Assembly: GCA_023957155.1 (NCBI GenBank)
Contig: JAMLHK010000008.1
Coordinates: 180,188-244,187, forward strand
From: Chitinophagaceae bacterium
GTDB lineage: Bacteria; Bacteroidota; Bacteroidia; Chitinophagales; Chitinophagaceae
DNA length: 64,000 nucleotides
Direction: 5' to 3'
Made by a program: the position numbers and the translations under genes. The notes under the pieces are model-generated. The model was not told the origin of the DNA. It did no database searches and worked only from the letters and a program-made list of their open reading frames with translations. The first letter of the stretch is position 1, and every line of letters begins with the position of its first letter. This document shows, in pieces, positions 1 through 64,000 of this stretch.

Positions 1-819
1 TTTTTGCAGGCGTTTAATGGCTCTTTCCTTGATCTGCCGGATACGTTCTTTCGTAAGGTCATATTTTTGACCTATCTGCTCAATGGTAACACCATTTTCT
101 CCATCCAAACCAAAATAGGCATTTACGATTTCAGCTTCACGGGGACTTAATGATTTAAGCACTCTGCGTATTTCATTACGCAAAGAATCTTTCATTACAT
201 CATCATCGGTTTCTGCACCGCCTTCCAGCAGGTCGCCCATCGCTACATCTTCCGCTTCGTGTACGGGTGCATCCAAAGACGTATGACGTGTATTGCTTTG
301 GAAAATATTGTTGATCTCGGTTTCGCTCATTTCCAGCAGCTCGGCCAATTCTTCTGTGCTGGGCTCACGTTCATGCTCCTGTTCAAATGCCATATAGGCT
401 TTATTGGCTTTATTATATGTGCCGATCTTGTTTTGAGGTAAACGTACCAGCCTTCCCTGTTCAGCCAGCGCCTGTAAAATGGACTGGCGGATCCACCACA
501 CCGCATAGGAAATAAATTTGAACCCTTTGGTTTCATCAAATCGCTGTGCGGCTTTAATTAACCCCAGGTTACCTTCATTGATCAGGTCGCTCAGTGACAA
601 TCCCTGATGCTGGTATTGTTTAGCAACAGAAACCACGAACCGGAGGTTTGCCTGTACCAGTTTATCTAATGCCCGCTGGTCGCTCATTTTGATACGCTGC
701 GCCAATACCGTCTCTTCTTCCGGTGTAATCATGGAAATCTTGGAGATCTCCTGCAGGTATTTTTCAACTGCCTGGGAATCCCTGTTGGTAATTTGTGTGG
801 CTATCTTTAATTGTCTCAT
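1..819 (-). CDS. rpoD: RNA polymerase primary sigma factor (RpoD/SigA), 3' end cut by window edge
   Basis: Group 1 sigma-70 factor that directs RNA polymerase to housekeeping promoters. 273 codons are visible from the ATG at 817-819 (MRQLKIATQ...) and the frame is open to base 1, so only the last few C-terminal residues are missing. Like other Bacteroidota sigma-A proteins it begins almost directly with region 1.2/2 and lacks the N-terminal region 1.1. Region 2 is seen around residues 55-125 (LRFVVSVAKQY, NEGNLGLIKA, FKFISYAVWWIRQSI), region 3 around 130-200, and the region 4 helix-turn-helix near the end (LTKERIRQIKERA). This is the factor expected to read the TAnnTTTG promoters noted elsewhere in the window. 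No neighbour shares its orientation nearby; it is divergent from pgi. Confidence 0.96.
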   Translation of the reverse strand, partial: MRQLKIATQITNRDSQAVEKYLQEISKISMITPEEETVLAQRIKMSDQRALDKLVQANLRFVVSVAKQYQHQGLSLSDLINEGNLGLIKAAQRFDETKGFKFISYAVWWIRQSILQALAEQGRLVRLPQNKIGTYNKANKAYMAFEQEHEREPSTEELAELLEMSETEINNIFQSNTRHTSLDAPVHEAEDVAMGDLLEGGAETDDDVMKDSLRNEIRRVLKSLSPREAEIVNAYFGLDGENGVTIEQIGQKYDLTKERIRQIKERAIKRLQK

Positions 820-1356
820 ATTGTATATTTAATATAATCTTATTCGTAAATATCTTAATACGTTGATAACTAATTGACTAAATAACTAACTACGTCCGGG
901 TAAAGACAGGCTTGCGGGCTAATGAGTTGCAAACAGAGTGCAAACGATATGTTATTTATTCCCGAGAACTGTGCAAGAGACGATTGGCAAAGTTAATACG
1001 CAAATTTTTGATCTCATAATGTTTCCGGGAAAAGAAGGAAAAAAAGCAGAGATAAATGCAGATATTAACGTTTTGGACGAATGCAAACGATTGTGTTGGG
1101 CGGAGCATCCTGTAGCATCTTGGTAGGATGGTATGGACAGTACCGGGATTTGGCTTTTTCTGCCAAAATTCCAGGGATAGAATAATATTCAGGCACGACA
1201 ATCGCATTAAGCGGGATGGATATCGGACCGGCAGGTGAAAAATGAGGGTATAAACAAGATCATCGTTGAAAAGGATACCCTGTCCTTTTTGCTCTTTTGG
1301 GGTTCCGTTTAACGCTTGTGCCGGTTTCCTCTTATCTTTGAAAAAATCAGCTATTT
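820..1356. other. Gene-free divergent spacer between rpoD and pgi
   Basis: I see no convincing gene here: the short open frames have no start context and no recognisable product. On the minus strand TAACTTTG at 988-995 matches the Bacteroidota -7 consensus and could serve rpoD, which would give a leader of about 160 nt, but no -33 TTTG lies at the right distance. The pgi -7 element is listed separately. Confidence 0.5.
1333..1340 (+). promoter_or_regulatory. -7 promoter element upstream of pgi
   Basis: TATCTTTG matches the Bacteroidota -7 consensus TAnnTTTG and ends 16 bases before the pgi ATG, implying a very short leader. A weak -33 match (GTTTAA, 1307-1312) lies about 20 bases upstream. 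Confidence 0.5.
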
Positions 1357-3003
1357 ATGTCATTTCCACATGTAAATCCTCTTCAAACTAAAGCATGGAA
1401 GGCGCTGGACGAATATTTTCCAGTTATCCGTAATAAGAAAATAAAAGACTTTTTTAAGGAAAATCCTCGCCGCTTTGAACAGTATTCGATTGCGTATGAG
1501 GATATATTTTTTGATTATTCCAAGAATATTATTGATGAAAAAGCATTTGCATTACTGCTTGAGCTCGCCGGGGAATGCGGGTTGAAAGATGCCATTTCGG
1601 CAATGTTTGACGGGGAGAGGATCAATCAAACCGAAAACAGATCCGTATTGCATACTGCCCTGCGGAATTTTTCGGGTAAACCGGTTTTTGCCGATGGTAA
1701 GGATGTTATGCCGGATGTGCAGCGTGTGTTATTGCAAATGAAGACTTTTGCCAACAGGATACACAGTGGCGAGTGGAAGGGGTATACGGGTAAAAAAATA
1801 AAATATATCGTCAATATTGGAATTGGAGGCAGCGATCTTGGCCCGGTAATGGTTACGGAAGCATTAAAACCTTACCAGGTAGATGGTATAGAAACTTTCT
1901 TTGTTTCGAATGTGGATGGTACGCATATTATGGAAACCCTGAAGAAAGTAACGCCGGATGAAACCCTTTTCCTTGTGGCCTCTAAAACATTTACCACCCA
2001 GGAAACCATGACTAATGCCCATACGGCAAGAAACTGGTTTTTGCAAACCGCTAAAGAAGAGAAGCATGTATCTAAACATTTTGCAGCTCTTTCCACTAAT
2101 GAAAAAGAAGTGGTGGCTTTTGGAATTGATAAGGACAACATGTTTGAGTTTTGGGATTGGGTAGGAGGGAGGTACAGCCTCTGGAGCGCCATAGGGCTGT
2201 CTATTGTTTTAACCATCGGGTATGACCATTTCGAACAACTCCTTAAAGGTGCCCATGCCGCTGATATTCATTTCCGGCAAACGGAGTTCAGTAAAAATAT
2301 TCCGGTTATCATGGCGCTTATCGGCCTGTGGTATACCAATTTCTTTGGCGCTCAAACAGAAGCCATTTTGCCCTACGATCAGTATATGCACCGGTTTGCT
2401 GCCTATTTTCAGCAGGGTAATATGGAAAGCAACGGTAAGTATGTAGATCGCAACGGGAATAAGACGGGTTATTCAACCGGGCCGGTTATCTGGGGTGAGC
2501 CGGGAACGAACGGACAGCATGCATTTTATCAGCTCATTCACCAGGGAACGGTGCTTATTCCGTGTGATTTTATTGCGCCTGCCATCAGCCATAATCCCGT
2601 AGGCGACCATCACTATAAACTATTATCTAACTTTTTTGCACAGACGGAAGCGTTAATGAATGGCAAAACGCCGGAGATGGTAGAAAGCGAATTAGGCAGC
2701 TTATCCGCTGAAGAGAGGGAGAAGCTGGTTCCTTTTAAAGTTTTTGAAGGAAACAGGCCAACCAATTCTTTCCTCGTTAAGAAAATTACACCCTATACTT
2801 TAGGGCAGATGACAGCCTTTTATGAGCATAAAATATTCGTCCAGGGGGTTATCTGGAATATCTTCAGCTTTGACCAATGGGGAGTAGAGTTGGGTAAACA
2901 GCTGGCCAGCACTATATTACCTGAATTACGTCACGATGAGCAGGTTAATGCGCATGATGCATCAACCAATGGTTTAATAAACCGGTATAAAGCAATGAGA
3001 TGA
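1357..3003 (+). CDS. pgi: Glucose-6-phosphate isomerase
   Basis: Cytoplasmic enzyme that interconverts glucose 6-phosphate and fructose 6-phosphate in glycolysis and gluconeogenesis. The protein is 548 aa, the normal length for the family. Both family signatures are present: [14 protein letters not shown] in the middle, and the C-terminal block around [12 protein letters not shown], which carries the conserved lysine. The sugar-phosphate site GIGGSDLGP, the conserved glutamate in [12 protein letters not shown] and the histidine in QLIHQGT are intact. The ATG at 1357 follows a TATCTTTG -7 element. It is a single-gene unit that ends at a bidirectional hairpin shared with the convergent PUR-family gene. 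Confidence 0.98.
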
Positions 3004-3027
3004 GGATAGAACAGGTATAGAAAATAA

Positions 3028-3060
3028 AAAAAATGCCCCGGTTTTTCCGGGGTATTTTCT
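3028..3060. terminator. Bidirectional rho-independent terminator between pgi and the PUR-family gene
   Basis: CCCCGG (3036-3041) pairs with CCGGGG (3047-3052) around a TTTTT loop, and the stem can extend outward through A-T pairs. An A-run lies on the left and a T-run on the right, so it can terminate transcription in both directions. It sits between two convergent genes. Confidence 0.85.
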
Positions 3061-3096
3061 TTTATACAAAAATTTTAAATCAGGCAGAAACTCGAA

Positions 3097-3522
3097 CTAC
3101 CACTTATCTACCTCTTCATCTGCCCCGTTATTTTGAGCAGATGTGTCTTCGTCAACGGGAGCCGCTTCGCTAACTCCAACTGTTTCATCGGAAACAGGTC
3201 CCATTTCAGATTCTTCATTTTCATCAAGAGGAGTGTCATGATTGAATGCATCAAAATCGAAATCAGGCATCAATTCAGTTTTAACATGATCTACAGCTTC
3301 ATTAAGCGCTTTAATGAATTTGTTGAAATCTTCCTTGTACAGGAAAATTTTGTGCCTGTCATATCCGTTGTCATTAAAACGCTTACGGCTTTCCGTGATG
3401 GTAAGATAATAGTCCTGGTTACGGGTACTTCTTACGTCAAAGAAATAAGTTCTGCGTTTCCCTGCACGGATACGTTTGCTGTACACACTCTCCATCTTTT
3501 TGTCATTGTTGTCGTACGCCAC
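3097..3522 (-). CDS. PUR family DNA/RNA-binding protein (DUF3276)
   Basis: Small cytoplasmic protein of 141 aa. The N-terminal ~80 residues (SVYSKRIRAGKRRTYFFDVR, then YYLTITESRK and KIFLYKEDFNKF) match the Bacteroidota/spirochaete PUR repeat family, relatives of eukaryotic Pur-alpha that bind single-stranded DNA or RNA. The C-terminal ~50 residues are a strongly acidic, low-complexity tail (DEDTSAQNNGADEEVDKW), common in this family. It is monocistronic and has its own well-formed promoter at 3569-3598. The actual nucleic-acid target is unknown; the family assignment is firm, the cellular role is not. Confidence 0.88.
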   Translation of the reverse strand: MAYDNNDKKMESVYSKRIRAGKRRTYFFDVRSTRNQDYYLTITESRKRFNDNGYDRHKIFLYKEDFNKFIKALNEAVDHVKTELMPDFDFDAFNHDTPLDENEESEMGPVSDETVGVSEAAPVDEDTSAQNNGADEEVDKW

Positions 3523-3568
3523 AGTAAAAATTTTTTAAAGATTAAACTTTATCTGGTTTTAAGAGGGA

Positions 3569-3598
3569 CAAAGATAAAATTGTTTTTGAATTGACAAA
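3569..3598 (-). promoter_or_regulatory. Promoter of the PUR-family gene
   Basis: On the minus strand TTTG (3595-3598) is followed after 18 bases by TATCTTTG (3569-3576), a close match to the Bacteroidota -33/-7 consensus. It lies 47 bases upstream of the ATG. Confidence 0.65.
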
Positions 3599-3732
3599 AT
3601 TTTAACGGGTGCATTCCGGGTTTTCATTTTCATCCTGTTTCCCGGCACGTAATGCCGGTTGGAAGCGGTAGATACGGCGAAGGCCCGGTACGGCATTTTA
3701 TCCGTACCTGCTTAATGCTTCCTGTATTTGAT

Positions 3733-5586
3733 TTATGCTTCCCTGTGATCCTGCTCCTGCTGCTGGTAGTACATCTCGGCGTAATGCCCGTTCAGCGCCA
3801 TTAATTCATCATGAGTTCCTCTTTCCAGAACCTGGCCTTTATCCATCACGATGATGGTGTCGAATGTAAGCAGGCTGAAAATGCGATGTGTAATGATGAT
3901 AGCCGTCTTGTTTTTCAAGAAATCATACAAATTGGTAAGGATTTCCTTCTCTGTTCTGGCATCTACCGCACTCAGGCAATCATCAAATACTACAATTTCG
4001 GGGTCTTTGATCATAGCACGGGCAATAGATATGCGTTGTTTCTGTCCCCCGCTTAAAGTAACGCCACGCTCGCCTATTATCGTTTGGAATCCTTGCGGAA
4101 AGCGATTGATCTCATTTTCCACGCTCGCCTGACGGGCTGCTTTACGGATCATATCATCCGTAGCTTTTTCCAGCCCGAATCCGATATTACCCGCAATGCT
4201 GTCGCTGAATAGAAATACGTCCTGTGGCACGTAGCTGATCTGCGCTCTCAATTCCCGCACGTTCATCCCGCGGATATCGGTTTCGTCTATCAGTATCTTA
4301 CCGTGTGTAGGGTCATACATCCTCAGCAGGAGTTGGGCAATAGTTGTTTTACCGCTTCCCGTTTTACCGATAATGGCTATTTTTTTGCCCCTGGGTATAT
4401 TTATGGAAAAATTTTTCAAAGCCCTGATCCCGGTATGCGGGTAAGTAAAATCAACCTGCTCAAAACGGATATGTCCCTGCAGAGAAACAGATGCCGGGTT
4501 TTCTATATCCCGGATACCGGGTACGGTATTTAAAAACTCGTTTAGTCTTTTTTGTGAAGCTGAGGCTCTCTGTATCATACTGGCTACCCAGCCAATGGAA
4601 CTTACGGGGAACGTAAGCATATTGATATATACCACAAATTCTGCGATGGTTCCGATGGTAATTTCATCGGGACGTTGAATATGATATAAGCCGCCGATCA
4701 TTATGGTTAACAGGGTGCTTAATCCGATCATCAGGCTTATGGAAGGAAAGTAAATCGCTTCAATTTTAGCTAAGTTAACCGCACTATTTTTATAGGCCTC
4801 ACTATTCCGTTCAAAAAAATGTTCCATCGTGTTTTCCTGTACAAACGATTTGATTACCCGGATGCCTGAATAGGATTCCTGTGCATTGGTGGTCAGGGTG
4901 CTGAGCTGCGCCTGTATATTTTCGCTTCTTTTGTGGATAACGGTATTAACGATATAGATCGTTATGGCGAGAACCGGCAGCGGAACCAATACATAAAGTG
5001 TAAGCTCCCAGTTTTTTTGAAACATATAAAAGAGACTGAAGCCGATAAGCGCAACAAGATTGATCAGGTACATCATTGCCGGGCCGGTATACATTCTTAC
5101 CCGGCTTACGTCTTCAGCTATGCGGCTCATGAGGTCGCCGGTGCTGTGCGATTTGTAGAAAGCTGTATCTAATTCCTGGTAATGTCCGTATACTTCATTC
5201 TTCTGGTCATATTCTATCAGGCGGCTCATCACAATTATGGTCTGCCGCATAAAAAACATAAAAATTCCTTTTAACAGTGCCAATACCAGGAGCGTAACGC
5301 CGCAGATCATTACCAGCCATGTGAAATTATGTGCCTCGATATGCTGTTCTACCTGTTTTATGAAAGCTTTAACGAGCGGGTCATATTCTTTTGAAAGTGT
5401 TTTTGTGACTACCGCCTGCTGCTCATGGATTTCGCTTATTTTGATCTGAACCTTATCTATTACATACCCTGTTACCTGGGGTGCAAGGATGCCGAAATAG
5501 TTAGAGATAATGATGAAGAGGATACCCAGCAAAAAACGCCACTTGTACTTCCGGAAATATTTATTAACAGCTCTTAGATGCTTCAA
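3733..5586 (-). CDS. ABC transporter, fused permease and ATPase (exporter type)
   Basis: 617-aa half-exporter with an N-terminal membrane domain of six helices (first at about residues 17-37) and a C-terminal ATPase. Walker A is GKTGSGKT, the signature is LSGGQKQRIS, and the D-loop is SAVD. The Walker B end reads VVFDD: the residue after the Walker B aspartate, normally the catalytic glutamate, is aspartate. Closest in layout to MdlA-type lipid/drug exporters, which also show DD here and usually act as one half of a heterodimer; no partner half is in this window. A TACATTTG -7 element (minus strand, 5605-5612) lies just upstream. The substrate cannot be read from the sequence. Confidence 0.92.
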   Translation of the reverse strand: MKHLRAVNKYFRKYKWRFLLGILFIIISNYFGILAPQVTGYVIDKVQIKISEIHEQQAVVTKTLSKEYDPLVKAFIKQVEQHIEAHNFTWLVMICGVTLLVLALLKGIFMFFMRQTIIVMSRLIEYDQKNEVYGHYQELDTAFYKSHSTGDLMSRIAEDVSRVRMYTGPAMMYLINLVALIGFSLFYMFQKNWELTLYVLVPLPVLAITIYIVNTVIHKRSENIQAQLSTLTTNAQESYSGIRVIKSFVQENTMEHFFERNSEAYKNSAVNLAKIEAIYFPSISLMIGLSTLLTIMIGGLYHIQRPDEITIGTIAEFVVYINMLTFPVSSIGWVASMIQRASASQKRLNEFLNTVPGIRDIENPASVSLQGHIRFEQVDFTYPHTGIRALKNFSINIPRGKKIAIIGKTGSGKTTIAQLLLRMYDPTHGKILIDETDIRGMNVRELRAQISYVPQDVFLFSDSIAGNIGFGLEKATDDMIRKAARQASVENEINRFPQGFQTIIGERGVTLSGGQKQRISIARAMIKDPEIVVFDDCLSAVDARTEKEILTNLYDFLKNKTAIIITHRIFSLLTFDTIIVMDKGQVLERGTHDELMALNGHYAEMYYQQQEQDHREA

Positions 5587-5604
5587 CGCGGTTTTAATTT
5601 ATTA

Positions 5605-5612
5605 CAAATGTA
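5605..5612 (-). promoter_or_regulatory. -7 promoter element of the ABC exporter gene
   Basis: TACATTTG on the minus strand fits TAnnTTTG and ends 18 bases from the ATG at 5586. I found no clear -33 element. Confidence 0.4.
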
Positions 5613-5686
5613 GTAAAAGACCTCCAGAGGGGAATGTTGGGCGTTGCCTGGTATGCATCGTTTAATTTACTACATGAAGCCTGAAC

Positions 5687-5788
5687 GGGCGCATTCCAAA
5701 TTGTGGCACCACTTTTCCCTCTCTGCTGTGCGGAGAGGGAAAAGTGGTGAGGGCAATTAAATAAGCAGCGACAATTTGGAATACGCCC
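5687..5788. repeat. Nested inverted-repeat element (~102 bp)
   Basis: Outer arms GGGCGCATTCCAAATTGT (5687-5704) and ACAATTTGGAATACGCCC (5771-5788) match at 17 of 18 positions. Inside them is a perfect 17-bp hairpin: CACCACTTTTCCCTCTC (5707-5723) against 5733-5749, with a 9-base loop. The two nested stems define a compact palindromic unit that looks like a REP/MITE-type dispersed element rather than a terminator, since no T-run follows. It fills most of the 5587-5939 spacer between the divergent ABC and patatin genes. Confidence 0.75.
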
Positions 5789-5939
5789 ACCTGAACCCGT
5801 ACGTCATTTTCCAGTAAAAAAATATGTACGTTTGAAAAAACGTTTTGTATTAGCGGTAAGGGTATTTTTATTACTCTGCGTTTTTTGCCGCAACGAAAGC
5901 AGAACTTTATTTGTCTGTGTAACGAGCCGTTTTTAAGTT

Positions 5940-8192
5940 ATGAGAATTTGCTGTATACTAATGGTATTCCTGTTGCTGTTGCATTGTCCGGGGCAATCCC
6001 AGCAGGTTCAGGGGCGTCCTAAAATAGGACTGACCCTGAGCGGGGGAGGCGCCAAGGGGCTTGCGCATATCGGCATATTAAAAGCGATAGATTCTGCCGG
6101 TCTTAATGTTGATTATATTACCGGCACAAGCATGGGTAGTATAATCGGTAGTTTGTATGCCGTGGGGTATTCTGCCGATACCATTGAAAAAATTGCCAGG
6201 ACAATTGACTGGGATCTGCTATTGAGCAACCAGTCATCCCTTCGGAGTGTATTCATGGATGAGAAGGATGAATATTCCAAATATGTAGTGGAATTGCCCT
6301 GGGTAAATCACCGGTTCCGGCTGGCTACCGGTATACTGGAAGCCCAGGAATTATGGCTCAAGCTTTCGGAATTATTTTTCCCGGTAAGTCATATCAAGGA
6401 TTTTTCCCGGTTCAGTATTCCTTTCAAATGTGTAGCAACGGATGTGGGGACGGGTGAGGCTGTGGTTATGGAAAGCGGAGAGATCGTGTCCTCCGTACGG
6501 TCCAGTATGGCTATCCCTACTTTGTTCACGGCGGTAAAAGTTGACAACAGGCACCTGATAGACGGAGGGGTTATTCGTAATTTTCCCGTTCAGGATGTGA
6601 AAAGTATGGGCGCTGATATTGTTGTGGGAAGTAATGTATCTACCGGCTTACTTTCTTCTGACCAGGTACGGAATCCTTTACAGGTACTTTTGCAGGTGGC
6701 TTTTTACCGGGAAGCGGAAGATCAGCGTACGGAAGTTCCGCTTTGTGATATCTATGTTGACTACCCGTTGAAGAAGTATAATATGGGCAGTTTCGGGCAG
6801 GCGATGGATATCCTGGAAGTGGGGATCAGGAAAGGGGAGGAGATATACCCCCGGCTGAAAGAGCTTGCGGATTCTTTAAATGCCCTATACGGAGATGCTC
6901 CGCTGAAACAAAACCGGTTGCCCGGAGTGGAGAAAGTTAAGATATCCTCTTTCGAGATCAGCGGACTGAAGAATACTTCTATCGAGTTTTTTATTAATAC
7001 GCTTGATTTATTTACCGGTAAGTGGTATTCGGCAAAAGAAATATCCGGGATGATCCGTCATGCATTTGGTACCCGCTATTATAACCGTATATTATACTCC
7101 CTGCATGAGCAGCCCGATGGCAGCTATAAGATCATTTTTGATGTGATGGAAAATCCGCTGACCTTTGCCAAGCTGGGCCTGCATTATGATAAGTTCAGCG
7201 GTATCAGCGCTATCGTTAATTTTACCAGCCGTAATTTTATTACTTCTAATTCCCGGAGCCTGCTAACGGTTAATATCGGTGATAATTTTCGGGTAAAGAG
7301 TGAACACCTGCAGTATATTGGCAGGCACAAGAGCTTTTCTTTTTCCTTAGGCGCCCAGTATGACCGGTTTTCCGTTAACACGTATGATATGCAATCCGGG
7401 AAAGCATATCGTGAAACCGGCTTATACCGGCGGCAGTATTCAAAGCTGTATGCTGTAACAGGTTTTTCATCAAACAGGAAGCTGGCAACAGGTCTTGGAT
7501 TCAGGATGGAATTTGCAGATTACAAACCGGTTATTTCCGGCATATTGGAAATTGAGGGGAATAATAATTTTCCAACGGTATTTACCTTTTTAAAATACAA
7601 CACACTGAATAAAAGAGTTTTCCCTACCCGGGGTATGAAGGTAGATATGGAAATAGGCAGGGTGTTGAAACAAAATCCGAGTGTTTCTATACTCAAAGAC
7701 GGACAATCTGCGGATCCCGGTGAATATCCCGTAGCCCGGCATCCTTACCAGAGGGCGTTACTTGATATCATAAAATATAGCCCTGTTTCGCATAAAATTA
7801 CTTTGTTAACCTCGATGCAATCGGGTATTAACCTGGATTACAGTAATAATGTGATGAATGAATTTTCTATAGGGGGCATGGTACGGCTGTATGATAACCA
7901 GATCGTCTTTGCAGGATTACCTGAAGCGACTACTTACGCTGCTTCTGTTGCTGCATTCACGGGGGGATTGCGGTATGAGCTTTTATCCAGCGTCTATCTT
8001 ACCGGGAAAGCTAACGTGTTATTCACCAATATGGGGAGTAGAAGTATTTTCTTTAATAACCCCGACTTTTTTTCCGGCTATGCCCTGACTTTTGGTTATA
8101 ATTTTGCATTAGGTCCCCTTGAAGTAAGCGCCATGTACAGCGACCAGCTGGGACGGGTTTCATCGTATGTCAGCCTGGGCATCAGCTTCTGA
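5940..8192 (+). CDS. Patatin-like phospholipase with C-terminal outer-membrane beta-barrel (type Vd / PlpD-like)
   Basis: 750-aa secreted protein. A signal peptide (residues 1-20, ending near GQSQ) is followed by a patatin domain (about 28-235) with the oxyanion motif SGGGAKGLAH, the nucleophile elbow GTSMG and the catalytic aspartate motif DGG (LIDGG). A POTRA-like linker (about 310-400) leads into a predicted 16-strand BamA/surface-antigen barrel ending in the aromatic-rich GRVSSYVSLGISF. This matches type Vd autotransporters such as PlpD and FplA, with the lipase expected at the cell surface or released. The assignment rests on motifs and layout; the lipid substrate is unknown. The ATG at 5940 is preceded by no ribosome-binding site. 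Confidence 0.9.
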   Translation: MRICCILMVFLLLLHCPGQSQQVQGRPKIGLTLSGGGAKGLAHIGILKAIDSAGLNVDYITGTSMGSIIGSLYAVGYSADTIEKIARTIDWDLLLSNQSSLRSVFMDEKDEYSKYVVELPWVNHRFRLATGILEAQELWLKLSELFFPVSHIKDFSRFSIPFKCVATDVGTGEAVVMESGEIVSSVRSSMAIPTLFTAVKVDNRHLIDGGVIRNFPVQDVKSMGADIVVGSNVSTGLLSSDQVRNPLQVLLQVAFYREAEDQRTEVPLCDIYVDYPLKKYNMGSFGQAMDILEVGIRKGEEIYPRLKELADSLNALYGDAPLKQNRLPGVEKVKISSFEISGLKNTSIEFFINTLDLFTGKWYSAKEISGMIRHAFGTRYYNRILYSLHEQPDGSYKIIFDVMENPLTFAKLGLHYDKFSGISAIVNFTSRNFITSNSRSLLTVNIGDNFRVKSEHLQYIGRHKSFSFSLGAQYDRFSVNTYDMQSGKAYRETGLYRRQYSKLYAVTGFSSNRKLATGLGFRMEFADYKPVISGILEIEGNNNFPTVFTFLKYNTLNKRVFPTRGMKVDMEIGRVLKQNPSVSILKDGQSADPGEYPVARHPYQRALLDIIKYSPVSHKITLLTSMQSGINLDYSNNVMNEFSIGGMVRLYDNQIVFAGLPEATTYAASVAAFTGGLRYELLSSVYLTGKANVLFTNMGSRSIFFNNPDFFSGYALTFGYNFALGPLEVSAMYSDQLGRVSSYVSLGISF

Positions 8193-8259
8193 TGAAGGGA
8201 TAAGATCGTTCAATCCGCTTTTGTATATCAGCCATAATGAATAATCTGTATCAACCGCA

Positions 8260-8553
8260 TCATCTATACGGCTCATAGTCTGTTTCCAGAAAATCTTCCA
8301 CATACGGTATCCAGTACTGTTGAATGAATCCGGTATGAATGGGGTGATGGTTATAGGCCTCATAAATTTTTTGATCTGCAAACTCCATAGATAATCCGAA
8401 AGTAAACCCGTTCTTTTTACTGGTTTGCCTGAACCGTTCAAAATGTTGAACGCCCGGAATGGTAATAAGGGTTAAGGTTGCGTCTAAGAAAGCCTTTTCT
8501 TCCGGTGAACCGGAAGGATGTTTTAACCTGAATGATACGGAATGGCGAATCAT
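8260..8553 (-). CDS. Dabb (stress-responsive alpha/beta barrel) family protein
   Basis: 97-aa ferredoxin-like barrel protein. The family pattern is clear: IRHSVSFRLKHPSG at the start, FGLSMEFADQ in the middle, then AYNHHPIHTGFIQQYW and the C-terminal VEDFLETDYEPY. Dabb proteins form dimeric alpha/beta barrels; plant members are stress-induced and some bacterial relatives act as small cyclases or oxygenases, but no function can be assigned here. It lies 62 bases downstream of the TMEM220 gene in the same direction, so the two probably share a transcript. Confidence 0.85.
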   Translation of the reverse strand: MIRHSVSFRLKHPSGSPEEKAFLDATLTLITIPGVQHFERFRQTSKKNGFTFGLSMEFADQKIYEAYNHHPIHTGFIQQYWIPYVEDFLETDYEPYR

Positions 8554-8615
8554 ACATTTATGTTTAAGTTGAATGATGAATAAGATGAGGGTTGCCTGGT
8601 GCTGATTGAATACAT

Positions 8616-8993
8616 TTAATGTATCCGGTAGCCGGTGAATAAATTAATCAGCAGTGCGCCGGTAATAATCATCAACCCAAAAAATTCTCTCGTTTTTTCA
8701 ATATAGGGCTTGGTGGCCTGCATAGTAGCTGCTATGTTTTGTGCCTTATGTTTTGTTATCCAGTCCAGCACACCGTCTTTTACAAAAAAAAGGATAATCG
8801 CGTAGAGTAAATATAAACTTATTGCTACCATATAAATAACCGGGAAAAAATATTTAAAAGCTGCTAAACCGCACAAAACAGCCGCAATCATATAAATACT
8901 AACCCAAAGCCAGGCATCTTTGTCGTTCATGTTCACCCAGGCAAACCAGGTGAATGCGATAAAAAAAATAATATTTAATATAGCTAAGAGCAT
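8616..8993 (-). CDS. TMEM220-family integral membrane protein
   Basis: 125-aa protein with four predicted membrane helices (about residues 2-20, 28-45, 50-69 and 103-119). The sequence NIIFFIAFTWFAWVNMND at the N-terminus followed by DAWLWVSIYMIAA is typical of the transmembrane protein 220 family, which is common in Bacteroidota and conserved to mammals but has no established function. It is the first gene of a likely two-gene unit with the Dabb protein and is divergent from the ebo cluster. Confidence 0.8.
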   Translation of the reverse strand: MLLAILNIIFFIAFTWFAWVNMNDKDAWLWVSIYMIAAVLCGLAAFKYFFPVIYMVAISLYLLYAIILFFVKDGVLDWITKHKAQNIAATMQATKPYIEKTREFFGLMIITGALLINLFTGYRIH

Positions 8994-9046
8994 TGTCGGA
9001 TCCGAATAGCGGTAAAGAAAATGTTATTCGTAAATTTACACGCAAT

Positions 9047-9066
9047 GTAAGATTATTAATTCTTAC
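9047..9066. promoter_or_regulatory. Small palindrome in the promoter region of the ebo cluster
   Basis: GTAAGA (9047-9052) and TCTTAC (9061-9066) form a perfect 6-bp inverted repeat around an AT-rich centre. It overlaps the start of TAGCTTTA (9068-9075), a one-mismatch -7 element for the ebo genes. It could be a regulator site; this is inference from position only. Confidence 0.3.
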
Positions 9067-9116
9067 TTAGCTTTACAAAATTATTGATATCAGGCAGAAG
9101 GTTAAAAAGAATTATT

Positions 9117-10010
9117 ATGTTGACGTATCAGGCTGAAGCTTTAAGGGATCTGTTTACGGCAGTGGTCAGGCAAAATGTGAGCCCGGAAGTTTGGAAGTGG
9201 CTCAGTGAAAAAGTTACTCCTGCCGGTGATACCCGGCAATTTAACATCGCGTTTGTTTCGGCTCCCCGTAAAACAGGCAAGGCGGTTGTGCAGGTAACAA
9301 AAGAGCAGGATGCAGCGATCCGGGAAGCCGGCGCCGGCTTAAATATTACCACGTGGACTACCGACCGGCTGTGCAGGATCTGGTTGTTATTTAGCCTGGA
9401 TCATACCGACCGGGAAAAATATTTTCAAACGATAGAGCAATTGTTCTTAACGGCTGAAGTAAATGAACTGGTAGCGCTGTATTCGGCTTTAGCGGTATTG
9501 CCCTATCCCGAAATGTGGGTGAAGCGTTGTGCCGAAGGTATCCGTAGCAGCATCGGGGCTGCATTAGGGTCGGTAGCCTGTAATAATCCTTATCCTGCGG
9601 CATACCTTGATGAGCAGGCATGGAATCAGTTGGTGTTAAAGGCCATCTTTACGGATACACCGCTGAACGAGATCATTGGTTTGAATGAGCGCTCCAATGC
9701 TGATCTGGCAATAACATTGTCGGATTATGCACACGAGCGGTGGGCTGCGCATCGTTTCCTGAATCCACTGGTATGGCGTTGCGTGGGAAAATTTATCAAT
9801 GCCGCTATTTTCCCTGATATAGAGCGATTGAATGCTTCGCCGGAGGATTATAACAGGGAAGCAGCCGCATTAGCCTGTTACGATAGCGGTTATCTTCCCG
9901 CACAGGAGCTATTAAATAAAAACCCGAATATGAAATCGTCCATCGCTTCCGGGCAACTGAGCTGGGAAACGCTGGCAGAAAAAATGAAAAATTATGTGTT
10001 GCAGTCATAA
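9117..10010 (+). CDS. eboA: EboA domain-containing protein
   Basis: First gene of a six-gene ebo cluster. The 297-aa product has no signal peptide or membrane helix and is mostly helical; it matches the EboA family by overall character (blocks RDLFTAVVRQNVSPEVWKWL, NELVALYSALAVLPYP, ALGSVACNNPYPAAYLDEQAWNQ) and by its position ahead of the EboB hydrolase. In the cyanobacterium Nostoc the ebo genes are needed to move the scytonemin monomer precursor to the periplasm; the biochemical role of EboA itself is not known. I chose ATG 9117 over the in-frame TTG at 9084 because it starts the conserved part (MLTYQAEALRDLF). The last 17 bases overlap eboB. Confidence 0.88.
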   Translation: MLTYQAEALRDLFTAVVRQNVSPEVWKWLSEKVTPAGDTRQFNIAFVSAPRKTGKAVVQVTKEQDAAIREAGAGLNITTWTTDRLCRIWLLFSLDHTDREKYFQTIEQLFLTAEVNELVALYSALAVLPYPEMWVKRCAEGIRSSIGAALGSVACNNPYPAAYLDEQAWNQLVLKAIFTDTPLNEIIGLNERSNADLAITLSDYAHERWAAHRFLNPLVWRCVGKFINAAIFPDIERLNASPEDYNREAAALACYDSGYLPAQELLNKNPNMKSSIASGQLSWETLAEKMKNYVLQS

Positions 10011-10980
10011 CATTACGGAAAAGGATCTTCAACCGAATACATCAGACAAATCCTACCTGGACCGTATCCGGGGAATGCAGTTCTTTGACCCGCATATTCA
10101 CATGGTATCGCGTACAACAGACGATTATGAGGCAATGGCGGATGCCGGTATTGTAGCTATTATTGAGCCTGCATTCTGGGTAGGGCAGCCCCGTACCGGT
10201 GTAGATACTTTTCGTGACTATTACAGCAGCCTGATTGGTTGGGAGCGGTTTCGTTCCTCCCAGTTCGGTATTAAACATTATTGCACCATCGGTTTAAATT
10301 CACGCGAAGCCAATAACGAAGCGCTGGCGGAGCAGGTAATGGAAATATTGCCTTTGTTTATTTACAAGGAAGGCGTAGTGGGCGTGGGAGAGATCGGGTT
10401 TGATGATCAGACGGCGGCGGAAGAAAAGTATTATCGCCTGCAGTTGGAGCTGGCTAAAGAGGCCGGACTTCCGGTGCAGATCCATACGCCTCACCGCGAT
10501 AAGAAAAGAGGCACCACGCGCAGTATGGATATTGCGCTGGAACACGGACTTGATCCTGCTATGGTTATTGTTGATCATAACAATGAAGAAACCATGAAAG
10601 AAGTGTTAGACAGGGGATTCTGGGCTGCGTTTACCATTTATCCTTTTACGAAGATGGGTAATGAGCGTATGGCGGATATTGTTAAACAGCTTGGCACGGA
10701 GCGCATCATGGTTAACTCTGCAGCCGACTGGGGCATCAGCGACCCGCTGGCGGTGCCTAAAACAGCTGCTTTGATGAAGGATATGGGGATCAGTGATGAG
10801 GACATCCGCATGGTTACCTATCAAAACGCAATTACTGCTTTTGCACAAAGCGGGCAGATTGACGAAGCTGATTTTGCCGCCGTAAAAGATATTGATCAAA
10901 GCCTGAAGTTTGGCAAAAACACTGTTCTCAGGGGTGGACAGCAACCCCGCACGGATAAAAGCTCCATCATCATAAGATAA
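9994..10980 (+). CDS. eboB: TatD-family metal-dependent hydrolase EboB
   Basis: 328-aa amidohydrolase-fold enzyme. Metal-binding positions are visible as HIH in FFDPHIHMVSRTTDDYE, the glutamate in GVGEIGFDDQ, histidines in QIHTPHRDKK and VIVDHNNEE, and the aspartate in NSAADWGISDP. It is the second gene of the ebo cluster and begins inside eboA (ATG 9994); an internal ATG at 10075 (MQFFDPHIH) is an alternative start that would remove the overlap. The substrate of EboB is unknown; involvement in precursor export is by analogy with the Nostoc cluster. Confidence 0.88.
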   Translation: MCCSHNITEKDLQPNTSDKSYLDRIRGMQFFDPHIHMVSRTTDDYEAMADAGIVAIIEPAFWVGQPRTGVDTFRDYYSSLIGWERFRSSQFGIKHYCTIGLNSREANNEALAEQVMEILPLFIYKEGVVGVGEIGFDDQTAAEEKYYRLQLELAKEAGLPVQIHTPHRDKKRGTTRSMDIALEHGLDPAMVIVDHNNEETMKEVLDRGFWAAFTIYPFTKMGNERMADIVKQLGTERIMVNSAADWGISDPLAVPKTAALMKDMGISDEDIRMVTYQNAITAFAQSGQIDEADFAAVKDIDQSLKFGKNTVLRGGQQPRTDKSSIIIR

Positions 10981-10992
10981 AGATCATACCAG

Positions 10993-11883
10993 GTGAATAA
11001 ATGGATCGGGTACCTGCGTTTAATGCGGCCTGCAAATATTATTACGGCCATCTCAGATATACTGGCGGGTATTGCTATTGCCATTGCGGTAACCGGTAGC
11101 CGGGATATGCTGCAATGGCAGCCTGTGTGGCTGTTGGTCATTTCTACCGGCGGATTGTATGGTGGCGGCGTGGTGCTGAATGATGTGTTTGATGCGGAAT
11201 TAGATAAAAAGGAACGCCCCGAGCGTCCTATTCCCAGTGGATTGATTGCCAAAAGTGCCGCTGCGGTATATGGCATTGTACTCTTGCTGGCTGGCATTTT
11301 AGCAGCTGCCGGTGCCGGGGTTTGGTTACCGGCATGCATTGCATCCGCTATCGCGTGTTGTGCTGTAGTTTACGATAAATGGATGAAGCATAACCGCATC
11401 CTGGGGCCACTTAATATGGGTATTTGCCGGGGGCTGAACCTGTTACTGGGTATGAGTGTTTTCCCTGCGGCGGTGTCGCAGTCTGGCTATATAGCTATCG
11501 TCCCCGTACTATATATTGCTGCAATTACCATGATCAGCAGAGGTGAAGTACATGGTGGAAAGAAAAGTACCTTGTATGGAGCGGCGTTGTTGTATCTTGT
11601 GGTAATAGCCGGTATTGTAACAGCCGGTATTATCAACAGGCAGGTAGGGTATACGTTAGTTTTTGTTGCACTCTTTGCCGTAATGATCTTTCCCCCCTTA
11701 CAAAAAGCGATCCGTCACACCGAGGGTCCGTTGATCGGGAAGGCGGTAAAAGCGGGTGTGATTGCATTGATCGTAATGAATGCGGCCTGGGCTGCCGCAT
11801 TTGGTATGTTGTATATTGCGTTGCTGACCGTATTGCTTTTGCCTGTTTCACTTCTCTTAGCCAAACTATTTGCTGTTACCTGA
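10993..11883 (+). CDS. eboC: UbiA-like prenyltransferase EboC
   Basis: 296-aa integral membrane protein with eight or nine helices. The first aspartate-rich motif of UbiA prenyltransferases is intact (NDVFDAELDKKERPERPIPSG). The second is reduced to YDKWMKHNRILGP, with lysine where a second acidic residue usually stands. The GTG start at 10993 lies 12 bases after eboB and begins the conserved MNKWIGYLRLMRPANI; an ATG at 11023 is possible but would cut into the first helix. As third gene in the ebo cluster, it may act on a lipid carrier in the membrane; that role is inference. Confidence 0.9.
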   Translation: MNKWIGYLRLMRPANIITAISDILAGIAIAIAVTGSRDMLQWQPVWLLVISTGGLYGGGVVLNDVFDAELDKKERPERPIPSGLIAKSAAAVYGIVLLLAGILAAAGAGVWLPACIASAIACCAVVYDKWMKHNRILGPLNMGICRGLNLLLGMSVFPAAVSQSGYIAIVPVLYIAAITMISRGEVHGGKKSTLYGAALLYLVVIAGIVTAGIINRQVGYTLVFVALFAVMIFPPLQKAIRHTEGPLIGKAVKAGVIALIVMNAAWAAAFGMLYIALLTVLLLPVSLLLAKLFAVT

Positions 11884-11967
11884 TAGCAATGATTTGTTAT
11901 TAACGTATTTTTACGTCTTTAAAATGACCGGGTATCTGGTTTCCGTACTATTTTAGTAAACATTGAG

Positions 11968-13110
11968 ATGGATCATATAGCGCAAACATTCAGCGTACGG
12001 TATACGTACAACGTTTTTTTTACGAATCAGTTATTCTCACCCGAAAATGCTCTTTTCCGGGATTTTTTAAAAAGGACAGAGACAGCGGTTGCTAAGAAAA
12101 TATTTTTTGTAATTGACGAAGGAGTTGATACCCATCATCCGGACCTGCAAGAACAGATTAAAGATTATTTTGTATCCCTGCCCGGTTATACCCTGGTACC
12201 GGATATTATGGTTGTTCCGGGTGGTGAGCAGGCGAAAAATACAGAACAGCAATTTTATGATATTGTCCGTGCGGTGGACCGCTATGGAATAGACCGGCAT
12301 TCATACATAGCAGCTATAGGCGGGGGTGCGGTACTGGACCTGACAGGCTATGCTGCTGCTGTATCGCACAGGGGTATCCGGCACATCAGGATACCTACTA
12401 CCGTTCTTTCCCAGAATGATTCAGGGGTGGGTGTAAAGAATGGCATTAATTTCCAGGGGAAGAAAAATTTTCTCGGAACTTTTGTTCCCCCCGTTGCCGT
12501 TTTCAACGATTCTTTTTTTCTGACTACCCTGAGTAAGGAAGAGTGGCGTTCGGGGATGTCTGAGGCGGTAAAGGTTGCCCTGATCAAAGACCGGCAGTTT
12601 TTTGAATGGCTGAAAGATAACGCCGTACTCCTGGCGGAAAGAGATATGGAGTCCATGCAATACCTGGTAAAAAGATGTGCCGAACTGCATCTGCAACATA
12701 TAGCAGGCGGAGATCCTTTTGAGATGGGGTCTTCACGCCCGCTGGATTTTGGGCATTGGAGCGCTCATAAGGTGGAACAACTCTCCGGCTTTACCATACG
12801 GCATGGAGAAGCGGTGGCTATGGGCATCGCGCTTGACAGCGCTTATTCCTTCCTGTCGGGAAGACTGGAGGAAGCAGATGCCAGGACTATTGTTGCGGTA
12901 TTAAAAGCACTTGGCTTTTCGGTTACTCACCCTTTAACGGAGATATTAAATGATGAAAGCCCGGTACTAAAGGGCTTGCAGGAGTTCAGGGAACACCTGG
13001 GGGGACAGCTTACCATCATGCTGCTTGAAGCGATCGGTAAAGGCGTTGAAGTACATGAGCTGGATATCGCATTGTTAAAAAAGGCCAGCCTGTGGCTGAA
13101 AGCATGTTAA
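11968..13110 (+). CDS. eboD: 3-dehydroquinate synthase-like sugar phosphate cyclase EboD
   Basis: 380-aa protein of the sugar phosphate cyclase superfamily (dehydroquinate synthase, 2-epi-5-epi-valiolone synthase and relatives). The NAD-binding GGGAVLDLTGYAAA block, the RGIRHIRIPTTVLSQ segment and metal-ligand regions (SGMSEAVKVALIKD, DFGHWSAHKVEQL, IRHGEAVAMGIALD) are present. The usual DSSVGGKTGIN motif reads NDSGVGVKNGIN, so it should not be assumed to be the shikimate-pathway AroB. Its place between eboC and eboE marks it as the cluster-specific paralogue. The spacer to eboC is 84 bases, and eboE follows after 10 bases. The product made is unknown. Confidence 0.88.
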   Translation: MDHIAQTFSVRYTYNVFFTNQLFSPENALFRDFLKRTETAVAKKIFFVIDEGVDTHHPDLQEQIKDYFVSLPGYTLVPDIMVVPGGEQAKNTEQQFYDIVRAVDRYGIDRHSYIAAIGGGAVLDLTGYAAAVSHRGIRHIRIPTTVLSQNDSGVGVKNGINFQGKKNFLGTFVPPVAVFNDSFFLTTLSKEEWRSGMSEAVKVALIKDRQFFEWLKDNAVLLAERDMESMQYLVKRCAELHLQHIAGGDPFEMGSSRPLDFGHWSAHKVEQLSGFTIRHGEAVAMGIALDSAYSFLSGRLEEADARTIVAVLKALGFSVTHPLTEILNDESPVLKGLQEFREHLGGQLTIMLLEAIGKGVEVHELDIALLKKASLWLKAC

Positions 13111-13120
13111 ACATATCAGT

Positions 13121-14335
13121 ATGCAAACCCGATACGGACATCTTACCTATTGTACAAATATTCATGCCGGGGAAGGCTGGGATGATCACTTTACCCAGCT
13201 AAGGGAACATATCCCTGCCGTTAAAAAACAGGTAGCTCCCAATCAGGCTTTCGGTATAGGGCTTCGCCTGTCGAACCAGGCAAGTATTGAGCTGGCAAAG
13301 CCGGAGAATCTGGCCAGGTTTAAGCACTGGTTAAAAGAGCATAATTGCTATGTTTTTACGATGAATGGTTTTCCTTACGGGGGATTTCACCGTACCGTTG
13401 TAAAAGATAAAGTACATGCACCGGACTGGACAACGCCTGAACGGGAAGCTTATACGATAAGGTTGGCACATCTGTTAGCTGATCTGTTACCCGGAGGTAT
13501 GGATGGCGGCATTTCCACCTCTCCGTTAACCTATTGTTTCTGGCATGAAGCTCAGCAGTTACCGGGTGTTTTTGAAAAATCAACGCTGCATTTGTTACAG
13601 GTGGTTGACCGGCTGATCCAGATAAAGCAGGCTACCGGGAAAATTATCCATATTGATATAGAGCCCGAACCGGATGGATTGTTGGGAGACGGGAAAGCCT
13701 TCACAGACTGGTATACACAATACCTCCTGCCGCTGGGGATCCCTTTTATATCCAAGCAGTTTGGATGTGATGAAGCGGCTGCTGCTCTTCATATCAGGCA
13801 GCACGTTCAGCTTTGCTATGATATATGTCATTTCGCGGTTTGTTATGAGGATCATGCCGGGACGATCAGGCGATTACAGGAGCTGGGTATCAAAACCGGG
13901 AAGATACAGATCAGTGCCGCACTGAAAGCGGAATTGCCTGACAATAAAGAAAAGCGGGAGGCAACAATGCAGACCTTTTCCCGGTTTAATGAATCCGTTT
14001 ATCTGCACCAAGTAGTGGCTTTGCAGCAGAACGGGCAGCTGAAAAGATATCCTGATATGCCTGCCGCACTGCAGGATGCAGGCGATATTGCTGTAAAGGA
14101 GTGGCGTGCGCATTTTCATGTACCGGTTTTTGAGGAAGAATATGGGCTGTTACAGTCAACTCAGCAGGATATAAAAAAACTATTGGATATTCACCTGCAG
14201 CAGCCGTTCACTTCACATCTTGAAGTGGAAACCTATACCTGGGAAGTGTTGCCGGAAGAAAAAAAGCTCCCGCTTACCGAATCCATTACGAGGGAAATAC
14301 AGTGGGTGAAAGGATTATTAGGAGAGGAAAAATGA
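13121..14335 (+). CDS. eboE: Metabolite traffic protein EboE (TIM-barrel sugar isomerase-like)
   Basis: 404-aa protein of the xylose isomerase-like TIM barrel superfamily. It starts with the family-typical GHLTYCTNIHAGEGW and contains likely metal or substrate residues in HIDIEPEPDGLLGD, CYDICHFAVCYEDH and GKIQISAALKAELP. It sits 10 bases after eboD, so the two are probably co-translated. EboE is required with its neighbours for precursor transport in Nostoc; no enzymatic reaction is established. The protein has no signal peptide and is expected to be cytoplasmic. Confidence 0.9.
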   Translation: MQTRYGHLTYCTNIHAGEGWDDHFTQLREHIPAVKKQVAPNQAFGIGLRLSNQASIELAKPENLARFKHWLKEHNCYVFTMNGFPYGGFHRTVVKDKVHAPDWTTPEREAYTIRLAHLLADLLPGGMDGGISTSPLTYCFWHEAQQLPGVFEKSTLHLLQVVDRLIQIKQATGKIIHIDIEPEPDGLLGDGKAFTDWYTQYLLPLGIPFISKQFGCDEAAAALHIRQHVQLCYDICHFAVCYEDHAGTIRRLQELGIKTGKIQISAALKAELPDNKEKREATMQTFSRFNESVYLHQVVALQQNGQLKRYPDMPAALQDAGDIAVKEWRAHFHVPVFEEEYGLLQSTQQDIKKLLDIHLQQPFTSHLEVETYTWEVLPEEKKLPLTESITREIQWVKGLLGEEK

Positions 14336-14434
14336 TGCGGGTAGCCAACTGCTGACCGTTGATACCTGGTATATGGGTATCGTTTGGTTATGGTTTATAA
14401 TGCCATCTGCAACCCTGAAATATAATACATTACC

Positions 14435-15787
14435 ATGCATAAAACCGTTGTAATAGATATCGTTGGATTGTCTGCAAACCTGGTCGGGGAGCATACGCCC
14501 TTTTTAAAAGAATATATTGCCGGGCGGCATGTGCAAACCATTACGCCTATGTTGCCGGCAGTAACCACCGCGGTGCAGTCTACGTATATAACAGGCAGGT
14601 GGCCGGGTGAGCATGGTATTGTAGGCAATGGCTGGTATGATCGTACCGATTGTGAAATAAAATTCTGGAAGCAATCGAACAGGTTAGTGGGGGCGGAAAA
14701 GATATGGGAAAAGGCAAAACAGGCAGACCCCGCATTTACCGTTTCTAAAATGTTCTGGTGGTATAATATGTATTCTTCTGCAGATTATGCCGTAACGCCA
14801 CGTCCTAATTATTTGGCCGATGGGCGGAAAATGCCGGATTGTTATGCGCATCCGGCTTCTTTGAGAGATGAGCTGCAGAAGGAGTTAGGACCATTTCCTT
14901 TGTTTTCGTTCTGGGGACCCGGCTCCAATATCAGATCCACACAATGGATCGCCGATGCTACGTTGTATACCGATAAGAAGTATGATCCCACGCTTACACT
15001 GGTATACCTGCCCCACTTAGATTACTGCCTGCAAAAATATGGCCCGGATTTTTCAAAGATCAGCGGGCATTTACACGAGATAGACCGCGTTGTGGAACAG
15101 TTGGTGCAATACTATTCCGGTAAAAATGCAAAAGTGATCCTGTTGTCTGAATATGGGATCACGCCGGTTGATCATCCCATTCATATTAACCGGCTATTGC
15201 GTGAACGGGGACTATTGGGTGTAAGAGTGGAACGCGGGCTGGAATTATTAGATGCCGGTGCCTCCAAAGCTTTTGCCGTGGCAGATCACCAGGTGGCGCA
15301 TATTTATATTAATGATCCTTCCGTAGAAGCAGATGTCAGGAACCTCGTAGCTGAAGTACCCGGTATTGTACGGGTGCTGGATCGTGAAGCGCAAAAAGAA
15401 TACCATATTGATCATGAGCGTTCCGGTGATCTGGTATTGATCGCGGATGCTAAAAGCTGGTTCACATATTACTTCTGGCTTGATGATGTCGTAGCGCCCG
15501 ATTATGCAAGGGTAGTGGATATTCATAAAAAGCCGGGATACGATCCGGTGGAACTATTTATGACTTCGAAATCGCGTGCTGCTTACAAGCTGTTACGTAA
15601 AAAGCTGGGGTTCCGTTATGTAATGGATGTTATTCCTTTAGATGCATCACTGGTGAAAGGCTCACATGGGAGTGTATTTACCAGTCAGGATTATTATCCT
15701 GTAATTATTACAAATGAACCAACTGAAAAGAAAACAATAGATGCAGTTGATGTGTATAATTTTATATGGAAGGCGCTGACAGAATAA
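14435..15787 (+). CDS. eboF: Alkaline phosphatase-superfamily protein, EboF-like nucleotide pyrophosphatase
   Basis: 450-aa member of the type I phosphodiesterase / nucleotide pyrophosphatase family. The first metal aspartate (VVIDIVGL), the putative nucleophile threonine (PAVTTAVQSTYITG), the motif GEHGIVGNGWYDR and a late histidine (KGSHGSVFT) are visible. However, the usual SDHGM metal block reads SEYGI, and the usual DxxxH aspartate/histidine block reads LDYCLQK with no histidine, so the second metal site is altered. No signal peptide is seen. It is the last gene of the ebo cluster, 99 bases after eboE. Altered metal ligands may be a family feature of EboF or a real loss of activity. Confidence 0.85.
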   Translation: MHKTVVIDIVGLSANLVGEHTPFLKEYIAGRHVQTITPMLPAVTTAVQSTYITGRWPGEHGIVGNGWYDRTDCEIKFWKQSNRLVGAEKIWEKAKQADPAFTVSKMFWWYNMYSSADYAVTPRPNYLADGRKMPDCYAHPASLRDELQKELGPFPLFSFWGPGSNIRSTQWIADATLYTDKKYDPTLTLVYLPHLDYCLQKYGPDFSKISGHLHEIDRVVEQLVQYYSGKNAKVILLSEYGITPVDHPIHINRLLRERGLLGVRVERGLELLDAGASKAFAVADHQVAHIYINDPSVEADVRNLVAEVPGIVRVLDREAQKEYHIDHERSGDLVLIADAKSWFTYYFWLDDVVAPDYARVVDIHKKPGYDPVELFMTSKSRAAYKLLRKKLGFRYVMDVIPLDASLVKGSHGSVFTSQDYYPVIITNEPTEKKTIDAVDVYNFIWKALTE

Positions 15788-15849
15788 TATAATTATACCC
15801 TTTTAGTTTAGCATCTGCTTTTACTATTGTGCGTGGTTTCCCCGGATAA

Positions 15850-18059
15850 ATGAACACGTCAAAGAAGGGCATTCATATCCACTTATTTATTAAGAAAATG
15901 AAAAAGAGATTTGAATTTTCATATCTGAATATAGGGGTCATAATCATTGTCTGCAATATCATCACAATGAAGGATATTTATGCACAGCGGAATGCAGGTA
16001 TATTTTATTCTACCATTTTTGCAATAACAGATCCGTATAAACGGTTAAGCGGGTGGGGTATTCATGCTGAGCAGTTTTTTTTAAAGGATGTGAATGGAGA
16101 TGGAAAAGATGATGCTGTGATTTATAGTGATAAAGGTAAATGGAGTGCGGCTTTTTCAGATGGATCTTGTTTCAATAATCCTGTAGCGATGCTGAGCCAG
16201 GACTTTACTTTGGGGAATTTTAAGCCGCTGATGGGTGATGTGAATGGCGACAGAAAACAGGATGCTGTTTTATATGATCCGCTAACCGCCAACTGGCTGA
16301 TAGCTTTATCTGAAGGAACATCATTTAACGTACCGGTACAATGGTCACCGGGAGGAGTTCCAGGCTCAGATAAACAATTCCTTGCCGATGTAAATGGGGA
16401 TGGTATGGATGATGCTGTGATTTATTTTGATCGAGAGCCCGATGGCTGCTGGTATGTTGGTTTATCGAATGCTGCTGGTCGGTTTAATGATTTTGTACCC
16501 TGGGTTTCCGGATTTGGGAATAAATATGATGAACATTTCCTGGCTGATGTTAATGGAGATGGAAAGGCGGATGCGGTAATGATGGAAAGAACTACAGGTT
16601 TTTGGAAAGTAGCTGTATCAGACGGGAGTTGTTTTACAGATGCAGGTGTCTGGAAAACCGGATTTGGGATTGCAAATGATGCTGCGTTTGTATATGATAT
16701 AGACCGTGATGGAAAGTCAGATATCGTTTACTATAAGGAAGCTGACTGGTGGGTATGCTACTCTACAGGAACAGATTTTGATAAAAATTATAATCATCTA
16801 TGGGTAGCTGCCAATCGTCCGGCAACAATGGTATCAAGAAGCAATCTGCCGGCACCGCAGGCGAAAATGATTGGAAATATTTCAGGAAATGCTGCCGGAG
16901 CTTGTGCCGTATCAGCGGGCGACTGGCTTATACTTGAAAATAGAGACAAATCTAAAACCGTGGTTGCTTATGAAACAGATACCTGGGATGCATGGGGCAA
17001 TCCATATACCCCCCAATTACCGGGCTTTAGCTCAAAATATGATGCAGGAGATGAATGGGTAAATGATCAGCAAATCAAGTTGATACATGATGCCGGGTTC
17101 ACTTATATTATGCTGGATATTACTAATGGAAGCAATATATGGGTAGACAATCGGGCTAAGAAACTAATAGAAAGAATTGTACATTGGAACAAAAATCTAT
17201 CTGGAAATAACCGTAAAATGTTTTTTTGTATTTCAATGGGAAGCAGTAGAACTATGGCACATCAACCTGCATCGGAAAGAGTTGAACTGGAGTCGAATAG
17301 AACATGGGATGAATTTTATGAGCCTTATCAGGATGCCTATTACCAGATGAAAGGTAAACCGTTGTTGATACATTTTGTGGAATATCCGGCTAACCGTGAT
17401 AGTATAATGCAATATACCGGTCAGATGCCGTATTATCAGAAGTTTACCATACGATGGATGTTTAACGAAATTAAAAATCAGCCGGAATATGTTAATGCTT
17501 ACGGTTGGCCTATTCTCGGCAAGAGTGATAATCCTGCTGGCGATGAGGTAATGAATGTAAGTCCGGGATTTTGGAATGGACTTACTTTTGCTCATCGGGA
17601 AAATGGAGAACTGTATCGTAGACAGTGGTTGCGGGTTCTGGAACGCATAATCCGGCAAGCATCTGGCTGAATAGCTTCAATGAATCATGGGAACATACGA
17701 GTGTGGAGCCTGCTTTTTTAGATCCCAAAGTAGCAGCAGAAAGTCCGGATATTTTAAGTGTATGGACTGATTATTACGGGGAACGAATGGATGATTTTTA
17801 CTGGGTGATGACTAAACAGTATAACCGGTTGTTTATGTTTAATGAGCTTTTTCTTAATAGCTATTTGCAGGAAGTACAGAGTGAAGAAATATATCAGGTC
17901 CAAAAGAATTATTTTAAGAAATCAGGGAAAGCGAAGCCTCATAAGGCACCTGTTTTACTCGTGCCTGAAAATTTTATTAAAAATTTCAGAGGCAATGTTA
18001 TAGATGAATATTTGGGAGTGAAAGGTAAAATACTTTCTTCGCGGACACCTTTTCATTAA
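15850..18059 (+). pseudogene. Frameshifted secreted protein with FG-GAP-like repeats and a glycosidase-like domain
   Basis: Two overlapping frames make one protein. Frame one (15850-17670, stop TGA) and the next frame (open from 17625 to 18059) join near 17640-17650, where RRQWLRVLER should continue as NPASIWLNSFNESWEHT; a one-base loss or two-base gain explains the break. The product has a signal peptide if started at ATG 15898 (MKKRFEFSYLNIG...IYAQ), five Ca-binding-like repeats of the DVNGDGKDDAV type (about residues 75-330), and a C-terminal TIM-barrel-like domain (about 390-735). NSFNESWEH and VVAYETDTWDAWG recall GH71/GH99-type enzymes. This could be a true pseudogene or a base error in the assembly. 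It is not part of the ebo cluster. Confidence 0.7.
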
Positions 18060-18242
18060 CCAATCCGAATTCTTTCCCACAAGGAGGCTTCGGATACCGG
18101 CCTTGTTAATGGGCTGAAAGTGGGAAATGTCGAAAAAAAGTACAGATCATTGCATAAAAGGAAATTATAAAATGACAGATAGAGGTACATCCTGTTTTTC
18201 TGGTCTGTATTGTTGTTTGTATATTATCCGCCCTTGTTATTC

Positions 18243-21200
18243 TTATCGTATTAAAGTTACCGTTCCCTTTAGCATAAAAGGTCCGCCTGTTTCACATTCC
18301 ATTTCGGCATAGTATACAAATGTACCGGTGGCTAACAGCTTTCCGTTCAATGTTCCGTCCCATGCCGAAGCCGGGTCCCTGCCGAAAAAGTTTCTTTTTT
18401 CAAATACCTTTTTCCCATAGCGGTCAAAGATCACAAGGTGCTTAACCATCCCTATACCATATAGGATAAACCGGTCATTTAGCTTATCACCATTAGGAGT
18501 AAAGGCGTTGGGTATATAAACCGTGTTGGCCTCGCACAGCACCTTAACGGTTGTTACATCGGTTGCGGAACACCCGTGTATTGTTCTTGCCCTGACGGTA
18601 TATGCTGTACTGCCGAGTGGCGTTACCATGGGAGAAGCGCAGTTTATGCAGGAAAGTGAGTGATCAGCCGGCTGCCATTGCCAGTTTACAATATCGGGGG
18701 AGCCGCTCGCCTGGAGTTGTATGGATTCTCCTGCCTGGATGGCCGTATCGTTACCGGAACGTACCGTAGGTAAAGGATGAACTGCCACTTCTATTGAAGC
18801 CGTGTCGGCAAAGCAATTGTAATTGTCGCTTCCTACAACAGTATAGCGAACGGTTTGCGCAGGTCTGGCAACCGGGTTAGGTATCTGCGTGCCCGATAGC
18901 CCGCCTGTTTCATTTATCCACTGGTATTTAGATGACCCGGATGCCTGAAGTTGCACGGCTTCGCCATAGCACATACCCATATCATTCATTTTATCCAAGG
19001 GTTCTTTTTGCACAACGTGAACCGTGTAGCTGCTTTCCGTTGTACATCCGATATCATCTTTTACCTGCAGATGGTAGGTTGTGGTAATATCGGGCTTTAC
19101 AACCGGGTTCGGGATAGTGAGGTCCGTAATTCCGTTCGCCGCTTTCCAGGTATAGCTGACGCCCCCGATTGCTTTTAATTGCAGGGATTGTCCCAGGCAC
19201 AGGTGGGGATCAGCGGGGGTAATGTTAACCACCGGGTTTGCGCGGACGGTAATCCGGTCATTGGCTGTAGCTGCACGGGTGCATCCTTTGTTGCCGGTTA
19301 CTAAAAGCTGCGGCTTAAATGTTCCCGGCCGGTTATACACGTGAGAAAGGCTGCTGTCGGATGAGGTGAGTATATTTCCATCACCGAAATCCCATATATA
19401 TTTACTGATATTACCTCCGCTTGCCTTAAGGTCTACCGTCTCACCGAGACATAATTGCCGGGGAGTTGCTTTCAACACGGCTTCCGGCTGGGCAATGGTA
19501 ATCGTGTCTTTAAATTCGCCGGTTAAATTGTTATAGCCTTTCACAAATAGTGTAACAATATAGGTTCCCGGATCTTTATACACATGGCTTGGCGCATGTA
19601 CATTATCCAGGGTAAATCCATCGCCAAAATCCCAGGTAAAGCTTGTGTAGCCGTATGAGGTATTTACAAAATTAGCTACCACCGGAGCACAGTCTGTACC
19701 GGTAATAAAAGAGGTATTATACTGGAAAGCGGTGTTGAAATACCGTACTATGATCGTCTGGGGTGGTGCCTCTGAAGTACACCCGGTTACCGGGTCGGTG
19801 GCGGTAAGTTTTACCGTATATATTCCGGCGTAGGGATAGGTGTGCGTTTCGTGATACCCGTTGCCAAATGTACCATCGCCAAAATCCCATTTATATTTGG
19901 TATTACTGCTTCCGTAGGCGTTCGTATAATTATAAAAATTAATGGTGCTGTTTAGCGGAACATTAGTACCTGATAATCCAAAATTAGCCTTCGGTCCATA
20001 AACTTCTACATTTGTAGTGTAGGGTTTTGTACTGCTGTTACATCCTCCTGCATCGGTAATGGTTAAGGTAACATTGTAGGAGCCCGGGGTTGTATAAGTG
20101 TGAGAAACGGTGCCGCTTTGTGTCATGGTCTGGGTTTGCCCGTCACCAAAATTCCAGGACCACCGGGTAATGGAATTATTATTGGCAACGGATGCGTCTT
20201 TCAGTACAACTGCGTTAGGTAAACACTGTTTATCTTTCTCAATCGTAAATGCAGCGAATGCTCCTTTTAGCTGGACCGGTACATAGTTGGAAGTATCGGG
20301 ACATCTGAATTGGTACGATGCGGTTATCACTCTAAGCTTCCCGTCTTTTATTTCATCAGGATACAACTTCCCGACTGCAGAAGTGATAAAATAGGTATCA
20401 TAATCAATAGAAGCCCGCCCCTTAAAATTCGTTCCATCGTCATATTCCCATTTTTGTAAGGAATGAAGCTGGTAATACCCGGTTGTATATGTCGGTACTT
20501 TTTCATAATTGGTTATGCTGAATGGCATGGTTTCATCAGGGCAGAAACTGGTTTTGGATAATGATAGTTTCGGGTTTTGTTTCAGGAAAACAGGGACGGA
20601 TATGGAATCCCTCAGTGTACAGGCGCCATTGGAGGTAATCAACACCACTTTATAAGTACCGGTAGCGTTGTATTCATGGGTAATTGTCGGTTGGTCCGAT
20701 GATACGGTTTCACTTTTCCCATCACCCCATTCCCATTTCCAGCTTTCCGCATCCTTTGATGTCTGGGTAAATTCAACTTTGCCTCTTGTACCTTCGCAGG
20801 TACCCTTATACCCGGCAATTTTGGGAAACGGCGGGACCACCTTAATATAATCCTGCTTTTCTATGGTATCACTACAGTTGCCGTTCTGAACAATTAATTT
20901 TACGCCGAAGCTCCCGGATGAATTGTACCGGATGGTCTGCGGGTTGCCTGTTGTGCTATAATCACCCTCAAAGGTCCAGTGGAGCGTGGTATAAGAAGTG
21001 CCGCCGGTATAGTTAAAGGTAACCGGTGTATTACCGCATATATTGGTTCCCCGGGGTGAGGTAAAATCGGCCTTAGGTTTTCCGTATACAGCAATCGGTA
21101 CACTGTTGGATCTCCCCTTGCATCCTTCTTGTGTAGTATATTCCAGGTATACACTATAATTGCCGGGCAGGGTGAATTCGTACTCAGGTGACTGTTCGGT

Positions 21201-22697
21201 GGAAGTGAATCCGTTACTGAAAACCCACTTATAATCCCGGATGGCGTCCGAGCTGCTGTTCACCAGCATTCTCACTTTCTGGTATCCGCAGTAGGCATCG
21301 TTACTATTTGAAGTACGGCTTATGGTGACGCTGGGATGGCGGATATTGATATACCGGGAAGCACTGACCGCGCAGCCGTATACATTGCTAACGGTAAGCG
21401 ATGTCCAGTAGTTTCCATCCGATGCGTATGTATAGCTGGGGGCCTGGACAGAGGAAGAAGCAGGGGGATAATTGATGCCGAAATTCCAGTTCCATTGTGT
21501 GACACCTGATGTGGTATCTTTAAATTTTATGGTAGTCGGTGCGCCGCAGAGATCCTGCATATCGGCAATGAACCCGTTAAGCTGTGGCGTAGGTCTTACT
21601 GTAATGGTTCCCGATGCGGTATCGGGGCAGGTACCGAATGTATTGATCAGTTGAATAGTATGTTTTCCGGTATCCGGAAAAGAATGGGAAAAACTGTTGT
21701 ACCCGTAGTATGCCGGCTGTTTATCAATATACCATCTGGTTGAAGACGGGTATGGGGTACTTGTTGTACTGAGATATACCTGCTGCCCCTGGCAGGCTAA
21801 CGCAGGGAGACTAAAAGAGGCTTTATAGCTGGCTACGTTAAGATAATTTGCCTGTGTATGGGTTATACTGCAACCATCATTATTTTTTACCGTTAAGCTA
21901 ACGGTGTATATTCCTTTTTTATTGAAAGAATGAGATGGTGTTTTTGCCGTGGACGTGTTGCCATCACCAAAATCCCAGGTATAACTTAATGTACCGGGAC
22001 CTGAGCTGTTGTTGGTGAACTGTACCCCATCAGACACTTTACAGAGCACTTCTTTACTGGCCGTAAATGAGGCGTACATGGAAGGCAGGATCTCTGCTAT
22101 TTCATTTTTGCTGATGCTGCTGTAACATCCGTAGCTGTTGGTTACGGTAAGGGTTGCCGAAGGTTTCATCAGCGACATGTAAGTATGGGATGTTTCTTCG
22201 GAGTACACCTCGCGGGTATTACCATCGCCAAAATCCCAGTAAAATTTTTGTAGCGTACCACTGCCTGCGGAAGAATTGCTTTTAAAATGTATTTCCGCGG
22301 GAATACAGGCTTTTTCTTCCAGTACCGAAAAATCGGCTACCGGGTTTTTGTAGCCGGTAATATCTTTGGAATAGCTGTACGTCCTTCCTCCGTCGGTAAC
22401 GGTAAGGGTTACCTTATACGTTCCTGTTGCTGTATATACGGATGCCGGGTTTTTCAGATCACTGCTGTTCCCGTTTCCAAAATCCCAGTGGTAAACCGCG
22501 TTGCCGGAGGTACCGCTGACCATACTGTTAAACTGAACAGTGAATGGAGGACATCCACCTCCTTTATCTGATCCGAAAGAAACGCTGACCTGCCCTTTAG
22601 CGGGTGATAAGAAAAGAAGCAACAGCACAGATAAAAAAATATATACAGTATATTTTCTGAAACAGGGGAGGGTATTATTCACTAAAGTCAGGGTCAT
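18243..22697 (-). CDS. Multi-PKD-domain surface protein with type B T9SS sorting domain
   Basis: 1484-aa secreted protein. A signal peptide at the N-terminus ends at about SPAKGQ. It is followed by about eleven PKD-like repeats, each with a WDFGDGN-type strand, three Ig/SprB-like segments (about residues 1180-1390), and a C-terminal ~90-aa gliding motility-associated domain (VYIPNAFTPNGDKLNDRF ... LVIFDRYGKKVFEK ... GTFVYYAEMEC). The last is a type B sorting signal for the type IX secretion system, so the protein is exported to the cell surface and probably acts as an adhesin or matrix protein. I prefer ATG 22697 to the in-frame TTG at 22727. It is monocistronic and divergent from the TSUP gene. 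Confidence 0.92.
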   Translation of the reverse strand: MTLTLVNNTLPCFRKYTVYIFLSVLLLLFLSPAKGQVSVSFGSDKGGGCPPFTVQFNSMVSGTSGNAVYHWDFGNGNSSDLKNPASVYTATGTYKVTLTVTDGGRTYSYSKDITGYKNPVADFSVLEEKACIPAEIHFKSNSSAGSGTLQKFYWDFGDGNTREVYSEETSHTYMSLMKPSATLTVTNSYGCYSSISKNEIAEILPSMYASFTASKEVLCKVSDGVQFTNNSSGPGTLSYTWDFGDGNTSTAKTPSHSFNKKGIYTVSLTVKNNDGCSITHTQANYLNVASYKASFSLPALACQGQQVYLSTTSTPYPSSTRWYIDKQPAYYGYNSFSHSFPDTGKHTIQLINTFGTCPDTASGTITVRPTPQLNGFIADMQDLCGAPTTIKFKDTTSGVTQWNWNFGINYPPASSSVQAPSYTYASDGNYWTSLTVSNVYGCAVSASRYINIRHPSVTISRTSNSNDAYCGYQKVRMLVNSSSDAIRDYKWVFSNGFTSTEQSPEYEFTLPGNYSVYLEYTTQEGCKGRSNSVPIAVYGKPKADFTSPRGTNICGNTPVTFNYTGGTSYTTLHWTFEGDYSTTGNPQTIRYNSSGSFGVKLIVQNGNCSDTIEKQDYIKVVPPFPKIAGYKGTCEGTRGKVEFTQTSKDAESWKWEWGDGKSETVSSDQPTITHEYNATGTYKVVLITSNGACTLRDSISVPVFLKQNPKLSLSKTSFCPDETMPFSITNYEKVPTYTTGYYQLHSLQKWEYDDGTNFKGRASIDYDTYFITSAVGKLYPDEIKDGKLRVITASYQFRCPDTSNYVPVQLKGAFAAFTIEKDKQCLPNAVVLKDASVANNNSITRWSWNFGDGQTQTMTQSGTVSHTYTTPGSYNVTLTITDAGGCNSSTKPYTTNVEVYGPKANFGLSGTNVPLNSTINFYNYTNAYGSSNTKYKWDFGDGTFGNGYHETHTYPYAGIYTVKLTATDPVTGCTSEAPPQTIIVRYFNTAFQYNTSFITGTDCAPVVANFVNTSYGYTSFTWDFGDGFTLDNVHAPSHVYKDPGTYIVTLFVKGYNNLTGEFKDTITIAQPEAVLKATPRQLCLGETVDLKASGGNISKYIWDFGDGNILTSSDSSLSHVYNRPGTFKPQLLVTGNKGCTRAATANDRITVRANPVVNITPADPHLCLGQSLQLKAIGGVSYTWKAANGITDLTIPNPVVKPDITTTYHLQVKDDIGCTTESSYTVHVVQKEPLDKMNDMGMCYGEAVQLQASGSSKYQWINETGGLSGTQIPNPVARPAQTVRYTVVGSDNYNCFADTASIEVAVHPLPTVRSGNDTAIQAGESIQLQASGSPDIVNWQWQPADHSLSCINCASPMVTPLGSTAYTVRARTIHGCSATDVTTVKVLCEANTVYIPNAFTPNGDKLNDRFILYGIGMVKHLVIFDRYGKKVFEKRNFFGRDPASAWDGTLNGKLLATGTFVYYAEMECETGGPFMLKGTVTLIR

Positions 22698-22976
22698 GAG
22701 ATAAGGTAGAAACTTTTCAACCGGCAAAATAACAGGAATAATTGAAGAATATACGAAATTACTCCATTATATTTTGTTGGGTTGATATATGGTAAACGAT
22801 ATTGTTAGTATAGTATTGCCTAAGACTTTTTGAACTGCTGTCGCCGTATCAGCCCGGATTTACCGGGATCGTATTGGACGGGATTGCGGAAAAGACTACC
22901 TGTCCGCGGGCATCATCGTTATGGGTGGGACGATGTATACCTTTCTTTTATCCCGTATTTCTTCATCCTAAAATCT

Positions 22977-22984
22977 TATTTTTG
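22977..22984 (+). promoter_or_regulatory. -7 promoter element of the TSUP permease gene
   Basis: TATTTTTG fits TAnnTTTG and ends 14 bases before the ATG at 22999. No good -33 element is seen. Confidence 0.4.
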
Positions 22985-22998
22985 CCGCTATTTCAATA

Positions 22999-23805
22999 AT
23001 GGAACTTGTCGGATATATTGTGGCTGTTTTTATTGGTGTTTCCCTCGGACTGATCGGCAGCGGAGGTTCCATACTCACGGTGCCTTTATTGGTATACTTA
23101 TTCGGCTTGCCGCCGGTTATTGCCGTTTCCTATTCTCTTTTTATCGTTGGTATTACGAGTCTGCTTGGAGCTGTTAATAGCTTTAGAAAAGGGCAGGCGA
23201 ATCTTAATCTTGCGTTGCCTTTGGGTATCCTGTCGCCTGCTACGGTGTTTGTAGTAAGAAAATATATTGTACCTGCTATACCTGAGCAGCTTTGGTCTGT
23301 TGGAAGCCTGGAGATCACCCGATCGTTGCTTATTATGGTGTTGTTTGCCATTCTCATGCTGGCTTCTGCACTCTCTATGCTCAGGAGAACAACGGTAACT
23401 TCGCCTGCCGTTACTTCAGCCAAAAGTATAATGGATTATGTACAATTGGGAGCTTTTGGAGTGGGTATCGGGTGTGTAACCGGGTTCTTGGGAGCGGGTG
23501 GCGGCTTTTTAATAATACCCGCTTTAGTATTATTGTTAAAGCTTCCTATGAAACAGGCTGTAGGTACGTCTTTACTGATCATTGCCATTAATTCGCTCAT
23601 AGGGTTTGCCGGTGACCTGGACCATTATGAATTTCAATGGGGCTTTTTGCTTTTTATAACCGGGATAGCGTCAGTGGGTATTTTTATTGGTACTCACTTT
23701 GCTGAAAAAATCCCGGCGCAGAAATTAAAACGGGGTTTTGGCTGGTTTGTATTAGTAATGGGTATTTATATTATTGCCCAGGAGGTAATCGGGCTTTGGA
23801 CCTGA
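22999..23805 (+). CDS. TSUP family (TauE/SafE) anion permease
   Basis: 268-aa integral membrane protein with eight predicted helices in two inverted halves. Each half opens with the family glycine-rich motif: GLIGSGGSILTVPLLVYLFG at about residues 17-36 and GFLGAGGGFLIIPALVLLLK at about 160-180, the second followed by KQAVGTSLLIIAINS. Members move sulfite, sulfoacetate, sulfur compounds or other organic anions across the inner membrane; the substrate cannot be told from sequence. It is convergent with bshC, with only 27 bases between the stop codons. Confidence 0.9.
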   Translation: MELVGYIVAVFIGVSLGLIGSGGSILTVPLLVYLFGLPPVIAVSYSLFIVGITSLLGAVNSFRKGQANLNLALPLGILSPATVFVVRKYIVPAIPEQLWSVGSLEITRSLLIMVLFAILMLASALSMLRRTTVTSPAVTSAKSIMDYVQLGAFGVGIGCVTGFLGAGGGFLIIPALVLLLKLPMKQAVGTSLLIIAINSLIGFAGDLDHYEFQWGFLLFITGIASVGIFIGTHFAEKIPAQKLKRGFGWFVLVMGIYIIAQEVIGLWT

Positions 23806-23832
23806 CATAGTCGGGGTGCCGATACGTAATGG

Positions 23833-25428
23833 TTACTCTTCTTTTAATATGCCGAACTTACTGTTAAAGGTCGGGGCATGTTCATACAACATATCTATAA
23901 ATGGCTGGCCATACCGGGCATAATAAGGCAGGATATTTTCAACTCTTTCCTGTAGGCCGTTACGGGGGAATAACGCTGATTTTAATTTATGCAGTTGGGC
24001 GTTTTGTACTGCAAATTTATTTTTTTCAGCGCGGAGCATTTTCTTTTCTAATATTTTCAATGCTTTTAGCGCTTTTGTTTCCAATGCGTTTACATGTTGC
24101 AGAAGGGTAGGATCCACCGCTCCGGAAATATTACGGATCTGCTTATATACATTTGACAGTTGTTCCCGCTCTTTTTCGAGTGTTAGTTGCTGATTACTCC
24201 GGGCTTTCACGATTTCATTCATCAGAACCGTTTCTTCTTTAAAGAGCGCTTCGGCAGAAACCGCTAATTTTTTCATTAGCTCTTTGTCCTTCCGGGTTAC
24301 AACTAAAAAAGAATTCCGTAGCAGCAGTACCGGGTAGGGTACTTTGTATTGAGCGAACAAGTCCTTTAATTCAAGCCAGTATGCGATCTCGGATCCTCCG
24401 CCTATGAATGCAATATCGGGGAGGATGGTTTCCTGGTATAAACCACGTAATACCACGTTGGGACTGAACCGGTCGGGGTGGTTCTTTAATTCTTCGGACA
24501 TTTCCTCCGCTGAAAAAGTAATATCGGTATGATTGACTTCAAAATGATTACCGGTACGGACGATTCTTTCCCGCAGATGGTCTTTCATATAAAACAGGTT
24601 AATTTCCCTGGGATTAACCTGGGCATGGTATTTACCGGCAAGCTGTTGTGCCGATTGGGCAACTATCTTAGCAGGGGTATGCTTAAAAAGATCATCTTCA
24701 AAAACCGCGGTCATCGCTTTTTTCAGGGCGCTGTTATCGGCAATCAACACGATTAATCCGTAGGATCCAAACAGTGTATTCACCAATTTAAGCGTGGCTT
24801 CCTGCAGGGTAGACGACCGGCTGTAACAGTTCCGTAACAGCTCAGTCAGGGATGCCCCGTATTCAAAAATGCCTAATTCACCACTGATCCGGTCAATTAA
24901 AGCATCAAGCTCCCTGGTATGCATTCTGCCGACCGCGCCCGTTTGACCGGATTCCCAAACCAGTTTATCCTGGTTCAGGAAAATATGGTTGAGTTCTTCA
25001 AAATCATTGTCTTCGCTCCCCATGTAATAAACCGGAACGAAATGATTTTCCGGGAACCGGGTATTCAGCTCATCCGCTACTTTAATGGCATGTATAATTT
25101 TATAAGCAAAATAAAGATAGCCGGTAAACAGGTTGGGCTGGTGTGCGGTACATACAGTAAAGGTGTCGGGTGCAGCTAACTTTTCTATGTTGATGATTAC
25201 TTTCTCCGGAACAGTGATTCCCTCATATTGCGCTTTTAGTACCGCGGTTAATGTTTTCCGGTCGGTATTGAATGCCTTTCTTTCCCGGATAGCTGCTTCA
25301 ATGCCTTTAAGATCGGGTGTATGTTGATAAAAAGGTTGCAGGGAGGTATGCTGATGCAGGTAATCAATAGCCAATGCAGAAAAAGCGTTGGTACAGTCGT
25401 AACTAATCCATTCGGGGGTAAAGCTCAT
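23833..25428 (-). CDS. bshC: Putative cysteine ligase BshC (bacillithiol biosynthesis)
   Basis: 531-aa protein proposed to add cysteine to glucosaminyl-malate in the last step of bacillithiol synthesis. The N-terminal nucleotide-binding core shows the family motifs: VCTAHQPNLFTGYLYFAYKI, VPVYYMGSEDNDFEELNH, and later LPDIAFIGGGSEIAYWLELK. A long helical hairpin follows at about residues 390-480, as in the known fold. I start it at ATG 25428 (MSFTPEWISYDCTN); an in-frame ATG at 25455 would add nine residues. bshA and bshB are not in the window, but the gene implies the cell uses bacillithiol as a thiol buffer. Confidence 0.93.
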   Translation of the reverse strand: MSFTPEWISYDCTNAFSALAIDYLHQHTSLQPFYQHTPDLKGIEAAIRERKAFNTDRKTLTAVLKAQYEGITVPEKVIINIEKLAAPDTFTVCTAHQPNLFTGYLYFAYKIIHAIKVADELNTRFPENHFVPVYYMGSEDNDFEELNHIFLNQDKLVWESGQTGAVGRMHTRELDALIDRISGELGIFEYGASLTELLRNCYSRSSTLQEATLKLVNTLFGSYGLIVLIADNSALKKAMTAVFEDDLFKHTPAKIVAQSAQQLAGKYHAQVNPREINLFYMKDHLRERIVRTGNHFEVNHTDITFSAEEMSEELKNHPDRFSPNVVLRGLYQETILPDIAFIGGGSEIAYWLELKDLFAQYKVPYPVLLLRNSFLVVTRKDKELMKKLAVSAEALFKEETVLMNEIVKARSNQQLTLEKEREQLSNVYKQIRNISGAVDPTLLQHVNALETKALKALKILEKKMLRAEKNKFAVQNAQLHKLKSALFPRNGLQERVENILPYYARYGQPFIDMLYEHAPTFNSKFGILKEE

Positions 25429-26057
25429 GACATTCACGGTAAAAATATGGGGCAATATTAGCTAATTCGTACAAATGGTACCCGGAATTTACATTATTAT
25501 TAGGAGATCATATTTGCAAGGTACCTTAAAAAAGCAACGACCTCCCGGGAAGGGAGGCCGCGCCTGAAGTTGATTGACACTAACCCACCATATATATTGT
25601 ATAATTCAACCCCGTGAAGGGGTATATTAAATGGGTTCGATATGGGCATCTCTCCCGTACAGGAAGTTTCCAGGTATTCCGGATCCCTTCCTGTTTTTGG
25701 TATGAGATGATGATATAATAAAGTTACGGCTATTTTAGCCCGTTATCAATACCCGGAATCGCTATTTAATGTTAATTTTTTTTCTGTAAAAGAAAGCGAT
25801 TGTTTCTGTAAAAACTTATAATTCAATCAGTTGAGCTGTCTTATTAACAGGATACTCTTATGTAAGTATACATATAATCATTTAGTGGTGCTGTTTTGCC
25901 GGTATGGTCACAGAAACCGGGTGGGGAAGACGATATCGAACTTTTGAAATGATGTGCCGGCATATTAGTGATGAGGATCATAGCGGGACGTGACTTAGGT
26001 AGGTAGAAGTGGCATAACCTTTCCATAGCTTTGAACAGATTACAAAAATTATTTGAT
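25429..26057. other. Gene-free spacer between bshC and an SDR gene, with two small hairpins
   Basis: No coding region is supported. A 6-bp hairpin CCTCCC/GGGAGG lies at 25541-25557 and a 5-bp hairpin ACCCC/GGGGT at 25609-25623, neither followed by a T-run. The latter sits in sequence of normal composition between two AT-rich stretches. The promoter of the downstream SDR gene is listed separately. I cannot exclude a small RNA. Confidence 0.4.
26026..26033 (+). promoter_or_regulatory. -7 promoter element of the SDR gene at 26058
   Basis: TAGCTTTG fits TAnnTTTG and ends 24 bases before ATG 26058. This supports the ATG over the upstream in-frame TTG at 26031, which would overlap the promoter element. 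Confidence 0.45.
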
Positions 26058-26807
26058 ATGGAAGGTATTAAAGGAAAAGTTGCCCTGGTAACCGGTGGGG
26101 GTTCGGGTATAGGAAAAGCTGCAGCTGAGAGATATGCTGCGTATGGTGCAAAAGTAATTGTATCGGATATTAGTACGGAACATGGCCTGCAAACCGTGGC
26201 GGCTATTGAACAAAGTGGCGGCGAAGCATTTTTTGTCGCTGCTGATGTAGGGAAGTATGAAGATTGTGTTGCCCTGGTTTCAAAAACCGTGGAGAAGTAT
26301 GGCCGTATGGATATTGCTTTTAACAATGCAGGTATAGGTGGAGAATCGAATATGGTAGCTGATATGAGTGTTGAGGGCTGGCTGCGTGTGATTAATATTA
26401 ACCTGAACAGCGTGTTTTATTGCATGAAGGCGGAATTAGAGCAGATGTTGAAACAGGGGAAAGGTGTAATTGTAAATATGTCTTCTATTTTAGGACAGGT
26501 AGGTTTTGCCACTGCTGCCGGGTATGTTGCTGCCAAGCATGGTGTGGTAGGACTTACGAAAACCGCAGCACTGGAATATAGTGCCCGGGGCATCAGGATC
26601 AATGCGGTAGGGCCTGCATTCATCAATACACCTCTGCTTGATAACCTGGGTGATGAAGTGAAGCAGGCATTGGTAACACAGCATCCTATAGGCAGGTTAG
26701 GTGAAGCAGATGAAGTGGCGGAACTTGTAGCATGGCTCAGTTCTGATAAGGCATCCTTTGTTACGGGAAATTATTATGCAGTGGACGGGGGATATTTGAG
26801 CAGGTAA
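26058..26807 (+). CDS. SDR family oxidoreductase
   Basis: 249-aa classical short-chain dehydrogenase. It has the cofactor motif TGGGSGIG near the N-terminus, the NNAG motif, a catalytic serine in NMSSILG, the YxxxK pair in GYVAAKHG, and the C-terminal SFVTGNYYAVDGGY typical of the family. The acidic residue after the second strand (VSDIS) suggests NAD(H) rather than NADP(H). The substrate is unknown. I chose ATG 26058 because the promoter-like TAGCTTTG overlaps the alternative TTG start. It is convergent with the second SDR and not part of that operon. Confidence 0.9.
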   Translation: MEGIKGKVALVTGGGSGIGKAAAERYAAYGAKVIVSDISTEHGLQTVAAIEQSGGEAFFVAADVGKYEDCVALVSKTVEKYGRMDIAFNNAGIGGESNMVADMSVEGWLRVININLNSVFYCMKAELEQMLKQGKGVIVNMSSILGQVGFATAAGYVAAKHGVVGLTKTAALEYSARGIRINAVGPAFINTPLLDNLGDEVKQALVTQHPIGRLGEADEVAELVAWLSSDKASFVTGNYYAVDGGYLSR

Positions 26808-26852
26808 GCTGTAATACCGGGCTGATTTTATCTTAGACCAACCATCCCGACC

Positions 26853-27611
26853 TCAGAATCCAATGGCATTACCGCCGTCTACCGGAAGTACCACGCCTGT
26901 GATATAAGCGGCTGCATCTGAAGCAAGAAATGCAGCGGCATGCCCGATGTCGTCCGGTTTTCCAAGATGCCCCATAGGAGTTCGGGACAATGCTTTTTGT
27001 TTTCTTTCGGGGTCGTTATTGAGCGCTTTGGAAGACATATCCGTTTCAATAAAACCGGGTGCTATACAATTGACCCTTACTCCAAGCGGCGACAACTCTA
27101 CTGCCATCGCTTTGGTCATTCCTTCAATAGCCGCCTTTGAAGCTGTATAAGCAATTACCTTAGGGATGCCGTATTGTGATGCCATAGAGCTGATATTCAG
27201 TATCACGCCTGCTCTTCTTTGCACCATTTTTTTGGCAAACTCTCTGCTGAGAGAGAATACCGCGGATTGATTGGTCTTTATTATAGTTTCAAACTCTTCG
27301 TCCGTTACATCCAGTATATTTTTTTTCATATTGATGCCGGCATTATTTACCAAAACATGAATAGCGCCGTGCTTATTTTCAATGGCTTCTACAAATGCCG
27401 GGATGTCACGGTTATTCACTAAATCAAAAACATAATATACACATGCCGGTCCGATCGTATCACAAGCAGCTTTCAATTGCTGCTCATTGCGCCCGGTAAT
27501 GATTACTTCCGCACCCTGCTGTACCATAATCCCGGCGATGGCAAATCCCAGTCCTTTACCTCCGCCGGTGATCAAAGCTTTTTTTCCCGTTAAATCAAAG
27601 TTGTTGCGCAT
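26853..27611 (-). CDS. SDR family oxidoreductase (gluconate 5-dehydrogenase-like)
   Basis: 252-aa short-chain dehydrogenase, last gene of a five-gene minus-strand run. The motifs TGGGKGLG, NNAG, a catalytic serine in NISSMAS and YTASK are present, and the end AAYITGVVLPVDGGNAIGF is typical. The start FDLTGKKALITGGGKG and the arginine after strand two (TGRNEQQ) resemble gluconate 5-dehydrogenase / 2-deoxy-D-gluconate 3-dehydrogenase relatives that prefer NADP(H) or sugar acids. It lies 143 bases after the upstream gene, which supports but does not prove a role in the same sugar-oxidation pathway. Confidence 0.88.
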   Translation of the reverse strand: MRNNFDLTGKKALITGGGKGLGFAIAGIMVQQGAEVIITGRNEQQLKAACDTIGPACVYYVFDLVNNRDIPAFVEAIENKHGAIHVLVNNAGINMKKNILDVTDEEFETIIKTNQSAVFSLSREFAKKMVQRRAGVILNISSMASQYGIPKVIAYTASKAAIEGMTKAMAVELSPLGVRVNCIAPGFIETDMSSKALNNDPERKQKALSRTPMGHLGKPDDIGHAAAFLASDAAAYITGVVLPVDGGNAIGF

Positions 27612-27754
27612 ACTGAGCCTTTTTCGTTTGGTAATTGTACTTGCCGGTTTTTATTAAAAGTTTGCACTAATTATAATTTGCCATTCGTGCAATGGGGGTA
27701 TTTATCTCTCCTACCGGATAGCATAAGCAGGAGTATACATTCCCGGTATATGGC

Positions 27755-29143
27755 TTATTTTTTAGTCGCCAGTTCTAATGCGGCAGTGGTCGTGTAATAT
27801 TTCGCCAGTGTATTGGGTACTTCCCATTCGGGAAGCGCTCCCGCTTTAAGGTATTGCAGGTATCTTTCCATAACCTGGGCAAAATGCGCTTCATGACCGA
27901 CATTGTATTGATCGGGTATTACTACTTTCCATTCGTTGTTCGCTTGTTTTTCTACCGATACCCCGGGATAGGTATTCCCTAATTTTTTTATGGCATCCTG
28001 AATCGTATGTTCAAATTGATTGTCTTGTTTTTTCTCAGGAATAATATAGAGTACCGGCTTATAGTTTTCTTTTTCACCCTGCCTTATTTCGAGTGTGCAC
28101 GTTGTACCCTTTATGGTGGCGGTATGAGCATCCCCTCCGGCAGCCGCCTTATAATCCCATCGAACGATGATTTTTACCGGGATACCTTTCAGGGTATAGT
28201 TCATTTCTCCGTTGGCATGTGTCTGGAGGATAGAATCCTTAATGATATAAGGTTGGAGAAAACCGGGATAGCTGTCGCTGCCGGTAATAGATTTGAATTG
28301 GGCAGGCGTAAGCGGAGTCGGCCATATCCTTGCATCGGTGATCTTAATATCATTTTTGTAATCCAGTATTTCGCCCGGAAGGCACTGCCATTGCACGATA
28401 TCAACTAAATGTGTACCAACATCGGCAATAGCATCTCCCTGTTGAAGAGGATCAAAGAACCAGGTAGGCCGCACCAACGGTTTCCCGGATACATGCTTGA
28501 AAAAATAGTGAATACTTTCTATAATAACCGAAGGATCTTTCCCGCTTCCTTTTTTCAGCTTACCAAACAGGGTGCTGTCATGCATCAGCTCTTTTTGCAG
28601 GATATTGGTAATCTCTGACCTTTCAGTCATGATATCATAGAGCAGTACCTTTTGTTTTGCGGCAGTTTCAAATGCAGTAACTAACTTTTCAAAATTGGTA
28701 CTGTTGATCGCCATAGGTTTATCTGCCAGCACGTTTAATCCCGAGTCCACAGATCGTTGAATATAGTCTGTTTTCAGGCGGTTGTTCCCGGCTAATACCA
28801 CTACGTTACCTTTTTTCTCCGCAAACATTTTCTCCGCAAAATCATCTCCCTTATATACAATTTCATTCCAACGGGTAGGGGCTTCGGCATGATCGTTATA
28901 TTGTCGTATCAGATTCAGGTGTGCTTCAACTTCCGCTCCATCCGGTGCGTATACATATACGTTCGTATCTATATCCGGATAATTTTTCTTTTGTACCAGC
29001 GCGGCATGAAAGTGCCCCGGGTCAAGGGTGATGAGTCTGACCATTTTACTGTCTTTTTTTTCTTCTTTCTTATTGTTGCCGGATTGACAGGAGCCTGCGG
29101 TGATCAGGATAGCCGATAGCAGTATAAAAGTAATTCGTTGCAT
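27755..29143 (-). CDS. Gfo/Idh/MocA-like lipoprotein with Oxidoreduct_C domain
   Basis: 462-aa protein with a lipoprotein signal (lipobox TAGSC, cysteine at about residue 19), so it should be anchored in a membrane and face the periplasm. The Rossmann-like N-terminal half contains VRLITLDPGHFHAALVQ and LADKPMAI, the degenerate equivalent of the EKP motif of Gfo/Idh/MocA sugar dehydrogenases; the C-terminal half matches the putative oxidoreductase C-terminal domain family of Bacteroidota. It lies 25 bases after the Tat-exported Gfo/Idh/MocA gene, and the two probably act on the same periplasmic sugar. The exact reaction is unknown. Confidence 0.85.
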   Translation of the reverse strand: MQRITFILLSAILITAGSCQSGNNKKEEKKDSKMVRLITLDPGHFHAALVQKKNYPDIDTNVYVYAPDGAEVEAHLNLIRQYNDHAEAPTRWNEIVYKGDDFAEKMFAEKKGNVVVLAGNNRLKTDYIQRSVDSGLNVLADKPMAINSTNFEKLVTAFETAAKQKVLLYDIMTERSEITNILQKELMHDSTLFGKLKKGSGKDPSVIIESIHYFFKHVSGKPLVRPTWFFDPLQQGDAIADVGTHLVDIVQWQCLPGEILDYKNDIKITDARIWPTPLTPAQFKSITGSDSYPGFLQPYIIKDSILQTHANGEMNYTLKGIPVKIIVRWDYKAAAGGDAHTATIKGTTCTLEIRQGEKENYKPVLYIIPEKKQDNQFEHTIQDAIKKLGNTYPGVSVEKQANNEWKVVIPDQYNVGHEAHFAQVMERYLQYLKAGALPEWEVPNTLAKYYTTTAALELATKK

Positions 29144-29168
29144 AGTATTGTTTTAAAAGCCAAAATTT

Positions 29169-30596
29169 TTAAATCATCGTTCTTATATTAAATCCTTTAT
29201 CAATCTGGTATGGCCATCTTTCTGACCGTTTTAGCATAGCATTGGCTTCATCATCGCTTTTGAATTTTTCCAGCACAGGATCCCAATAGAGCCTGCGGTT
29301 TAATTTCATAGCGATATTGCTGAGCAGGCATAAAGAACATGCCCGGTGGCCCGCTTCTACCGGCGCTATATTGGGTTGTCCCGTAATGATTGCATTCAGC
29401 CAGTCTGCATGGTGATCTTTACTATCCTGCAGGTGTATTTCGTTCGAACCTATTACGGCATTAAGTATCTTCGGATTGCTGGCGTCTAATGCCTTGGCGT
29501 TTGCGTTTTTGGATACCGGGTCGGAAGCCGTTACCGAATAATTTCCCCGGGTTACGAATATCCAGCCTTCGGAGCCTGTAAATTTTACTCCGGTAGGATA
29601 TTCATTACTGGCCAGGATTTTTACCCCGTTGGCAAATACGGTCTCTGTCTTGAAATTGCCATGTACATCCCATAAAGCTGCTTTTGAGGGCCAGTCTGCG
29701 GTTCCCGAAATTTCTACCGGTCCGGTGTTTTCTGTCCCCATACCCCAATTGGCTATGTCAAAGTGATGAGATCCCCATCCGGTGATCATGCCGGCGCCGA
29801 ATTGTTCGCAGCGCAGCCACCCGGGGCGGGAGAAATCATTTTGAGGATGAACCAGTTTTTCGGTGTAAGGAACATAGGGTGTGGGGCCGAGCCACTTTTC
29901 AAAATTGAGATTCGATGGAACAGGCATTTCTTTTTCAACTGTACTTTCCTCAGGATCGTCTATAGGAAGTCCCACGTATATGGTATGCAGCTTACCTATT
30001 TTTCCGTTTCGTACCAGTTCACAGGCTTTTTTAAACTGGGGCATAGACCTTTGCTGGCTGCCGATCTGTAGTACGCAGCCGGAGCGGTACACCTCGTCAC
30101 TCAGCCTGCGGCCTTCACTTATACATAATGATGCCGGCTTCTCCATATACACATGCTTGCCTGCACGTACCGCTGTAATGGCGGGAAGCACGTGCCAGTG
30201 ATCCGGCGTGGCAATGATTACGGCATCAATGTCCTTGTCAGCAATAAGCTCTTCATAATGCTCGTATGTTTTCGTGCTGTTGTATCCGGATCGTCCCTTC
30301 CCGGCATAAAAATTATCTATAAGATTTTTCCCGGATTGCAGCCTTTTACTGTCGAGATCACACACCGCCAGCACCTGCGACATTTCTGATTTCATTGTGC
30401 CGGGTATATCCCAGTCACGGGCTATCCTCCCGGCGCCTATTGCCCCCACATTTATCCGGTTGGAAGGCGCATACTTCCCAAATACGGAAGCCGGCACAAT
30501 AGCAGGAGCTCCTGCCAGCATGGCCGCCCCCGCAGTACCTTTTATGGTGTTTTTAATAAAATTTCTTCTTGAAGATACCGTTGTTTTTTTGCTCAT
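29169..30596 (-). CDS. Gfo/Idh/MocA family oxidoreductase with Tat signal
   Basis: 475-aa NAD(P)-dependent sugar dehydrogenase type. The N-terminal twin-arginine motif SSRRNFIK, followed by a hydrophobic stretch and PAIVPASVFG, marks folded export through the Tat system. The Rossmann motif is GAIGAGRIARDW, and the EKP motif lies in VYMEKPASL; the conserved catalytic-region histidine is seen in WGSHHFDIANWG. Periplasmic members oxidise sugars at C3 or take part in keto-glycoside processing. It is third in the operon, after ThuA. The substrate is not determined by the sequence. Confidence 0.9.
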   Translation of the reverse strand: MSKKTTVSSRRNFIKNTIKGTAGAAMLAGAPAIVPASVFGKYAPSNRINVGAIGAGRIARDWDIPGTMKSEMSQVLAVCDLDSKRLQSGKNLIDNFYAGKGRSGYNSTKTYEHYEELIADKDIDAVIIATPDHWHVLPAITAVRAGKHVYMEKPASLCISEGRRLSDEVYRSGCVLQIGSQQRSMPQFKKACELVRNGKIGKLHTIYVGLPIDDPEESTVEKEMPVPSNLNFEKWLGPTPYVPYTEKLVHPQNDFSRPGWLRCEQFGAGMITGWGSHHFDIANWGMGTENTGPVEISGTADWPSKAALWDVHGNFKTETVFANGVKILASNEYPTGVKFTGSEGWIFVTRGNYSVTASDPVSKNANAKALDASNPKILNAVIGSNEIHLQDSKDHHADWLNAIITGQPNIAPVEAGHRACSLCLLSNIAMKLNRRLYWDPVLEKFKSDDEANAMLKRSERWPYQIDKGFNIRTMI

Positions 30597-30661
30597 GATG
30601 GCTGGTTTTATAAATGTCTTTTAATGGAATGGGTGTGATGGGGTTAACTTATTCCGGATGA

Positions 30662-31492
30662 TCAATAGGGCAGGGGGTCATCAGGGCTTAGGGCTCTTGA
30701 TTTGGAGAAGTCCAATGGTTTATTATTTCCTATAACCCAAATAATACCTCCCATGATATGTTGCTGAAATTCGGTGGTTGCATAGATGCTGCTGTCATGC
30801 CCTAATGAAGTATACCATTGCCTGCCTCCGTCAAATTGATGGCACCATACAGATGGAGAGGATGTGCCGCCATAATAACCGGGTTTGTCATCATCATCCA
30901 GCGAAGCGAGGTCATGTACAACCAGCACCCGGATATCAGGGTTATAGTCTTTAAAAAAGTAGCACTCATCATCTCTTTGCCAGGTTTGAGGTAAAAAAGA
31001 AGTAGATGGGTGATTATGATCAATAACGATTTCTGTGAATGGCTGATGCCTGGCGTGACGCAAAAACGAAGCGCCGATCAGTCTTTTAAACCAGGGCCAG
31101 CTTCTTTCTGTTCCGGTTGCGGAGTGTAAGCCTACAAATCCCCCTCCCGCCTGGATATAGCGCATAAAGGCAACTTTCTGGTCGTCATTATCGAACACCT
31201 CGTTATTGGTATTATTAAATATGACCAGGTTGTATTTCTTCAGATTGTTTTCTGTAAAGTCGGAGGGATTTTCAGATACGGTTACGGAAAATCCGTATTG
31301 CGCTGACAGCTGACGGATAGCAGCTATCCCGGCATCCCTGTTTTCATGAATATATCCTTCGCCATTTTTGATATATACCAGCACGTGCACTTTCTTCCAG
31401 TTCACTTTGGCAGTGTTGTTGAATTTGTTTTGTGCAAAAGCAAAAAAGACCAGGCAGATACCGGCAACACATAACAGACTTTTTTTAGCCAT
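30662..31492 (-). CDS. ThuA domain-containing secreted protein
   Basis: 276-aa protein with a signal peptide (residues 1-20, ending FAFAQ). The ThuA / trehalose-utilisation fold, a glutamine amidotransferase-like domain, shows in YNLVIFNNTNNEVF, GGGFVGLHSATGTERSWPWFKRLIGASF and PVVWCHQF-type sequence (SPSVWCHQFDGGRQWYTSLGHD). In rhizobia ThuA works with the Gfo/Idh/MocA protein ThuB in trehalose oxidation. Here it lies 66 bases upstream of a Gfo/Idh/MocA gene in the same operon, which supports a shared role in keto-sugar metabolism (inference). Confidence 0.88.
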   Translation of the reverse strand: MAKKSLLCVAGICLVFFAFAQNKFNNTAKVNWKKVHVLVYIKNGEGYIHENRDAGIAAIRQLSAQYGFSVTVSENPSDFTENNLKKYNLVIFNNTNNEVFDNDDQKVAFMRYIQAGGGFVGLHSATGTERSWPWFKRLIGASFLRHARHQPFTEIVIDHNHPSTSFLPQTWQRDDECYFFKDYNPDIRVLVVHDLASLDDDDKPGYYGGTSSPSVWCHQFDGGRQWYTSLGHDSSIYATTEFQQHIMGGIIWVIGNNKPLDFSKSRALSPDDPLPY

Positions 31493-31674
31493 AAATTGAT
31501 TTCAGGTTTTTTGATATGGAGGTTGAGCTAAAATTATTGAAGGGACGGTTTGGTCAGTAAAAATATCATAAAAGATGCAATGTGCATTCGTAAATCCTTC
31601 TGCCTGTACACATTTCCTAAACTCATAGTACCCGGGTATATGATGAAGCCGGGAAAACCGGAGTATAGTACAGG

Positions 31675-32433
31675 CTAAAGCGCTGAGGATTTCATTCTCG
31701 ACCACACTTCATAAATAGGGTCTCCGCGGGAGCTGAGTCCGGAATGTATCCAGTTGCCTTCTTCAATCTTCCCGTCAAAGGTCAGGGAAGCGCCTACTCT
31801 TGAATTATCACGGGAGAAAAATTCAATATGTTCAGTGTACCTGCCGTTTTCAAAGGTGTACGTTCCGCCCCCGGTCCCGGAAAATTCGCCGGTTTCGATA
31901 TTGATTGCCGCCCACTGAAAACGGGTACCCGTCAGCAGCTTTAACGTTCTCCTGGCGCGGAGCGGCAGCTCAGCCATCTTCCCGTCCTGCTTTCTTTGCG
32001 TAATGCGCCAGTTGCCGGCTAAGTCACTTTTCCCGTCATCCGTTCTCTGCCATTTGGCTTTAGCGCCGCTGATAGAAGTGGATAGCGTATTGTTGCGGAT
32101 AGCGAATGGGTACCGTAGCGTCTTGCCCACCTGTGATTTATCGCTGCTGTTAAATTCCACTTTAAGTACAAGCTGCTTACCTTCAACGGATAAAGGTCCT
32201 CCGAAGCTGTAGATAAAGTTTTTATTGATTTTGTCATATTGGGTCAGCATACAATATCCGTCAGCGATAATAAGCGATTGCTCGATACTTCCGTCAGCCC
32301 TGTGCCAGGATCCGTTAAGTAATCCCGGGTCGGCGAGATCTGCTGAAAAGCCTTTAACCAGGATAAGTCCGGTAAATAGCATGAACACGGACACCATCTT
32401 TGTAATAAACCGGGGCAGGTATTTCATGATCAA
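31675..32433 (-). CDS. Secreted protein with two lipocalin-like repeats, function unknown
   Basis: 252-aa protein, first gene of the minus-strand carbohydrate operon. A signal peptide ends at about residue 31 (LVKGFSA). The mature part is an internal repeat: LLNGSWHRADGSIEQSLIIADGYCMLTQYDK ... KTLRYPFAIRNNTLSTS in the first half is echoed by LAGNWRITQRKQDGKMAELPLRARRTLKLLTG ... GASLTFDGKIEEGNWIH in the second, in each case a lipocalin-like small barrel beginning with G(S/N)W. I do not recognise a named family. It is expected to be periplasmic or on the surface and probably binds a ligand of the downstream sugar enzymes (inference). Confidence 0.7.
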   Translation of the reverse strand: MIMKYLPRFITKMVSVFMLFTGLILVKGFSADLADPGLLNGSWHRADGSIEQSLIIADGYCMLTQYDKINKNFIYSFGGPLSVEGKQLVLKVEFNSSDKSQVGKTLRYPFAIRNNTLSTSISGAKAKWQRTDDGKSDLAGNWRITQRKQDGKMAELPLRARRTLKLLTGTRFQWAAINIETGEFSGTGGGTYTFENGRYTEHIEFFSRDNSRVGASLTFDGKIEEGNWIHSGLSSRGDPIYEVWSRMKSSAL

Positions 32434-32485
32434 TAATTTTATTACAGGTCAGTATTTCCACGGGAAAAAGAATACGAAGTGGATA

Positions 32486-32518
32486 TAAAGATACCCATCC
32501 ACAAACGTTTGTCCAAAA
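32486..32518 (-). promoter_or_regulatory. Promoter of the ThuA/Gfo-Idh-MocA operon
   Basis: On the minus strand TTTTG (32514-32518) is followed after 20 bases by TATCTTTA (32486-32493), one mismatch from the TAnnTTTG consensus. The perfect palindrome at 32501-32512 fills the spacer, which is a classical repressor position. The leader is about 50 nt. Confidence 0.5.
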
Positions 32519-32524
32519 TTTTGG
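32501..32524. promoter_or_regulatory. Two abutting perfect palindromes, probable operators
   Basis: ACAAACGTTTGT (32501-32512) and CCAAAATTTTGG (32513-32524) are each perfect 12-bp palindromes, directly adjacent. They lie in the divergent region between the sugar operon and nagB. The first, with its central CG, resembles LacI/CcpA-type operator symmetry. No LacI-family gene is in the window. Confidence 0.5.
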
Positions 32525-32609
32525 CAGATTTAAAATGAATCGGTTTTTCCTCCTATCTTGCAGCATCCTCCGGTGTATAATTATTTTAATATCTAAATTC
32601 CAACTGATC

Positions 32610-34517
32610 ATGAGCATGGTTGATTCTTTTGAAAAAATTTCCTGCCAGATACTCCCAGATTTTAAAGCGGGTTCGCGGTTTGCCGCGCAGGAAGTGGTGA
32701 ACCTTATTAAAGAGAGGCAATCGCAGGGTAAATCATGTGTTTTAGGTCTGGCTACGGGGTCAACACCCAAGACCCTGTATGCGGAGCTTATTCGTTTACA
32801 CAAAGAAGAAGGCGTAAGTTTTAAAAATGTGATTGCATTCAACCTGGATGAATATTATCCTATGGATAGGAATGCGCCGCAAAGCTACCATCGGTTTATG
32901 CGGGTTAACCTGTTTGATCATATTGATATAGACCCGGAAAATTGCCATATACCCAGCGGGGAATGGTCTAAAGATAAGGTAAAGGAATACTGCGCCCGGT
33001 ATGAACAAAAGATTGAAGATGCCGGAGGAATTGACCTGCAGATACTCGGTATCGGATCAAACGGTCACATCGGGTTTAATGAGCCCGGTTCGAGCATATA
33101 TTCCAAAACAAGATTAGTTACGCTGGAAAATTCAACCCGGCTTGCCAATTCTTTTGAGTTTGCCAATATCTCCCAGGTTCCGCGTTTAGCCATTACTACG
33201 GGCATCAGCACGATCATGAAAGCGAAAAAGATCCTGCTGATGGCCTGGGGGCAGTCCAAGGCGCCTGTTGTCAGGGCTGCAGTTGAAGGGAATATTACGG
33301 AATCTGTACCGGCATCTATTTTGCAGAATCATGATCACTGTGTTTTTATACTGGATGAGCTGGCGGCATCGGAGCTTACCCGGTTTAAATCTCCCTGGCT
33401 GACGGGAGATTGCGAATGGACGCCTAAGCTCATTCGTCGCGCGGTAATTAATACGGCAATTAAATTGAATAAACCTGTATTGAGCCTGACGAACAGCGAC
33501 TACACCGATAATGGTTTGGGTGATTTGCTTGTTGAAAAAGGAGAAGCTTATGAAATCAACCTGCAGGTATTTTATATGCTGCGCGATAGCATAACAGGCT
33601 GGCCGGGGGGAAGACCGAATTCGGATATACCCCAGCATCCCGAGCGATCCGTACCCTATCCTAAAAAAGTGCTTATATTTTCTCCTCATCCCGATGATGA
33701 TATTATTTCTATGGGAGGAACGTTCCAGCGTTTGCACGACCAGGGGCATGAAGTGCATGTGGCTTATCAGACTTCGGGGAATATTGCGGTTACCGATGAA
33801 TTTGTAACCCGTTTCCTGGATTTTGCGGTGGGGTTTGACGATATGTTTGGCATAGATAGTACGCGGTCAAAACAAATATCCAGGGATGCCCGTGAATACT
33901 TTGCAGGAAAGAAGACCCGGCAGTCAGATACCCCGGAGATCAGGAGCATTAAAGGACTCATCCGCCGCTGCGAAGCCAAAGCTACCTGTCGTTACGTGGG
34001 AATAGGAGATAAGCGTGCTCATTTTCAGAATCTTCCTTTTTATGAAACCGGCACTATTGAAAAGAAGCCGGCAGGGGAGGAAGATATACAACTGACGATG
34101 AAACTGCTCAGGGAAATAAAACCCCAACAGGTATATTGTGCCGGTGATCTGGCTGATCCGCATGGTACGCATAAAGTATGTCTTGAAATAGTATTTGAAT
34201 CGCTTAAGAGGATTAAAGCCGAGGGAGATGAATGGGTAAAGGATTGCTGGGTATGGTTGTATAAGGGAGCCTGGCAGGAGTGGGATATCACCGAAATTGA
34301 AATGGCAATACCGATGAGCCCGGAGCAGGTGTTAAAGAAGCGGTTTGGGATATTCATACATCAGTCGCAAAAAGACTCTGTACCCTTCCAGGGAACCGAT
34401 GCACGGGAGTTCTGGCAGCGGGCGGAGGAACGCAATGCCAATACGGCTGATCTGTATGCCGGGTTGGGACTTACCCGCTATGCCGCGATGGAAGCATTTG
34501 TAAGATGGCATTATTAA
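32610..34517 (+). CDS. nagB: Glucosamine-6-phosphate deaminase fused to a PIG-L/LmbE deacetylase-like domain
   Basis: 635-aa two-domain cytoplasmic protein. Residues ~1-270 are NagB, which turns glucosamine 6-phosphate into fructose 6-phosphate and ammonia: LGLATGSTPKTLYAEL, VIAFNLDEYYPM, GIGSNGHIGFNEPGS. Residues ~350-620 are a PIG-L (LmbE) zinc domain with SPHPDDDIISMGGT and DPHGTHKVCLE, a fold known to remove acetyl groups from N-acetylglucosamine derivatives. The fusion is widespread in Bacteroidota and suggests coupling of deacetylation and deamination in amino-sugar catabolism. I start at ATG 32610 (MSMVDSFEKI); the longer open frame from 32535 starts with hydrophobic residues that the family lacks. 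It is divergent from the sugar operon. Confidence 0.93.
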   Translation: MSMVDSFEKISCQILPDFKAGSRFAAQEVVNLIKERQSQGKSCVLGLATGSTPKTLYAELIRLHKEEGVSFKNVIAFNLDEYYPMDRNAPQSYHRFMRVNLFDHIDIDPENCHIPSGEWSKDKVKEYCARYEQKIEDAGGIDLQILGIGSNGHIGFNEPGSSIYSKTRLVTLENSTRLANSFEFANISQVPRLAITTGISTIMKAKKILLMAWGQSKAPVVRAAVEGNITESVPASILQNHDHCVFILDELAASELTRFKSPWLTGDCEWTPKLIRRAVINTAIKLNKPVLSLTNSDYTDNGLGDLLVEKGEAYEINLQVFYMLRDSITGWPGGRPNSDIPQHPERSVPYPKKVLIFSPHPDDDIISMGGTFQRLHDQGHEVHVAYQTSGNIAVTDEFVTRFLDFAVGFDDMFGIDSTRSKQISRDAREYFAGKKTRQSDTPEIRSIKGLIRRCEAKATCRYVGIGDKRAHFQNLPFYETGTIEKKPAGEEDIQLTMKLLREIKPQQVYCAGDLADPHGTHKVCLEIVFESLKRIKAEGDEWVKDCWVWLYKGAWQEWDITEIEMAIPMSPEQVLKKRFGIFIHQSQKDSVPFQGTDAREFWQRAEERNANTADLYAGLGLTRYAAMEAFVRWHY

Positions 34518-34529
34518 TGTGGAATTTGA

Positions 34530-34704
34530 AAATTTGAAAATGTGAAGATGTGGGAATGGGGCGGTCGGTACGCGACGTAGGAGCGTCAGACCGATGGTGA
34601 TTGAAAGACGTACACTGGTCACTCCCGCCGGCCGCTGATCGCTACTATTATTCTTTTGGCATTTTTAGGCTACCGCCTTATCTTTGCCGCCCAACATCAA
34701 AACA
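34530..34704. other. Gene-free spacer with low-complexity repeat and GC-rich inverted segment
   Basis: Behind nagB comes a low-complexity tract of the type AATTTGAAAATTTGAAAATG (from about 34522). A similar tract follows rseP at 62300-62336. From 34560 a GC-richer segment contains CGGTC ... GACCG. I see no gene before the tRNA promoter. Confidence 0.45.
34655..34686 (+). promoter_or_regulatory. Promoter of the tRNA-Arg transcription unit
   Basis: TTTG (34655-34658), 20 bases, then TATCTTTG (34679-34686): an essentially perfect Bacteroidota promoter. Transcription would start at about 34693, 12 bases before the tRNA-like copy, and run into the intact tRNA-Arg. Confidence 0.75.
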
Positions 34705-34780
34705 GGCCCCGTAGCTCACTTGAATACCTGCCTGGCGGCAGGCAGGGAGCATCTGATTATGGATCAGAAGGTTTGAAGTT
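34705..34780 (+). pseudogene. Broken tRNA-Arg copy with a 20-bp palindrome in the D-loop
   Basis: The sequence repeats the intact tRNA-Arg at 34807: the same GGCCCCGTAGCTCA start, the same anticodon stem (TCTGA/TCAGA) and AAGGTTTGAA. It differs in three ways. A perfect palindrome CCTGCCTGGCGGCAGGCAGG is inserted at 34727-34746 in the D-loop. The anticodon triplet reads ATG instead of ACG. In the T-arm, seven bases between two AGGTTT repeats are missing and the 3' acceptor strand is absent, so it cannot fold as a tRNA. Confidence 0.8.
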
Positions 34781-34806
34781 CTTTTGTATAGCGCTCTTTT
34801 TTTATT

Positions 34807-34880
34807 GGCCCCGTAGCTCAACTGAATAGAGCATCTGACTACGGATCAGAAGGTTTCAGGTTTGAATCCTGACGGGGTCA
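34807..34880 (+). tRNA. tRNA-Arg (anticodon ACG)
   Basis: A full cloverleaf can be drawn. The acceptor stem pairs GGCCCCG with CGGGGTC (one G-T pair) and discriminator A, the D-arm is GCTC/GAGC, and the anticodon stem is TCTGA/TCAGA around CTACGGA, giving anticodon ACG (read as ICG, codons CGU/CGC/CGA). The T-arm is TCAGG/CCTGA with loop TTTGAAT. CCA is not encoded. It lies behind a strong promoter and the broken tRNA copy, and is followed by a terminator. Confidence 0.95.
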
Positions 34881-34886
34881 CAAGAG

Positions 34887-34923
34887 GCTGTCTCAAAAGT
34901 ACTGAGGCAGCTTTTTTATTTTT
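34887..34923 (+). terminator. Rho-independent terminator of the tRNA unit
   Basis: GCTGTCTCA (34887-34895) pairs with TGAGGCAGC (34903-34911), nine pairs including one G-T, with a seven-base loop. A T-rich run (TTTTTTATTTTTT) follows directly. Confidence 0.85.
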
Positions 34924-34930
34924 TACCATT

Positions 34931-35049
34931 GCACTGGGGTCTTCATTTAAAGCTGTTGCGTGCAGCTATGAGGCCCTGGTGCTAAGTAATTCGCCGGGGT
35001 CTCACCCTTTACTCAATTGCCTGGCCGTGAAGACTCCATCGGGACGAAA
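34931..35049 (+). repeat. Repeat R1, copy 1
   Basis: First of four copies of a ~118-bp element (others at 40583, 41435 and 46775). It opens with GCACTGGGGTCTTCA and closes with TGAAGACTCCATCGGGACGA, which pair as outer arms. Inside are AGCTG/CAGCT and TGAGGCCC/GGGTCTCA stems; the latter uses a G-T pair where copies 2 and 3 have A-T, so the structure is kept. It ends 28 bases from the stop codon of the minus-strand DUF5615 gene. Confidence 0.8.
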
Positions 35050-35077
35050 CGTTGTATAGTGAGGCTATGGCGAAGGA

Positions 35078-35431
35078 TCATTGGGATGATCTTATCCGGA
35101 TAACTTCTTTCTGAATAACGGTAAAAGCGTTAAGTAACTGATCTTTATATCTGAGTATTAAAGGGCAAACCATAGCTGCTCTTTCCTGGGTAGTAAATCC
35201 TTCCAGGCGAAGCAATATCACACCGGCGTGGTCTTTGTTCAAACGAAACACCAATTCGCCGAAATCCTTGTCTTTGGTAATCAGGATCCTTTTTTCGTTT
35301 GTTGCAATTTGCAGGATTATTTCATCATCCAAAGCCCGTACTTCATCTATAGTGTAAAAGACATCAAATCCTGATGACCGAAGCCCGTCAACAATACTTC
35401 GGTCCTCTCCTTCATCGGCTAAAAACATCAT
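35078..35431 (-). CDS. DUF5615 PIN-like toxin
   Basis: 117-aa protein of the Mut7-C/PIN-like DUF5615 family. The acidic PIN-type residues are visible: LADEGEDRSIV near the start, VRALDDEIILQIA and ITKDKDFGELVF. Members are predicted ribonuclease toxins. The start overlaps the stop of the DUF433 gene by four bases (35428-35431), so the pair is translationally coupled, which is the usual layout of DUF433/DUF5615 toxin-antitoxin modules. No experimental target is known. Confidence 0.88.
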   Translation of the reverse strand: MMFLADEGEDRSIVDGLRSSGFDVFYTIDEVRALDDEIILQIATNEKRILITKDKDFGELVFRLNKDHAGVILLRLEGFTTQERAAMVCPLILRYKDQLLNAFTVIQKEVIRIRSSQ

Positions 35432-35658
35432 ATGGCAACAGGATAAATTTTTTCTCCTTTCAGCGCTTCAGCGGCAAAAGCTAAGGCAGCAGAAATATCT
35501 TCTTTAGTAAGTCGTGGATAAGACAGCAAAAGATCATCAGCCGATTCACCTGCGGCAAGCGACTCCAGTATCAGCTCCACCGTGATGCGGGTTCCTTTGA
35601 TAACAGGCTTTCCCATCATAACACGCGGGTTAATTTCGATATGAGAAGCAATATCCAT
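35428..35658 (-). CDS. DUF433 antitoxin
   Basis: 76-aa DNA-binding antitoxin. The family core HIEINPRVMMGKPVIKGTRITVELILESLAAGES is followed by a helix-turn-helix-like segment (DDLLLSYPRLTKEDISAALAFA). I start it at ATG 35658; an in-frame TTG at 35667 would place the first codons inside the palindrome at 35662-35694, which instead looks like the operator. The module is probably autoregulated: antitoxin or complex binds the palindrome. Confidence 0.88.
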   Translation of the reverse strand: MDIASHIEINPRVMMGKPVIKGTRITVELILESLAAGESADDLLLSYPRLTKEDISAALAFAAEALKGEKIYPVAI

Positions 35659-35661
35659 AAT

Positions 35662-35694
35662 TATCAATTTGATAACAAAGTTATCAAATTGATA
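35662..35694. promoter_or_regulatory. 33-bp operator-like palindrome of the DUF433/DUF5615 module
   Basis: TATCAATTTGATAAC (35662-35676), a three-base AAA spacer and GTTATCAAATTGATA (35680-35694) form a perfect 15-bp inverted repeat. Each arm is itself nearly symmetric (TATCAATTTGATA), so two protein dimers could bind. It abuts the antitoxin ATG at 35658. Confidence 0.75.
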
Positions 35695-35759
35695 GACTAT
35701 TTTAAACGTGTTTCGGGCTTATCGTTTTTAGTAATGATTGATGCCCGAATCGTATTTAG

Positions 35760-35789
35760 ATGCCTCTCCCGAATATTCGGGAGAGGCAT
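35760..35789. repeat. Perfect 30-bp palindrome
   Basis: ATGCCTCTCCCGAAT (35760-35774) is followed without a gap by its exact reverse complement (35775-35789). There is no T-run, and no gene ends here in either direction. It is probably a small dispersed palindromic element. Confidence 0.7.
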
Positions 35790-35843
35790 GACTGGCAGGA
35801 GTGTAGTGATGGACGGAGGAACGGAATGATCGGCTCGGGATAC

Positions 35844-35995
35844 TAAAGCCTGGTAATGGCAGTTGAAACTCAACCCACACCCCTCTGCTCGTCACACCGA
35901 GGTATCTATTCCCCATTGCGCCGAGGCATTGAAGCGTCTGTTTCTTTCCTGGAACACGGAAGTATTGAGGCGTATCTCAGGATATGTTACCTTGT
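35844..35995 (+). repeat. Repeat R2, copy a (with R3 leader)
   Basis: Begins with AAAGCCTGGTAATGGCAGTT (leader R3, also at 40554 and, degenerate, at 46898), continues with CTCGTCACACCGAGGTATCT at 35888, and ends with GAACACGGAAGTATTGAGG and ATCTCAGG near 35980. Copies b-e share these blocks in varying combinations. It abuts the stop codon of the minus-strand gene at 35996. Confidence 0.6.
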
Positions 35996-36724
35996 CTAAT
36001 ATGCATACCTGCAAATGTTCTTTCCCAGCGTTATCCTTTGGGTAATATCTATATTTTCCAATTTGGTTCCGCCAGTATACATTTCCCAGTTAAGGGTACC
36101 TGACCATGTAATGGTAACCTGTTTGCCCGCATCTCCTGTATAAAATACAGTGCTTCCATTATTAGAATTATGAGAACAATCGCCCGGAGAACTGTAAGGT
36201 AACGAATATGTGCTACTATAAGGCGAAGTAATGGTTCCTCTTTTTATCCCTTCTACAAATACTTCAATATTTGCTGAGATCACTCGTTTTGTGTTCGAGG
36301 CGGTACTATGGCCGAGGCCGAATAAAATTTGTAATCCTCCTTTATCGGTAGTACCTGGGGTTTCTCCTGTACTGCCTGAGGTTGTCAGTTGCATGTTATA
36401 GCACTTTCCTTTTATAATATTCACCTTCCCTTTCCAATTCTTTCCAGAGCAGGAAGCGACAAAGTCATACTCTCCTGGTAGCAGGGAAAACGTTGCATAT
36501 CCCTCGGAACCGCATACAGGCGATGCCCCCGAAGTGGAGTAATGGGTGATGAGCTTGGTGTCTCCGCCACAATTAACTGTAATAGGACCACAGCCGAAAT
36601 CGGAGCCAATCCAAAAGATCACTTCTCCAAAATCAGACGGATTATCATCTTCGCTCGTATTTGCTTTCTCGCATCCGGCTATTAAAATGATTATTCCTAA
36701 AATAAGATTGTAAATTTTTTTCAT
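35996..36724 (-). CDS. Lipoprotein of unknown function
   Basis: 242-aa protein with a lipoprotein signal (MKKIYNLILGIIILIAGC, cysteine at about residue 18). The mature part is rich in glycine, serine and threonine. Its first half contains several cysteines (DFGCGPITVNCGGDT, SPVCGSEGYATF) and resembles a small beta-sandwich that ends in a YDFVASCSGKNWKGKV strand. The second half is linked by a GSTGETPGTTDKGG stretch. I do not recognise the family. I start at ATG 36724; ATG 36733 adds three residues. It is the last of four exported genes on the minus strand, separated from the next by repeat R2b. Confidence 0.7.
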   Translation of the reverse strand: MKKIYNLILGIIILIAGCEKANTSEDDNPSDFGEVIFWIGSDFGCGPITVNCGGDTKLITHYSTSGASPVCGSEGYATFSLLPGEYDFVASCSGKNWKGKVNIIKGKCYNMQLTTSGSTGETPGTTDKGGLQILFGLGHSTASNTKRVISANIEVFVEGIKRGTITSPYSSTYSLPYSSPGDCSHNSNNGSTVFYTGDAGKQVTITWSGTLNWEMYTGGTKLENIDITQRITLGKNICRYAY

Positions 36725-36795
36725 GTTGATCATTTATTTAAAAGGGAAAAATACCGAAGGTTTGACAGTTGTCTCCGCTCGCACTCGGTGCAGAA

Positions 36796-36977
36796 CCGCA
36801 TCCATACTCCCCTGCTCGTCACACCGGGGAATCGAGGCGTCCCTCCACGGAATACCGAAGCATTGAGGTGGCGTTGTTATATTGGGAGACTGAAGCCGAT
36901 TAGCGGACAAAGTCCGAATATGTATTCGCCGTGCTGCCATATTGAACCGCATGTTGTGTGTTCGTACTTTTGCTAAG
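36796..36977 (+). repeat. Repeat R2, copy b
   Basis: AACCGCATCC then CTCGTCACACCGGGGAATCG (from 36815) and ACGGAATACCGAAGCATTGAGG align with copy d at 42725 over about 60 bases. The right half differs but again contains a GCGGACAAAGTCCG hairpin (about 36903-36915), the counterpart of GCGGGACGAAGTCCCG in copies c and d. It abuts the stop codon of the minus-strand gene at 36978. Confidence 0.6.
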
Positions 36978-37676
36978 CTAACTTTTAAAAGACCTTATTA
37001 AGTCCTGCGTACAAAGAGTGATAAACTCTTCAAGAGTATTGACTGAAACCGTTTCTCTTAATTCAACTTTCTTGTTATGTCGTTTTCCAGTGAATTTAAA
37101 AGTACCAACTTCACAACCTTTAGGGCAAGGCTGATAATTGTATTTGTAAGTGCCTGCAATTTCATTGTTTTTAACCATTATTAGTCTAAACTCAACAGAT
37201 GCACCATATTTTTTATAGTCAACATTGCCAATTTGCTCTGTTTCTTTTTTCTTGCTAACGAGCGTAATTTTGTTTGTCGTGTAAACTACTGCCGGGTCAA
37301 TATTTACTACTTCCAAAATGACATCAGTATTTGTCAATTCTTTTATTTTGGAGTAGTCTGTTGTCTGAGATTTACTTAATAGTTCATTAAATAGTCCCCT
37401 GTCTCTAACACTAAACCCTTGTTTCAGTAATCCTTTTTCAATTGCGTTATACAGCACATTATTATCCTTGCTTGTACTTGTATTGCTCGTTGCTTTATCG
37501 TTGTTGTTGGGGACTCTCAATACTATGTTTGGTGTATTATTAGTATTGAAAAATTCCTTTAAATTATTGTTTGCAAATACTTCGTCTGACTGCTTTGGAA
37601 ATTTGATAACTTTTGTTGCAGATGAACAAGAAAGTAGGGTTACAGTAATGGCTGCACATAAAATTAAATTACGCAT
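36978..37676 (-). CDS. Lipoprotein of unknown function (possible CsgG/TolB-N-like fold)
   Basis: 232-aa protein with a clear lipobox (TVTLLSC, cysteine at about residue 17). The mature region has an IVLRVPNNNDK strand, a serine/threonine/asparagine-rich linker, then NNVLYNAIEKGLLKQGFSVRDRGLFNELL and IKELTNTDVILEVVNIDP. The pattern 'low-number lipoprotein strand, helix, -GFSVRDRG-, then T(D/N)VILEV' resembles proteins with a CsgG/FlgT-N-like fold that assess envelope or secretion pores. No close family is recognised. A C-terminal strand-rich part follows (YKYNYQPCPKGCEVGTFKF). It is third of the four exported genes on this strand. Confidence 0.65.
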   Translation of the reverse strand: MRNLILCAAITVTLLSCSSATKVIKFPKQSDEVFANNNLKEFFNTNNTPNIVLRVPNNNDKATSNTSTSKDNNVLYNAIEKGLLKQGFSVRDRGLFNELLSKSQTTDYSKIKELTNTDVILEVVNIDPAVVYTTNKITLVSKKKETEQIGNVDYKKYGASVEFRLIMVKNNEIAGTYKYNYQPCPKGCEVGTFKFTGKRHNKKVELRETVSVNTLEEFITLCTQDLIRSFKS

Positions 37677-37808
37677 AAATAATCATTGTGGTTTTAGTCA
37701 TGCCCATTATTAATGGTTATGAGGTGAGTGTCTGGGCATGACACACAACCTACATATTTGTGAGGAAATCTAAAGCATAGCGATGGGAAAACTGACACTC
37801 CTTTGCAG

Positions 37809-38864
37809 TTATTGTTGTACAAAAATTGTATTAGCAATCGCATTGCTATTCCCGTCAGAAAGAGCTTTGGCAATGCTATTTTCCCAAAGCATTGCTACTT
37901 TATTTCCTGAGGAATTTTCTTCATAGCCTGCTACATATACATCGTTTTCATAAACATAAATAGCATTCGCAGAAGCATCTGTAGCGCCACTGGTAAGATG
38001 GGTGGACTCTCCGTTTTTCCAAAGCATTGCCACTTTATTTCCTGAGGAATTTTCTTCGTAACCTGCTACATATACATCGCTGCCGGAAACAAATACTGAC
38101 AGGGCGTACGCTTTGGTTGCACCGTTTGTGAGTCTCGTGCCTAAGCGGTTTTTCCATATAATTGCATATATTCTTCCGTCAGTTTCTTTTTCATATCCTA
38201 CTGTGTATGCATCATTGCCCGAAACAAATACTGACCAGGCCATAGCCTGATAATAAATGCCAAATGAAAGATTAATTATTTCATTGTTTTTCCATAGTAT
38301 TGCTGTTGGTAGACGAGAAGGGTCCACTAATGTTGTCCATCCTGCTACATACACATTGTTGTCGGAAACAAATACTGAGGTGGCTTCTCCTACATCGTTG
38401 GCGGGGTTTTTGTCTGGGTTTGACGAGAGTAAATTGGGCTGCCCGTTTTTCCACAGTAAAGGGATCATAGATGGGTTGGCATCTTGGGTGCCTGCCACGT
38501 ACACGTCGTTATTGGACACATATACGGAAGAGGCAGAGCCGTTTGAGCGCCCATTAAGATTCAGGTTCATTTCTATTCCATTTTTCCAGAGCTTTGGAAA
38601 AAAAGATCCCTCATATCCCACGGCATAAACATCATTGTCGGAAATAAAAACAGATCTAACGTCCGACAAACCTGTGCTTCGGCTTAGGCTTAGTGCCGAT
38701 TCTGAACCATTTTTCCATAATACTGCTTTATTTGCGTCAGAGCCACCTACATATATTTGAGACTTGCTGTTATGTGAATCTGTATTGTTTTTCTTACAAC
38801 CTGTGGAAAAAAATAAGGCAATGGCATAAAAACCTAATAAGGTAATTGTTACTGTTTTTTTCAT
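37809..38864 (-). CDS. Lipoprotein made of ~45-aa propeller-like repeats
   Basis: 351-aa protein with lipobox FFSTGC (cysteine at about residue 23). The rest is seven tandem repeats, each with the pattern S-V-F-V-S-G-N-D-V-Y-V-A-G-Y-E followed by a variable turn and A-x-L-W-K-N-G. Together they probably form a seven-bladed beta-propeller displayed on the cell surface or in the periplasm. The last two full repeats share AGYEENSSGNKVAMLW exactly and are almost identical in DNA (37893-37950 and 38022-38080), which points to recent internal duplication. Similar repeat lipoproteins are common in Bacteroidota and often carry the label 'hypothetical'; no ligand is known. Confidence 0.78.
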   Translation of the reverse strand: MKKTVTITLLGFYAIALFFSTGCKKNNTDSHNSKSQIYVGGSDANKAVLWKNGSESALSLSRSTGLSDVRSVFISDNDVYAVGYEGSFFPKLWKNGIEMNLNLNGRSNGSASSVYVSNNDVYVAGTQDANPSMIPLLWKNGQPNLLSSNPDKNPANDVGEATSVFVSDNNVYVAGWTTLVDPSRLPTAILWKNNEIINLSFGIYYQAMAWSVFVSGNDAYTVGYEKETDGRIYAIIWKNRLGTRLTNGATKAYALSVFVSGSDVYVAGYEENSSGNKVAMLWKNGESTHLTSGATDASANAIYVYENDVYVAGYEENSSGNKVAMLWENSIAKALSDGNSNAIANTIFVQQ

Positions 38865-38890
38865 TTTTTATACTTTTTACGGTTGTATTA

Positions 38891-40348
38891 TTAAAATATC
38901 CAGCCCGTTTTAAAGAGACGTATGGAAAAATATTGCTTGCTGTCATTGGTGAAATTATTGGGATATTCTATCGCGCCTCCTTTGTAATAGTCTTTGGATA
39001 GGGAATAGTTAACATCCAACAGTAGATAACTGGAGAATAGTATCTGGGCACTGAGTAAAAGCCCATCTTCATAACTGATTTCAAAATGCCTGTTAGAATC
39101 GTTGAATTTTTCAATAAAAGCGCCGAGCCGTAAATAAGATTCTTTTCTTTCCGCTTCATTTATCCAATTGAGTTGAATACCGCCACCAAAACGATCAACT
39201 TGGTACGAATAGCTTGCATTTCGAATAATGCTATAGTCCGAGGAAAGTCCAATGCTTGCATTTGCAGCATCGGAATCATAATTATATTCACCCCCCCTAA
39301 TGAGTTCCTGAGCTTCACCAAATAACTTAAATCTTGCATTTGCAGATGCTCCTAATAATAATGTAGCTGTACCACCATACGACCAGTGCAGTCCGTTGGT
39401 TCCGGGTGTAAGTGCATTCATGCCGTATGAACCGGATCCAGATAGATGGAGCGAAATACCTTTATTGTTTAAGATACCCCATTTTAAACTACCTTGAGCG
39501 ATAGGGTGACTTGATACATCAATTGTGCTTACTTTATTATTATCATTGTTGACAATTAGCGGTATATGTTCCAATCCAAGCCCAAGGTAAAATTTAGCAA
39601 AGCTTGGTTTGTTTGTCCAATGATCTTCTATTAATGCAGCAATTCCGACAACTGCACCTGCGGACGCGGCCATGGCAACATTCTCAGCATCATCTGCTTT
39701 TTTGACAGACTCAACTCTTTGTTTTCTTATTTCATTATTAATAGAATCCTGTTCGCGTTTTAGTTCTGCAGCAGCCAGCCTTTCTTCTTCGACCTTTATT
39801 TTTGCTTGCTCTTCGTTTTTTTTCTTTTCCGTTGCTTGTTTTTCCTTTTCTTCTTTTTCTCTTTGCGCAGCTTCAGTCTTTACCTGTTTTTCCTTTTCTT
39901 CTTCTTTGCGCTTTAGGTTTTCTTCTGCTTTTTGTTGTTTCTTAGTATTTTCATTTCTATCAATTTCAGCCCTTATTGAATTGATCAATACATTCGTGAT
40001 TTTTCCACCTTTTTGTTTTGTATCAATTACATCACTTTCCGTATGAGCCCAACCCATACCCACAGTTTGCCCCCCTTTGAATTTCCATTCGTGCCGATTA
40101 TCTATTTTAGATCCATTGCTCAATACAAGGGTTGTAGTCCAATAAAGCCATAGGTCTGATGATGAATGGTTGGTAAACTGATATGTAACATATTGCATAC
40201 CTGTGGATGGTTCTCCAATTTCCGCTTTAATGGTAAAATAAACCCCATTGCCGATATGTGCATTATTCCATGCAAGTTTTTTGGGGTATTGTGCAAAGGC
40301 AGTTAATATCATTACCGTGCATATTGTTGAAATAAATAGTCGTCTCAT
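38891..40348 (-). CDS. Exported protein: N-terminal beta domain, long charged coiled coil, C-terminal outer-membrane-like barrel
   Basis: 485-aa protein, first of the four exported genes. A signal peptide ends at about residue 19 (ILTAFAQ). Residues ~20-115 form a beta-rich domain (YVTYQFTNHSSSDLWLYW). Residues ~125-220 are an alanine-, glutamate- and lysine-rich coiled coil of the type found in TolA (KRKEEEKEKQVKTEAAQREK). A hydrophobic segment (VAMAASAGAVVGIAALIE) precedes a C-terminal ~240 residues of alternating strands that end SKQYFSIRLFKTGWIF, suggesting an outer-membrane barrel. I know no named family with this layout. It may span the periplasm (inference). Confidence 0.7.
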   Translation of the reverse strand: MRRLFISTICTVMILTAFAQYPKKLAWNNAHIGNGVYFTIKAEIGEPSTGMQYVTYQFTNHSSSDLWLYWTTTLVLSNGSKIDNRHEWKFKGGQTVGMGWAHTESDVIDTKQKGGKITNVLINSIRAEIDRNENTKKQQKAEENLKRKEEEKEKQVKTEAAQREKEEKEKQATEKKKNEEQAKIKVEEERLAAAELKREQDSINNEIRKQRVESVKKADDAENVAMAASAGAVVGIAALIEDHWTNKPSFAKFYLGLGLEHIPLIVNNDNNKVSTIDVSSHPIAQGSLKWGILNNKGISLHLSGSGSYGMNALTPGTNGLHWSYGGTATLLLGASANARFKLFGEAQELIRGGEYNYDSDAANASIGLSSDYSIIRNASYSYQVDRFGGGIQLNWINEAERKESYLRLGAFIEKFNDSNRHFEISYEDGLLLSAQILFSSYLLLDVNYSLSKDYYKGGAIEYPNNFTNDSKQYFSIRLFKTGWIF

Positions 40349-40553
40349 TGCTGTTTTTTAGGAGTAAATAACTGTCATTGGCTACCATAATATAGAATCA
40401 TTAGTAGCTAACCCGAAGGGTAGTTCAAAAGCAGATCAGGATATGGAGGTTCGCCAAACGGAGATTGAACAGTAGGGGTGTTTTCCGATAGCAAAACAAA
40501 AATAAGTACCTGTTCCGGTGCGCCGAATAGCTATAAATAGTCATTTTTTACAC

Positions 40554-40577
40554 CAAAGCCTGGCAATGGCAATTGAA
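40554..40577 (+). repeat. R3 leader segment (isolated copy)
   Basis: AAAGCCTGGCAATGGCAATTG repeats the leader of R2a (35844) with few changes. Here it is followed directly by R1 copy 2, not by R2. Confidence 0.55.
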
Positions 40578-40582
40578 CGGTC

Positions 40583-40700
40583 GCACCGGGGTCTTCATTC
40601 AAAGCTGTTGCGGGCAGCTATGAGACCCTGGTGCTAAGAGATTCGCCGGGGTCTCAGCCTTTGCACAATGCCTGGCTGTGAAGACCCCGTCGGGACGAAA
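40583..40700 (+). repeat. Repeat R1, copy 2
   Basis: 118 bp, almost identical to copy 3 (two C/T changes by eye). Outer arms GGGGTCTTCA / TGAAGACCCC pair perfectly; inner stems are AGCTG/CAGCT and TGAGACCC/GGGTCTCA. It lies in the 573-base spacer between the exported-protein gene and the toxin at 40922, with R3 on its left and R2c on its right. Confidence 0.85.
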
Positions 40701-40818
40701 AGCTACGAGGCTTCTATAAAAAACCTCAAGGAAGAAATTGTTTTTTTACGTGGTTTGGTAAATGGTAAGGGAAAGTGAGTTGCCCGGAGCGCTCCTTTTT
40801 TTCGGGAGTATTATATTC

Positions 40819-40918
40819 ATCGAGGTGCCTGCCCTCATCTACGGAACACAGAAGCCTTGATGCGGGACGGAGTCCCGAAAGAACATAGGGAGTACGAAGT
40901 CGGAGACATCGTACAGCG
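40819..40918 (+). repeat. Repeat R2, copy c
   Basis: From 40834 the sequence is nearly identical to copy d over ~84 bases, with two hairpins: CGGGAC-GGA-GTCCCG (about 40863-40877) and GTACGA ... TCGTAC (about 40892-40913). It ends three bases before the stop codon of the minus-strand toxin gene. Confidence 0.75.
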
Positions 40919-40921
40919 GGG

Positions 40922-41221
40922 CTACCAGTGTATTAATTTTGAAGATATAAATTCGCAGACAATTAATTCATCATCGGTTTCTATAAATACTACCGTATAT
41001 TTCTTTTTATAAGAAATACATTTATAGCCTAACGATGCTCTAAGGGGTTCCCGGCATATTTTGTATGATTTTTTATCACCTGCCAGTGTTTGAATGTAGT
41101 TGTATACATCATCGGAAAACTTTTCGGCGGTAGCTAACATTCCTTTTGACTCGATATACCACGCGATGGCCGCAATGCTTTCGGCAACTTCGGGCCTGAT
41201 CATTACTTTTCTGATGCCCAT
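40922..41221 (-). CDS. RelE/ParE-family toxin
   Basis: 99-aa protein with the RelE/ParE fold: a start VMIRPEVAESIAAIAWYIES, then AEKFSDDVYNYIQTLA, and a C-terminal strand block KCISYKKKYTVVFIETDDELIVCEFIS. Such toxins cleave mRNA on the ribosome (RelE) or poison gyrase (ParE); which applies is not visible. Its ATG lies 19 bases inside the upstream 56-aa gene, so the two are translationally coupled. The stop codon directly abuts repeat R2c. Confidence 0.82.
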   Translation of the reverse strand: MGIRKVMIRPEVAESIAAIAWYIESKGMLATAEKFSDDVYNYIQTLAGDKKSYKICREPLRASLGYKCISYKKKYTVVFIETDDELIVCEFISSKLIHW

Positions 41222-41373
41222 TTGCGAATAAGTTTTTTACTATACGCGCGGGCCTGCGTTGCTGTCAAAAGTTTTTGAGGTTTGGTTTTTAAAGCCGCTT
41301 TTAATTGCAGTGCATGGTATTCCTTTTCGGGGATCAGCACGTATTTCTTTTTATCTATTACAATTTGCGTCAT
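41203..41373 (-). CDS. Small antitoxin for the RelE/ParE-type toxin
   Basis: 56-aa protein starting MTQIVIDKKKYVLIPEKEYHA and ending SKKLIRKWASEK. The first part resembles the short beta-hairpin start of Bacteroidota RelB/ParD-like antitoxins that carry an IPEKEY/LIP..EY motif. The basic C-terminus may bind the toxin. It overlaps the toxin start by 19 bases, the usual order antitoxin-toxin. The product is short, but its position and coupling make it a solid gene. Confidence 0.72.
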   Translation of the reverse strand: MTQIVIDKKKYVLIPEKEYHALQLKAALKTKPQKLLTATQARAYSKKLIRKWASEK

Positions 41374-41434
41374 GCGTTAAAGATACAAAAAATTTGTAGT
41401 CGCGTTGTTCGTAAAGACACGAACTATTACCGTC

Positions 41435-41552
41435 GCACCGGGGTCTTCATTTAAAGCTGTTGCGGGCAGTTATGAGACCCTGGTGCTAAGAGATTCGCCG
41501 GGGTCTCAGCCTTTGCACAATGCCTGGCTGTGAAGACCCCGTCGGGACGAAA
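41435..41552 (+). repeat. Repeat R1, copy 3
   Basis: 118 bp, two differences from copy 2. The AGCTG/CAGTT stem keeps pairing through a G-T pair. It lies 62 bases upstream of the minus-strand antitoxin start and 99 bases before the luxR-like pseudogene, so unlike the other copies it is not behind a stop codon. Confidence 0.85.
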
Positions 41553-41650
41553 AATGATATTTTATTGTGTTCTTCCTCTTGGCAATTAGAACACGTTGTT
41601 TTACTTTTAATATAGAAGAAGCAATCCCTATAGCTTAAACCCTTTTTTAC

Positions 41651-42433
41651 ATGAATCGGCCTCTTCCTCAATCTTATTGGGATTATCTCAAAGTCGCCTC
41701 TAAATATACCGGGTGCGACCCGTTGGATTTTGACAAAACGATCGCTTTGTTTTAGCCTTATGTGGCGGGACTCTTCCCCACCCTCCCCGTATTAGTGTTT
41801 TTGCTGGACTTTTCACAGAAGCAGTACCTGTTCATGAGCAAGTCTTCCCGATTAGTGCTGGGGTACCCCGCTGAATATGTAATGGACGGAGGACTTGAAT
41901 TTATCCGCAGGCAATACAGAACGGAAGATTTCCGGGTTTATTCAGAGAAGATCTTCATGCAAAACCTTTATCTTTTGAAGCAGCAGCCGGCTGATCATTC
42001 GTGCCTGATGTTTGGGTACAATTATCGTTTCCTGAATAAGGACGGGGAATACCATACCCTTATGCAGAAATCGGTTATGCTCCGGTCGGCTCCCGACGGA
42101 TCACCGATAACCATGCTGAGCTTCGCTTTTGATATTACCGATTATAAGAACGATTCAAAGATCATTCATACCGTGGAGGCGATCAGCGACCAGGGGCTGG
42201 TACCGCTTTCAAAAAATTTCTATTTCCCTCACCCGGAGGATGCCATACTAAGCAGGCGGGAGATTGAGATATTGAAATGGATCTGCGACGGACTGAGCAG
42301 TAAGGAAATTGCCGGTAAGCTGCACCTGAGTCTTCATACGGTTAATAACCATCGTAAAAATATGCTCCAGAAATGCAATTGCAGGAATGCTACTGAACTG
42401 CTGGCTTTCAGCATTAGAGAGGGGCTGATTTAA
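41651..42433 (+). pseudogene. LuxR-type PAS regulator (copy A), interrupted by an amber codon
   Basis: The frame starts MNRPLPQSYWDYLKVASKYTG, hits TAG at 41753-41755 after 34 residues, and continues in the same frame to 42433. The N-terminal piece and the continuation (GLFPTLPVLVFLLDFSQKQYL...) both align with the intact paralogue at 45089, so a single C-to-T change in a CAG codon explains the stop. The remaining 223 codons from GTG 41762 still encode a PAS-like domain (about 20-130) and a complete LuxR helix-turn-helix (LSRREIEILKWICDGLSSKE). A truncated regulator could be made from this internal GTG, or TAG could be read through; I treat it as broken. Confidence 0.75.
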
Positions 42434-42489
42434 AAATACGACATACCGTTGGGATGAAGGGGTTGACTAAAAAGGTTTGGTCTAAAGAT

Positions 42490-42566
42490 ATGCCGCTAAG
42501 ACTCAAAGACACAAAGTCCTGATCTTCAGGGTTAATTTTCTTCGTGTCTTTGTGACTTCGTGGCAA
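42490..42566. repeat. Imperfect inverted repeat of the CTTTGTGTCTT type
   Basis: GCCGCTAAGACTCAAAGACA-type sequence (about 42491-42515) is answered by CTTCGTGTCTTTGTGACTTC (about 42541-42562), matching at roughly 20 of 25 positions. Repeats with these words occur in many Bacteroidota and other genomes. It lies behind the luxR-like pseudogene. Confidence 0.6.
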
Positions 42567-42610
42567 AATATCACTTTTTGGTCAGCCCCTGGCTATGTTA
42601 AGACTGCCGG

Positions 42611-42708
42611 ATCGTAGCTCTCAGGCGATGTGGATTTTCTTTGGTGGAATAATAATACATAACCACCATTTTCCCATCGCTGCTGCATACCACACGGGGA
42701 TAGCCCAG
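42611..42708 (-). pseudogene. Remnant of a sialidase gene 3' end
   Basis: 98 bases align without gaps with 47014-47111, the last part of the sialidase gene, at about 80-85% identity by eye. The translation reads LGYPRVVCSSDGKMVVMYYY, matching the sialidase LGYPRVVCRSDGKMVAMYYY, and ends NPHRLRATI. Only the last ~35 codons are left; the sequence upstream of them is repeat R2d. It is a fossil of a duplication that included the sialidase end. Confidence 0.8.
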
Positions 42709-42724
42709 TAACGAGGCGTCTGTT

Positions 42725-42834
42725 CTCGTCACGCCGGGGAATCGAGATGTCCCTCTACGGAACACAGAAGCCTTGAGGCGGGACGAAGTCCCGGAAGAAC
42801 ATAGGGAGTACGAAGTCGGAGACATCGTACAGCG
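42725..42834 (+). repeat. Repeat R2, copy d
   Basis: The most complete copy: CTCGTCACGCCGGGGAATCG, then CTACGGAACACAGAAGCC, hairpin CGGGAC-GAA-GTCCCG (about 42779-42793), AACATAGGGA, and hairpin GTACGA ... TCGTAC (about 42808-42830). It matches copy b on the left half and copy c on the right half. It lies 31 bases from the CapA stop codon. Confidence 0.75.
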
Positions 42835-42865
42835 CCGGAATTACCGGCTTACTTTGCACCTCACG

Positions 42866-44092
42866 CTAAATTGTTATTCGCAATATTTGTTGCCCGGTAT
42901 CTGCCTGCTGAACCACAGCTGTGGCTACGGCGTGTTTGACGTAGGTCTTCTCCTCCCCGTTGATCATCCCTTTTGCAAGAACGATCTCTGCCACATCACT
43001 CCGGATAAGGTGATCCGCTGAAAACGGGTTGACAAGATTTCCCAACGAATAATAAATTGGCACTACCCTGTTAGCATCTCTTTGGGTCCGGTAATATTCT
43101 ACCGGCTGCACCACATGGGGGTGATGACCTATAATAAGATCAATGCCCAGTTCTGCAAGATGATGAGCTGTTTCAATCTGCCAGGGCCTCGGATAAAACT
43201 CATGCTCATACCCCCAATGCAATTGCGCTATAATAAAATCGGCTTTATGCCGGCGACAAAATTCGATCTGTTTTGCTATTCCTGAGAAATCAATTTGGGA
43301 AGAATTGTCATTCAGATTGAGCCTGTTCACGAGCCAGGGTTTATCAGCGGGCGGCTTTTTGGCGTTTAGTCCGAACGTCCAGCAAAGTATACCAATGTTT
43401 ACATGTTTCTTTTCAATGATGGTGGCTTTGAAGCAGTCTTCGGGCGAAAAGTTTAACCCGTGAAAGGCTGTGCCATGTTCATCCAGCACGGCTGCCGTGG
43501 AGAAAGCGCCTTCTACTCCCAGGTCAAGACTATGATTACAGGCAGCGGACATAAAATCGTAAGGACGTTTTCCGGAGTTGTTAAGCACTGCAAAAGCCCG
43601 GGGATGACAGGAAAGGGCAGGGCCCGTATGCTTTCGCATTAACAGGGTATCATTTTTTTCTTCGGAAATACAACATTCGAGGTTGGCCATAGCGATGTCT
43701 TTGCCGAAGATCAGCTCCTGTACATCCTTGTAAAGTGTTGCTCCCGAATTGACCAGGTAGGGATGGATCATCAAATCGCCTGCGGCAGCTAAGCTTAGCT
43801 CCTGTTGTATTGAAAAATTGTCCGGGATTGCCGGGCGGGAGTTTGCCTGGCGTGCAAAAAAATCTTCCAGCCCCGCATTCTTCCAGGCGCTCCGGATGGG
43901 ATATACGGTTTTGTATAACCAGTAAATCTTGTCCATCGTTGTCATTGTTTCCAGGTCGCCGCTGGCTTCAACCGGGTAGGTCCACAACCCCGTTGTTTTG
44001 TAAAACCATATAGCAGCATTATAAATAACCCAATCCTTCGGCTGTAATTTAAAAATGTCTTTTGCCGTTACAGGGAGTTGAGCTGCTCTCAT
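42866..44092 (-). CDS. CapA family protein (metallophosphoesterase-like)
   Basis: 408-aa protein. The CapA/PgsA metallophosphatase fold is seen from about residue 95: LAAAGDLMIHPYLVNSG, IAMANLECCIS, AACNHSLDLGVEGAF, FIIAQLHWGYEHEF, GIDLIIGHHPHVVQPVE and IYYSLGNLVN carry the expected metal-ligand histidines and asparagines. Family members take part in poly-gamma-glutamate capsule synthesis or polymer export, but most have untested roles, and no pgsB/pgsC partner is present. The first ~90 residues (RAAQLPVTAKDIFKLQPKDW) are an extra N-terminal part without a signal peptide. It lies 44 bases downstream of the broken hydrolase gene, probably as one transcription unit. Confidence 0.88.
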   Translation of the reverse strand: MRAAQLPVTAKDIFKLQPKDWVIYNAAIWFYKTTGLWTYPVEASGDLETMTTMDKIYWLYKTVYPIRSAWKNAGLEDFFARQANSRPAIPDNFSIQQELSLAAAGDLMIHPYLVNSGATLYKDVQELIFGKDIAMANLECCISEEKNDTLLMRKHTGPALSCHPRAFAVLNNSGKRPYDFMSAACNHSLDLGVEGAFSTAAVLDEHGTAFHGLNFSPEDCFKATIIEKKHVNIGILCWTFGLNAKKPPADKPWLVNRLNLNDNSSQIDFSGIAKQIEFCRRHKADFIIAQLHWGYEHEFYPRPWQIETAHHLAELGIDLIIGHHPHVVQPVEYYRTQRDANRVVPIYYSLGNLVNPFSADHLIRSDVAEIVLAKGMINGEEKTYVKHAVATAVVQQADTGQQILRITI

Positions 44093-44136
44093 ATAAAGAA
44101 CCGATCGGATAAATTACAGGTGTTAAATAATAATAG

Positions 44137-44959
44137 CTAATGAGAAAAAGATGCTTCGAGATAAGCCAGCAGAAGCGCATTGAACGTTTCAGGCTCGTCC
44201 CGCGGCACATAGTGCCCCACGCCGGGTAATTTATATATGCGGTCTTTCCAGGCTTTGAAGGGTTGATCATCGAGGTAATCTATCTGAAGCATGTCGTCTT
44301 CCATTCCCATAATGACCTGTACGGAGAGACCTGTTTTTTTCAATAAGGCGATCTCGTCAGACATTTCACCGGCAGTAACACTCCGGATCAATGCTGACCG
44401 GAAAGGTGGTTTTGCCAGGAAAAAATCATCCGTGTGGATGGCTACGCTCTCTGTGTCGGGATGCTTCAGCAGCAATGAAAATGCAGCCATAACCTGCTCT
44501 CTTTCCGCTACATCATGGAAAAAGATGTAGTCATTGGCATTAAATATTTTTTCAAGACCGTGTTGTTCACCTGTAACGAACGGCGATGCTAATGAAATGC
44601 CCTTTGGTGATATATGATGGTTCAGTATTTCCGCAACAACATTTGTTCCATAAGAAAACCCTGCCAGGCAGAAGGGTTTCTCCTTTGCTATTTTTTTGAT
44701 AGCTTCCGCCAGTATGCTGCCTGCCGTGAGCGGACTGAAGTCTATATTTTTTGTTTTTTCAATCAGCGAGGTTGCCGCACCCGGGTATATCAAAAGCAAC
44801 AAGATGGAAGGGATCAAAAAGAGGATCTTTAAATTGTTTGATCCAGGTGCGCTTCGAACCTGAATTGCCGTGAATAAAAAAAACGAGTTGCTCCTGTTCC
44901 CTGTTTTTCTCCATATAGCCAACCTGTATACCGCCGGCTTCAATAAATTTTGTTTCCAT
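44137..44959 (-). pseudogene. Alpha/beta hydrolase (copy A), frameshifted
   Basis: The N-terminal frame starts METKFIEAGGIQVGYMEKN and runs to a stop at 44759 (FFIHGNSGSKRTW, LVAFDIPGCG). The rest of the protein lies in another frame, from about 44785 down to 44137 (SLIEKTKNIDF ... AGFSYGTNVVAEIL ... GVGHYVPRDEPETF). A one-base indel near 44765-44785 separates the oxyanion-hole part from the nucleophile GFSYG and the catalytic histidine. The intact paralogue at 45878-46726 shows the joined order. A sequencing error is possible, but the neighbouring luxR-like copy A is broken too, which favours real decay. Confidence 0.78.
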
Positions 44960-45068
44960 ATAGCATTAAAGTTAAAGGGAATCTCAGTAGCAGTTGAAGC
45001 TCAAACCTATTATTTTTCTGCTAAGCTAAAAATATGGAAGCTAAGATAACGTTCAACCGTTTTTTAGT

Positions 45069-45076
45069 TATATTTG
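45069..45076 (+). promoter_or_regulatory. -7 promoter element of luxR-like copy B
   Basis: TATATTTG fits TAnnTTTG. It overlaps an in-frame TTG at 45074, so the true start is taken as the ATG at 45089. Confidence 0.45.
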
Positions 45077-45088
45077 GAATATCCTTTT

Positions 45089-45877
45089 ATGCGCCCGGCC
45101 TACGCACCATACCTGGATTTCCTGGAAACAGCGAAATATGCTTATCCCTTTATGCGGGATATAAGCATGAAAGGGGGCATGATAACCCGGCTTGAGTGTC
45201 AAAGCGGTCTTTTTCAGAATACGCATAACCCGATGCTGTTCCTGCTTGACTTTTCTCAAAGGAGGTACCTCAGCATGAGCCCTCTGATACAACCTGTACT
45301 GGGCTATTCTTCGCAATATGTGATAGACGGCGGTATTGACCTTATACTGGAGAAATACCATCCGGATGACGGGAGAATATATTTTGACGATATATTCTTT
45401 AAAAATATTGAATTCCTGCGCCGGCAACCGGTTGAAACGCATCCCGGATTTTGCTTCAGCTATAATTACCGGTTTAAGAACAGAAAAGGCGAATACCGTA
45501 CCATTTTACAGCGATTTACCATGATCCGGTCGGCCCCGGACGGAACACCCCTGCTGATGATGGCTTCATTGGCGGATATAACCCATTTTAAAAAAGAAGG
45601 GAAGATCATCCATACTATTGAACGGATGAATGGCCACGAACTGGAGCTGTTATATAAGCACACCTATTTCCACCGCCCGGAAGAGCGGGTAATGAGCAAA
45701 CGGGAACTGGAAGTACTTAAATATATCACAGACGGATTAAGCAGTAAGCAGATCGCTGATAAAATGGCCCTCAGCATTTACACCATACATAACCACCGGA
45801 AAAATATGCTCGAAAAAACCAATTGTAAAAACACGGCGGAATTGCTGTATTTTGCTATCGAGCATGGGTTGTTGTAA
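45089..45877 (+). CDS. LuxR-type transcriptional regulator with PAS-like domain (copy B)
   Basis: 262-aa regulator. Residues ~50-175 form a PAS-like sensor: MLFLLDFSQRRYLSMSPLI, VLGYSSQYVIDGG, FCFSYNYRFKNRKGEYRTIL, then LLMMASLADITHF, a typical PAS beta-sheet core. The C-terminal ~60 residues are a LuxR/GerE helix-turn-helix (MSKRELEVLKYITDGLSSKQ, TIHNHRKNMLEKTN). It is the intact partner of the broken copy A. Its stop codon abuts that of the convergent hydrolase. Ligand and targets are unknown; the stable pairing with a hydrolase gene suggests a functional link (inference). Confidence 0.88.
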   Translation: MRPAYAPYLDFLETAKYAYPFMRDISMKGGMITRLECQSGLFQNTHNPMLFLLDFSQRRYLSMSPLIQPVLGYSSQYVIDGGIDLILEKYHPDDGRIYFDDIFFKNIEFLRRQPVETHPGFCFSYNYRFKNRKGEYRTILQRFTMIRSAPDGTPLLMMASLADITHFKKEGKIIHTIERMNGHELELLYKHTYFHRPEERVMSKRELEVLKYITDGLSSKQIADKMALSIYTIHNHRKNMLEKTNCKNTAELLYFAIEHGLL

Positions 45878-46726
45878 TCATCCTGCATTAAATCCTGAAA
45901 ATGCATCCAGGGCATACGCCAGCAGGTAATCATTAAAGGCGTCAGGATCGTCCAACTGGATGAAATGTCCTCCCGGTAATTTTATGCCCCGGTTTTTCCA
46001 AAGCAAAAAGGGTGGATCGTTTAAGTAATCAGGGTTAACTACTTTTTCGTCTTTTCCAAATACCAGCAAAACAGGCAAGCCTGATTGCTGTATCATTTCG
46101 GGTTCATTGCTGTATAGACTATTTGCTATGGATTGTAACAGGCTGGAACGAAAAGGAGTCTGAACGGAAAAATAGTCTTTCATTATTTGTTGAAGCTCAT
46201 CTGTACCGGTGGTAGGTATCACCGCTTTATATCCCTTTTCGACCGTTTCGGCAGGTGGGGAATCCTGGAAAAAGAAAGCGCTGTCTGTACCGGGTAAAAA
46301 TACCTTGTCTAAAGTGTAATTTCCTCCGGTTATGCAGGATCCGGCCAGCACCAGCCCTACGGGCTTTATGCCGCAAGAGAGCATTTCAGCTATGATATTG
46401 GTACCCAGAGAAACTCCACACAAAATATAATTCTCCTCTGAAGAGAATGCCTGTACTGCTTTTGCTATAATGCGTCCCAGTCCTTTTAGCGTATAATCAT
46501 CTGCCGGATCGGGAGAAATCGAGGACCGGCCATGTGCGGGAAGATCAAATGCAATAAGCCGGTAATGCATAAGCAGGGCGCTTGCAAATTGTTTGCTCCA
46601 GGCTGCGGAGGAAGCAGAATTGCCATGAATAAAAAAAATGGTATGCTTCGATTGATGATTTTGCTCGTAATAAGCAATACGGATACCATCAACCATGATG
46701 AAATTGGGGGATGGAAACGACATCAT
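45878..46726 (-). CDS. Alpha/beta hydrolase (copy B)
   Basis: 282-aa alpha/beta-fold hydrolase with an intact catalytic set: oxyanion region FFIHGNSASSAAW, nucleophile in CGVSLGTN, acid in VFGKDEKVV and histidine in LPGGHFIQLDDP. No signal peptide is seen, so it is cytoplasmic. The sequence is of the small-molecule esterase/lactonase/haloperoxidase type, and the substrate is not predictable. It is convergent with luxR-like copy B, stop to stop. The same pair of genes is duplicated, in broken form, at 41651 and 44137. Confidence 0.88.
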   Translation of the reverse strand: MMSFPSPNFIMVDGIRIAYYEQNHQSKHTIFFIHGNSASSAAWSKQFASALLMHYRLIAFDLPAHGRSSISPDPADDYTLKGLGRIIAKAVQAFSSEENYILCGVSLGTNIIAEMLSCGIKPVGLVLAGSCITGGNYTLDKVFLPGTDSAFFFQDSPPAETVEKGYKAVIPTTGTDELQQIMKDYFSVQTPFRSSLLQSIANSLYSNEPEMIQQSGLPVLLVFGKDEKVVNPDYLNDPPFLLWKNRGIKLPGGHFIQLDDPDAFNDYLLAYALDAFSGFNAG

Positions 46727-46774
46727 ATTATATTAATAGTCAATAGTATAAAATAACTATTACGCACTACCATC

Positions 46775-46890
46775 GCACCGGGGTATTCATTCAAAGCCAT
46801 TGTGGGTAGCTATGAGACCCTGGTGCTAAGAGATTCACTTGGGCCAGCCTTTGCACAATACCTGGCCGTGAAGACCCCGTAGGGACGAAA
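46775..46890 (+). repeat. Repeat R1, copy 4
   Basis: 116 bp and the most diverged copy: GCACCGGGGTATTCATTC to CCCCGTAGGGACGA. The TGAGACCC arm is kept, but its partner has changed to TTGGGCCAG, so that inner stem is weak. It is followed by a degenerate R3 (46898) and R2e. Confidence 0.75.
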
Positions 46891-46897
46891 GGATACC

Positions 46898-47000
46898 CGG
46901 CCTGGCCGTGGGAGTTGAAGCCCAATCCGCATCCTTCAGCTTGTCACACCGAGGTACGAGGTGTCTATTCATTTGACCCGTCCTGGAAACCATATCTCAG
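46898..47000 (+). repeat. Repeat R2, copy e (with degenerate R3)
   Basis: GGCCTGGCCGTGGGAGTTGAA resembles R3, then AATCCGCATCC and CTTGTCACACCGAGGTACGAG (from 46940) match copies a and b, and TCCTGGAAACCATATCTCAG matches the end of copy a. It abuts the sialidase stop codon at 47001. Confidence 0.6.
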
Positions 47001-48245
47001 TTATGGCTCCCATATCGTAGCTCTCAGGTGATGCGGGTTTTCTTTTGTTGAATAATAATACATAGCTACCATTTTACCATCGCTGCGGCACACTACGCGG
47101 GGGTAGCCCAGGTCGTTCAGCTGCATATCTTCCGACCAGAAGCCATCCATAAGTATCTGCGGCTCACTCCATGTTTTTCCCTTGTCGGCGCTATATACCA
47201 CGCGAATGGTGCCTTCATTCCGTTCACCATACACTACGCATAAGCGGCCGTCTTTGGTAAGGGCGAAGGACGGCGGGTTCCCGTTCTCGTTCCCGGTATC
47301 GGCAACTTTTGATAAAAAGCTCCATGTTTTACCGCCATCAGTGGAAGTATAAGCGTCAATCCAGTGCTTATCCGTACCCTCTCCGTTTACAATATATTTT
47401 CTCCGGATCATTGATATGATCGTACCATCGTCTAACTTCTGCGATTGCGACATCACGGCACGACATTCATTGGCATAAGGATTTTTATCCGCATCTTCAA
47501 ACAGGTTGACTTTTACCTGGCTCCCTGAGGTTTCAGTACCTGCGGGGCCTACTACCCAGCCCTGAAAATGATAGGTTTTTCCGCCGTCAGTGGTTTCGAT
47601 ACAGAAAAGCCGGTCAGTAGAAAATTTGTTTTTCTTTCGTGCAGAAACAAACAGCAAACAACTGCTGCTGTCATTCACAATATAATCTGTTCTGGGCGTA
47701 AGCTCATCAAAGCCGGCTGCTGTTATTTCGGGCCAGCCCAGTACATCTCCGAAGCCGTAAGGCCCGTTCCATGTTTTGCCGGCATCGTAGCTGTAAAAGA
47801 AATGGCCTCTTCCGTCTGTTGCTCCATGATAGGCTTCGCCAACTACCCGCATGGCAAAGCCGGGTTGTTTGTAATTGATGGGGGTGTCTATCATTTTTAC
47901 GTCGGGTCGTTCGCCAAAATCTCCGGCATAGTTGTCGGGATCTGCGGCAGTCCATGTTTTGCCGCCATCGGTACTGCGTGCCAGCCAGTTTAAGTAAGGT
48001 TTGGCTGCATTATGGCTGTTTGTTATTTTATAGTTCGCTTCAATAAAACCGGTAACAATTTCATCGTTATTAAAAATGAAAGCACCGCAGTTAGCCGGCC
48101 ATCCGGCAAATTTTCCGGGCTGGTAATAAATGATGGCATGTTGCGCATCTTTTACATGCTTTAATGCTTCCTCTGAAGAATGATCGCACGAAGTGGCGAG
48201 AAATGTCCATGCTGCGAGGACGGTGAAGGAGAAAAAGAGCTTCAT
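47001..48245 (-). CDS. Sialidase-family (BNR repeat) lipoprotein
   Basis: 414-aa protein with lipobox FLATSC (cysteine at residue 20), so it is membrane-anchored. The mature part is a six-bladed propeller with five Asp-box motifs: STDGGKTWTAAD, SYDAGKTWNGP, TTDGGKTYHF, STDGGKTWSF and SADKGKTWSEP. An arginine-rich MIRRKYIVNG and a C-terminal GYPRVVCRSDGKMVAMYY strand could supply substrate contacts. The fold is shared by exo-sialidases and other propeller glycosidases; whether the sialidase arginine triad is complete cannot be confirmed by eye. A remnant of its 3' end lies at 42611. Confidence 0.85.
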   Translation of the reverse strand: MKLFFSFTVLAAWTFLATSCDHSSEEALKHVKDAQHAIIYYQPGKFAGWPANCGAFIFNNDEIVTGFIEANYKITNSHNAAKPYLNWLARSTDGGKTWTAADPDNYAGDFGERPDVKMIDTPINYKQPGFAMRVVGEAYHGATDGRGHFFYSYDAGKTWNGPYGFGDVLGWPEITAAGFDELTPRTDYIVNDSSSCLLFVSARKKNKFSTDRLFCIETTDGGKTYHFQGWVVGPAGTETSGSQVKVNLFEDADKNPYANECRAVMSQSQKLDDGTIISMIRRKYIVNGEGTDKHWIDAYTSTDGGKTWSFLSKVADTGNENGNPPSFALTKDGRLCVVYGERNEGTIRVVYSADKGKTWSEPQILMDGFWSEDMQLNDLGYPRVVCRSDGKMVAMYYYSTKENPHHLRATIWEP

Positions 48246-48492
48246 AAAATTTTACGTTATATTTTTTGTTGATTAGAATGGGGGATTAGTCCGGTGATGC
48301 AAATATGACTAAATCCGGCGAAATATCGGGCAACTGCCGCAAGTATTACTTCCCGGGAGTCATATTATGTTGAGTTAAACCGGGTATGTGGCGGATAGCG
48401 GGAAGCTGACAACCACCATAATTGGTATTTTACGAGGAAGGAAGAGGGAGCTTTCGGAAAGAACTATAACGAAGAGTAGAAATTCTTATACC

Positions 48493-49362
48493 TTATTTAC
48501 TTCTCGAAATGTATTGGTAAGTTATTTTGCCTACGGGTTTTCGCTGCTTGTTCAGACAGCGTTCGCTTGTTCTCAACCCGTTTTCCGTATAGGCATACTG
48601 CCAGACTATGTAATCGTTTCCACCCTGCTGTACGGTTATCATTTGTATAAGCTGCGCTTTGTCATTATATTCGAACATATAATCCGGTAACAGCCTGGCG
48701 AGTCTGGGATGGAATCGTACTACATCTGTTAAGCGGTTAAGTGAGTCGTAATAGTAGTATATTTTTTCTTTTGATGCCCCGCGATACCAGCTTTCTTCTT
48801 CGGTTACGTTACCCAGGCTATCGCAAACAAATTTTACAACGGTCGTGTCGGTCGTATTTTTTATGCGATGCATTGTTTCCGGGCAGCCCTTGTCGTTGTA
48901 TTTCCATTCGTGTATTTCCTGTTGCTGCATTGTATTGGTTAATCCTCCGGATATATTCAGCACCGAGGTTAACCTGCCGTCTGCATTGTAATTGTACTCG
49001 TATTTGTTTACGGTTTCCTTGCTGCTGTCTGTTGACCGGTAAAGCTGCCCGTCAGCCTTATAAAAAGCGGTTTGGGATGAATATCCCGTAAGGTCGCTTT
49101 TCGTAATGGTATTGACCTGGGTGTAATTACTATTGGGTGTTACTTCACAAAAGAAATCTTCAGTGGGTTGCCCGTCAGCTTCAAAGCTGCGCAGTTTTAC
49201 CTGGGTTATCTTATTTTTCTTATACGCCTGTAACTGTTGCTGGTTTTGAGAGATCAGGATCATATCATGATAATAATACTGGGCAGTACCGTATTGAACC
49301 AATAGTGTAGCCGTAAGGGGGAGAAAAAGATGGCGGAGAAACAGGGATAAGTGATGTTTCAT
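48493..49362 (-). CDS. Secreted RHS/YD-like repeat protein of unknown function
   Basis: 289-aa protein when started at ATG 49362 (MKHHLSLFLRHLF...), where a signal peptide ends at about GTAQYY; the longer open frame to 49554 has no plausible start. The mature part holds several YD-type strands: YEYNYNADGRLTSVLN, HEWKYNDKGCPETMHR, YYYDSLNRLTDVVRF and FEYNDKAQLIQM, each about 45 residues apart, as in short RHS-type repeat proteins of Bacteroidota. Function is unknown. Its 5' end overlaps the possible start of the divergent DUF3667 gene. Confidence 0.75.
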   Translation of the reverse strand: MKHHLSLFLRHLFLPLTATLLVQYGTAQYYYHDMILISQNQQQLQAYKKNKITQVKLRSFEADGQPTEDFFCEVTPNSNYTQVNTITKSDLTGYSSQTAFYKADGQLYRSTDSSKETVNKYEYNYNADGRLTSVLNISGGLTNTMQQQEIHEWKYNDKGCPETMHRIKNTTDTTVVKFVCDSLGNVTEEESWYRGASKEKIYYYYDSLNRLTDVVRFHPRLARLLPDYMFEYNDKAQLIQMITVQQGGNDYIVWQYAYTENGLRTSERCLNKQRKPVGKITYQYISRSK

Positions 49363-50634
49363 AGCAGGCAAAAGTATTATTTTTATCAAAATTTTGATTG
49401 CTTGTCTCATTTTAAAGAAAGAAAAGAAAAAAACTGCCTCAATTGCGGGAGAGAAGTTAAGGGGAGATATTGTGGGAATTGCGGACAGGAAAATATTGAA
49501 CCCCGGGAATCTGCATGGCATCTTATTACCCATTTTTTTAATGACATCACCCATTTTGACGGTAAGTTTTTTACAACGGTCCGTTATCTCATACTAAAAC
49601 CGGGATTTCTCACCGCAGAATATATCAGGGGCAGGAGAGCCGCTCATTTACACCCTATACGGATGTATGTGTTTACTTCTGCATTCTTTTTTCTCATCTA
49701 TTTTTCTTTCATCAGCAAACATCAGGAAATAAGGAAAGGCGGGATAGAGCAATTGAAGGAGGATATAGAGAATAAAAAAGAGGGACTTGCCGGATTGAAT
49801 GAAATGTTAGAAAAATCAGATGATGCGGTATTAAAAGATGCTGCGGGAAAAACGATAGTCCAATATGAAAATGAGCTTAAGTTATTAACAGATCGTTTGG
49901 TGAAGAAGGAAGCAGCAGAACAGCAGGAACGCCAAACAAAGAGTGCTGTGCCTAATGCTGTGATAACGGAGTTACCCTCTTCCGGTGATATCAAAAAAAA
50001 CATGGATTCTGTTAAAAATGCGGCTACGAAAAAGGAGGACGGGGTTGATGAAAAAAAGGGTATTAATATGAACCTGGAGATTATGGAATGGTACAAAAAT
50101 GAAGACATGTACAGGGATATTCAGGATAAACTGCCGGCAGAGAGGAGGGATGGATTGATTATACGTGCGATTAAGCTCAAGGCTATTCACTGGTTCGGCA
50201 GTAAGAAAAAGGATACTGATAGGTCACTGCAGGTGCTGAGTGACAAGTTTAAACATTCCTTCCCTACGATGTTATTTATTTCCCTGCCCTTTTTTGCTCT
50301 TTTTTTAAAGCTGCTGTACATCAGGAAATCAAAATATTATTATGCAGATCATGGTATCTTTGCCATACATACTTATTCCGCCCTGTTTGTCCTGATGTTG
50401 TTATACTATCTGCTGGACGGGATAGCTGTACAATTGCACTGGTGGATATTCTCCCTGGCTAAAACGGCAATGATTATTTATATGCTGTATTACGTATATA
50501 AAGCCATGAAGAATTTATATGGACAGAGCAGGGCAAAAACGCTGCTCAAATATTTTTTATTAAGCTGTATGACTTTAATGATAATGGGTGTTCTCATTAT
50601 CCTATTCCTGGTTATATCGGCTTACCGCGTATAA
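49354..50634 (+). CDS. DUF3667 membrane protein with zinc ribbon
   Basis: 426-aa protein. Near the N-terminus a C4 zinc ribbon (CLNCGREVKGRYCGNCGQ) is followed by the DUF3667 block HLITHFFNDITHFDGKFFTTVRYLILKPG, a helix (about residues 108-126), a lysine/glutamate-rich coiled coil (about 130-200), and four or five more helices from about residue 305 to the end. The start is uncertain: ATG 49354 overlaps the start of the divergent gene at 49362, while TTG 49402 (SHFKERKEKNC) would avoid it. The family is common in Bacteroidota; its role is unknown. mazG follows within 10 bases, suggesting one transcript. Confidence 0.82.
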   Translation: MFHSRQKYYFYQNFDCLSHFKERKEKNCLNCGREVKGRYCGNCGQENIEPRESAWHLITHFFNDITHFDGKFFTTVRYLILKPGFLTAEYIRGRRAAHLHPIRMYVFTSAFFFLIYFSFISKHQEIRKGGIEQLKEDIENKKEGLAGLNEMLEKSDDAVLKDAAGKTIVQYENELKLLTDRLVKKEAAEQQERQTKSAVPNAVITELPSSGDIKKNMDSVKNAATKKEDGVDEKKGINMNLEIMEWYKNEDMYRDIQDKLPAERRDGLIIRAIKLKAIHWFGSKKKDTDRSLQVLSDKFKHSFPTMLFISLPFFALFLKLLYIRKSKYYYADHGIFAIHTYSALFVLMLLYYLLDGIAVQLHWWIFSLAKTAMIIYMLYYVYKAMKNLYGQSRAKTLLKYFLLSCMTLMIMGVLIILFLVISAYRV

Positions 50635-50641
50635 AAAAATT

Positions 50642-51418
50642 ATGGAAACAACAGGTAATGCCTTTCTGAGATTGGTAAAAATAATGGATGAGTTAAGGGC
50701 ACAGTGTCCGTGGGATAAAAAACAAACCATACAGACGCTACGCTCCCTTACTATTGAAGAAACCTATGAGCTGGCAGATGCTATTACAGATGGAAACTGG
50801 AAAGGTATTAAGGAAGAACTTGGGGATATTTTACTGCATATTGTCTTTTATGCTAAAATAGCTACAGAACAGCATCATTTTTCTCTTGAGGAAGTCATTA
50901 ACGGCGTTTGTGACAAGCTGGTTTTCCGGCATCCGCATATTTACGGGAATGTAGAGGTTCAAAATGAAGAAGACGTAAAGCGCAATTGGGAAAATCTGAA
51001 ATTAAAAGAAGGTAAAACATCTGTTTTGGGAGGAGTGCCCGCTGCTCTTCCGGCAACAGTAAAAGCGATGCGATTGCAGGAAAAAGCAAAGCAGGTAGGC
51101 TTTGAGTGGCATAACCGGGGACAGGTCTGGAAAAAGGTGGAAGAGGAAATGAGGGAACTGGAGGAAGCTATAGGGGAAGATGATCCTGATAAAATTGAGG
51201 CGGAATATGGCGACCTGATCTTTTCGCTTGTTAACTATGCACGGTTTTTGCATGTTGATGCAGAAAATGCGCTGGAGCGGACAAATAAAAAGTTTATAGA
51301 CCGGTTTACCCGGATGGAAAAAGAAGCCCTGACCCGGGGAAAAAACCTGGCAGAGATGTCACTTGAGGAGATGGATGCGATCTGGAACCGGATAAAACTT
51401 CAAAAAAGCGGATCTTGA
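50642..51418 (+). CDS. mazG: Nucleoside triphosphate pyrophosphohydrolase MazG
   Basis: 258-aa house-cleaning enzyme that hydrolyses (d)NTPs to monophosphate and pyrophosphate. Two MazG domains are present: CPWDKKQTIQTLRSLTIEET with KEELGDILLHIVFYAK (about residues 25-110), and KKVEEEMRELEEAI with KIEAEYGDLIFSLVNYAR (about 160-225). The ExxE...ExxD metal ligands are complete in both. I use ATG 50642 (METTGNAFLRL); the longer open frame from 50588 overlaps the DUF3667 gene. The stop TGA overlaps the TTG start of the downstream kinase (TTGA), so the two are coupled. Confidence 0.93.
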   Translation: METTGNAFLRLVKIMDELRAQCPWDKKQTIQTLRSLTIEETYELADAITDGNWKGIKEELGDILLHIVFYAKIATEQHHFSLEEVINGVCDKLVFRHPHIYGNVEVQNEEDVKRNWENLKLKEGKTSVLGGVPAALPATVKAMRLQEKAKQVGFEWHNRGQVWKKVEEEMRELEEAIGEDDPDKIEAEYGDLIFSLVNYARFLHVDAENALERTNKKFIDRFTRMEKEALTRGKNLAEMSLEEMDAIWNRIKLQKSGS

Positions 51419-54400
51419 AAAAATTCTGGAGTGATATTGTATATAACAATGGTTATCTGCTTATTGGGGCGGCATGGCTGTTTACCATCTCTTTTATATT
51501 CAGCAATTACTGGTCGTATACGGCTTCGCCGGGAGGTATAACCAAGTCCCTGGAGAAATATATCTGGCGTAATGAACAAAATTTTGACCTGCTTTTAAGA
51601 GATACCGTACGCTTAGGAAAAATTATCAATAAAAAAGAAAGCGAAGCAGACGTTCAGCAAATTACCCGGCAGGATTTTAAGATATTTCTATATGAAGAGG
51701 CCGCTACGGGGGAGTATGATCTCTTGTTCTGGAATACACAATTGGTTTTACCCGGGCAGGAGATGCTTCAAAAAGAGCAGTCCAAATATATTGCCTCCCT
51801 TTCTAACGGGCAGTATGAAGTAATACGGAAAAAAATCAGCTACCAGGGAAAATCTATCATTGCCTTATACCTTTTACCGGTACGCCGGCAATATGTACTG
51901 GAGAGTGAATATCTTAAGAATGGCTTTGTCAATCACCCGAATATAGAGGAAGATTATGCGCTTGTTTTTACGCCTACCAGCTACCCGGTAAAGAGTGTAA
52001 GTGGTACTGTTTTATTTTATCTTCAGCCCAAATCTGTTGTGGTACATCACACAAACGACTGGGTGACGGTGACGCTGCGTATACTGGGAACCTTGCTTAC
52101 CCTGTTCTTTTTCCATAATGTGGCTTTATCGCTTTCAAAGAAGAGAGGAGCAGCTGCCGGTGTATCATTTATGGTAATACTGCTGATCGGCTTGCGCACG
52201 TTAAGTTATTTTTTTCCCATACCGGCTAACTTCCGCCAGTTTGAATTGTTTGATCCGGTAATTTACGGCTCCAGTATAATATCCAGGTCGTTGGGTGATC
52301 TGCTGATTAACAGTATCCTTTTTTTCTGGCTGGTATTATTTGCCCGGATCCAGTTTTCGAAACAACGCATTCATTTCCGCATTCAAAGTATAATATGGCG
52401 CCGGGTGATCATAATTGCACTGGCGGCGGTGATGGTGGTGATGACGTTAATAAGTGGTCATGTTATACGCAGCCTGGTAGCCGATTCCCAGATCTCTTTT
52501 GATGTGACTAATTTTTTCAGCCTTACCCTGTACAGCGTATTTGGCTTTATTGTGCTATGTTGTATTTCCCTGGGCTACTTTATTTTTTCGCAATCTGTTT
52601 TAAAGGTAGCCAATGTATTGAAACGTAATACACAATACAGCTTTATCATTGCTATTGCCGTTATCGGGTTGCTGGGACTGAGTGTCAGGATAAACAGCCA
52701 GGATGTGGTTTTTGAACTATGTGTTCTTATCTGGCTGGTCTTTTTTGTGTACCTGATGGGCAGGGTAGACCTGGGTATAAAAAGACATAATTTCCTGGTG
52801 GCCAATGCACTTTTCTGGTTATTGATTTTTTCATCGTCAATTGCCGCTATTATTATTTTTCAAAACCGTACTAAGGAGCTGGAGTTAAGAAAGCGAACAG
52901 CCGAAAAATTAGTCATGCAGGCTGATCCTTCCAGCGAACGGCTCTTAAATATAGCCATACAAAGCTTCAGCAATAATTTCTTTCTCAGTAATCTGTGGAG
53001 GTTACATGATCCGGTACAGAGCATCCTGTTTAAAGACAGCCTGATCAATGCCAACTTTACGCCCTATCTTAATAAGTATGATACCGAGCTTTTCTTTTAT
53101 GATGCGCAGGAGCGGCCGATTCCGGGTGGAGAACGGCTGACTTATGATGAATTAAATACTATTTATTCCGTACAGGGTAAAAACACTAAAATTCCCGGGT
53201 TACGCTATTACGAAACAGCATTTGATAAGTTCAGCTATATTTATCTGAAAGAAATCAGGGACAGTGCTGATGATATCCGGTCTTACTTTTTTATGCTGGC
53301 TAATCCCAAGCGTTACCGGAGTGAGGCCTTATATCCCGAACTATTCAGGCAGGCAGAAGACTATTCATTCGAATATGCGCCGGATTATGCTTATGCCATT
53401 TACGATAAAGGCGTGTTACAGTCCTATGTTAATGATTATAGTTTTCCTTCGGGGTTAACCGAAGATGATTTACCGAAGGAGGAGTTCTTTGAAAAGCTGA
53501 CTAACGGGTATAGCGAACTGTGGTATAAGTCGGGTAATAAAGTGATTATCATAACACGAAGAAGCAGCTTTATTATGGAAGCCATTACGCTCTTTGCGTA
53601 TTTGTTTTGTTCTTTTTTGCTGCTGGTATCGCTGTTTCAACTGGCAAGTATTAATATCCAGTCTGGGTTCAGGTGGCGCGTTCTGCGTGAGATTACCGGG
53701 TTTAATATCCGGTCGCAGATTTATGGCACTGTAATCTTTGTGAGCGTGTTTTCTTTTATTGTAGTCGGCGCTGCCACTATTTTATTTTTTACGGCCTCCT
53801 ATAATAAAAATAACCGGGATAAACTAAGCCGCTCCATACAGGATATATCGCTGGCTTTAAAAAATAAAGTGATTGACCACCGGCTCACGTATAATGATAA
53901 TGCCAGGCTGTTATACGATTCTGCCGGCACTTCCCTGCAGCAACAAATCACCGATTTGGCCCAGCTGCATAACGTGGATGTTAACCTGTATAACTCTGAC
54001 GGCTCCCTCCAGATATCGTCCCAGCCTTTTGTATACAATAAAGGTGTGCTAAGCCGTATCATGGATCCTCTGGCATATTATAACCTTAACCGGAAAAAGA
54101 AAATACAGTATGTGCAGGACGAGCAATACGGCAGAATGGCTTATCTCAGCATATATGTACCCGTAATCGGTGAGAATCGTAAAGCGGTCGGCTATCTTAA
54201 TATTCCTTTTTTTAATTCTCAAAACAGGCTGAAGAGGGAGATATCGAGCTTCCTGGTAACCATTATCAATCTTAATGCCTTTATCTTTTTGCTGTCGGGG
54301 GTTATAGCCTTATTCCTTACCAACAGGATAACCGCTTCTTTTACGCTTATCAGCGCCATGATGAAGGACGTGAACCTCGGCAGGCATAATGCGGAAATTG

Positions 54401-55182
54401 TGTGGAAGAAGAAAGATGAAATTGGCGGATTAGTGAAAGAGTACAACAAGATGGTTCAAAAGCTGGAGGAGAGCGCTTCGGCACTGGCAAAAACGGAGCG
54501 GGAGGGCGCATGGAGGGAAATGGCAAGGCAGGTTGCCCACGAGATTAAGAACCCGCTTACACCAATGAAGTTAAGTATACAATATTTGCAGAAAGCTATT
54601 GATAATAACGCACCTAATGTAAAAGAGCTTTCTTCTAATGTGGCTCAAACTCTTGTGGAGCAAATAGATCATTTGTCAAGGATCGCTTCCGAATTTTCCC
54701 AGTTTGCCAATATTGGTAATGCTAAAAACGAAGTATTCGACCTGAACAGGCTTTTAAATTCTTTGGTAAGTCTGCATGATGTTCAGGATAATGTAACCAT
54801 TCGCTGGATGCCCTGTACTGATGTGGTATTTATTAATGCGGATAAAACACAGATCAACCGGCTGTTCACTAATCTCCTTCAGAATGCCATAGAAGCTGTT
54901 CCTGAAGGTAAGCACGGCGCGGTTACCATTAATGAGGAAAGAAATCCCGACAGGGTAAAAATCAGTATAAGCGATAATGGCCCGGGTATCTCACCAAGCA
55001 TGCTGCCGAATATTTTTACGCCTAATTTTACTACAAAGACTTCGGGAACGGGCCTGGGACTGGCTATTTGTAAAGGTATCGTAGAGCAGTCGCACGGAAA
55101 TATATGGTTTGATACAGAAGAAGGAAAAGGAACTACCTTTTATGTGGAATTGCCGGTTTACAGAGATGGAATGGTGTTTTGA
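51415..55182 (+). CDS. NtrY-like multi-pass sensor histidine kinase
   Basis: 1255-aa membrane sensor. After an N-terminal helix (about residues 13-32) comes a periplasmic part, then a block of about eight helices (residues ~218-490), a second large extracytoplasmic part, helices near 725 and 775, another sensor loop, and a helix at about 960 that leads into a HAMP linker (ITASFTLISAMMKDVNLGRH). The H-box VAHEIKNPLTPMKLS has the phosphorylated histidine near residue 1042 and is of NtrY type. The ATPase ends with NIFTPNFTTKTSGTGLGLAI. The TTG start (MKKFWSDIV) overlaps the mazG stop. No response regulator is adjacent. The ligand is unknown. Confidence 0.9.
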   Translation: MKKFWSDIVYNNGYLLIGAAWLFTISFIFSNYWSYTASPGGITKSLEKYIWRNEQNFDLLLRDTVRLGKIINKKESEADVQQITRQDFKIFLYEEAATGEYDLLFWNTQLVLPGQEMLQKEQSKYIASLSNGQYEVIRKKISYQGKSIIALYLLPVRRQYVLESEYLKNGFVNHPNIEEDYALVFTPTSYPVKSVSGTVLFYLQPKSVVVHHTNDWVTVTLRILGTLLTLFFFHNVALSLSKKRGAAAGVSFMVILLIGLRTLSYFFPIPANFRQFELFDPVIYGSSIISRSLGDLLINSILFFWLVLFARIQFSKQRIHFRIQSIIWRRVIIIALAAVMVVMTLISGHVIRSLVADSQISFDVTNFFSLTLYSVFGFIVLCCISLGYFIFSQSVLKVANVLKRNTQYSFIIAIAVIGLLGLSVRINSQDVVFELCVLIWLVFFVYLMGRVDLGIKRHNFLVANALFWLLIFSSSIAAIIIFQNRTKELELRKRTAEKLVMQADPSSERLLNIAIQSFSNNFFLSNLWRLHDPVQSILFKDSLINANFTPYLNKYDTELFFYDAQERPIPGGERLTYDELNTIYSVQGKNTKIPGLRYYETAFDKFSYIYLKEIRDSADDIRSYFFMLANPKRYRSEALYPELFRQAEDYSFEYAPDYAYAIYDKGVLQSYVNDYSFPSGLTEDDLPKEEFFEKLTNGYSELWYKSGNKVIIITRRSSFIMEAITLFAYLFCSFLLLVSLFQLASINIQSGFRWRVLREITGFNIRSQIYGTVIFVSVFSFIVVGAATILFFTASYNKNNRDKLSRSIQDISLALKNKVIDHRLTYNDNARLLYDSAGTSLQQQITDLAQLHNVDVNLYNSDGSLQISSQPFVYNKGVLSRIMDPLAYYNLNRKKKIQYVQDEQYGRMAYLSIYVPVIGENRKAVGYLNIPFFNSQNRLKREISSFLVTIINLNAFIFLLSGVIALFLTNRITASFTLISAMMKDVNLGRHNAEIVWKKKDEIGGLVKEYNKMVQKLEESASALAKTEREGAWREMARQVAHEIKNPLTPMKLSIQYLQKAIDNNAPNVKELSSNVAQTLVEQIDHLSRIASEFSQFANIGNAKNEVFDLNRLLNSLVSLHDVQDNVTIRWMPCTDVVFINADKTQINRLFTNLLQNAIEAVPEGKHGAVTINEERNPDRVKISISDNGPGISPSMLPNIFTPNFTTKTSGTGLGLAICKGIVEQSHGNIWFDTEEGKGTTFYVELPVYRDGMVF

Positions 55183-55231
55183 GGGGGACAGGTTCCAGGT
55201 TGCACGGTACAGGTTGCAAGGTGCAGGGGAG

Positions 55232-55272
55232 GGGGCATATATCATATCCCCTTTTTCTCTTTTCTTTTTTGT
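55232..55272 (+). terminator. Terminator behind the histidine kinase gene
   Basis: GGGG-C-ATAT (55232-55240) pairs with ATATCCCC (55244-55251) with one bulge, followed by TTTTTCTCTTTTCTTTTTT. It overlaps the last codons of the convergent PolX-like gene. Upstream at 55187-55228 is a low-complexity tract of CAGGTTGCA words. Confidence 0.65.
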
Positions 55273-56921
55273 AAGAAAGCTTCAAATTCCCGGAGGCTGT
55301 AGCTGCTCAGGTTATTTTGCTTTGTCATTCCTGCCTTTTGAGCAGTGAGCACACCATAGCGGATATCATCATAGCCATCAATATGATGTGCATCAGGGTC
55401 TATAGAGATCAGTACGCCTTTTTCTATCGCATAATCAATCCAGCGCCAGTCTATATCTAAGCGTTGCGGATGGGCATTTAATTCAATCACTACATCATGC
55501 GCTGCACAGGCGTCAATGACGGCTTTATGGTCTACCGGGTATCCCTCCCGGATCAGCAGTAATCTGCCGGTCATGTGCCCCAGTATAGTAGTATAAGGAT
55601 TTTGAATAGCTGTTAATAAACGCATCATGGCCTTATCCTGCGCCATTTTGAGATTAGAGTGAACCGATGCGATTACCAGGTCAAACCCGGCTAATATCTC
55701 GTTGTTATAATCCAGGTTGCCGTCATTCAGGATATCTGCTTCAATGCTCTTAAATATTTTAAAAGGATGCAATTGCTTATTCAGCGCATCAATGTACCGG
55801 TGCTGTTCCGTGATCCGGTCTTCCTTTAAGCCGTTGGCATAAAAAGCCGATTTACTATGATCACTGATCACTAAGTATTCAAATCCTTTGTCGATAGCCG
55901 CCTTTGCCATTTCTTCTATGGTTTGTCTTCCATCGCTCCAGTTACTATGGCTGTGAATAATGGCTTTGATATCTTCCGGTTGAATAAGCGATAAAGGGGA
56001 ATTGTTTGTATAGGTATCAATTATCGTTTCCTTTTCCCGGAGGCAGGGAGGTATAAAAGGAACTTCTGCTGATTTAAAAACCAGGTCTTCCCGGCTAAAC
56101 ACCCCCGAAGAAGGAAATCTTGTATTCCATGCTTTCAGAAAATCAGCGGAACAACGGGTTTGGAACAAAAGGCTTCCGAAATTTTCCTCACGGGCAATAT
56201 GAAAAGTGAGATAGAGATTATCTGCGGCTTTAAAGCGGATACTCGTTTCGTTTTTCTCCGTAGTTGCAAACCGGTTTGCCGAAAAGAATTGTTCCAGCCG
56301 GTTAATATCGGCTGTGCTTACCCATTCCAGTTGATCAATAGTTTCCAGTTGTCTTGCAAAAGCGCCGGCAGGTTCAAATTGATCATCAGGAAAATGTGCC
56401 CGGAGTTGTTGCAGCATCTGTTGGGCGTAAGGTTCGATCCCGGCATATAAGTAGCTTCCCTTGCTGCGGAGATAAAATTCAATATTCGCCTTTACGTTTT
56501 GTTGCGTCTTTTCTCCGAATCCTTTATAAAGTAACAGCCTGTTTTCATTGCAGGCATATAATAATTCACCGATCGTTTCCAGTCCCATTTCCTTCCATAT
56601 CACGGCTATCTTTTTGGGACCGAGTCCTTTTATTCCCAGCATCTCCAAAATTCCCGGTGGTGTTTTTTGCAGGTATTCTTCCAGGATGTTGAGTTGTCTG
56701 CTTTGCCTGATCTCCAGTATCTTTTTGCCGATAGCATTGCCGATCCCTTTTATTTCCGCTATTTTTTCATCGGGTAATGAAGCTAAAGCTACGGGCAGCC
56801 GTTCAATGGTGTAGGCTGCTACCGCATAGGATTTTGCTTTAAAACTATTTTCACCGTGAATTTCCAGGAGTTTGGAAAGCAGGGAAAAAGCATCTGCTAT
56901 CTGCAAATTATCCATGTCCAT
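55242..56921 (-). CDS. PolX-like protein: decayed polymerase domain with intact PHP phosphoesterase
   Basis: 559-aa protein aligned with bacterial DNA polymerase/3'-5' exonuclease PolX. The N-terminal 8-kDa domain and helix-hairpin-helix motifs are normal (IKGIGNAIGKKILEI, LGIKGLGPKKIAVIWK, YKGFGEKTQQNVK). The polymerase palm is not: where PolX has a GSxRR and DxD set, this protein reads AGAFARQLETIDQLEWVSTA, with no matching acidic pair. The C-terminal PHP domain (about 330-545) keeps the metal ligands: IHSHSNWSDGRQ, VISDHSKSAF, SIEADIL, IASVHSN, GHMTGR, LNAHPQRLDI and SIDPDAHH. It is therefore probably a nuclease or phosphoesterase in DNA repair. Confidence 0.88.
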   Translation of the reverse strand: MDMDNLQIADAFSLLSKLLEIHGENSFKAKSYAVAAYTIERLPVALASLPDEKIAEIKGIGNAIGKKILEIRQSRQLNILEEYLQKTPPGILEMLGIKGLGPKKIAVIWKEMGLETIGELLYACNENRLLLYKGFGEKTQQNVKANIEFYLRSKGSYLYAGIEPYAQQMLQQLRAHFPDDQFEPAGAFARQLETIDQLEWVSTADINRLEQFFSANRFATTEKNETSIRFKAADNLYLTFHIAREENFGSLLFQTRCSADFLKAWNTRFPSSGVFSREDLVFKSAEVPFIPPCLREKETIIDTYTNNSPLSLIQPEDIKAIIHSHSNWSDGRQTIEEMAKAAIDKGFEYLVISDHSKSAFYANGLKEDRITEQHRYIDALNKQLHPFKIFKSIEADILNDGNLDYNNEILAGFDLVIASVHSNLKMAQDKAMMRLLTAIQNPYTTILGHMTGRLLLIREGYPVDHKAVIDACAAHDVVIELNAHPQRLDIDWRWIDYAIEKGVLISIDPDAHHIDGYDDIRYGVLTAQKAGMTKQNNLSSYSLREFEAFLQKRKEKKGI

Positions 56922-56987
56922 ATCGTTGAAATCTTAAAACGGGATGATCATATCCGGCGCAATGAGCCGTATTGTTTAAAGGGTAAC

Positions 56988-57018
56988 AATAAAAAAAGTC
57001 CCGTTTAAGGGACTTGTA
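56988..57018 (-). terminator. Terminator of the H1-like / L27-L21 unit
   Basis: AAGTCCC (56996-57002) and GGGACTT (57009-57015) form a perfect 7-bp stem with loop GTTTAA. Read on the minus strand, the stem is followed by a T-run (complement of 56988-56995). Confidence 0.8.
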
Positions 57019-57046
57019 TTTTTCAAACTCTTTAGAAAAATAAAGA

Positions 57047-57220
57047 TTATTTTTTCTTAGGAGCGGCTTTCTTTGCAGCTTTTTTAGGAGCAGCTTTCTT
57101 AGCAGCCTTTTTAGGAGCAGCCTTTTTAGCAGCTTTCTTAGGAGCGGCTTTCTTTGCAGCTTTTTTAGGAGCAGCTTTTTTGGCGGCTTTTTTAGGAGCG
57201 GCTTTTTTAGCAGTTGCCAT
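57047..57220 (-). CDS. Histone H1-like alanine/lysine/proline-rich protein
   Basis: 57-aa protein starting MATAKKAAPKKAAKK and built from six tandem copies of AAPKKAAKK, ending in three lysines. It is the lysine-rich C-terminal type of the bacterial H1-like proteins (Hc1/HU-tail type) found in Bacteroidota, expected to bind DNA by charge with little fixed structure. It lies 82 bases downstream of rpmA and ends at a terminator, so it may be read from the L21-L27 promoter. The short length and repetitive sequence explain why gene finders may miss it, but the start, stop and surroundings are clean. Confidence 0.82.
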   Translation of the reverse strand: MATAKKAAPKKAAKKAAPKKAAKKAAPKKAAKKAAPKKAAKKAAPKKAAKKAAPKKK

Positions 57221-57302
57221 GTTTTTTAGAATTTAATGGTTAGTTAATAATGGATTAACGTCATAAAAGTAAAAACATTTTTCCAACTGCAAAATTTTTT
57301 TT

Positions 57303-57569
57303 TTAATCTGTCGCTTCACTGGCGGCTACCGAAACAAAGGTTTTGTTGTTTTTTCCCTTTTTAAATTCTACCATACCATCGCTCAATGCAAACAAAGTGA
57401 AGTCTCTTCCCACACCTACGTTTTTACCGGGATGGTAAGATGTGCCGCGTTGACGAACGAGGATGTTCCCTGCTAAAGCCGGTTGTCCGCCGTATATTTT
57501 TACACCCAAACGTTTACTTTGCGAGTCGCGGCCGTTTTTTACACTACCTTCTCCTTTTTTATGTGCCAT
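57303..57569 (-). CDS. rpmA: 50S ribosomal protein L27
   Basis: 88-aa protein of the large ribosomal subunit that reaches the peptidyl-transferase centre. It begins [20 protein letters not shown] and has the family core [20 protein letters not shown] with [16 protein letters not shown]. The length is normal. The motif after MAHKK reads GEGSVKN rather than the common GxGSSRN. There is no cleavable N-terminal extension. It follows rplU by 60 bases in the conserved L21-L27 operon. Confidence 0.98.
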
Positions 57570-57629
57570 GATCTTTTAAATTTTAACGTGTTCAAACCCG
57601 AAGTCCGGGTTTGTAAATTCAGGTTCTGA

Positions 57630-57932
57630 TTATGCGATATCCGTTACTTTGATTTGTGTGAATACGGTACGGTGTCCGTGCTTTTTACGAAAGCCTTTCC
57701 TTCTTTTCATTTTAAAAGCAATAACCTTATCACCCTTTACTTCACCAACAATTTCGGCTTTTACTTTTATTTTTACATCAGATCCGGTCGTTAAAGCATC
57801 TCCGTTATCTGCGAGCAACACCTCGGAAAACTCAACGGTATCACCTGCTTTTCCTTCTATATGAGGAACATACAAATTCTGCCCCTGCTGAACTTTAAAC
57901 TGCTGACCGGCTATTTTTACTATTGCAAACAT
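57630..57932 (-). CDS. rplU: 50S ribosomal protein L21
   Basis: 100-aa protein that binds 23S rRNA in the large subunit. The start MFAIVKIAGQQFKVQQGQNL and the C-terminal KMKRRKGFRKKHGHRTVFTQ are typical of L21. It is the first gene of the rplU-rpmA unit and has a very good promoter at 57953-57983, about 20 bases upstream of the ATG, giving a short leader without room for the L21 leader RNA known from Firmicutes. Confidence 0.98.
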   Translation of the reverse strand: MFAIVKIAGQQFKVQQGQNLYVPHIEGKAGDTVEFSEVLLADNGDALTTGSDVKIKVKAEIVGEVKGDKVIAFKMKRRKGFRKKHGHRTVFTQIKVTDIA

Positions 57933-57952
57933 TGGGTAAATTTTAAGGAGTG

Positions 57953-57983
57953 CAAAGGTAATACTATTTTACTTCCCGGCAAA
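57953..57983 (-). promoter_or_regulatory. Promoter of rplU-rpmA
   Basis: On the minus strand TTTG (57980-57983), 19 bases, then TACCTTTG (57953-57960): an essentially perfect -33/-7 pair. The -7 element ends 20 bases from the rplU ATG. Confidence 0.75.
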
Positions 57984-58037
57984 TAATTGAAAGAAAAAAT
58001 CTTTCCTGCTTAAAGTGCTGCTTTGCAGGCGTAAGGC

Positions 58038-58045
58038 TATCTTTG
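58038..58045 (+). promoter_or_regulatory. -7 promoter element of the GH3-family gene
   Basis: TATCTTTG fits TAnnTTTG and ends 28 bases before ATG 58074. No clear -33 element is seen. Confidence 0.45.
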
Positions 58046-58073
58046 CGGTCTCAACTATTCTTGCTGAAAGTAT

Positions 58074-59582
58074 ATGAAGATTAAATCCTTTTTGGCAAAG
58101 CCATTTGCCGGATATATCCATAAACAGGTAAAAAAAAGCATGGGTACAGCCCTGGCGGATCAGGAGCAGATATTGAAAGACCTGTTGAAGACCGGCAGGG
58201 GAACGGAATTTGGAAAAGAGCACGCTTTTGATAAGGTTGCCGCCTACAACGAGTTTAAGCAGGCGGTTCCTATCCGCGACTATGAAGCCTTTAAGCCCTA
58301 TATCGAACGGATCAAAGAGGGTAAGCATAACATACTGTGGAAGGGGTTACCTATTTATTTTGCCAAAACCAGCGGTACCACCAGCGGCGTGAAGTATATC
58401 CCGATAACGAAGGAATCGGTAGATAATCATTTTGATACTGCCCGTAACGCTTTTTTTTGTTATATGTCAGAAACAGGTAATTTTTCTTCCGCCGATGGTA
58501 AAATGATCTTCCTGAGCGGGAGTCCTGCGCTGGAACGGGTTGGAGGGATACCCACCGGCCGGCTGAGCGGAATTTCCAATCATCTTATACCCCGTTACCT
58601 GCGAACGAACCAGCTGCCCAGCTATGAAACGAATTGTATTGAAGACTGGGAAACAAAACTGGAAAAGATAGTGGATGAAACCATAGACCAGGATATGACC
58701 ATGATCAGTGGTATTCCGCCCTGGGTGCAGATGTATTTTGACCGGTTAATAGCCCGAAGCGGCAAAAAGATAAAAGACCTGTTCCCGAATTTCAATGTGA
58801 TGGTTCAGGGAGGTGTTAACTTTGAGCCGTATAAAGTCAGGCTGTTTGAAAGCATCGGCAGAAAAATTGATACGATAGAAACATACCCTGCCTCAGAAGG
58901 ATTTTTTGCTTTCCAGGATTCGCAGGAGCAGGAAGGGCTTTTACTGAATACCAATTTTGGGATATTTTTTGAATTTGTACCCGCACAGGAGATATTTTCT
59001 GCTAATCCCACGCGTCTGAGCCTCAAAGACGTTAAAGTAGGCGAAAATTACGCGCTTATTATAAACAGCAATGCCGGGCTATGGGGATATAACCTGGGTG
59101 ATACCGTAAGGTTTGTATCCGTAAACCCGTACCGTATTGTGGTTACCGGCCGGATCAAGCATTTCATTTCTGCTTTTGGGGAACATGTAATTGGGGAAGA
59201 GGTAGAGTACAGCCTGATGAAAGCAGCAGAAAAGGAAGGACTGCAGATCACTGAATTTACCGTGGCCCCGGTAATAGAACAGGATAAGGGCAAAAGTTAT
59301 CATGAGTGGTTTGTTGAATTTGAGCATACGCCGCAGAATATTGCCGATTTTTCAATGGCGGTAGACCGGAATTTGAGGGAGAAGAATATTTATTATGATG
59401 ACCTGATCAGCGGCAATATTTTACAAACGCTTAAAATACGGCCGGTAAGAAAAAATGGTTTTATAGATTATATGAAAAGCGTAGGTAAGCTCGGCGGACA
59501 AAATAAAGTACCGCGGTTAAGTAATGACAGGAAAATTGCGGATGAGTTAAAATACTACCTGCAGGAAACGGAGTCGGTGTAA
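58074..59582 (+). CDS. GH3-family acyl-acid-amido synthetase-like protein
   Basis: 502-aa protein of the GH3 (auxin-responsive promoter) family, which belongs to the firefly-luciferase adenylating superfamily. The ATP-binding signature is IYFAKTSGTTSGVKYIPIT (about residues 95-115); later blocks are TYPASEGFFAFQD and NLGDTVRFVS with the conserved aspartate, then ITEFTVAPVIE. Plant GH3 enzymes join amino acids to hormones; bacterial ones have no assigned substrate. The length is normal for Bacteroidota members. It is monocistronic, with a TATCTTTG element upstream and dxr 89 bases downstream. Confidence 0.9.
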   Translation: MKIKSFLAKPFAGYIHKQVKKSMGTALADQEQILKDLLKTGRGTEFGKEHAFDKVAAYNEFKQAVPIRDYEAFKPYIERIKEGKHNILWKGLPIYFAKTSGTTSGVKYIPITKESVDNHFDTARNAFFCYMSETGNFSSADGKMIFLSGSPALERVGGIPTGRLSGISNHLIPRYLRTNQLPSYETNCIEDWETKLEKIVDETIDQDMTMISGIPPWVQMYFDRLIARSGKKIKDLFPNFNVMVQGGVNFEPYKVRLFESIGRKIDTIETYPASEGFFAFQDSQEQEGLLLNTNFGIFFEFVPAQEIFSANPTRLSLKDVKVGENYALIINSNAGLWGYNLGDTVRFVSVNPYRIVVTGRIKHFISAFGEHVIGEEVEYSLMKAAEKEGLQITEFTVAPVIEQDKGKSYHEWFVEFEHTPQNIADFSMAVDRNLREKNIYYDDLISGNILQTLKIRPVRKNGFIDYMKSVGKLGGQNKVPRLSNDRKIADELKYYLQETESV

Positions 59583-59671
59583 GAAGGAATGATCCGGGTG
59601 AGTGATTTTCCATGTTGTTTTATTTAACCTATCTTGAACAACAGAACTGCAACAGGCAGTAATAAAATGAA

Positions 59672-60826
59672 ATGAAAAAAAGAATAGCCATATTTGGGTC
59701 TACAGGTTCCATTGGAACGCAGGCCCTGAAAGTGATTGCTTCTAACCCGGATAAATTTGAGGTGGAAATTTTAACCGCCCATTCTAACGACAGGCTGCTG
59801 ATACAACAGGCAAAAGCGTTTAACCCTAATGCAGTGGTGATTGTTAATGAAGGTAAGTATGCAACGGTAAGAGATGAACTCGCCTCCACAGACGTTAAGG
59901 TATTTGCCGGGGAAAAAGCATTGGAAGAAGTGGCGGCTTTTGATTCTTATGATATGATGCTGGCAGCCATTGTTGGCTTTGCCGGGTTAAAATCCACTTT
60001 AGCCGCTATTGAATGTGGTAAGTCAATAGCATTGGCCAATAAGGAAACGCTCGTAGTGGCAGGAGATATTGTAATGCAAAAAGCGGTAGAGAAGAGAGTG
60101 CCGGTTATTCCTGTTGATTCCGAACATTCGGCCATCTTTCAATGTTTGATCGGGGAAACCAGAAATAAGATCGAGAAAGTAGTGCTAACGGCTTCCGGAG
60201 GTCCTTTTCTCGGTAAGAAGCCTAACTTTCTGGTAAACGTAAAGAAGGAACATGCGTTGCAGCATCCCAACTGGAATATGGGGGCTAAGATATCCGTTGA
60301 TTCAGCTACTTTAATGAATAAGGGGCTGGAGATGATTGAGGCGCGCTGGCTGTTTAACCTCGAGCCGGATCAGATACAGGTTATTGTACATCCCGAAAGC
60401 ATCATACATTCTATGGTGCAGTTTGAAGACGGCAGTATTAAAGCGCAGATGGGGTTGCCTGATATGAAGCTTCCCATACAGTATGCCCTGGCCTTTCCGC
60501 AGCGCATACCCAATAGTTTCCCGCGTTATGATTTTACCCGCTCAGACGGACTGCATTTTGAGCAGCCCGATATCAAAACTTTTCGTAACCTCGCGCTCGC
60601 TATGCGGGCATTGGAGAAAGGGGGGAATACGCCCTGCATACTTAATGCGGCGAATGAAATTGCGGTTTATGGTTTTTTACACAACCGGATAGGATTTTTA
60701 GATATGATGGAAATGGTAGAAAGAGCCATAGATAAGATCCCTTATATAGAAAAGCCTTCTTTGGAAGAATATTTTGAGAGCGATGCCGAGGCGCGTAATT
60801 TTGCCGCTTCTTTAATTCACATATAA
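59672..60826 (+). CDS. dxr: 1-deoxy-D-xylulose 5-phosphate reductoisomerase
   Basis: 384-aa cytoplasmic enzyme of the MEP isoprenoid pathway that converts deoxyxylulose phosphate to methylerythritol 4-phosphate with NADPH. The cofactor motif is GSTGSIGTQAL at residues 7-17. The metal and substrate region has PVDSEHSAIFQCL, TASGGPF, and HPNWNMGAKISVDSATLMNK; the C-terminal helical domain is complete. It is followed after 93 bases by rseP on the same strand, a common gene order in Bacteroidota. Confidence 0.97.
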   Translation: MKKRIAIFGSTGSIGTQALKVIASNPDKFEVEILTAHSNDRLLIQQAKAFNPNAVVIVNEGKYATVRDELASTDVKVFAGEKALEEVAAFDSYDMMLAAIVGFAGLKSTLAAIECGKSIALANKETLVVAGDIVMQKAVEKRVPVIPVDSEHSAIFQCLIGETRNKIEKVVLTASGGPFLGKKPNFLVNVKKEHALQHPNWNMGAKISVDSATLMNKGLEMIEARWLFNLEPDQIQVIVHPESIIHSMVQFEDGSIKAQMGLPDMKLPIQYALAFPQRIPNSFPRYDFTRSDGLHFEQPDIKTFRNLALAMRALEKGGNTPCILNAANEIAVYGFLHNRIGFLDMMEMVERAIDKIPYIEKPSLEEYFESDAEARNFAASLIHI

Positions 60827-60919
60827 CACATATATAACAGAAAGAAAACCGGAAGTAAAAAAGAAAGTTTCAATATTGCCGTTTCTACTTTTGGTACTAA
60901 AAAAAGTCAATACATTTAA

Positions 60920-62299
60920 ATGATAACATTATTAGCGATCAATTGGGCATCTGTGGGTTTACAGGCCGGGCAACTCATTCTGTCGCTTTCTATCCTGGTC
61001 ATTATACACGAATTGGGACATTATCTTACCGCCAAATGGTTTAAATGCCGAGTGGAAAAGTTTTATCTTTTCTTTGATCCCTGGTTTTCATTGTTTAAGA
61101 AGAAAGTAGGCGAAACAGAATATGGTATTGGCTGGCTGCCGTTGGGCGGTTATGTTAAGATTGCAGGTATGATTGATGAAAGTATGGATAAGGAGCAGAT
61201 GAATAAACCACCCCAGCCCTGGGAATTCAGGAGTAAGCCCGCCTGGCAGCGCCTGATCATCATGATTGCAGGTGTTACCATGAATATCCTCCTGGCTTTT
61301 TTAATATACAGTATGATACTATTGGTATGGGGTGAAAAAAAAGTACCGGTAAGTTCTATGAAGTACGGACTGGCATTCAGAGATACCCTGATGACAGACC
61401 TGGGCTTTAAGAACGGGGATAAAATATTAGCGGTTAATGGTCAGCCGATAGAAGACTATAATGATATTGTTAAAAAACTTTTACTTGGCGATCATGTAAG
61501 TATTGAGAGAGGAGGGAAACAGGAAACCATTACCCTTCCTGTTGACCTTATAGGAAAATTATCAGAGAAAAAACGGAGCCGCATACCCCTGCTGGAACCC
61601 CGTATACCCGTGGTGGTTAAGAATGTGGCCGATTCGAGTAATGCATATAAGGCCGGTTTGCGAACGGGCGACCAGATCCTTGCGGTGAATGGCGCTTCTG
61701 CGGTGTTTTTTGATGAGCTTAAAAGTATACTTGCAGCACACAAAAGCCAGACTGTTGAGGTAAGTGCGAAAAGAGGATCGGATACCCTATTGTTATCTAC
61801 GGCAGTTACCGATGACGGTACGATCGGCTTTTACCCGGTGAGTACGCTTAATGATTTAGACAGCATGGGGGTTTTGAAATTACAGATTACCAAGTATGGT
61901 GTTTTGGAATCTTTTCCTGCAGGTATAAAAATGGCAGGCGACCAGCTGCAATTTTATATAGACCAGTTCAAAAAGATACTGTCGCCTGAAACAGGCGCCT
62001 ACAAAGGAGTAGGAGGCTTTAAAGCGATGGGGTCTATCTTTCCCGACTATGGGTGGGATTGGGAAAGCTTCTGGCGGATTACTGCATTCTTTTCCATCGT
62101 ATTAGCCTTTATGAACCTGCTACCTATACCAGCCTTAGATGGTGGGCATGTAATGTTTACCCTATATGAAATGGTATCAGGACGTAAGCCCAGCGACAAG
62201 TTCCTGGAATATGCACAAATAGCGGGAATGATCATATTATTCGGGTTACTGCTGTATGCCAATGGTAATGACTGGTTTGGATGGGGAAGGGGGAAGTAA
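60920..62299 (+). CDS. rseP: RIP metalloprotease RseP (site-2 protease)
   Basis: 459-aa inner-membrane zinc protease that cleaves membrane-bound anti-sigma factors and signal-peptide remnants. The zinc motif HELGH lies at residues 30-34 in the first helix, and the third zinc ligand in NLLPIPALDGGHV near residue 405. Two PDZ domains sit between (GFKNGDKILAVNGQPIEDY at about 165, YKAGLRTGDQILAVNGAS at about 240). Four membrane helices are expected. It follows dxr. Downstream at 62300-62336 is the low-complexity tract of GAAATGTG words also seen behind nagB. Confidence 0.95.
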   Translation: MITLLAINWASVGLQAGQLILSLSILVIIHELGHYLTAKWFKCRVEKFYLFFDPWFSLFKKKVGETEYGIGWLPLGGYVKIAGMIDESMDKEQMNKPPQPWEFRSKPAWQRLIIMIAGVTMNILLAFLIYSMILLVWGEKKVPVSSMKYGLAFRDTLMTDLGFKNGDKILAVNGQPIEDYNDIVKKLLLGDHVSIERGGKQETITLPVDLIGKLSEKKRSRIPLLEPRIPVVVKNVADSSNAYKAGLRTGDQILAVNGASAVFFDELKSILAAHKSQTVEVSAKRGSDTLLLSTAVTDDGTIGFYPVSTLNDLDSMGVLKLQITKYGVLESFPAGIKMAGDQLQFYIDQFKKILSPETGAYKGVGGFKAMGSIFPDYGWDWESFWRITAFFSIVLAFMNLLPIPALDGGHVMFTLYEMVSGRKPSDKFLEYAQIAGMIILFGLLLYANGNDWFGWGRGK

Positions 62300-62369
62300 T
62301 TTGAGAATGTGAGAAATGTGGAAATGTGAGACTTTAGAAATTGAGACGAGTTTTATTAAAAAATATACA

Positions 62370-64000
62370 ATGAATAGAATCAGGATTATTGGCTTGATAC
62401 TCTTTTTTTCTTGCGGGTATTATATCCTTCATGCGCAGTCGGGTTCTAAAAGAGAGATAAAGGTGAATCTTGTTTGGGATGTCCCTGTGCCTGATGGTTC
62501 AGTAGAAATCTCACATGGAACTCTGCAAAAATTAACGGTAACCGGAGGGAGAGGTAAAGTAAGAGGTAATCAATTCTCTGTTTCAGGAAAAGAAGCGAGA
62601 CTGCAATTGAGTATTGTAAATGGCAGTGTAGAGCCTGGTCCTGAACCTGCTGTGATACACGTAAAGTCTGGTGTTGGTTCTTTTTCATTTTTATTGCGTG
62701 ATGTGAACTATAACTTTCCTATTCTGATTCCGGATTATCACGTGGCAGTTTTGCCGGGTGATGATGTCAGAGATTTTCTACAGGTAGAGATTGATGTACT
62801 GAGTCGTAAAACCAAAACCAAGGTTCAGGAGATTGAAGAAGAGCAAGAAGCTTCCTTTGGCGAGGCAGCGAAGGCTACGCGTAACATGAGTGTACCGATT
62901 AAGCTGGGACTGGGAAGAGATATGCGTATGTTTGAGATATCGGAAGAATTGCAGGATATGGCGCAGGAAGGGAAAATCATTCGCCCGAAATATTCATCCT
63001 CGGCCGTGAGACTTCCGGACACCAAACAAGATGCTGCCTATCTGTATGCTTTGGGGAGAGGAGTAGGCGTCCGGAATAATATTACCCGGAGTTTAGATGA
63101 AGGAGTTTTACCGATTTATCACTCTGAGCTGAAAGATGATGATGTAGTATATCATACTGTTTCTTTTGTTTCATTCGCCCGGAAGGAACTTACAGAAAAG
63201 ACAAATACGGGGACAAACTATATCATATCCGATAAGCACAGTTCCGGACGAACGTTTAAGGCGGAACACATGAAAGAACTGGAGGAGCGAATGAAAACGG
63301 CTTATGATTTTGATGATGACATGGTATATTATGCACGAACGACCATTGAGAATACAGGCAAAGTACCCCGTTATGCCTGGATGAAAATACCGAGGCCGGG
63401 AACCGGATGGTGGGGTAAGAAAGTTCATGAATATGATCCGGTGACAGGCTTTTCGTCGTTTAGTACTGATCGGATTTTTTGCGTAGCTCAATTAAATGGG
63501 AAACCATTACCTAATGAAGAAATGGCGATGCTGCTTCAACCCGGACAAACAGCCGAACTGGATTTTTATATGCCGCACACACCGGTGTCCACTGGAGTAG
63601 CGGCGGCACTCATCAAAGAATCTTATCCTCAACGTTTGGCAGAGGCACGTTTGTACTGGAAGAAGAAATTGGAATCTGCTGCTGCTGTTCATTTGCCTGA
63701 AAGGACAATTAATGACCGTCTTAAGGCAGGTCTTCTGCATTTGAATCTGATCACCTTTGGAAATGAACCAGACGGGACGTTGTCCGCCAATGTGGGGGTA
63801 TATAGTCCCATTGGAACGGAAAGTTCACCTATTATTCAGTTCTATCTGTCAATGGGATGGTTTGATATAGCGAAGCGGGCGCTGAATTATTTTATGGAAA
63901 CTCAGCTCAGTACGGGATATATACAAAATTATGAAGGCTATACCGTAGAAACCGGCGCTGTACTGTGGGATATAGGTGAGTATTATAGATATACCCATGA
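62370..64000 (+). CDS. Large secreted protein, six-hairpin glycosidase-like (3' end beyond window)
   Basis: At least 543 residues from ATG 62370, open to the window edge. A signal peptide ends HAQSG (about residue 24). Residues ~28-150 are beta-rich, like an Ig/CBM-type region (KVNLVWDVPVPDGSV, LLRDVNYNFP), and residues ~150-360 form a second beta-rich part. From about residue 410 the helix-rich pattern begins with ESYPQRLAEARLYWKKKLESA, ERTINDRLKAGLLHLNLITF, SPIIQFYLSMGWFDIAKRAL and NYEGYTVETGAVLWDIGEYY, as in (alpha/alpha)6-barrel glycoside hydrolases. A GH family cannot be fixed from the visible part. Confidence 0.72.
   Translation, partial: MNRIRIIGLILFFSCGYYILHAQSGSKREIKVNLVWDVPVPDGSVEISHGTLQKLTVTGGRGKVRGNQFSVSGKEARLQLSIVNGSVEPGPEPAVIHVKSGVGSFSFLLRDVNYNFPILIPDYHVAVLPGDDVRDFLQVEIDVLSRKTKTKVQEIEEEQEASFGEAAKATRNMSVPIKLGLGRDMRMFEISEELQDMAQEGKIIRPKYSSSAVRLPDTKQDAAYLYALGRGVGVRNNITRSLDEGVLPIYHSELKDDDVVYHTVSFVSFARKELTEKTNTGTNYIISDKHSSGRTFKAEHMKELEERMKTAYDFDDDMVYYARTTIENTGKVPRYAWMKIPRPGTGWWGKKVHEYDPVTGFSSFSTDRIFCVAQLNGKPLPNEEMAMLLQPGQTAELDFYMPHTPVSTGVAAALIKESYPQRLAEARLYWKKKLESAAAVHLPERTINDRLKAGLLHLNLITFGNEPDGTLSANVGVYSPIGTESSPIIQFYLSMGWFDIAKRALNYFMETQLSTGYIQNYEGYTVETGAVLWDIGEYYRYTH

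Follow-up and report, generated by a model that had tools for sequence, protein, structure and literature searches.

The repeat R1, present in four copies in the window (the whole stretch of 64,000 nucleotides analyzed here, from a Chitinophagaceae bacterium), is best explained, with a probability of roughly 85%, as a miniature, non-autonomous mobile element of a REPIN/PATE-like kind, in which the hairpins from the left and right ends of an element encoding a REP-associated tyrosine transposase (RAYT) are joined without the transposase gene. The sequences show a repeat family with sharp edges and, in the related genomes of Agriterribacter humi YJ03 (G147) and a MAG (G155), a cognate gene located among halves of R1; they suggest that R1 is, or has been, mobile.

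The window copies and the parts of the reference copy are listed below, where copies a, b, c, and d are copies 1, 2, 3, and 4 of the initial annotation:

34928..35046, plus strand: R1 copy a, directly after tRNA-Arg; the extent is the core without the A/T-rich edges (cmsearch 130.5 bits; BLAST 89% against copy b)
40580..40697, plus strand: R1 copy b, the reference copy (cmsearch 139.5 bits)
40583..40634, plus strand: front hairpin of copy b (DNA fold; match to the right end of the RAYT element)
40642..40699, plus strand: rear hairpin of copy b (DNA fold; match to the left ends of the RAYT elements)
41432..41549, plus strand: R1 copy c (cmsearch 135.8 bits; 98% against copy b in the alignment)
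46772..46887, plus strand: R1 copy d, whose inner stem is damaged (cmsearch 100.1 bits; weak folding z-scores)

Both the places and the strand given for the four copies in the initial annotation were confirmed. BLAST identities to copy b are 89, 98, and 88% for copies a, c, and d, and chance can be excluded for all four because their within-genome BLAST E-values are 2e-37 or lower. Copies b and c had been said to differ at two positions, which holds inside the 118-nt core, with one more difference just outside it. The two are near-identical (98%), yet their flanks past the edges are unrelated in the alignment. According to the open reading frames, the gaps holding copies a to d are convergent, codirectional, divergent, and codirectional, respectively. 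The front hairpin of copy b is formed by GCACC.GGGTCT.CAT paired with ATG.AGACCC.GGTGC and carries a small hairpin at its tip, while in the rear hairpin CGGGGTCT is paired with AGACCCCG over a foot of TTCG/CGAA.

The claim that R1 is confined to the accessory part of the window did not hold, as the family is spread genome-wide. In the window's genome (G000), BLAST finds R1 at 24 places, and a covariance model built from 17 copies gives 27 matches, 5 of which are opposite-strand shadows, leaving about 22 places. A search of relatives with this model, of the kind proposed in the initial annotation, also found copies outside the window: at E 0.01, R1 is present in 8 of 12 genomes of the organism's genus, presumably Agriterribacter, and each of the 8 has between 2 and 38 matches when shadows are counted; under stricter filters, it is present in 4 of 147 sampled genomes of the family, two of them within the genus and two, with weak matches, outside it. 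The description of R1 as a non-coding structured repeat without an Rfam family is correct, and the repeat forms a dispersed family; tRNA is the only Rfam family over threshold in the window, and R1 has no match at the gathering score. Searches of plasmid and phage collections gave no match to copy b, and no title listed by searches of open-licence PMC papers describes the repeat.

The edges of R1 are sharp. Across 70 copies, TTAA precedes the core and AAAA follows it, and the sequence becomes random within about 4 nt on each side. The terminal letters are GTC/GAC or TTC/GAA, and neither a target duplication nor a direct repeat was found at the edges of the 70 aligned copies. No clean empty site is seen among the five alignments listed; the comparison of G147 with G155 shows a block of about 240 bp with R1, present in one and absent in the other, which includes other sequence as well.

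Y1 genes adjoining R1 were searched for in 12 genomes. In A. humi, a gene for a 187-aa RAYT lies among R1 units. To the left of the gene stands the rear R1 hairpin in reverse complement (for copy b, this reverse complement reads CGTCCCGACGGGG..), ending 51 nt before the ATG; to the right stands the front hairpin, also reverse-complemented, starting 19 nt after the stop codon. A 3' fragment of the RAYT gene 6 kb away is again followed, 19 nt after the stop, by the start of the front hairpin, part of which is deleted. The RAYT of G155 is 89% identical to that of A. humi and has the rear hairpin 50 nt before its ATG, but a tandem array of whole R1 units, rather than a lone front hairpin, begins 10 nt after its stop codon. 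The link is further reflected in the long R1 copies of 150-155 nt, of which 4 of 7 retain the RAYT leader between the two hairpins and 3 of 7 do not; for the better leader, 0-1 of 1000 shuffles match as well. The leader was matched in none of the four ordinary short copies tested. The long copies that retain the leader favor gene loss over the entry of a gene into R1 as the origin of the arrangement.

The two proteins pass the NF047646 model for REP-associated tyrosine transposases with 85.7 (G147) and 82.6 bits (G155) against a cut-off of 80, and fall just under the cut-off of 23 of the Pfam family Y1_Tnp, with 22.8 and 17.3. Their HUH and Y..NP residues are invariant in 8 of 8 aligned homologs. 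The predicted structure (mean pLDDT 83.5) is a Y1 fold, and its first match in the PDB is 4er8, the structure of a RAYT in complex with a REP hairpin (Foldseek E 1.9e-7, TM 0.59/0.67), followed by IS200/IS605 transposases.

In the window's genome, whose assembly is 88% complete, the RAYT most similar to the cognate one reaches only 46%, which makes present-day activity of R1 there doubtful; its copies are probably relics, or are moved by a gene lost from the genome or missing in the assembly. No close RAYT was found in G151 either, a genome with 30 matches to the R1 model. The median identity between nearest-neighbor copies is 0.96 in G155, 0.89 in G000, 0.85 in G151, and 0.81 in G147. The last of these four copy-rich genomes therefore has an intact RAYT together with the most divergent copies, and the presence of the transposase does not simply track the youth of the copies.

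Relatives of this RAYT were found at 32 loci in public genomes. A script scanning the flanks of 11 RAYTs placed GTCC directly outside the upstream hairpin in four and TTCC in one, having picked a different hairpin in some of the others. In Mucilaginibacter sp. SMC90, whose RAYT matches at 56%, the RAYT-flanking hairpin occurs at 15 places (a reversed control pattern gave 0); two of the 15 flank the RAYT, and among them are also two inverted doublets about 90 bp apart, with a build like that of R1. Around the 46% RAYT of the window's genome, at C20, the flanking repeat is another one, found at 8 places. Since the Mucilaginibacter and C20 RAYTs are flanked by different repeats, hairpins seem to be specific to each RAYT of this branch, and R1 goes with the G147/G155 type.

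The cutting and rejoining of R1 would proceed by analogy with RAYT and IS200/IS605 proteins, which, according to established knowledge and PMC6006769, recognize hairpins in single-stranded DNA and cut and rejoin the strand by means of a tyrosine. The two R1 hairpins would fold once their strand is exposed on its own, as at a replication fork, and the RAYT would recognize them by the short tag beside each. The catalytic tyrosine would then cut and rejoin the strand, and a copy of R1, presumably moved as single-stranded DNA, would be placed elsewhere without target duplication.

The structure of R1 is explained by the DNA hairpins at the two ends of the RAYT element. The initial annotation had instead suggested selection on structure and had named overlap with a known transposon end as evidence against this; such an overlap is in effect what was found, but the transposon lies in other genomes. 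The closing stem and both inner stems described there are present in R1. They compete with a second fold consisting of two long hairpins in tandem. When copies 1, 2, and 4 of the window were folded against 200 shuffles, copy 2 was more stable than 200 of 200 (z -5.5 as DNA, -5.7 as RNA), while copy 1 reached z -1.8 as DNA and -3.8 as RNA, and copy 4 was weaker as RNA (z -1.5) than as DNA (z -2.3).

Covariation was assessed in 60 copies of about 119 nt, a set without long copies, partial copies, same-site duplicates, and copies under about 60 bits. The fraction of cells paired was 83.2% against 82.1 in shuffles for the two-hairpin fold and 87.8% against 86.7 for the closing-stem fold. Cells changed on both sides numbered 58 against 40.1 and 44 against 32.0, respectively, and both this count and the covariation score exceeded 500 of 500 shuffles in either fold. 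Pairs changed on both sides numbered 14 against 11.2 in the two-hairpin fold, a value reached by 47 of 500 shuffles. In the closing-stem fold they numbered 9 against 8.2, reached by 213 of 500; for pair types, shuffles reached the observed value in 87 of 500 and 405 of 500 cases. R1 is therefore above the shuffles on three of five measures, but not clearly so on the two that the tool calls reliable. Some changes do preserve pairing, as had been noted, but the selection on structure deduced from them is, as far as RNA is concerned, unsupported. The clearest paired change of the closing-stem fold concerns 12 copies, whose outermost pair is T-A instead of G-C; it could also arise if the two ends retain a common tag for a single protein. 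In the full RAYT element the two ends are about 600 nt apart and each must therefore act as its own hairpin; the closing-stem fold would be a consequence of the ends of R1 being mutual inverted repeats.

Taken together, covariation is modest and an RNA role for R1 is not supported. It is very unlikely that R1 is a structured non-coding RNA or a cis-acting RNA element, such as a terminator or an mRNA stabilizer, with its fold under selection. The stable folds of most copies tested and the two measures that exceed all shuffles in both folds would agree with such a role, but the both-side-changed pairs and the pair types are not clearly above shuffles, the orientations of the genes around the window copies fit no single cis role, no Rfam family matches, and the halves of R1 bracket a transposase gene elsewhere.

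The first reading of the data considered as a partner the IS200-like Y1 gene adjoining R1 in the window's genome (C1:19916-20260 and C1:35528-35872), both copies of which abut R1; moreover, A. humi has a Y1 gene with the same Y---Q--HH signature about 180 bp from R1. This reading was dropped, as homologs in other genera have inverted repeats of their own and no R1, and mobilization of R1 by this gene is now very improbable. The two gene copies belong to one duplicated block (98% over 829 bp), and its close homologs (67-73%) in four other genomes are accompanied by an inverted repeat of their own, AACCTTATTACCTTATT, while R1 gives no match there at E 0.01. The exact form of this repeat occurs in the window's genome only around these two genes, between gene and R1. 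Among 47 Y1/RAYT loci scanned, R1 was near these two, near the two cognate RAYTs, and 1.2 kb from one more.

Integron attC sites share the core GTTRRRY/RYYYAAC. That R1 is such a site, as its local arrays in a single orientation and their spacing had raised, or the MITE of a DDE transposase, as its terminal inverted repeats and its short, dispersed copies would allow, is extremely improbable: the attC core is absent from its ends, copies 0.7-10 kb apart among genes of either strand are unlike cassettes, the 70 aligned edges without target duplication speak against a DDE MITE, and the gene among R1 halves encodes a RAYT, not a DDE transposase or an integrase.

R1 as a miniature RAYT element resembles several known systems. 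Like a REPIN, it consists of two inverted hairpins with a short spacer, is dispersed between genes, and has a cognate RAYT flanked by the same repeats in two related genomes, both halves being next to the RAYT in one of these two; no such RAYT was found in the window's own genome. Unlike a REPIN, R1 carries a (G/T)TCC-like tag rather than GTAG/GTGG at the foot of the hairpin, its hairpins measure about 52-58 nt each and have a second small stem, its copies in the window's genome number about 22 rather than hundreds, and neighboring copies keep one orientation. Because the classical GTAG tag is missing, R1 is filed as a variant rather than as a classical REPIN.

PATEs (PMC3119063) likewise consist of near-terminal palindromes fused after deletion of the core of a Y1-transposase element, with no target duplication. 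They derive from haloarchaeon IS605-type elements and R1 from a RAYT element; R1 shares with them the fused ends and the lack of target duplication, but PATEs have no terminal inverted repeats, whereas the ends of R1 are mutual inverted repeats. In its workings R1 resembles a REPIN, and in its construction a PATE.

The CGTC-tagged REPs (Di Nocera et al. 2013, PMC3733652) are also similar in that copies b and c of R1 read CGTC inwards at both ends and that the units are paired and inverted; stems, loops, and tails differ. CGTC families 1-4 have, according to the same paper, an 8-9 bp stem starting with A-T pairs, a loop of 4-5, and a CCA tail, whereas R1 has longer two-tier stems that start with G-C pairs; no transposase is reported there beside the CGTC repeats. 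Regarding the protein, the REPtrons of TnpAREP subclass 2.6, in the sections seen of Quentin et al. 2018 (PMC6006769), also encode a Class 2 protein (Y---NP), occur in Bacteroidota, and have non-GT[AG]G flanking structures with copies elsewhere in the genome; those sections hold no repeat sequence or anatomy. The motifs in Table 1 of that work are NH[LIV]H, WQ, and YIH[QN]NP, and the RAYT of A. humi, compared by motif in an alignment rather than with a subclass profile, has NHMH and YIHYNP and no WQ; no subclass is assigned to it, as the W motif stated for 2.6 is not visible in the alignment.

The orientation of R1 depends on distance: neighbors less than 20 kb apart have the same orientation in 29 of 29 pairs, and those more than 20 kb apart in 6 of 12. 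The count took matches with E up to about 1e-4, so that weaker matches fall outside it, among them the discordant distant pairs G151 C2 and G147 C34, some concordant near pairs, and, on C7 of G000, two neighboring partial copies of opposite orientation (69213 minus, 69308 plus). Tandem arrays are present in G155. GC skew on the R1 strand is positive in 44 of 68 loci (two-sided p 0.02; loci under 7 kb left out), and a genome-wide replication-strand bias is not supported, as pairs over 20 kb apart agree in 6 of 12 only. It is conceivable, though rather doubtful, that a branch of Bacteroidota RAYTs uses (G/T)TCC-tagged instead of GTAG-tagged hairpins, with miniatures that spread mainly to places close by, keep a fixed orientation, and at times form tandem arrays, as though they were copied into neighboring same-strand DNA.

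The best-known RAYT-linked repeats carry GTAG tags, and those of Bacteroidota have, to our knowledge, so far been reported only as structures of an atypical sort. R1 represents a new family within a known class of mobile repeats, not a new RNA, and one candidate RNA family is thereby removed. It gives one Bacteroidota RAYT-linked repeat an anatomy, including an end-to-end link between repeat and transposase and intermediates that keep the leader, and makes the specificity of RAYTs for their hairpins testable beyond the GTAG group. If true, the spread over short distances in a fixed orientation would be a mode unlike the random distribution reported for REPINs, and a RAYT branch with (G/T)TCC tags would supply a transposase for repeats with CGTC-like tags.

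Besides R1, the two-hairpin repeat, two more families of short intergenic repeats are present in the window. The second of these adjoins R1 copy d, and sequence resembling its start adjoins R1 copy b. The window also holds a duplicated module (41762-48245), comprising LuxR-type regulators, alpha/beta hydrolases and the 3' end of a BNR gene.

Repeats and duplicated genes in the window
40838-40918 and 42754-42834: intergenic repeat family 1, 96% between copies
35848-35904 and 46900-46956: intergenic repeat family 2, 79% between copies
40922-41221: RelE/ParE-like small gene (named by eye), between R1 copies b and c
41762 and 45074: two LuxR-type regulators of the module
44137 and 45878: two alpha/beta hydrolases of the module
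42597 versus 47000: 112-nt copy of the BNR gene 3' end, 84%

Between 57026 and 57240 the window carries short units, 12 and 15 nt long, repeated in tandem; read on the minus strand, they would encode an Ala/Lys/Pro-rich stretch resembling histone H1-type proteins. By eye, an apparent broken duplicate of the adjacent tRNA-Arg gene lies at 34705-34785 and is split by the short palindrome CCTGCCTGGCGGCAGGCAGG; a similar palindrome splits a Y1 (IS200-like transposase) gene on contig C16 of Agriterribacter humi, also by eye.

An 8.7-kb block carrying an R1 copy (loci L012 and L135) is 94% identical between the window's genome and a related MAG, G155, and the two segments adjoining it are ~78% identical. 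The block may have been transferred recently.

Another bipartite repeat family is found at 8 places in the window's genome and flanks a REP-associated tyrosine transposase (RAYT) with 46% identity to the one cognate to R1. Incomplete copies are also intermixed with R1 pieces at C25:90 kb.

Second bipartite family, window's genome
C20:92160-93319
C1:319855-320671

In five genomes, IS200-like Y1 genes with the signature Y---Q--HH have on both sides a common inverted repeat, of AACCTTATTACCTTATT and AACCTTAGTAG types.

Y1 genes with the flanking inverted repeat
L023 and L024: window's genome, C1
L077-L084: further loci

TnpAREP subclass 1.2 has the same signature, and PMC6006769 enters it without a REP; because of this, the inverted repeat may be the end sequence missing for that subclass.
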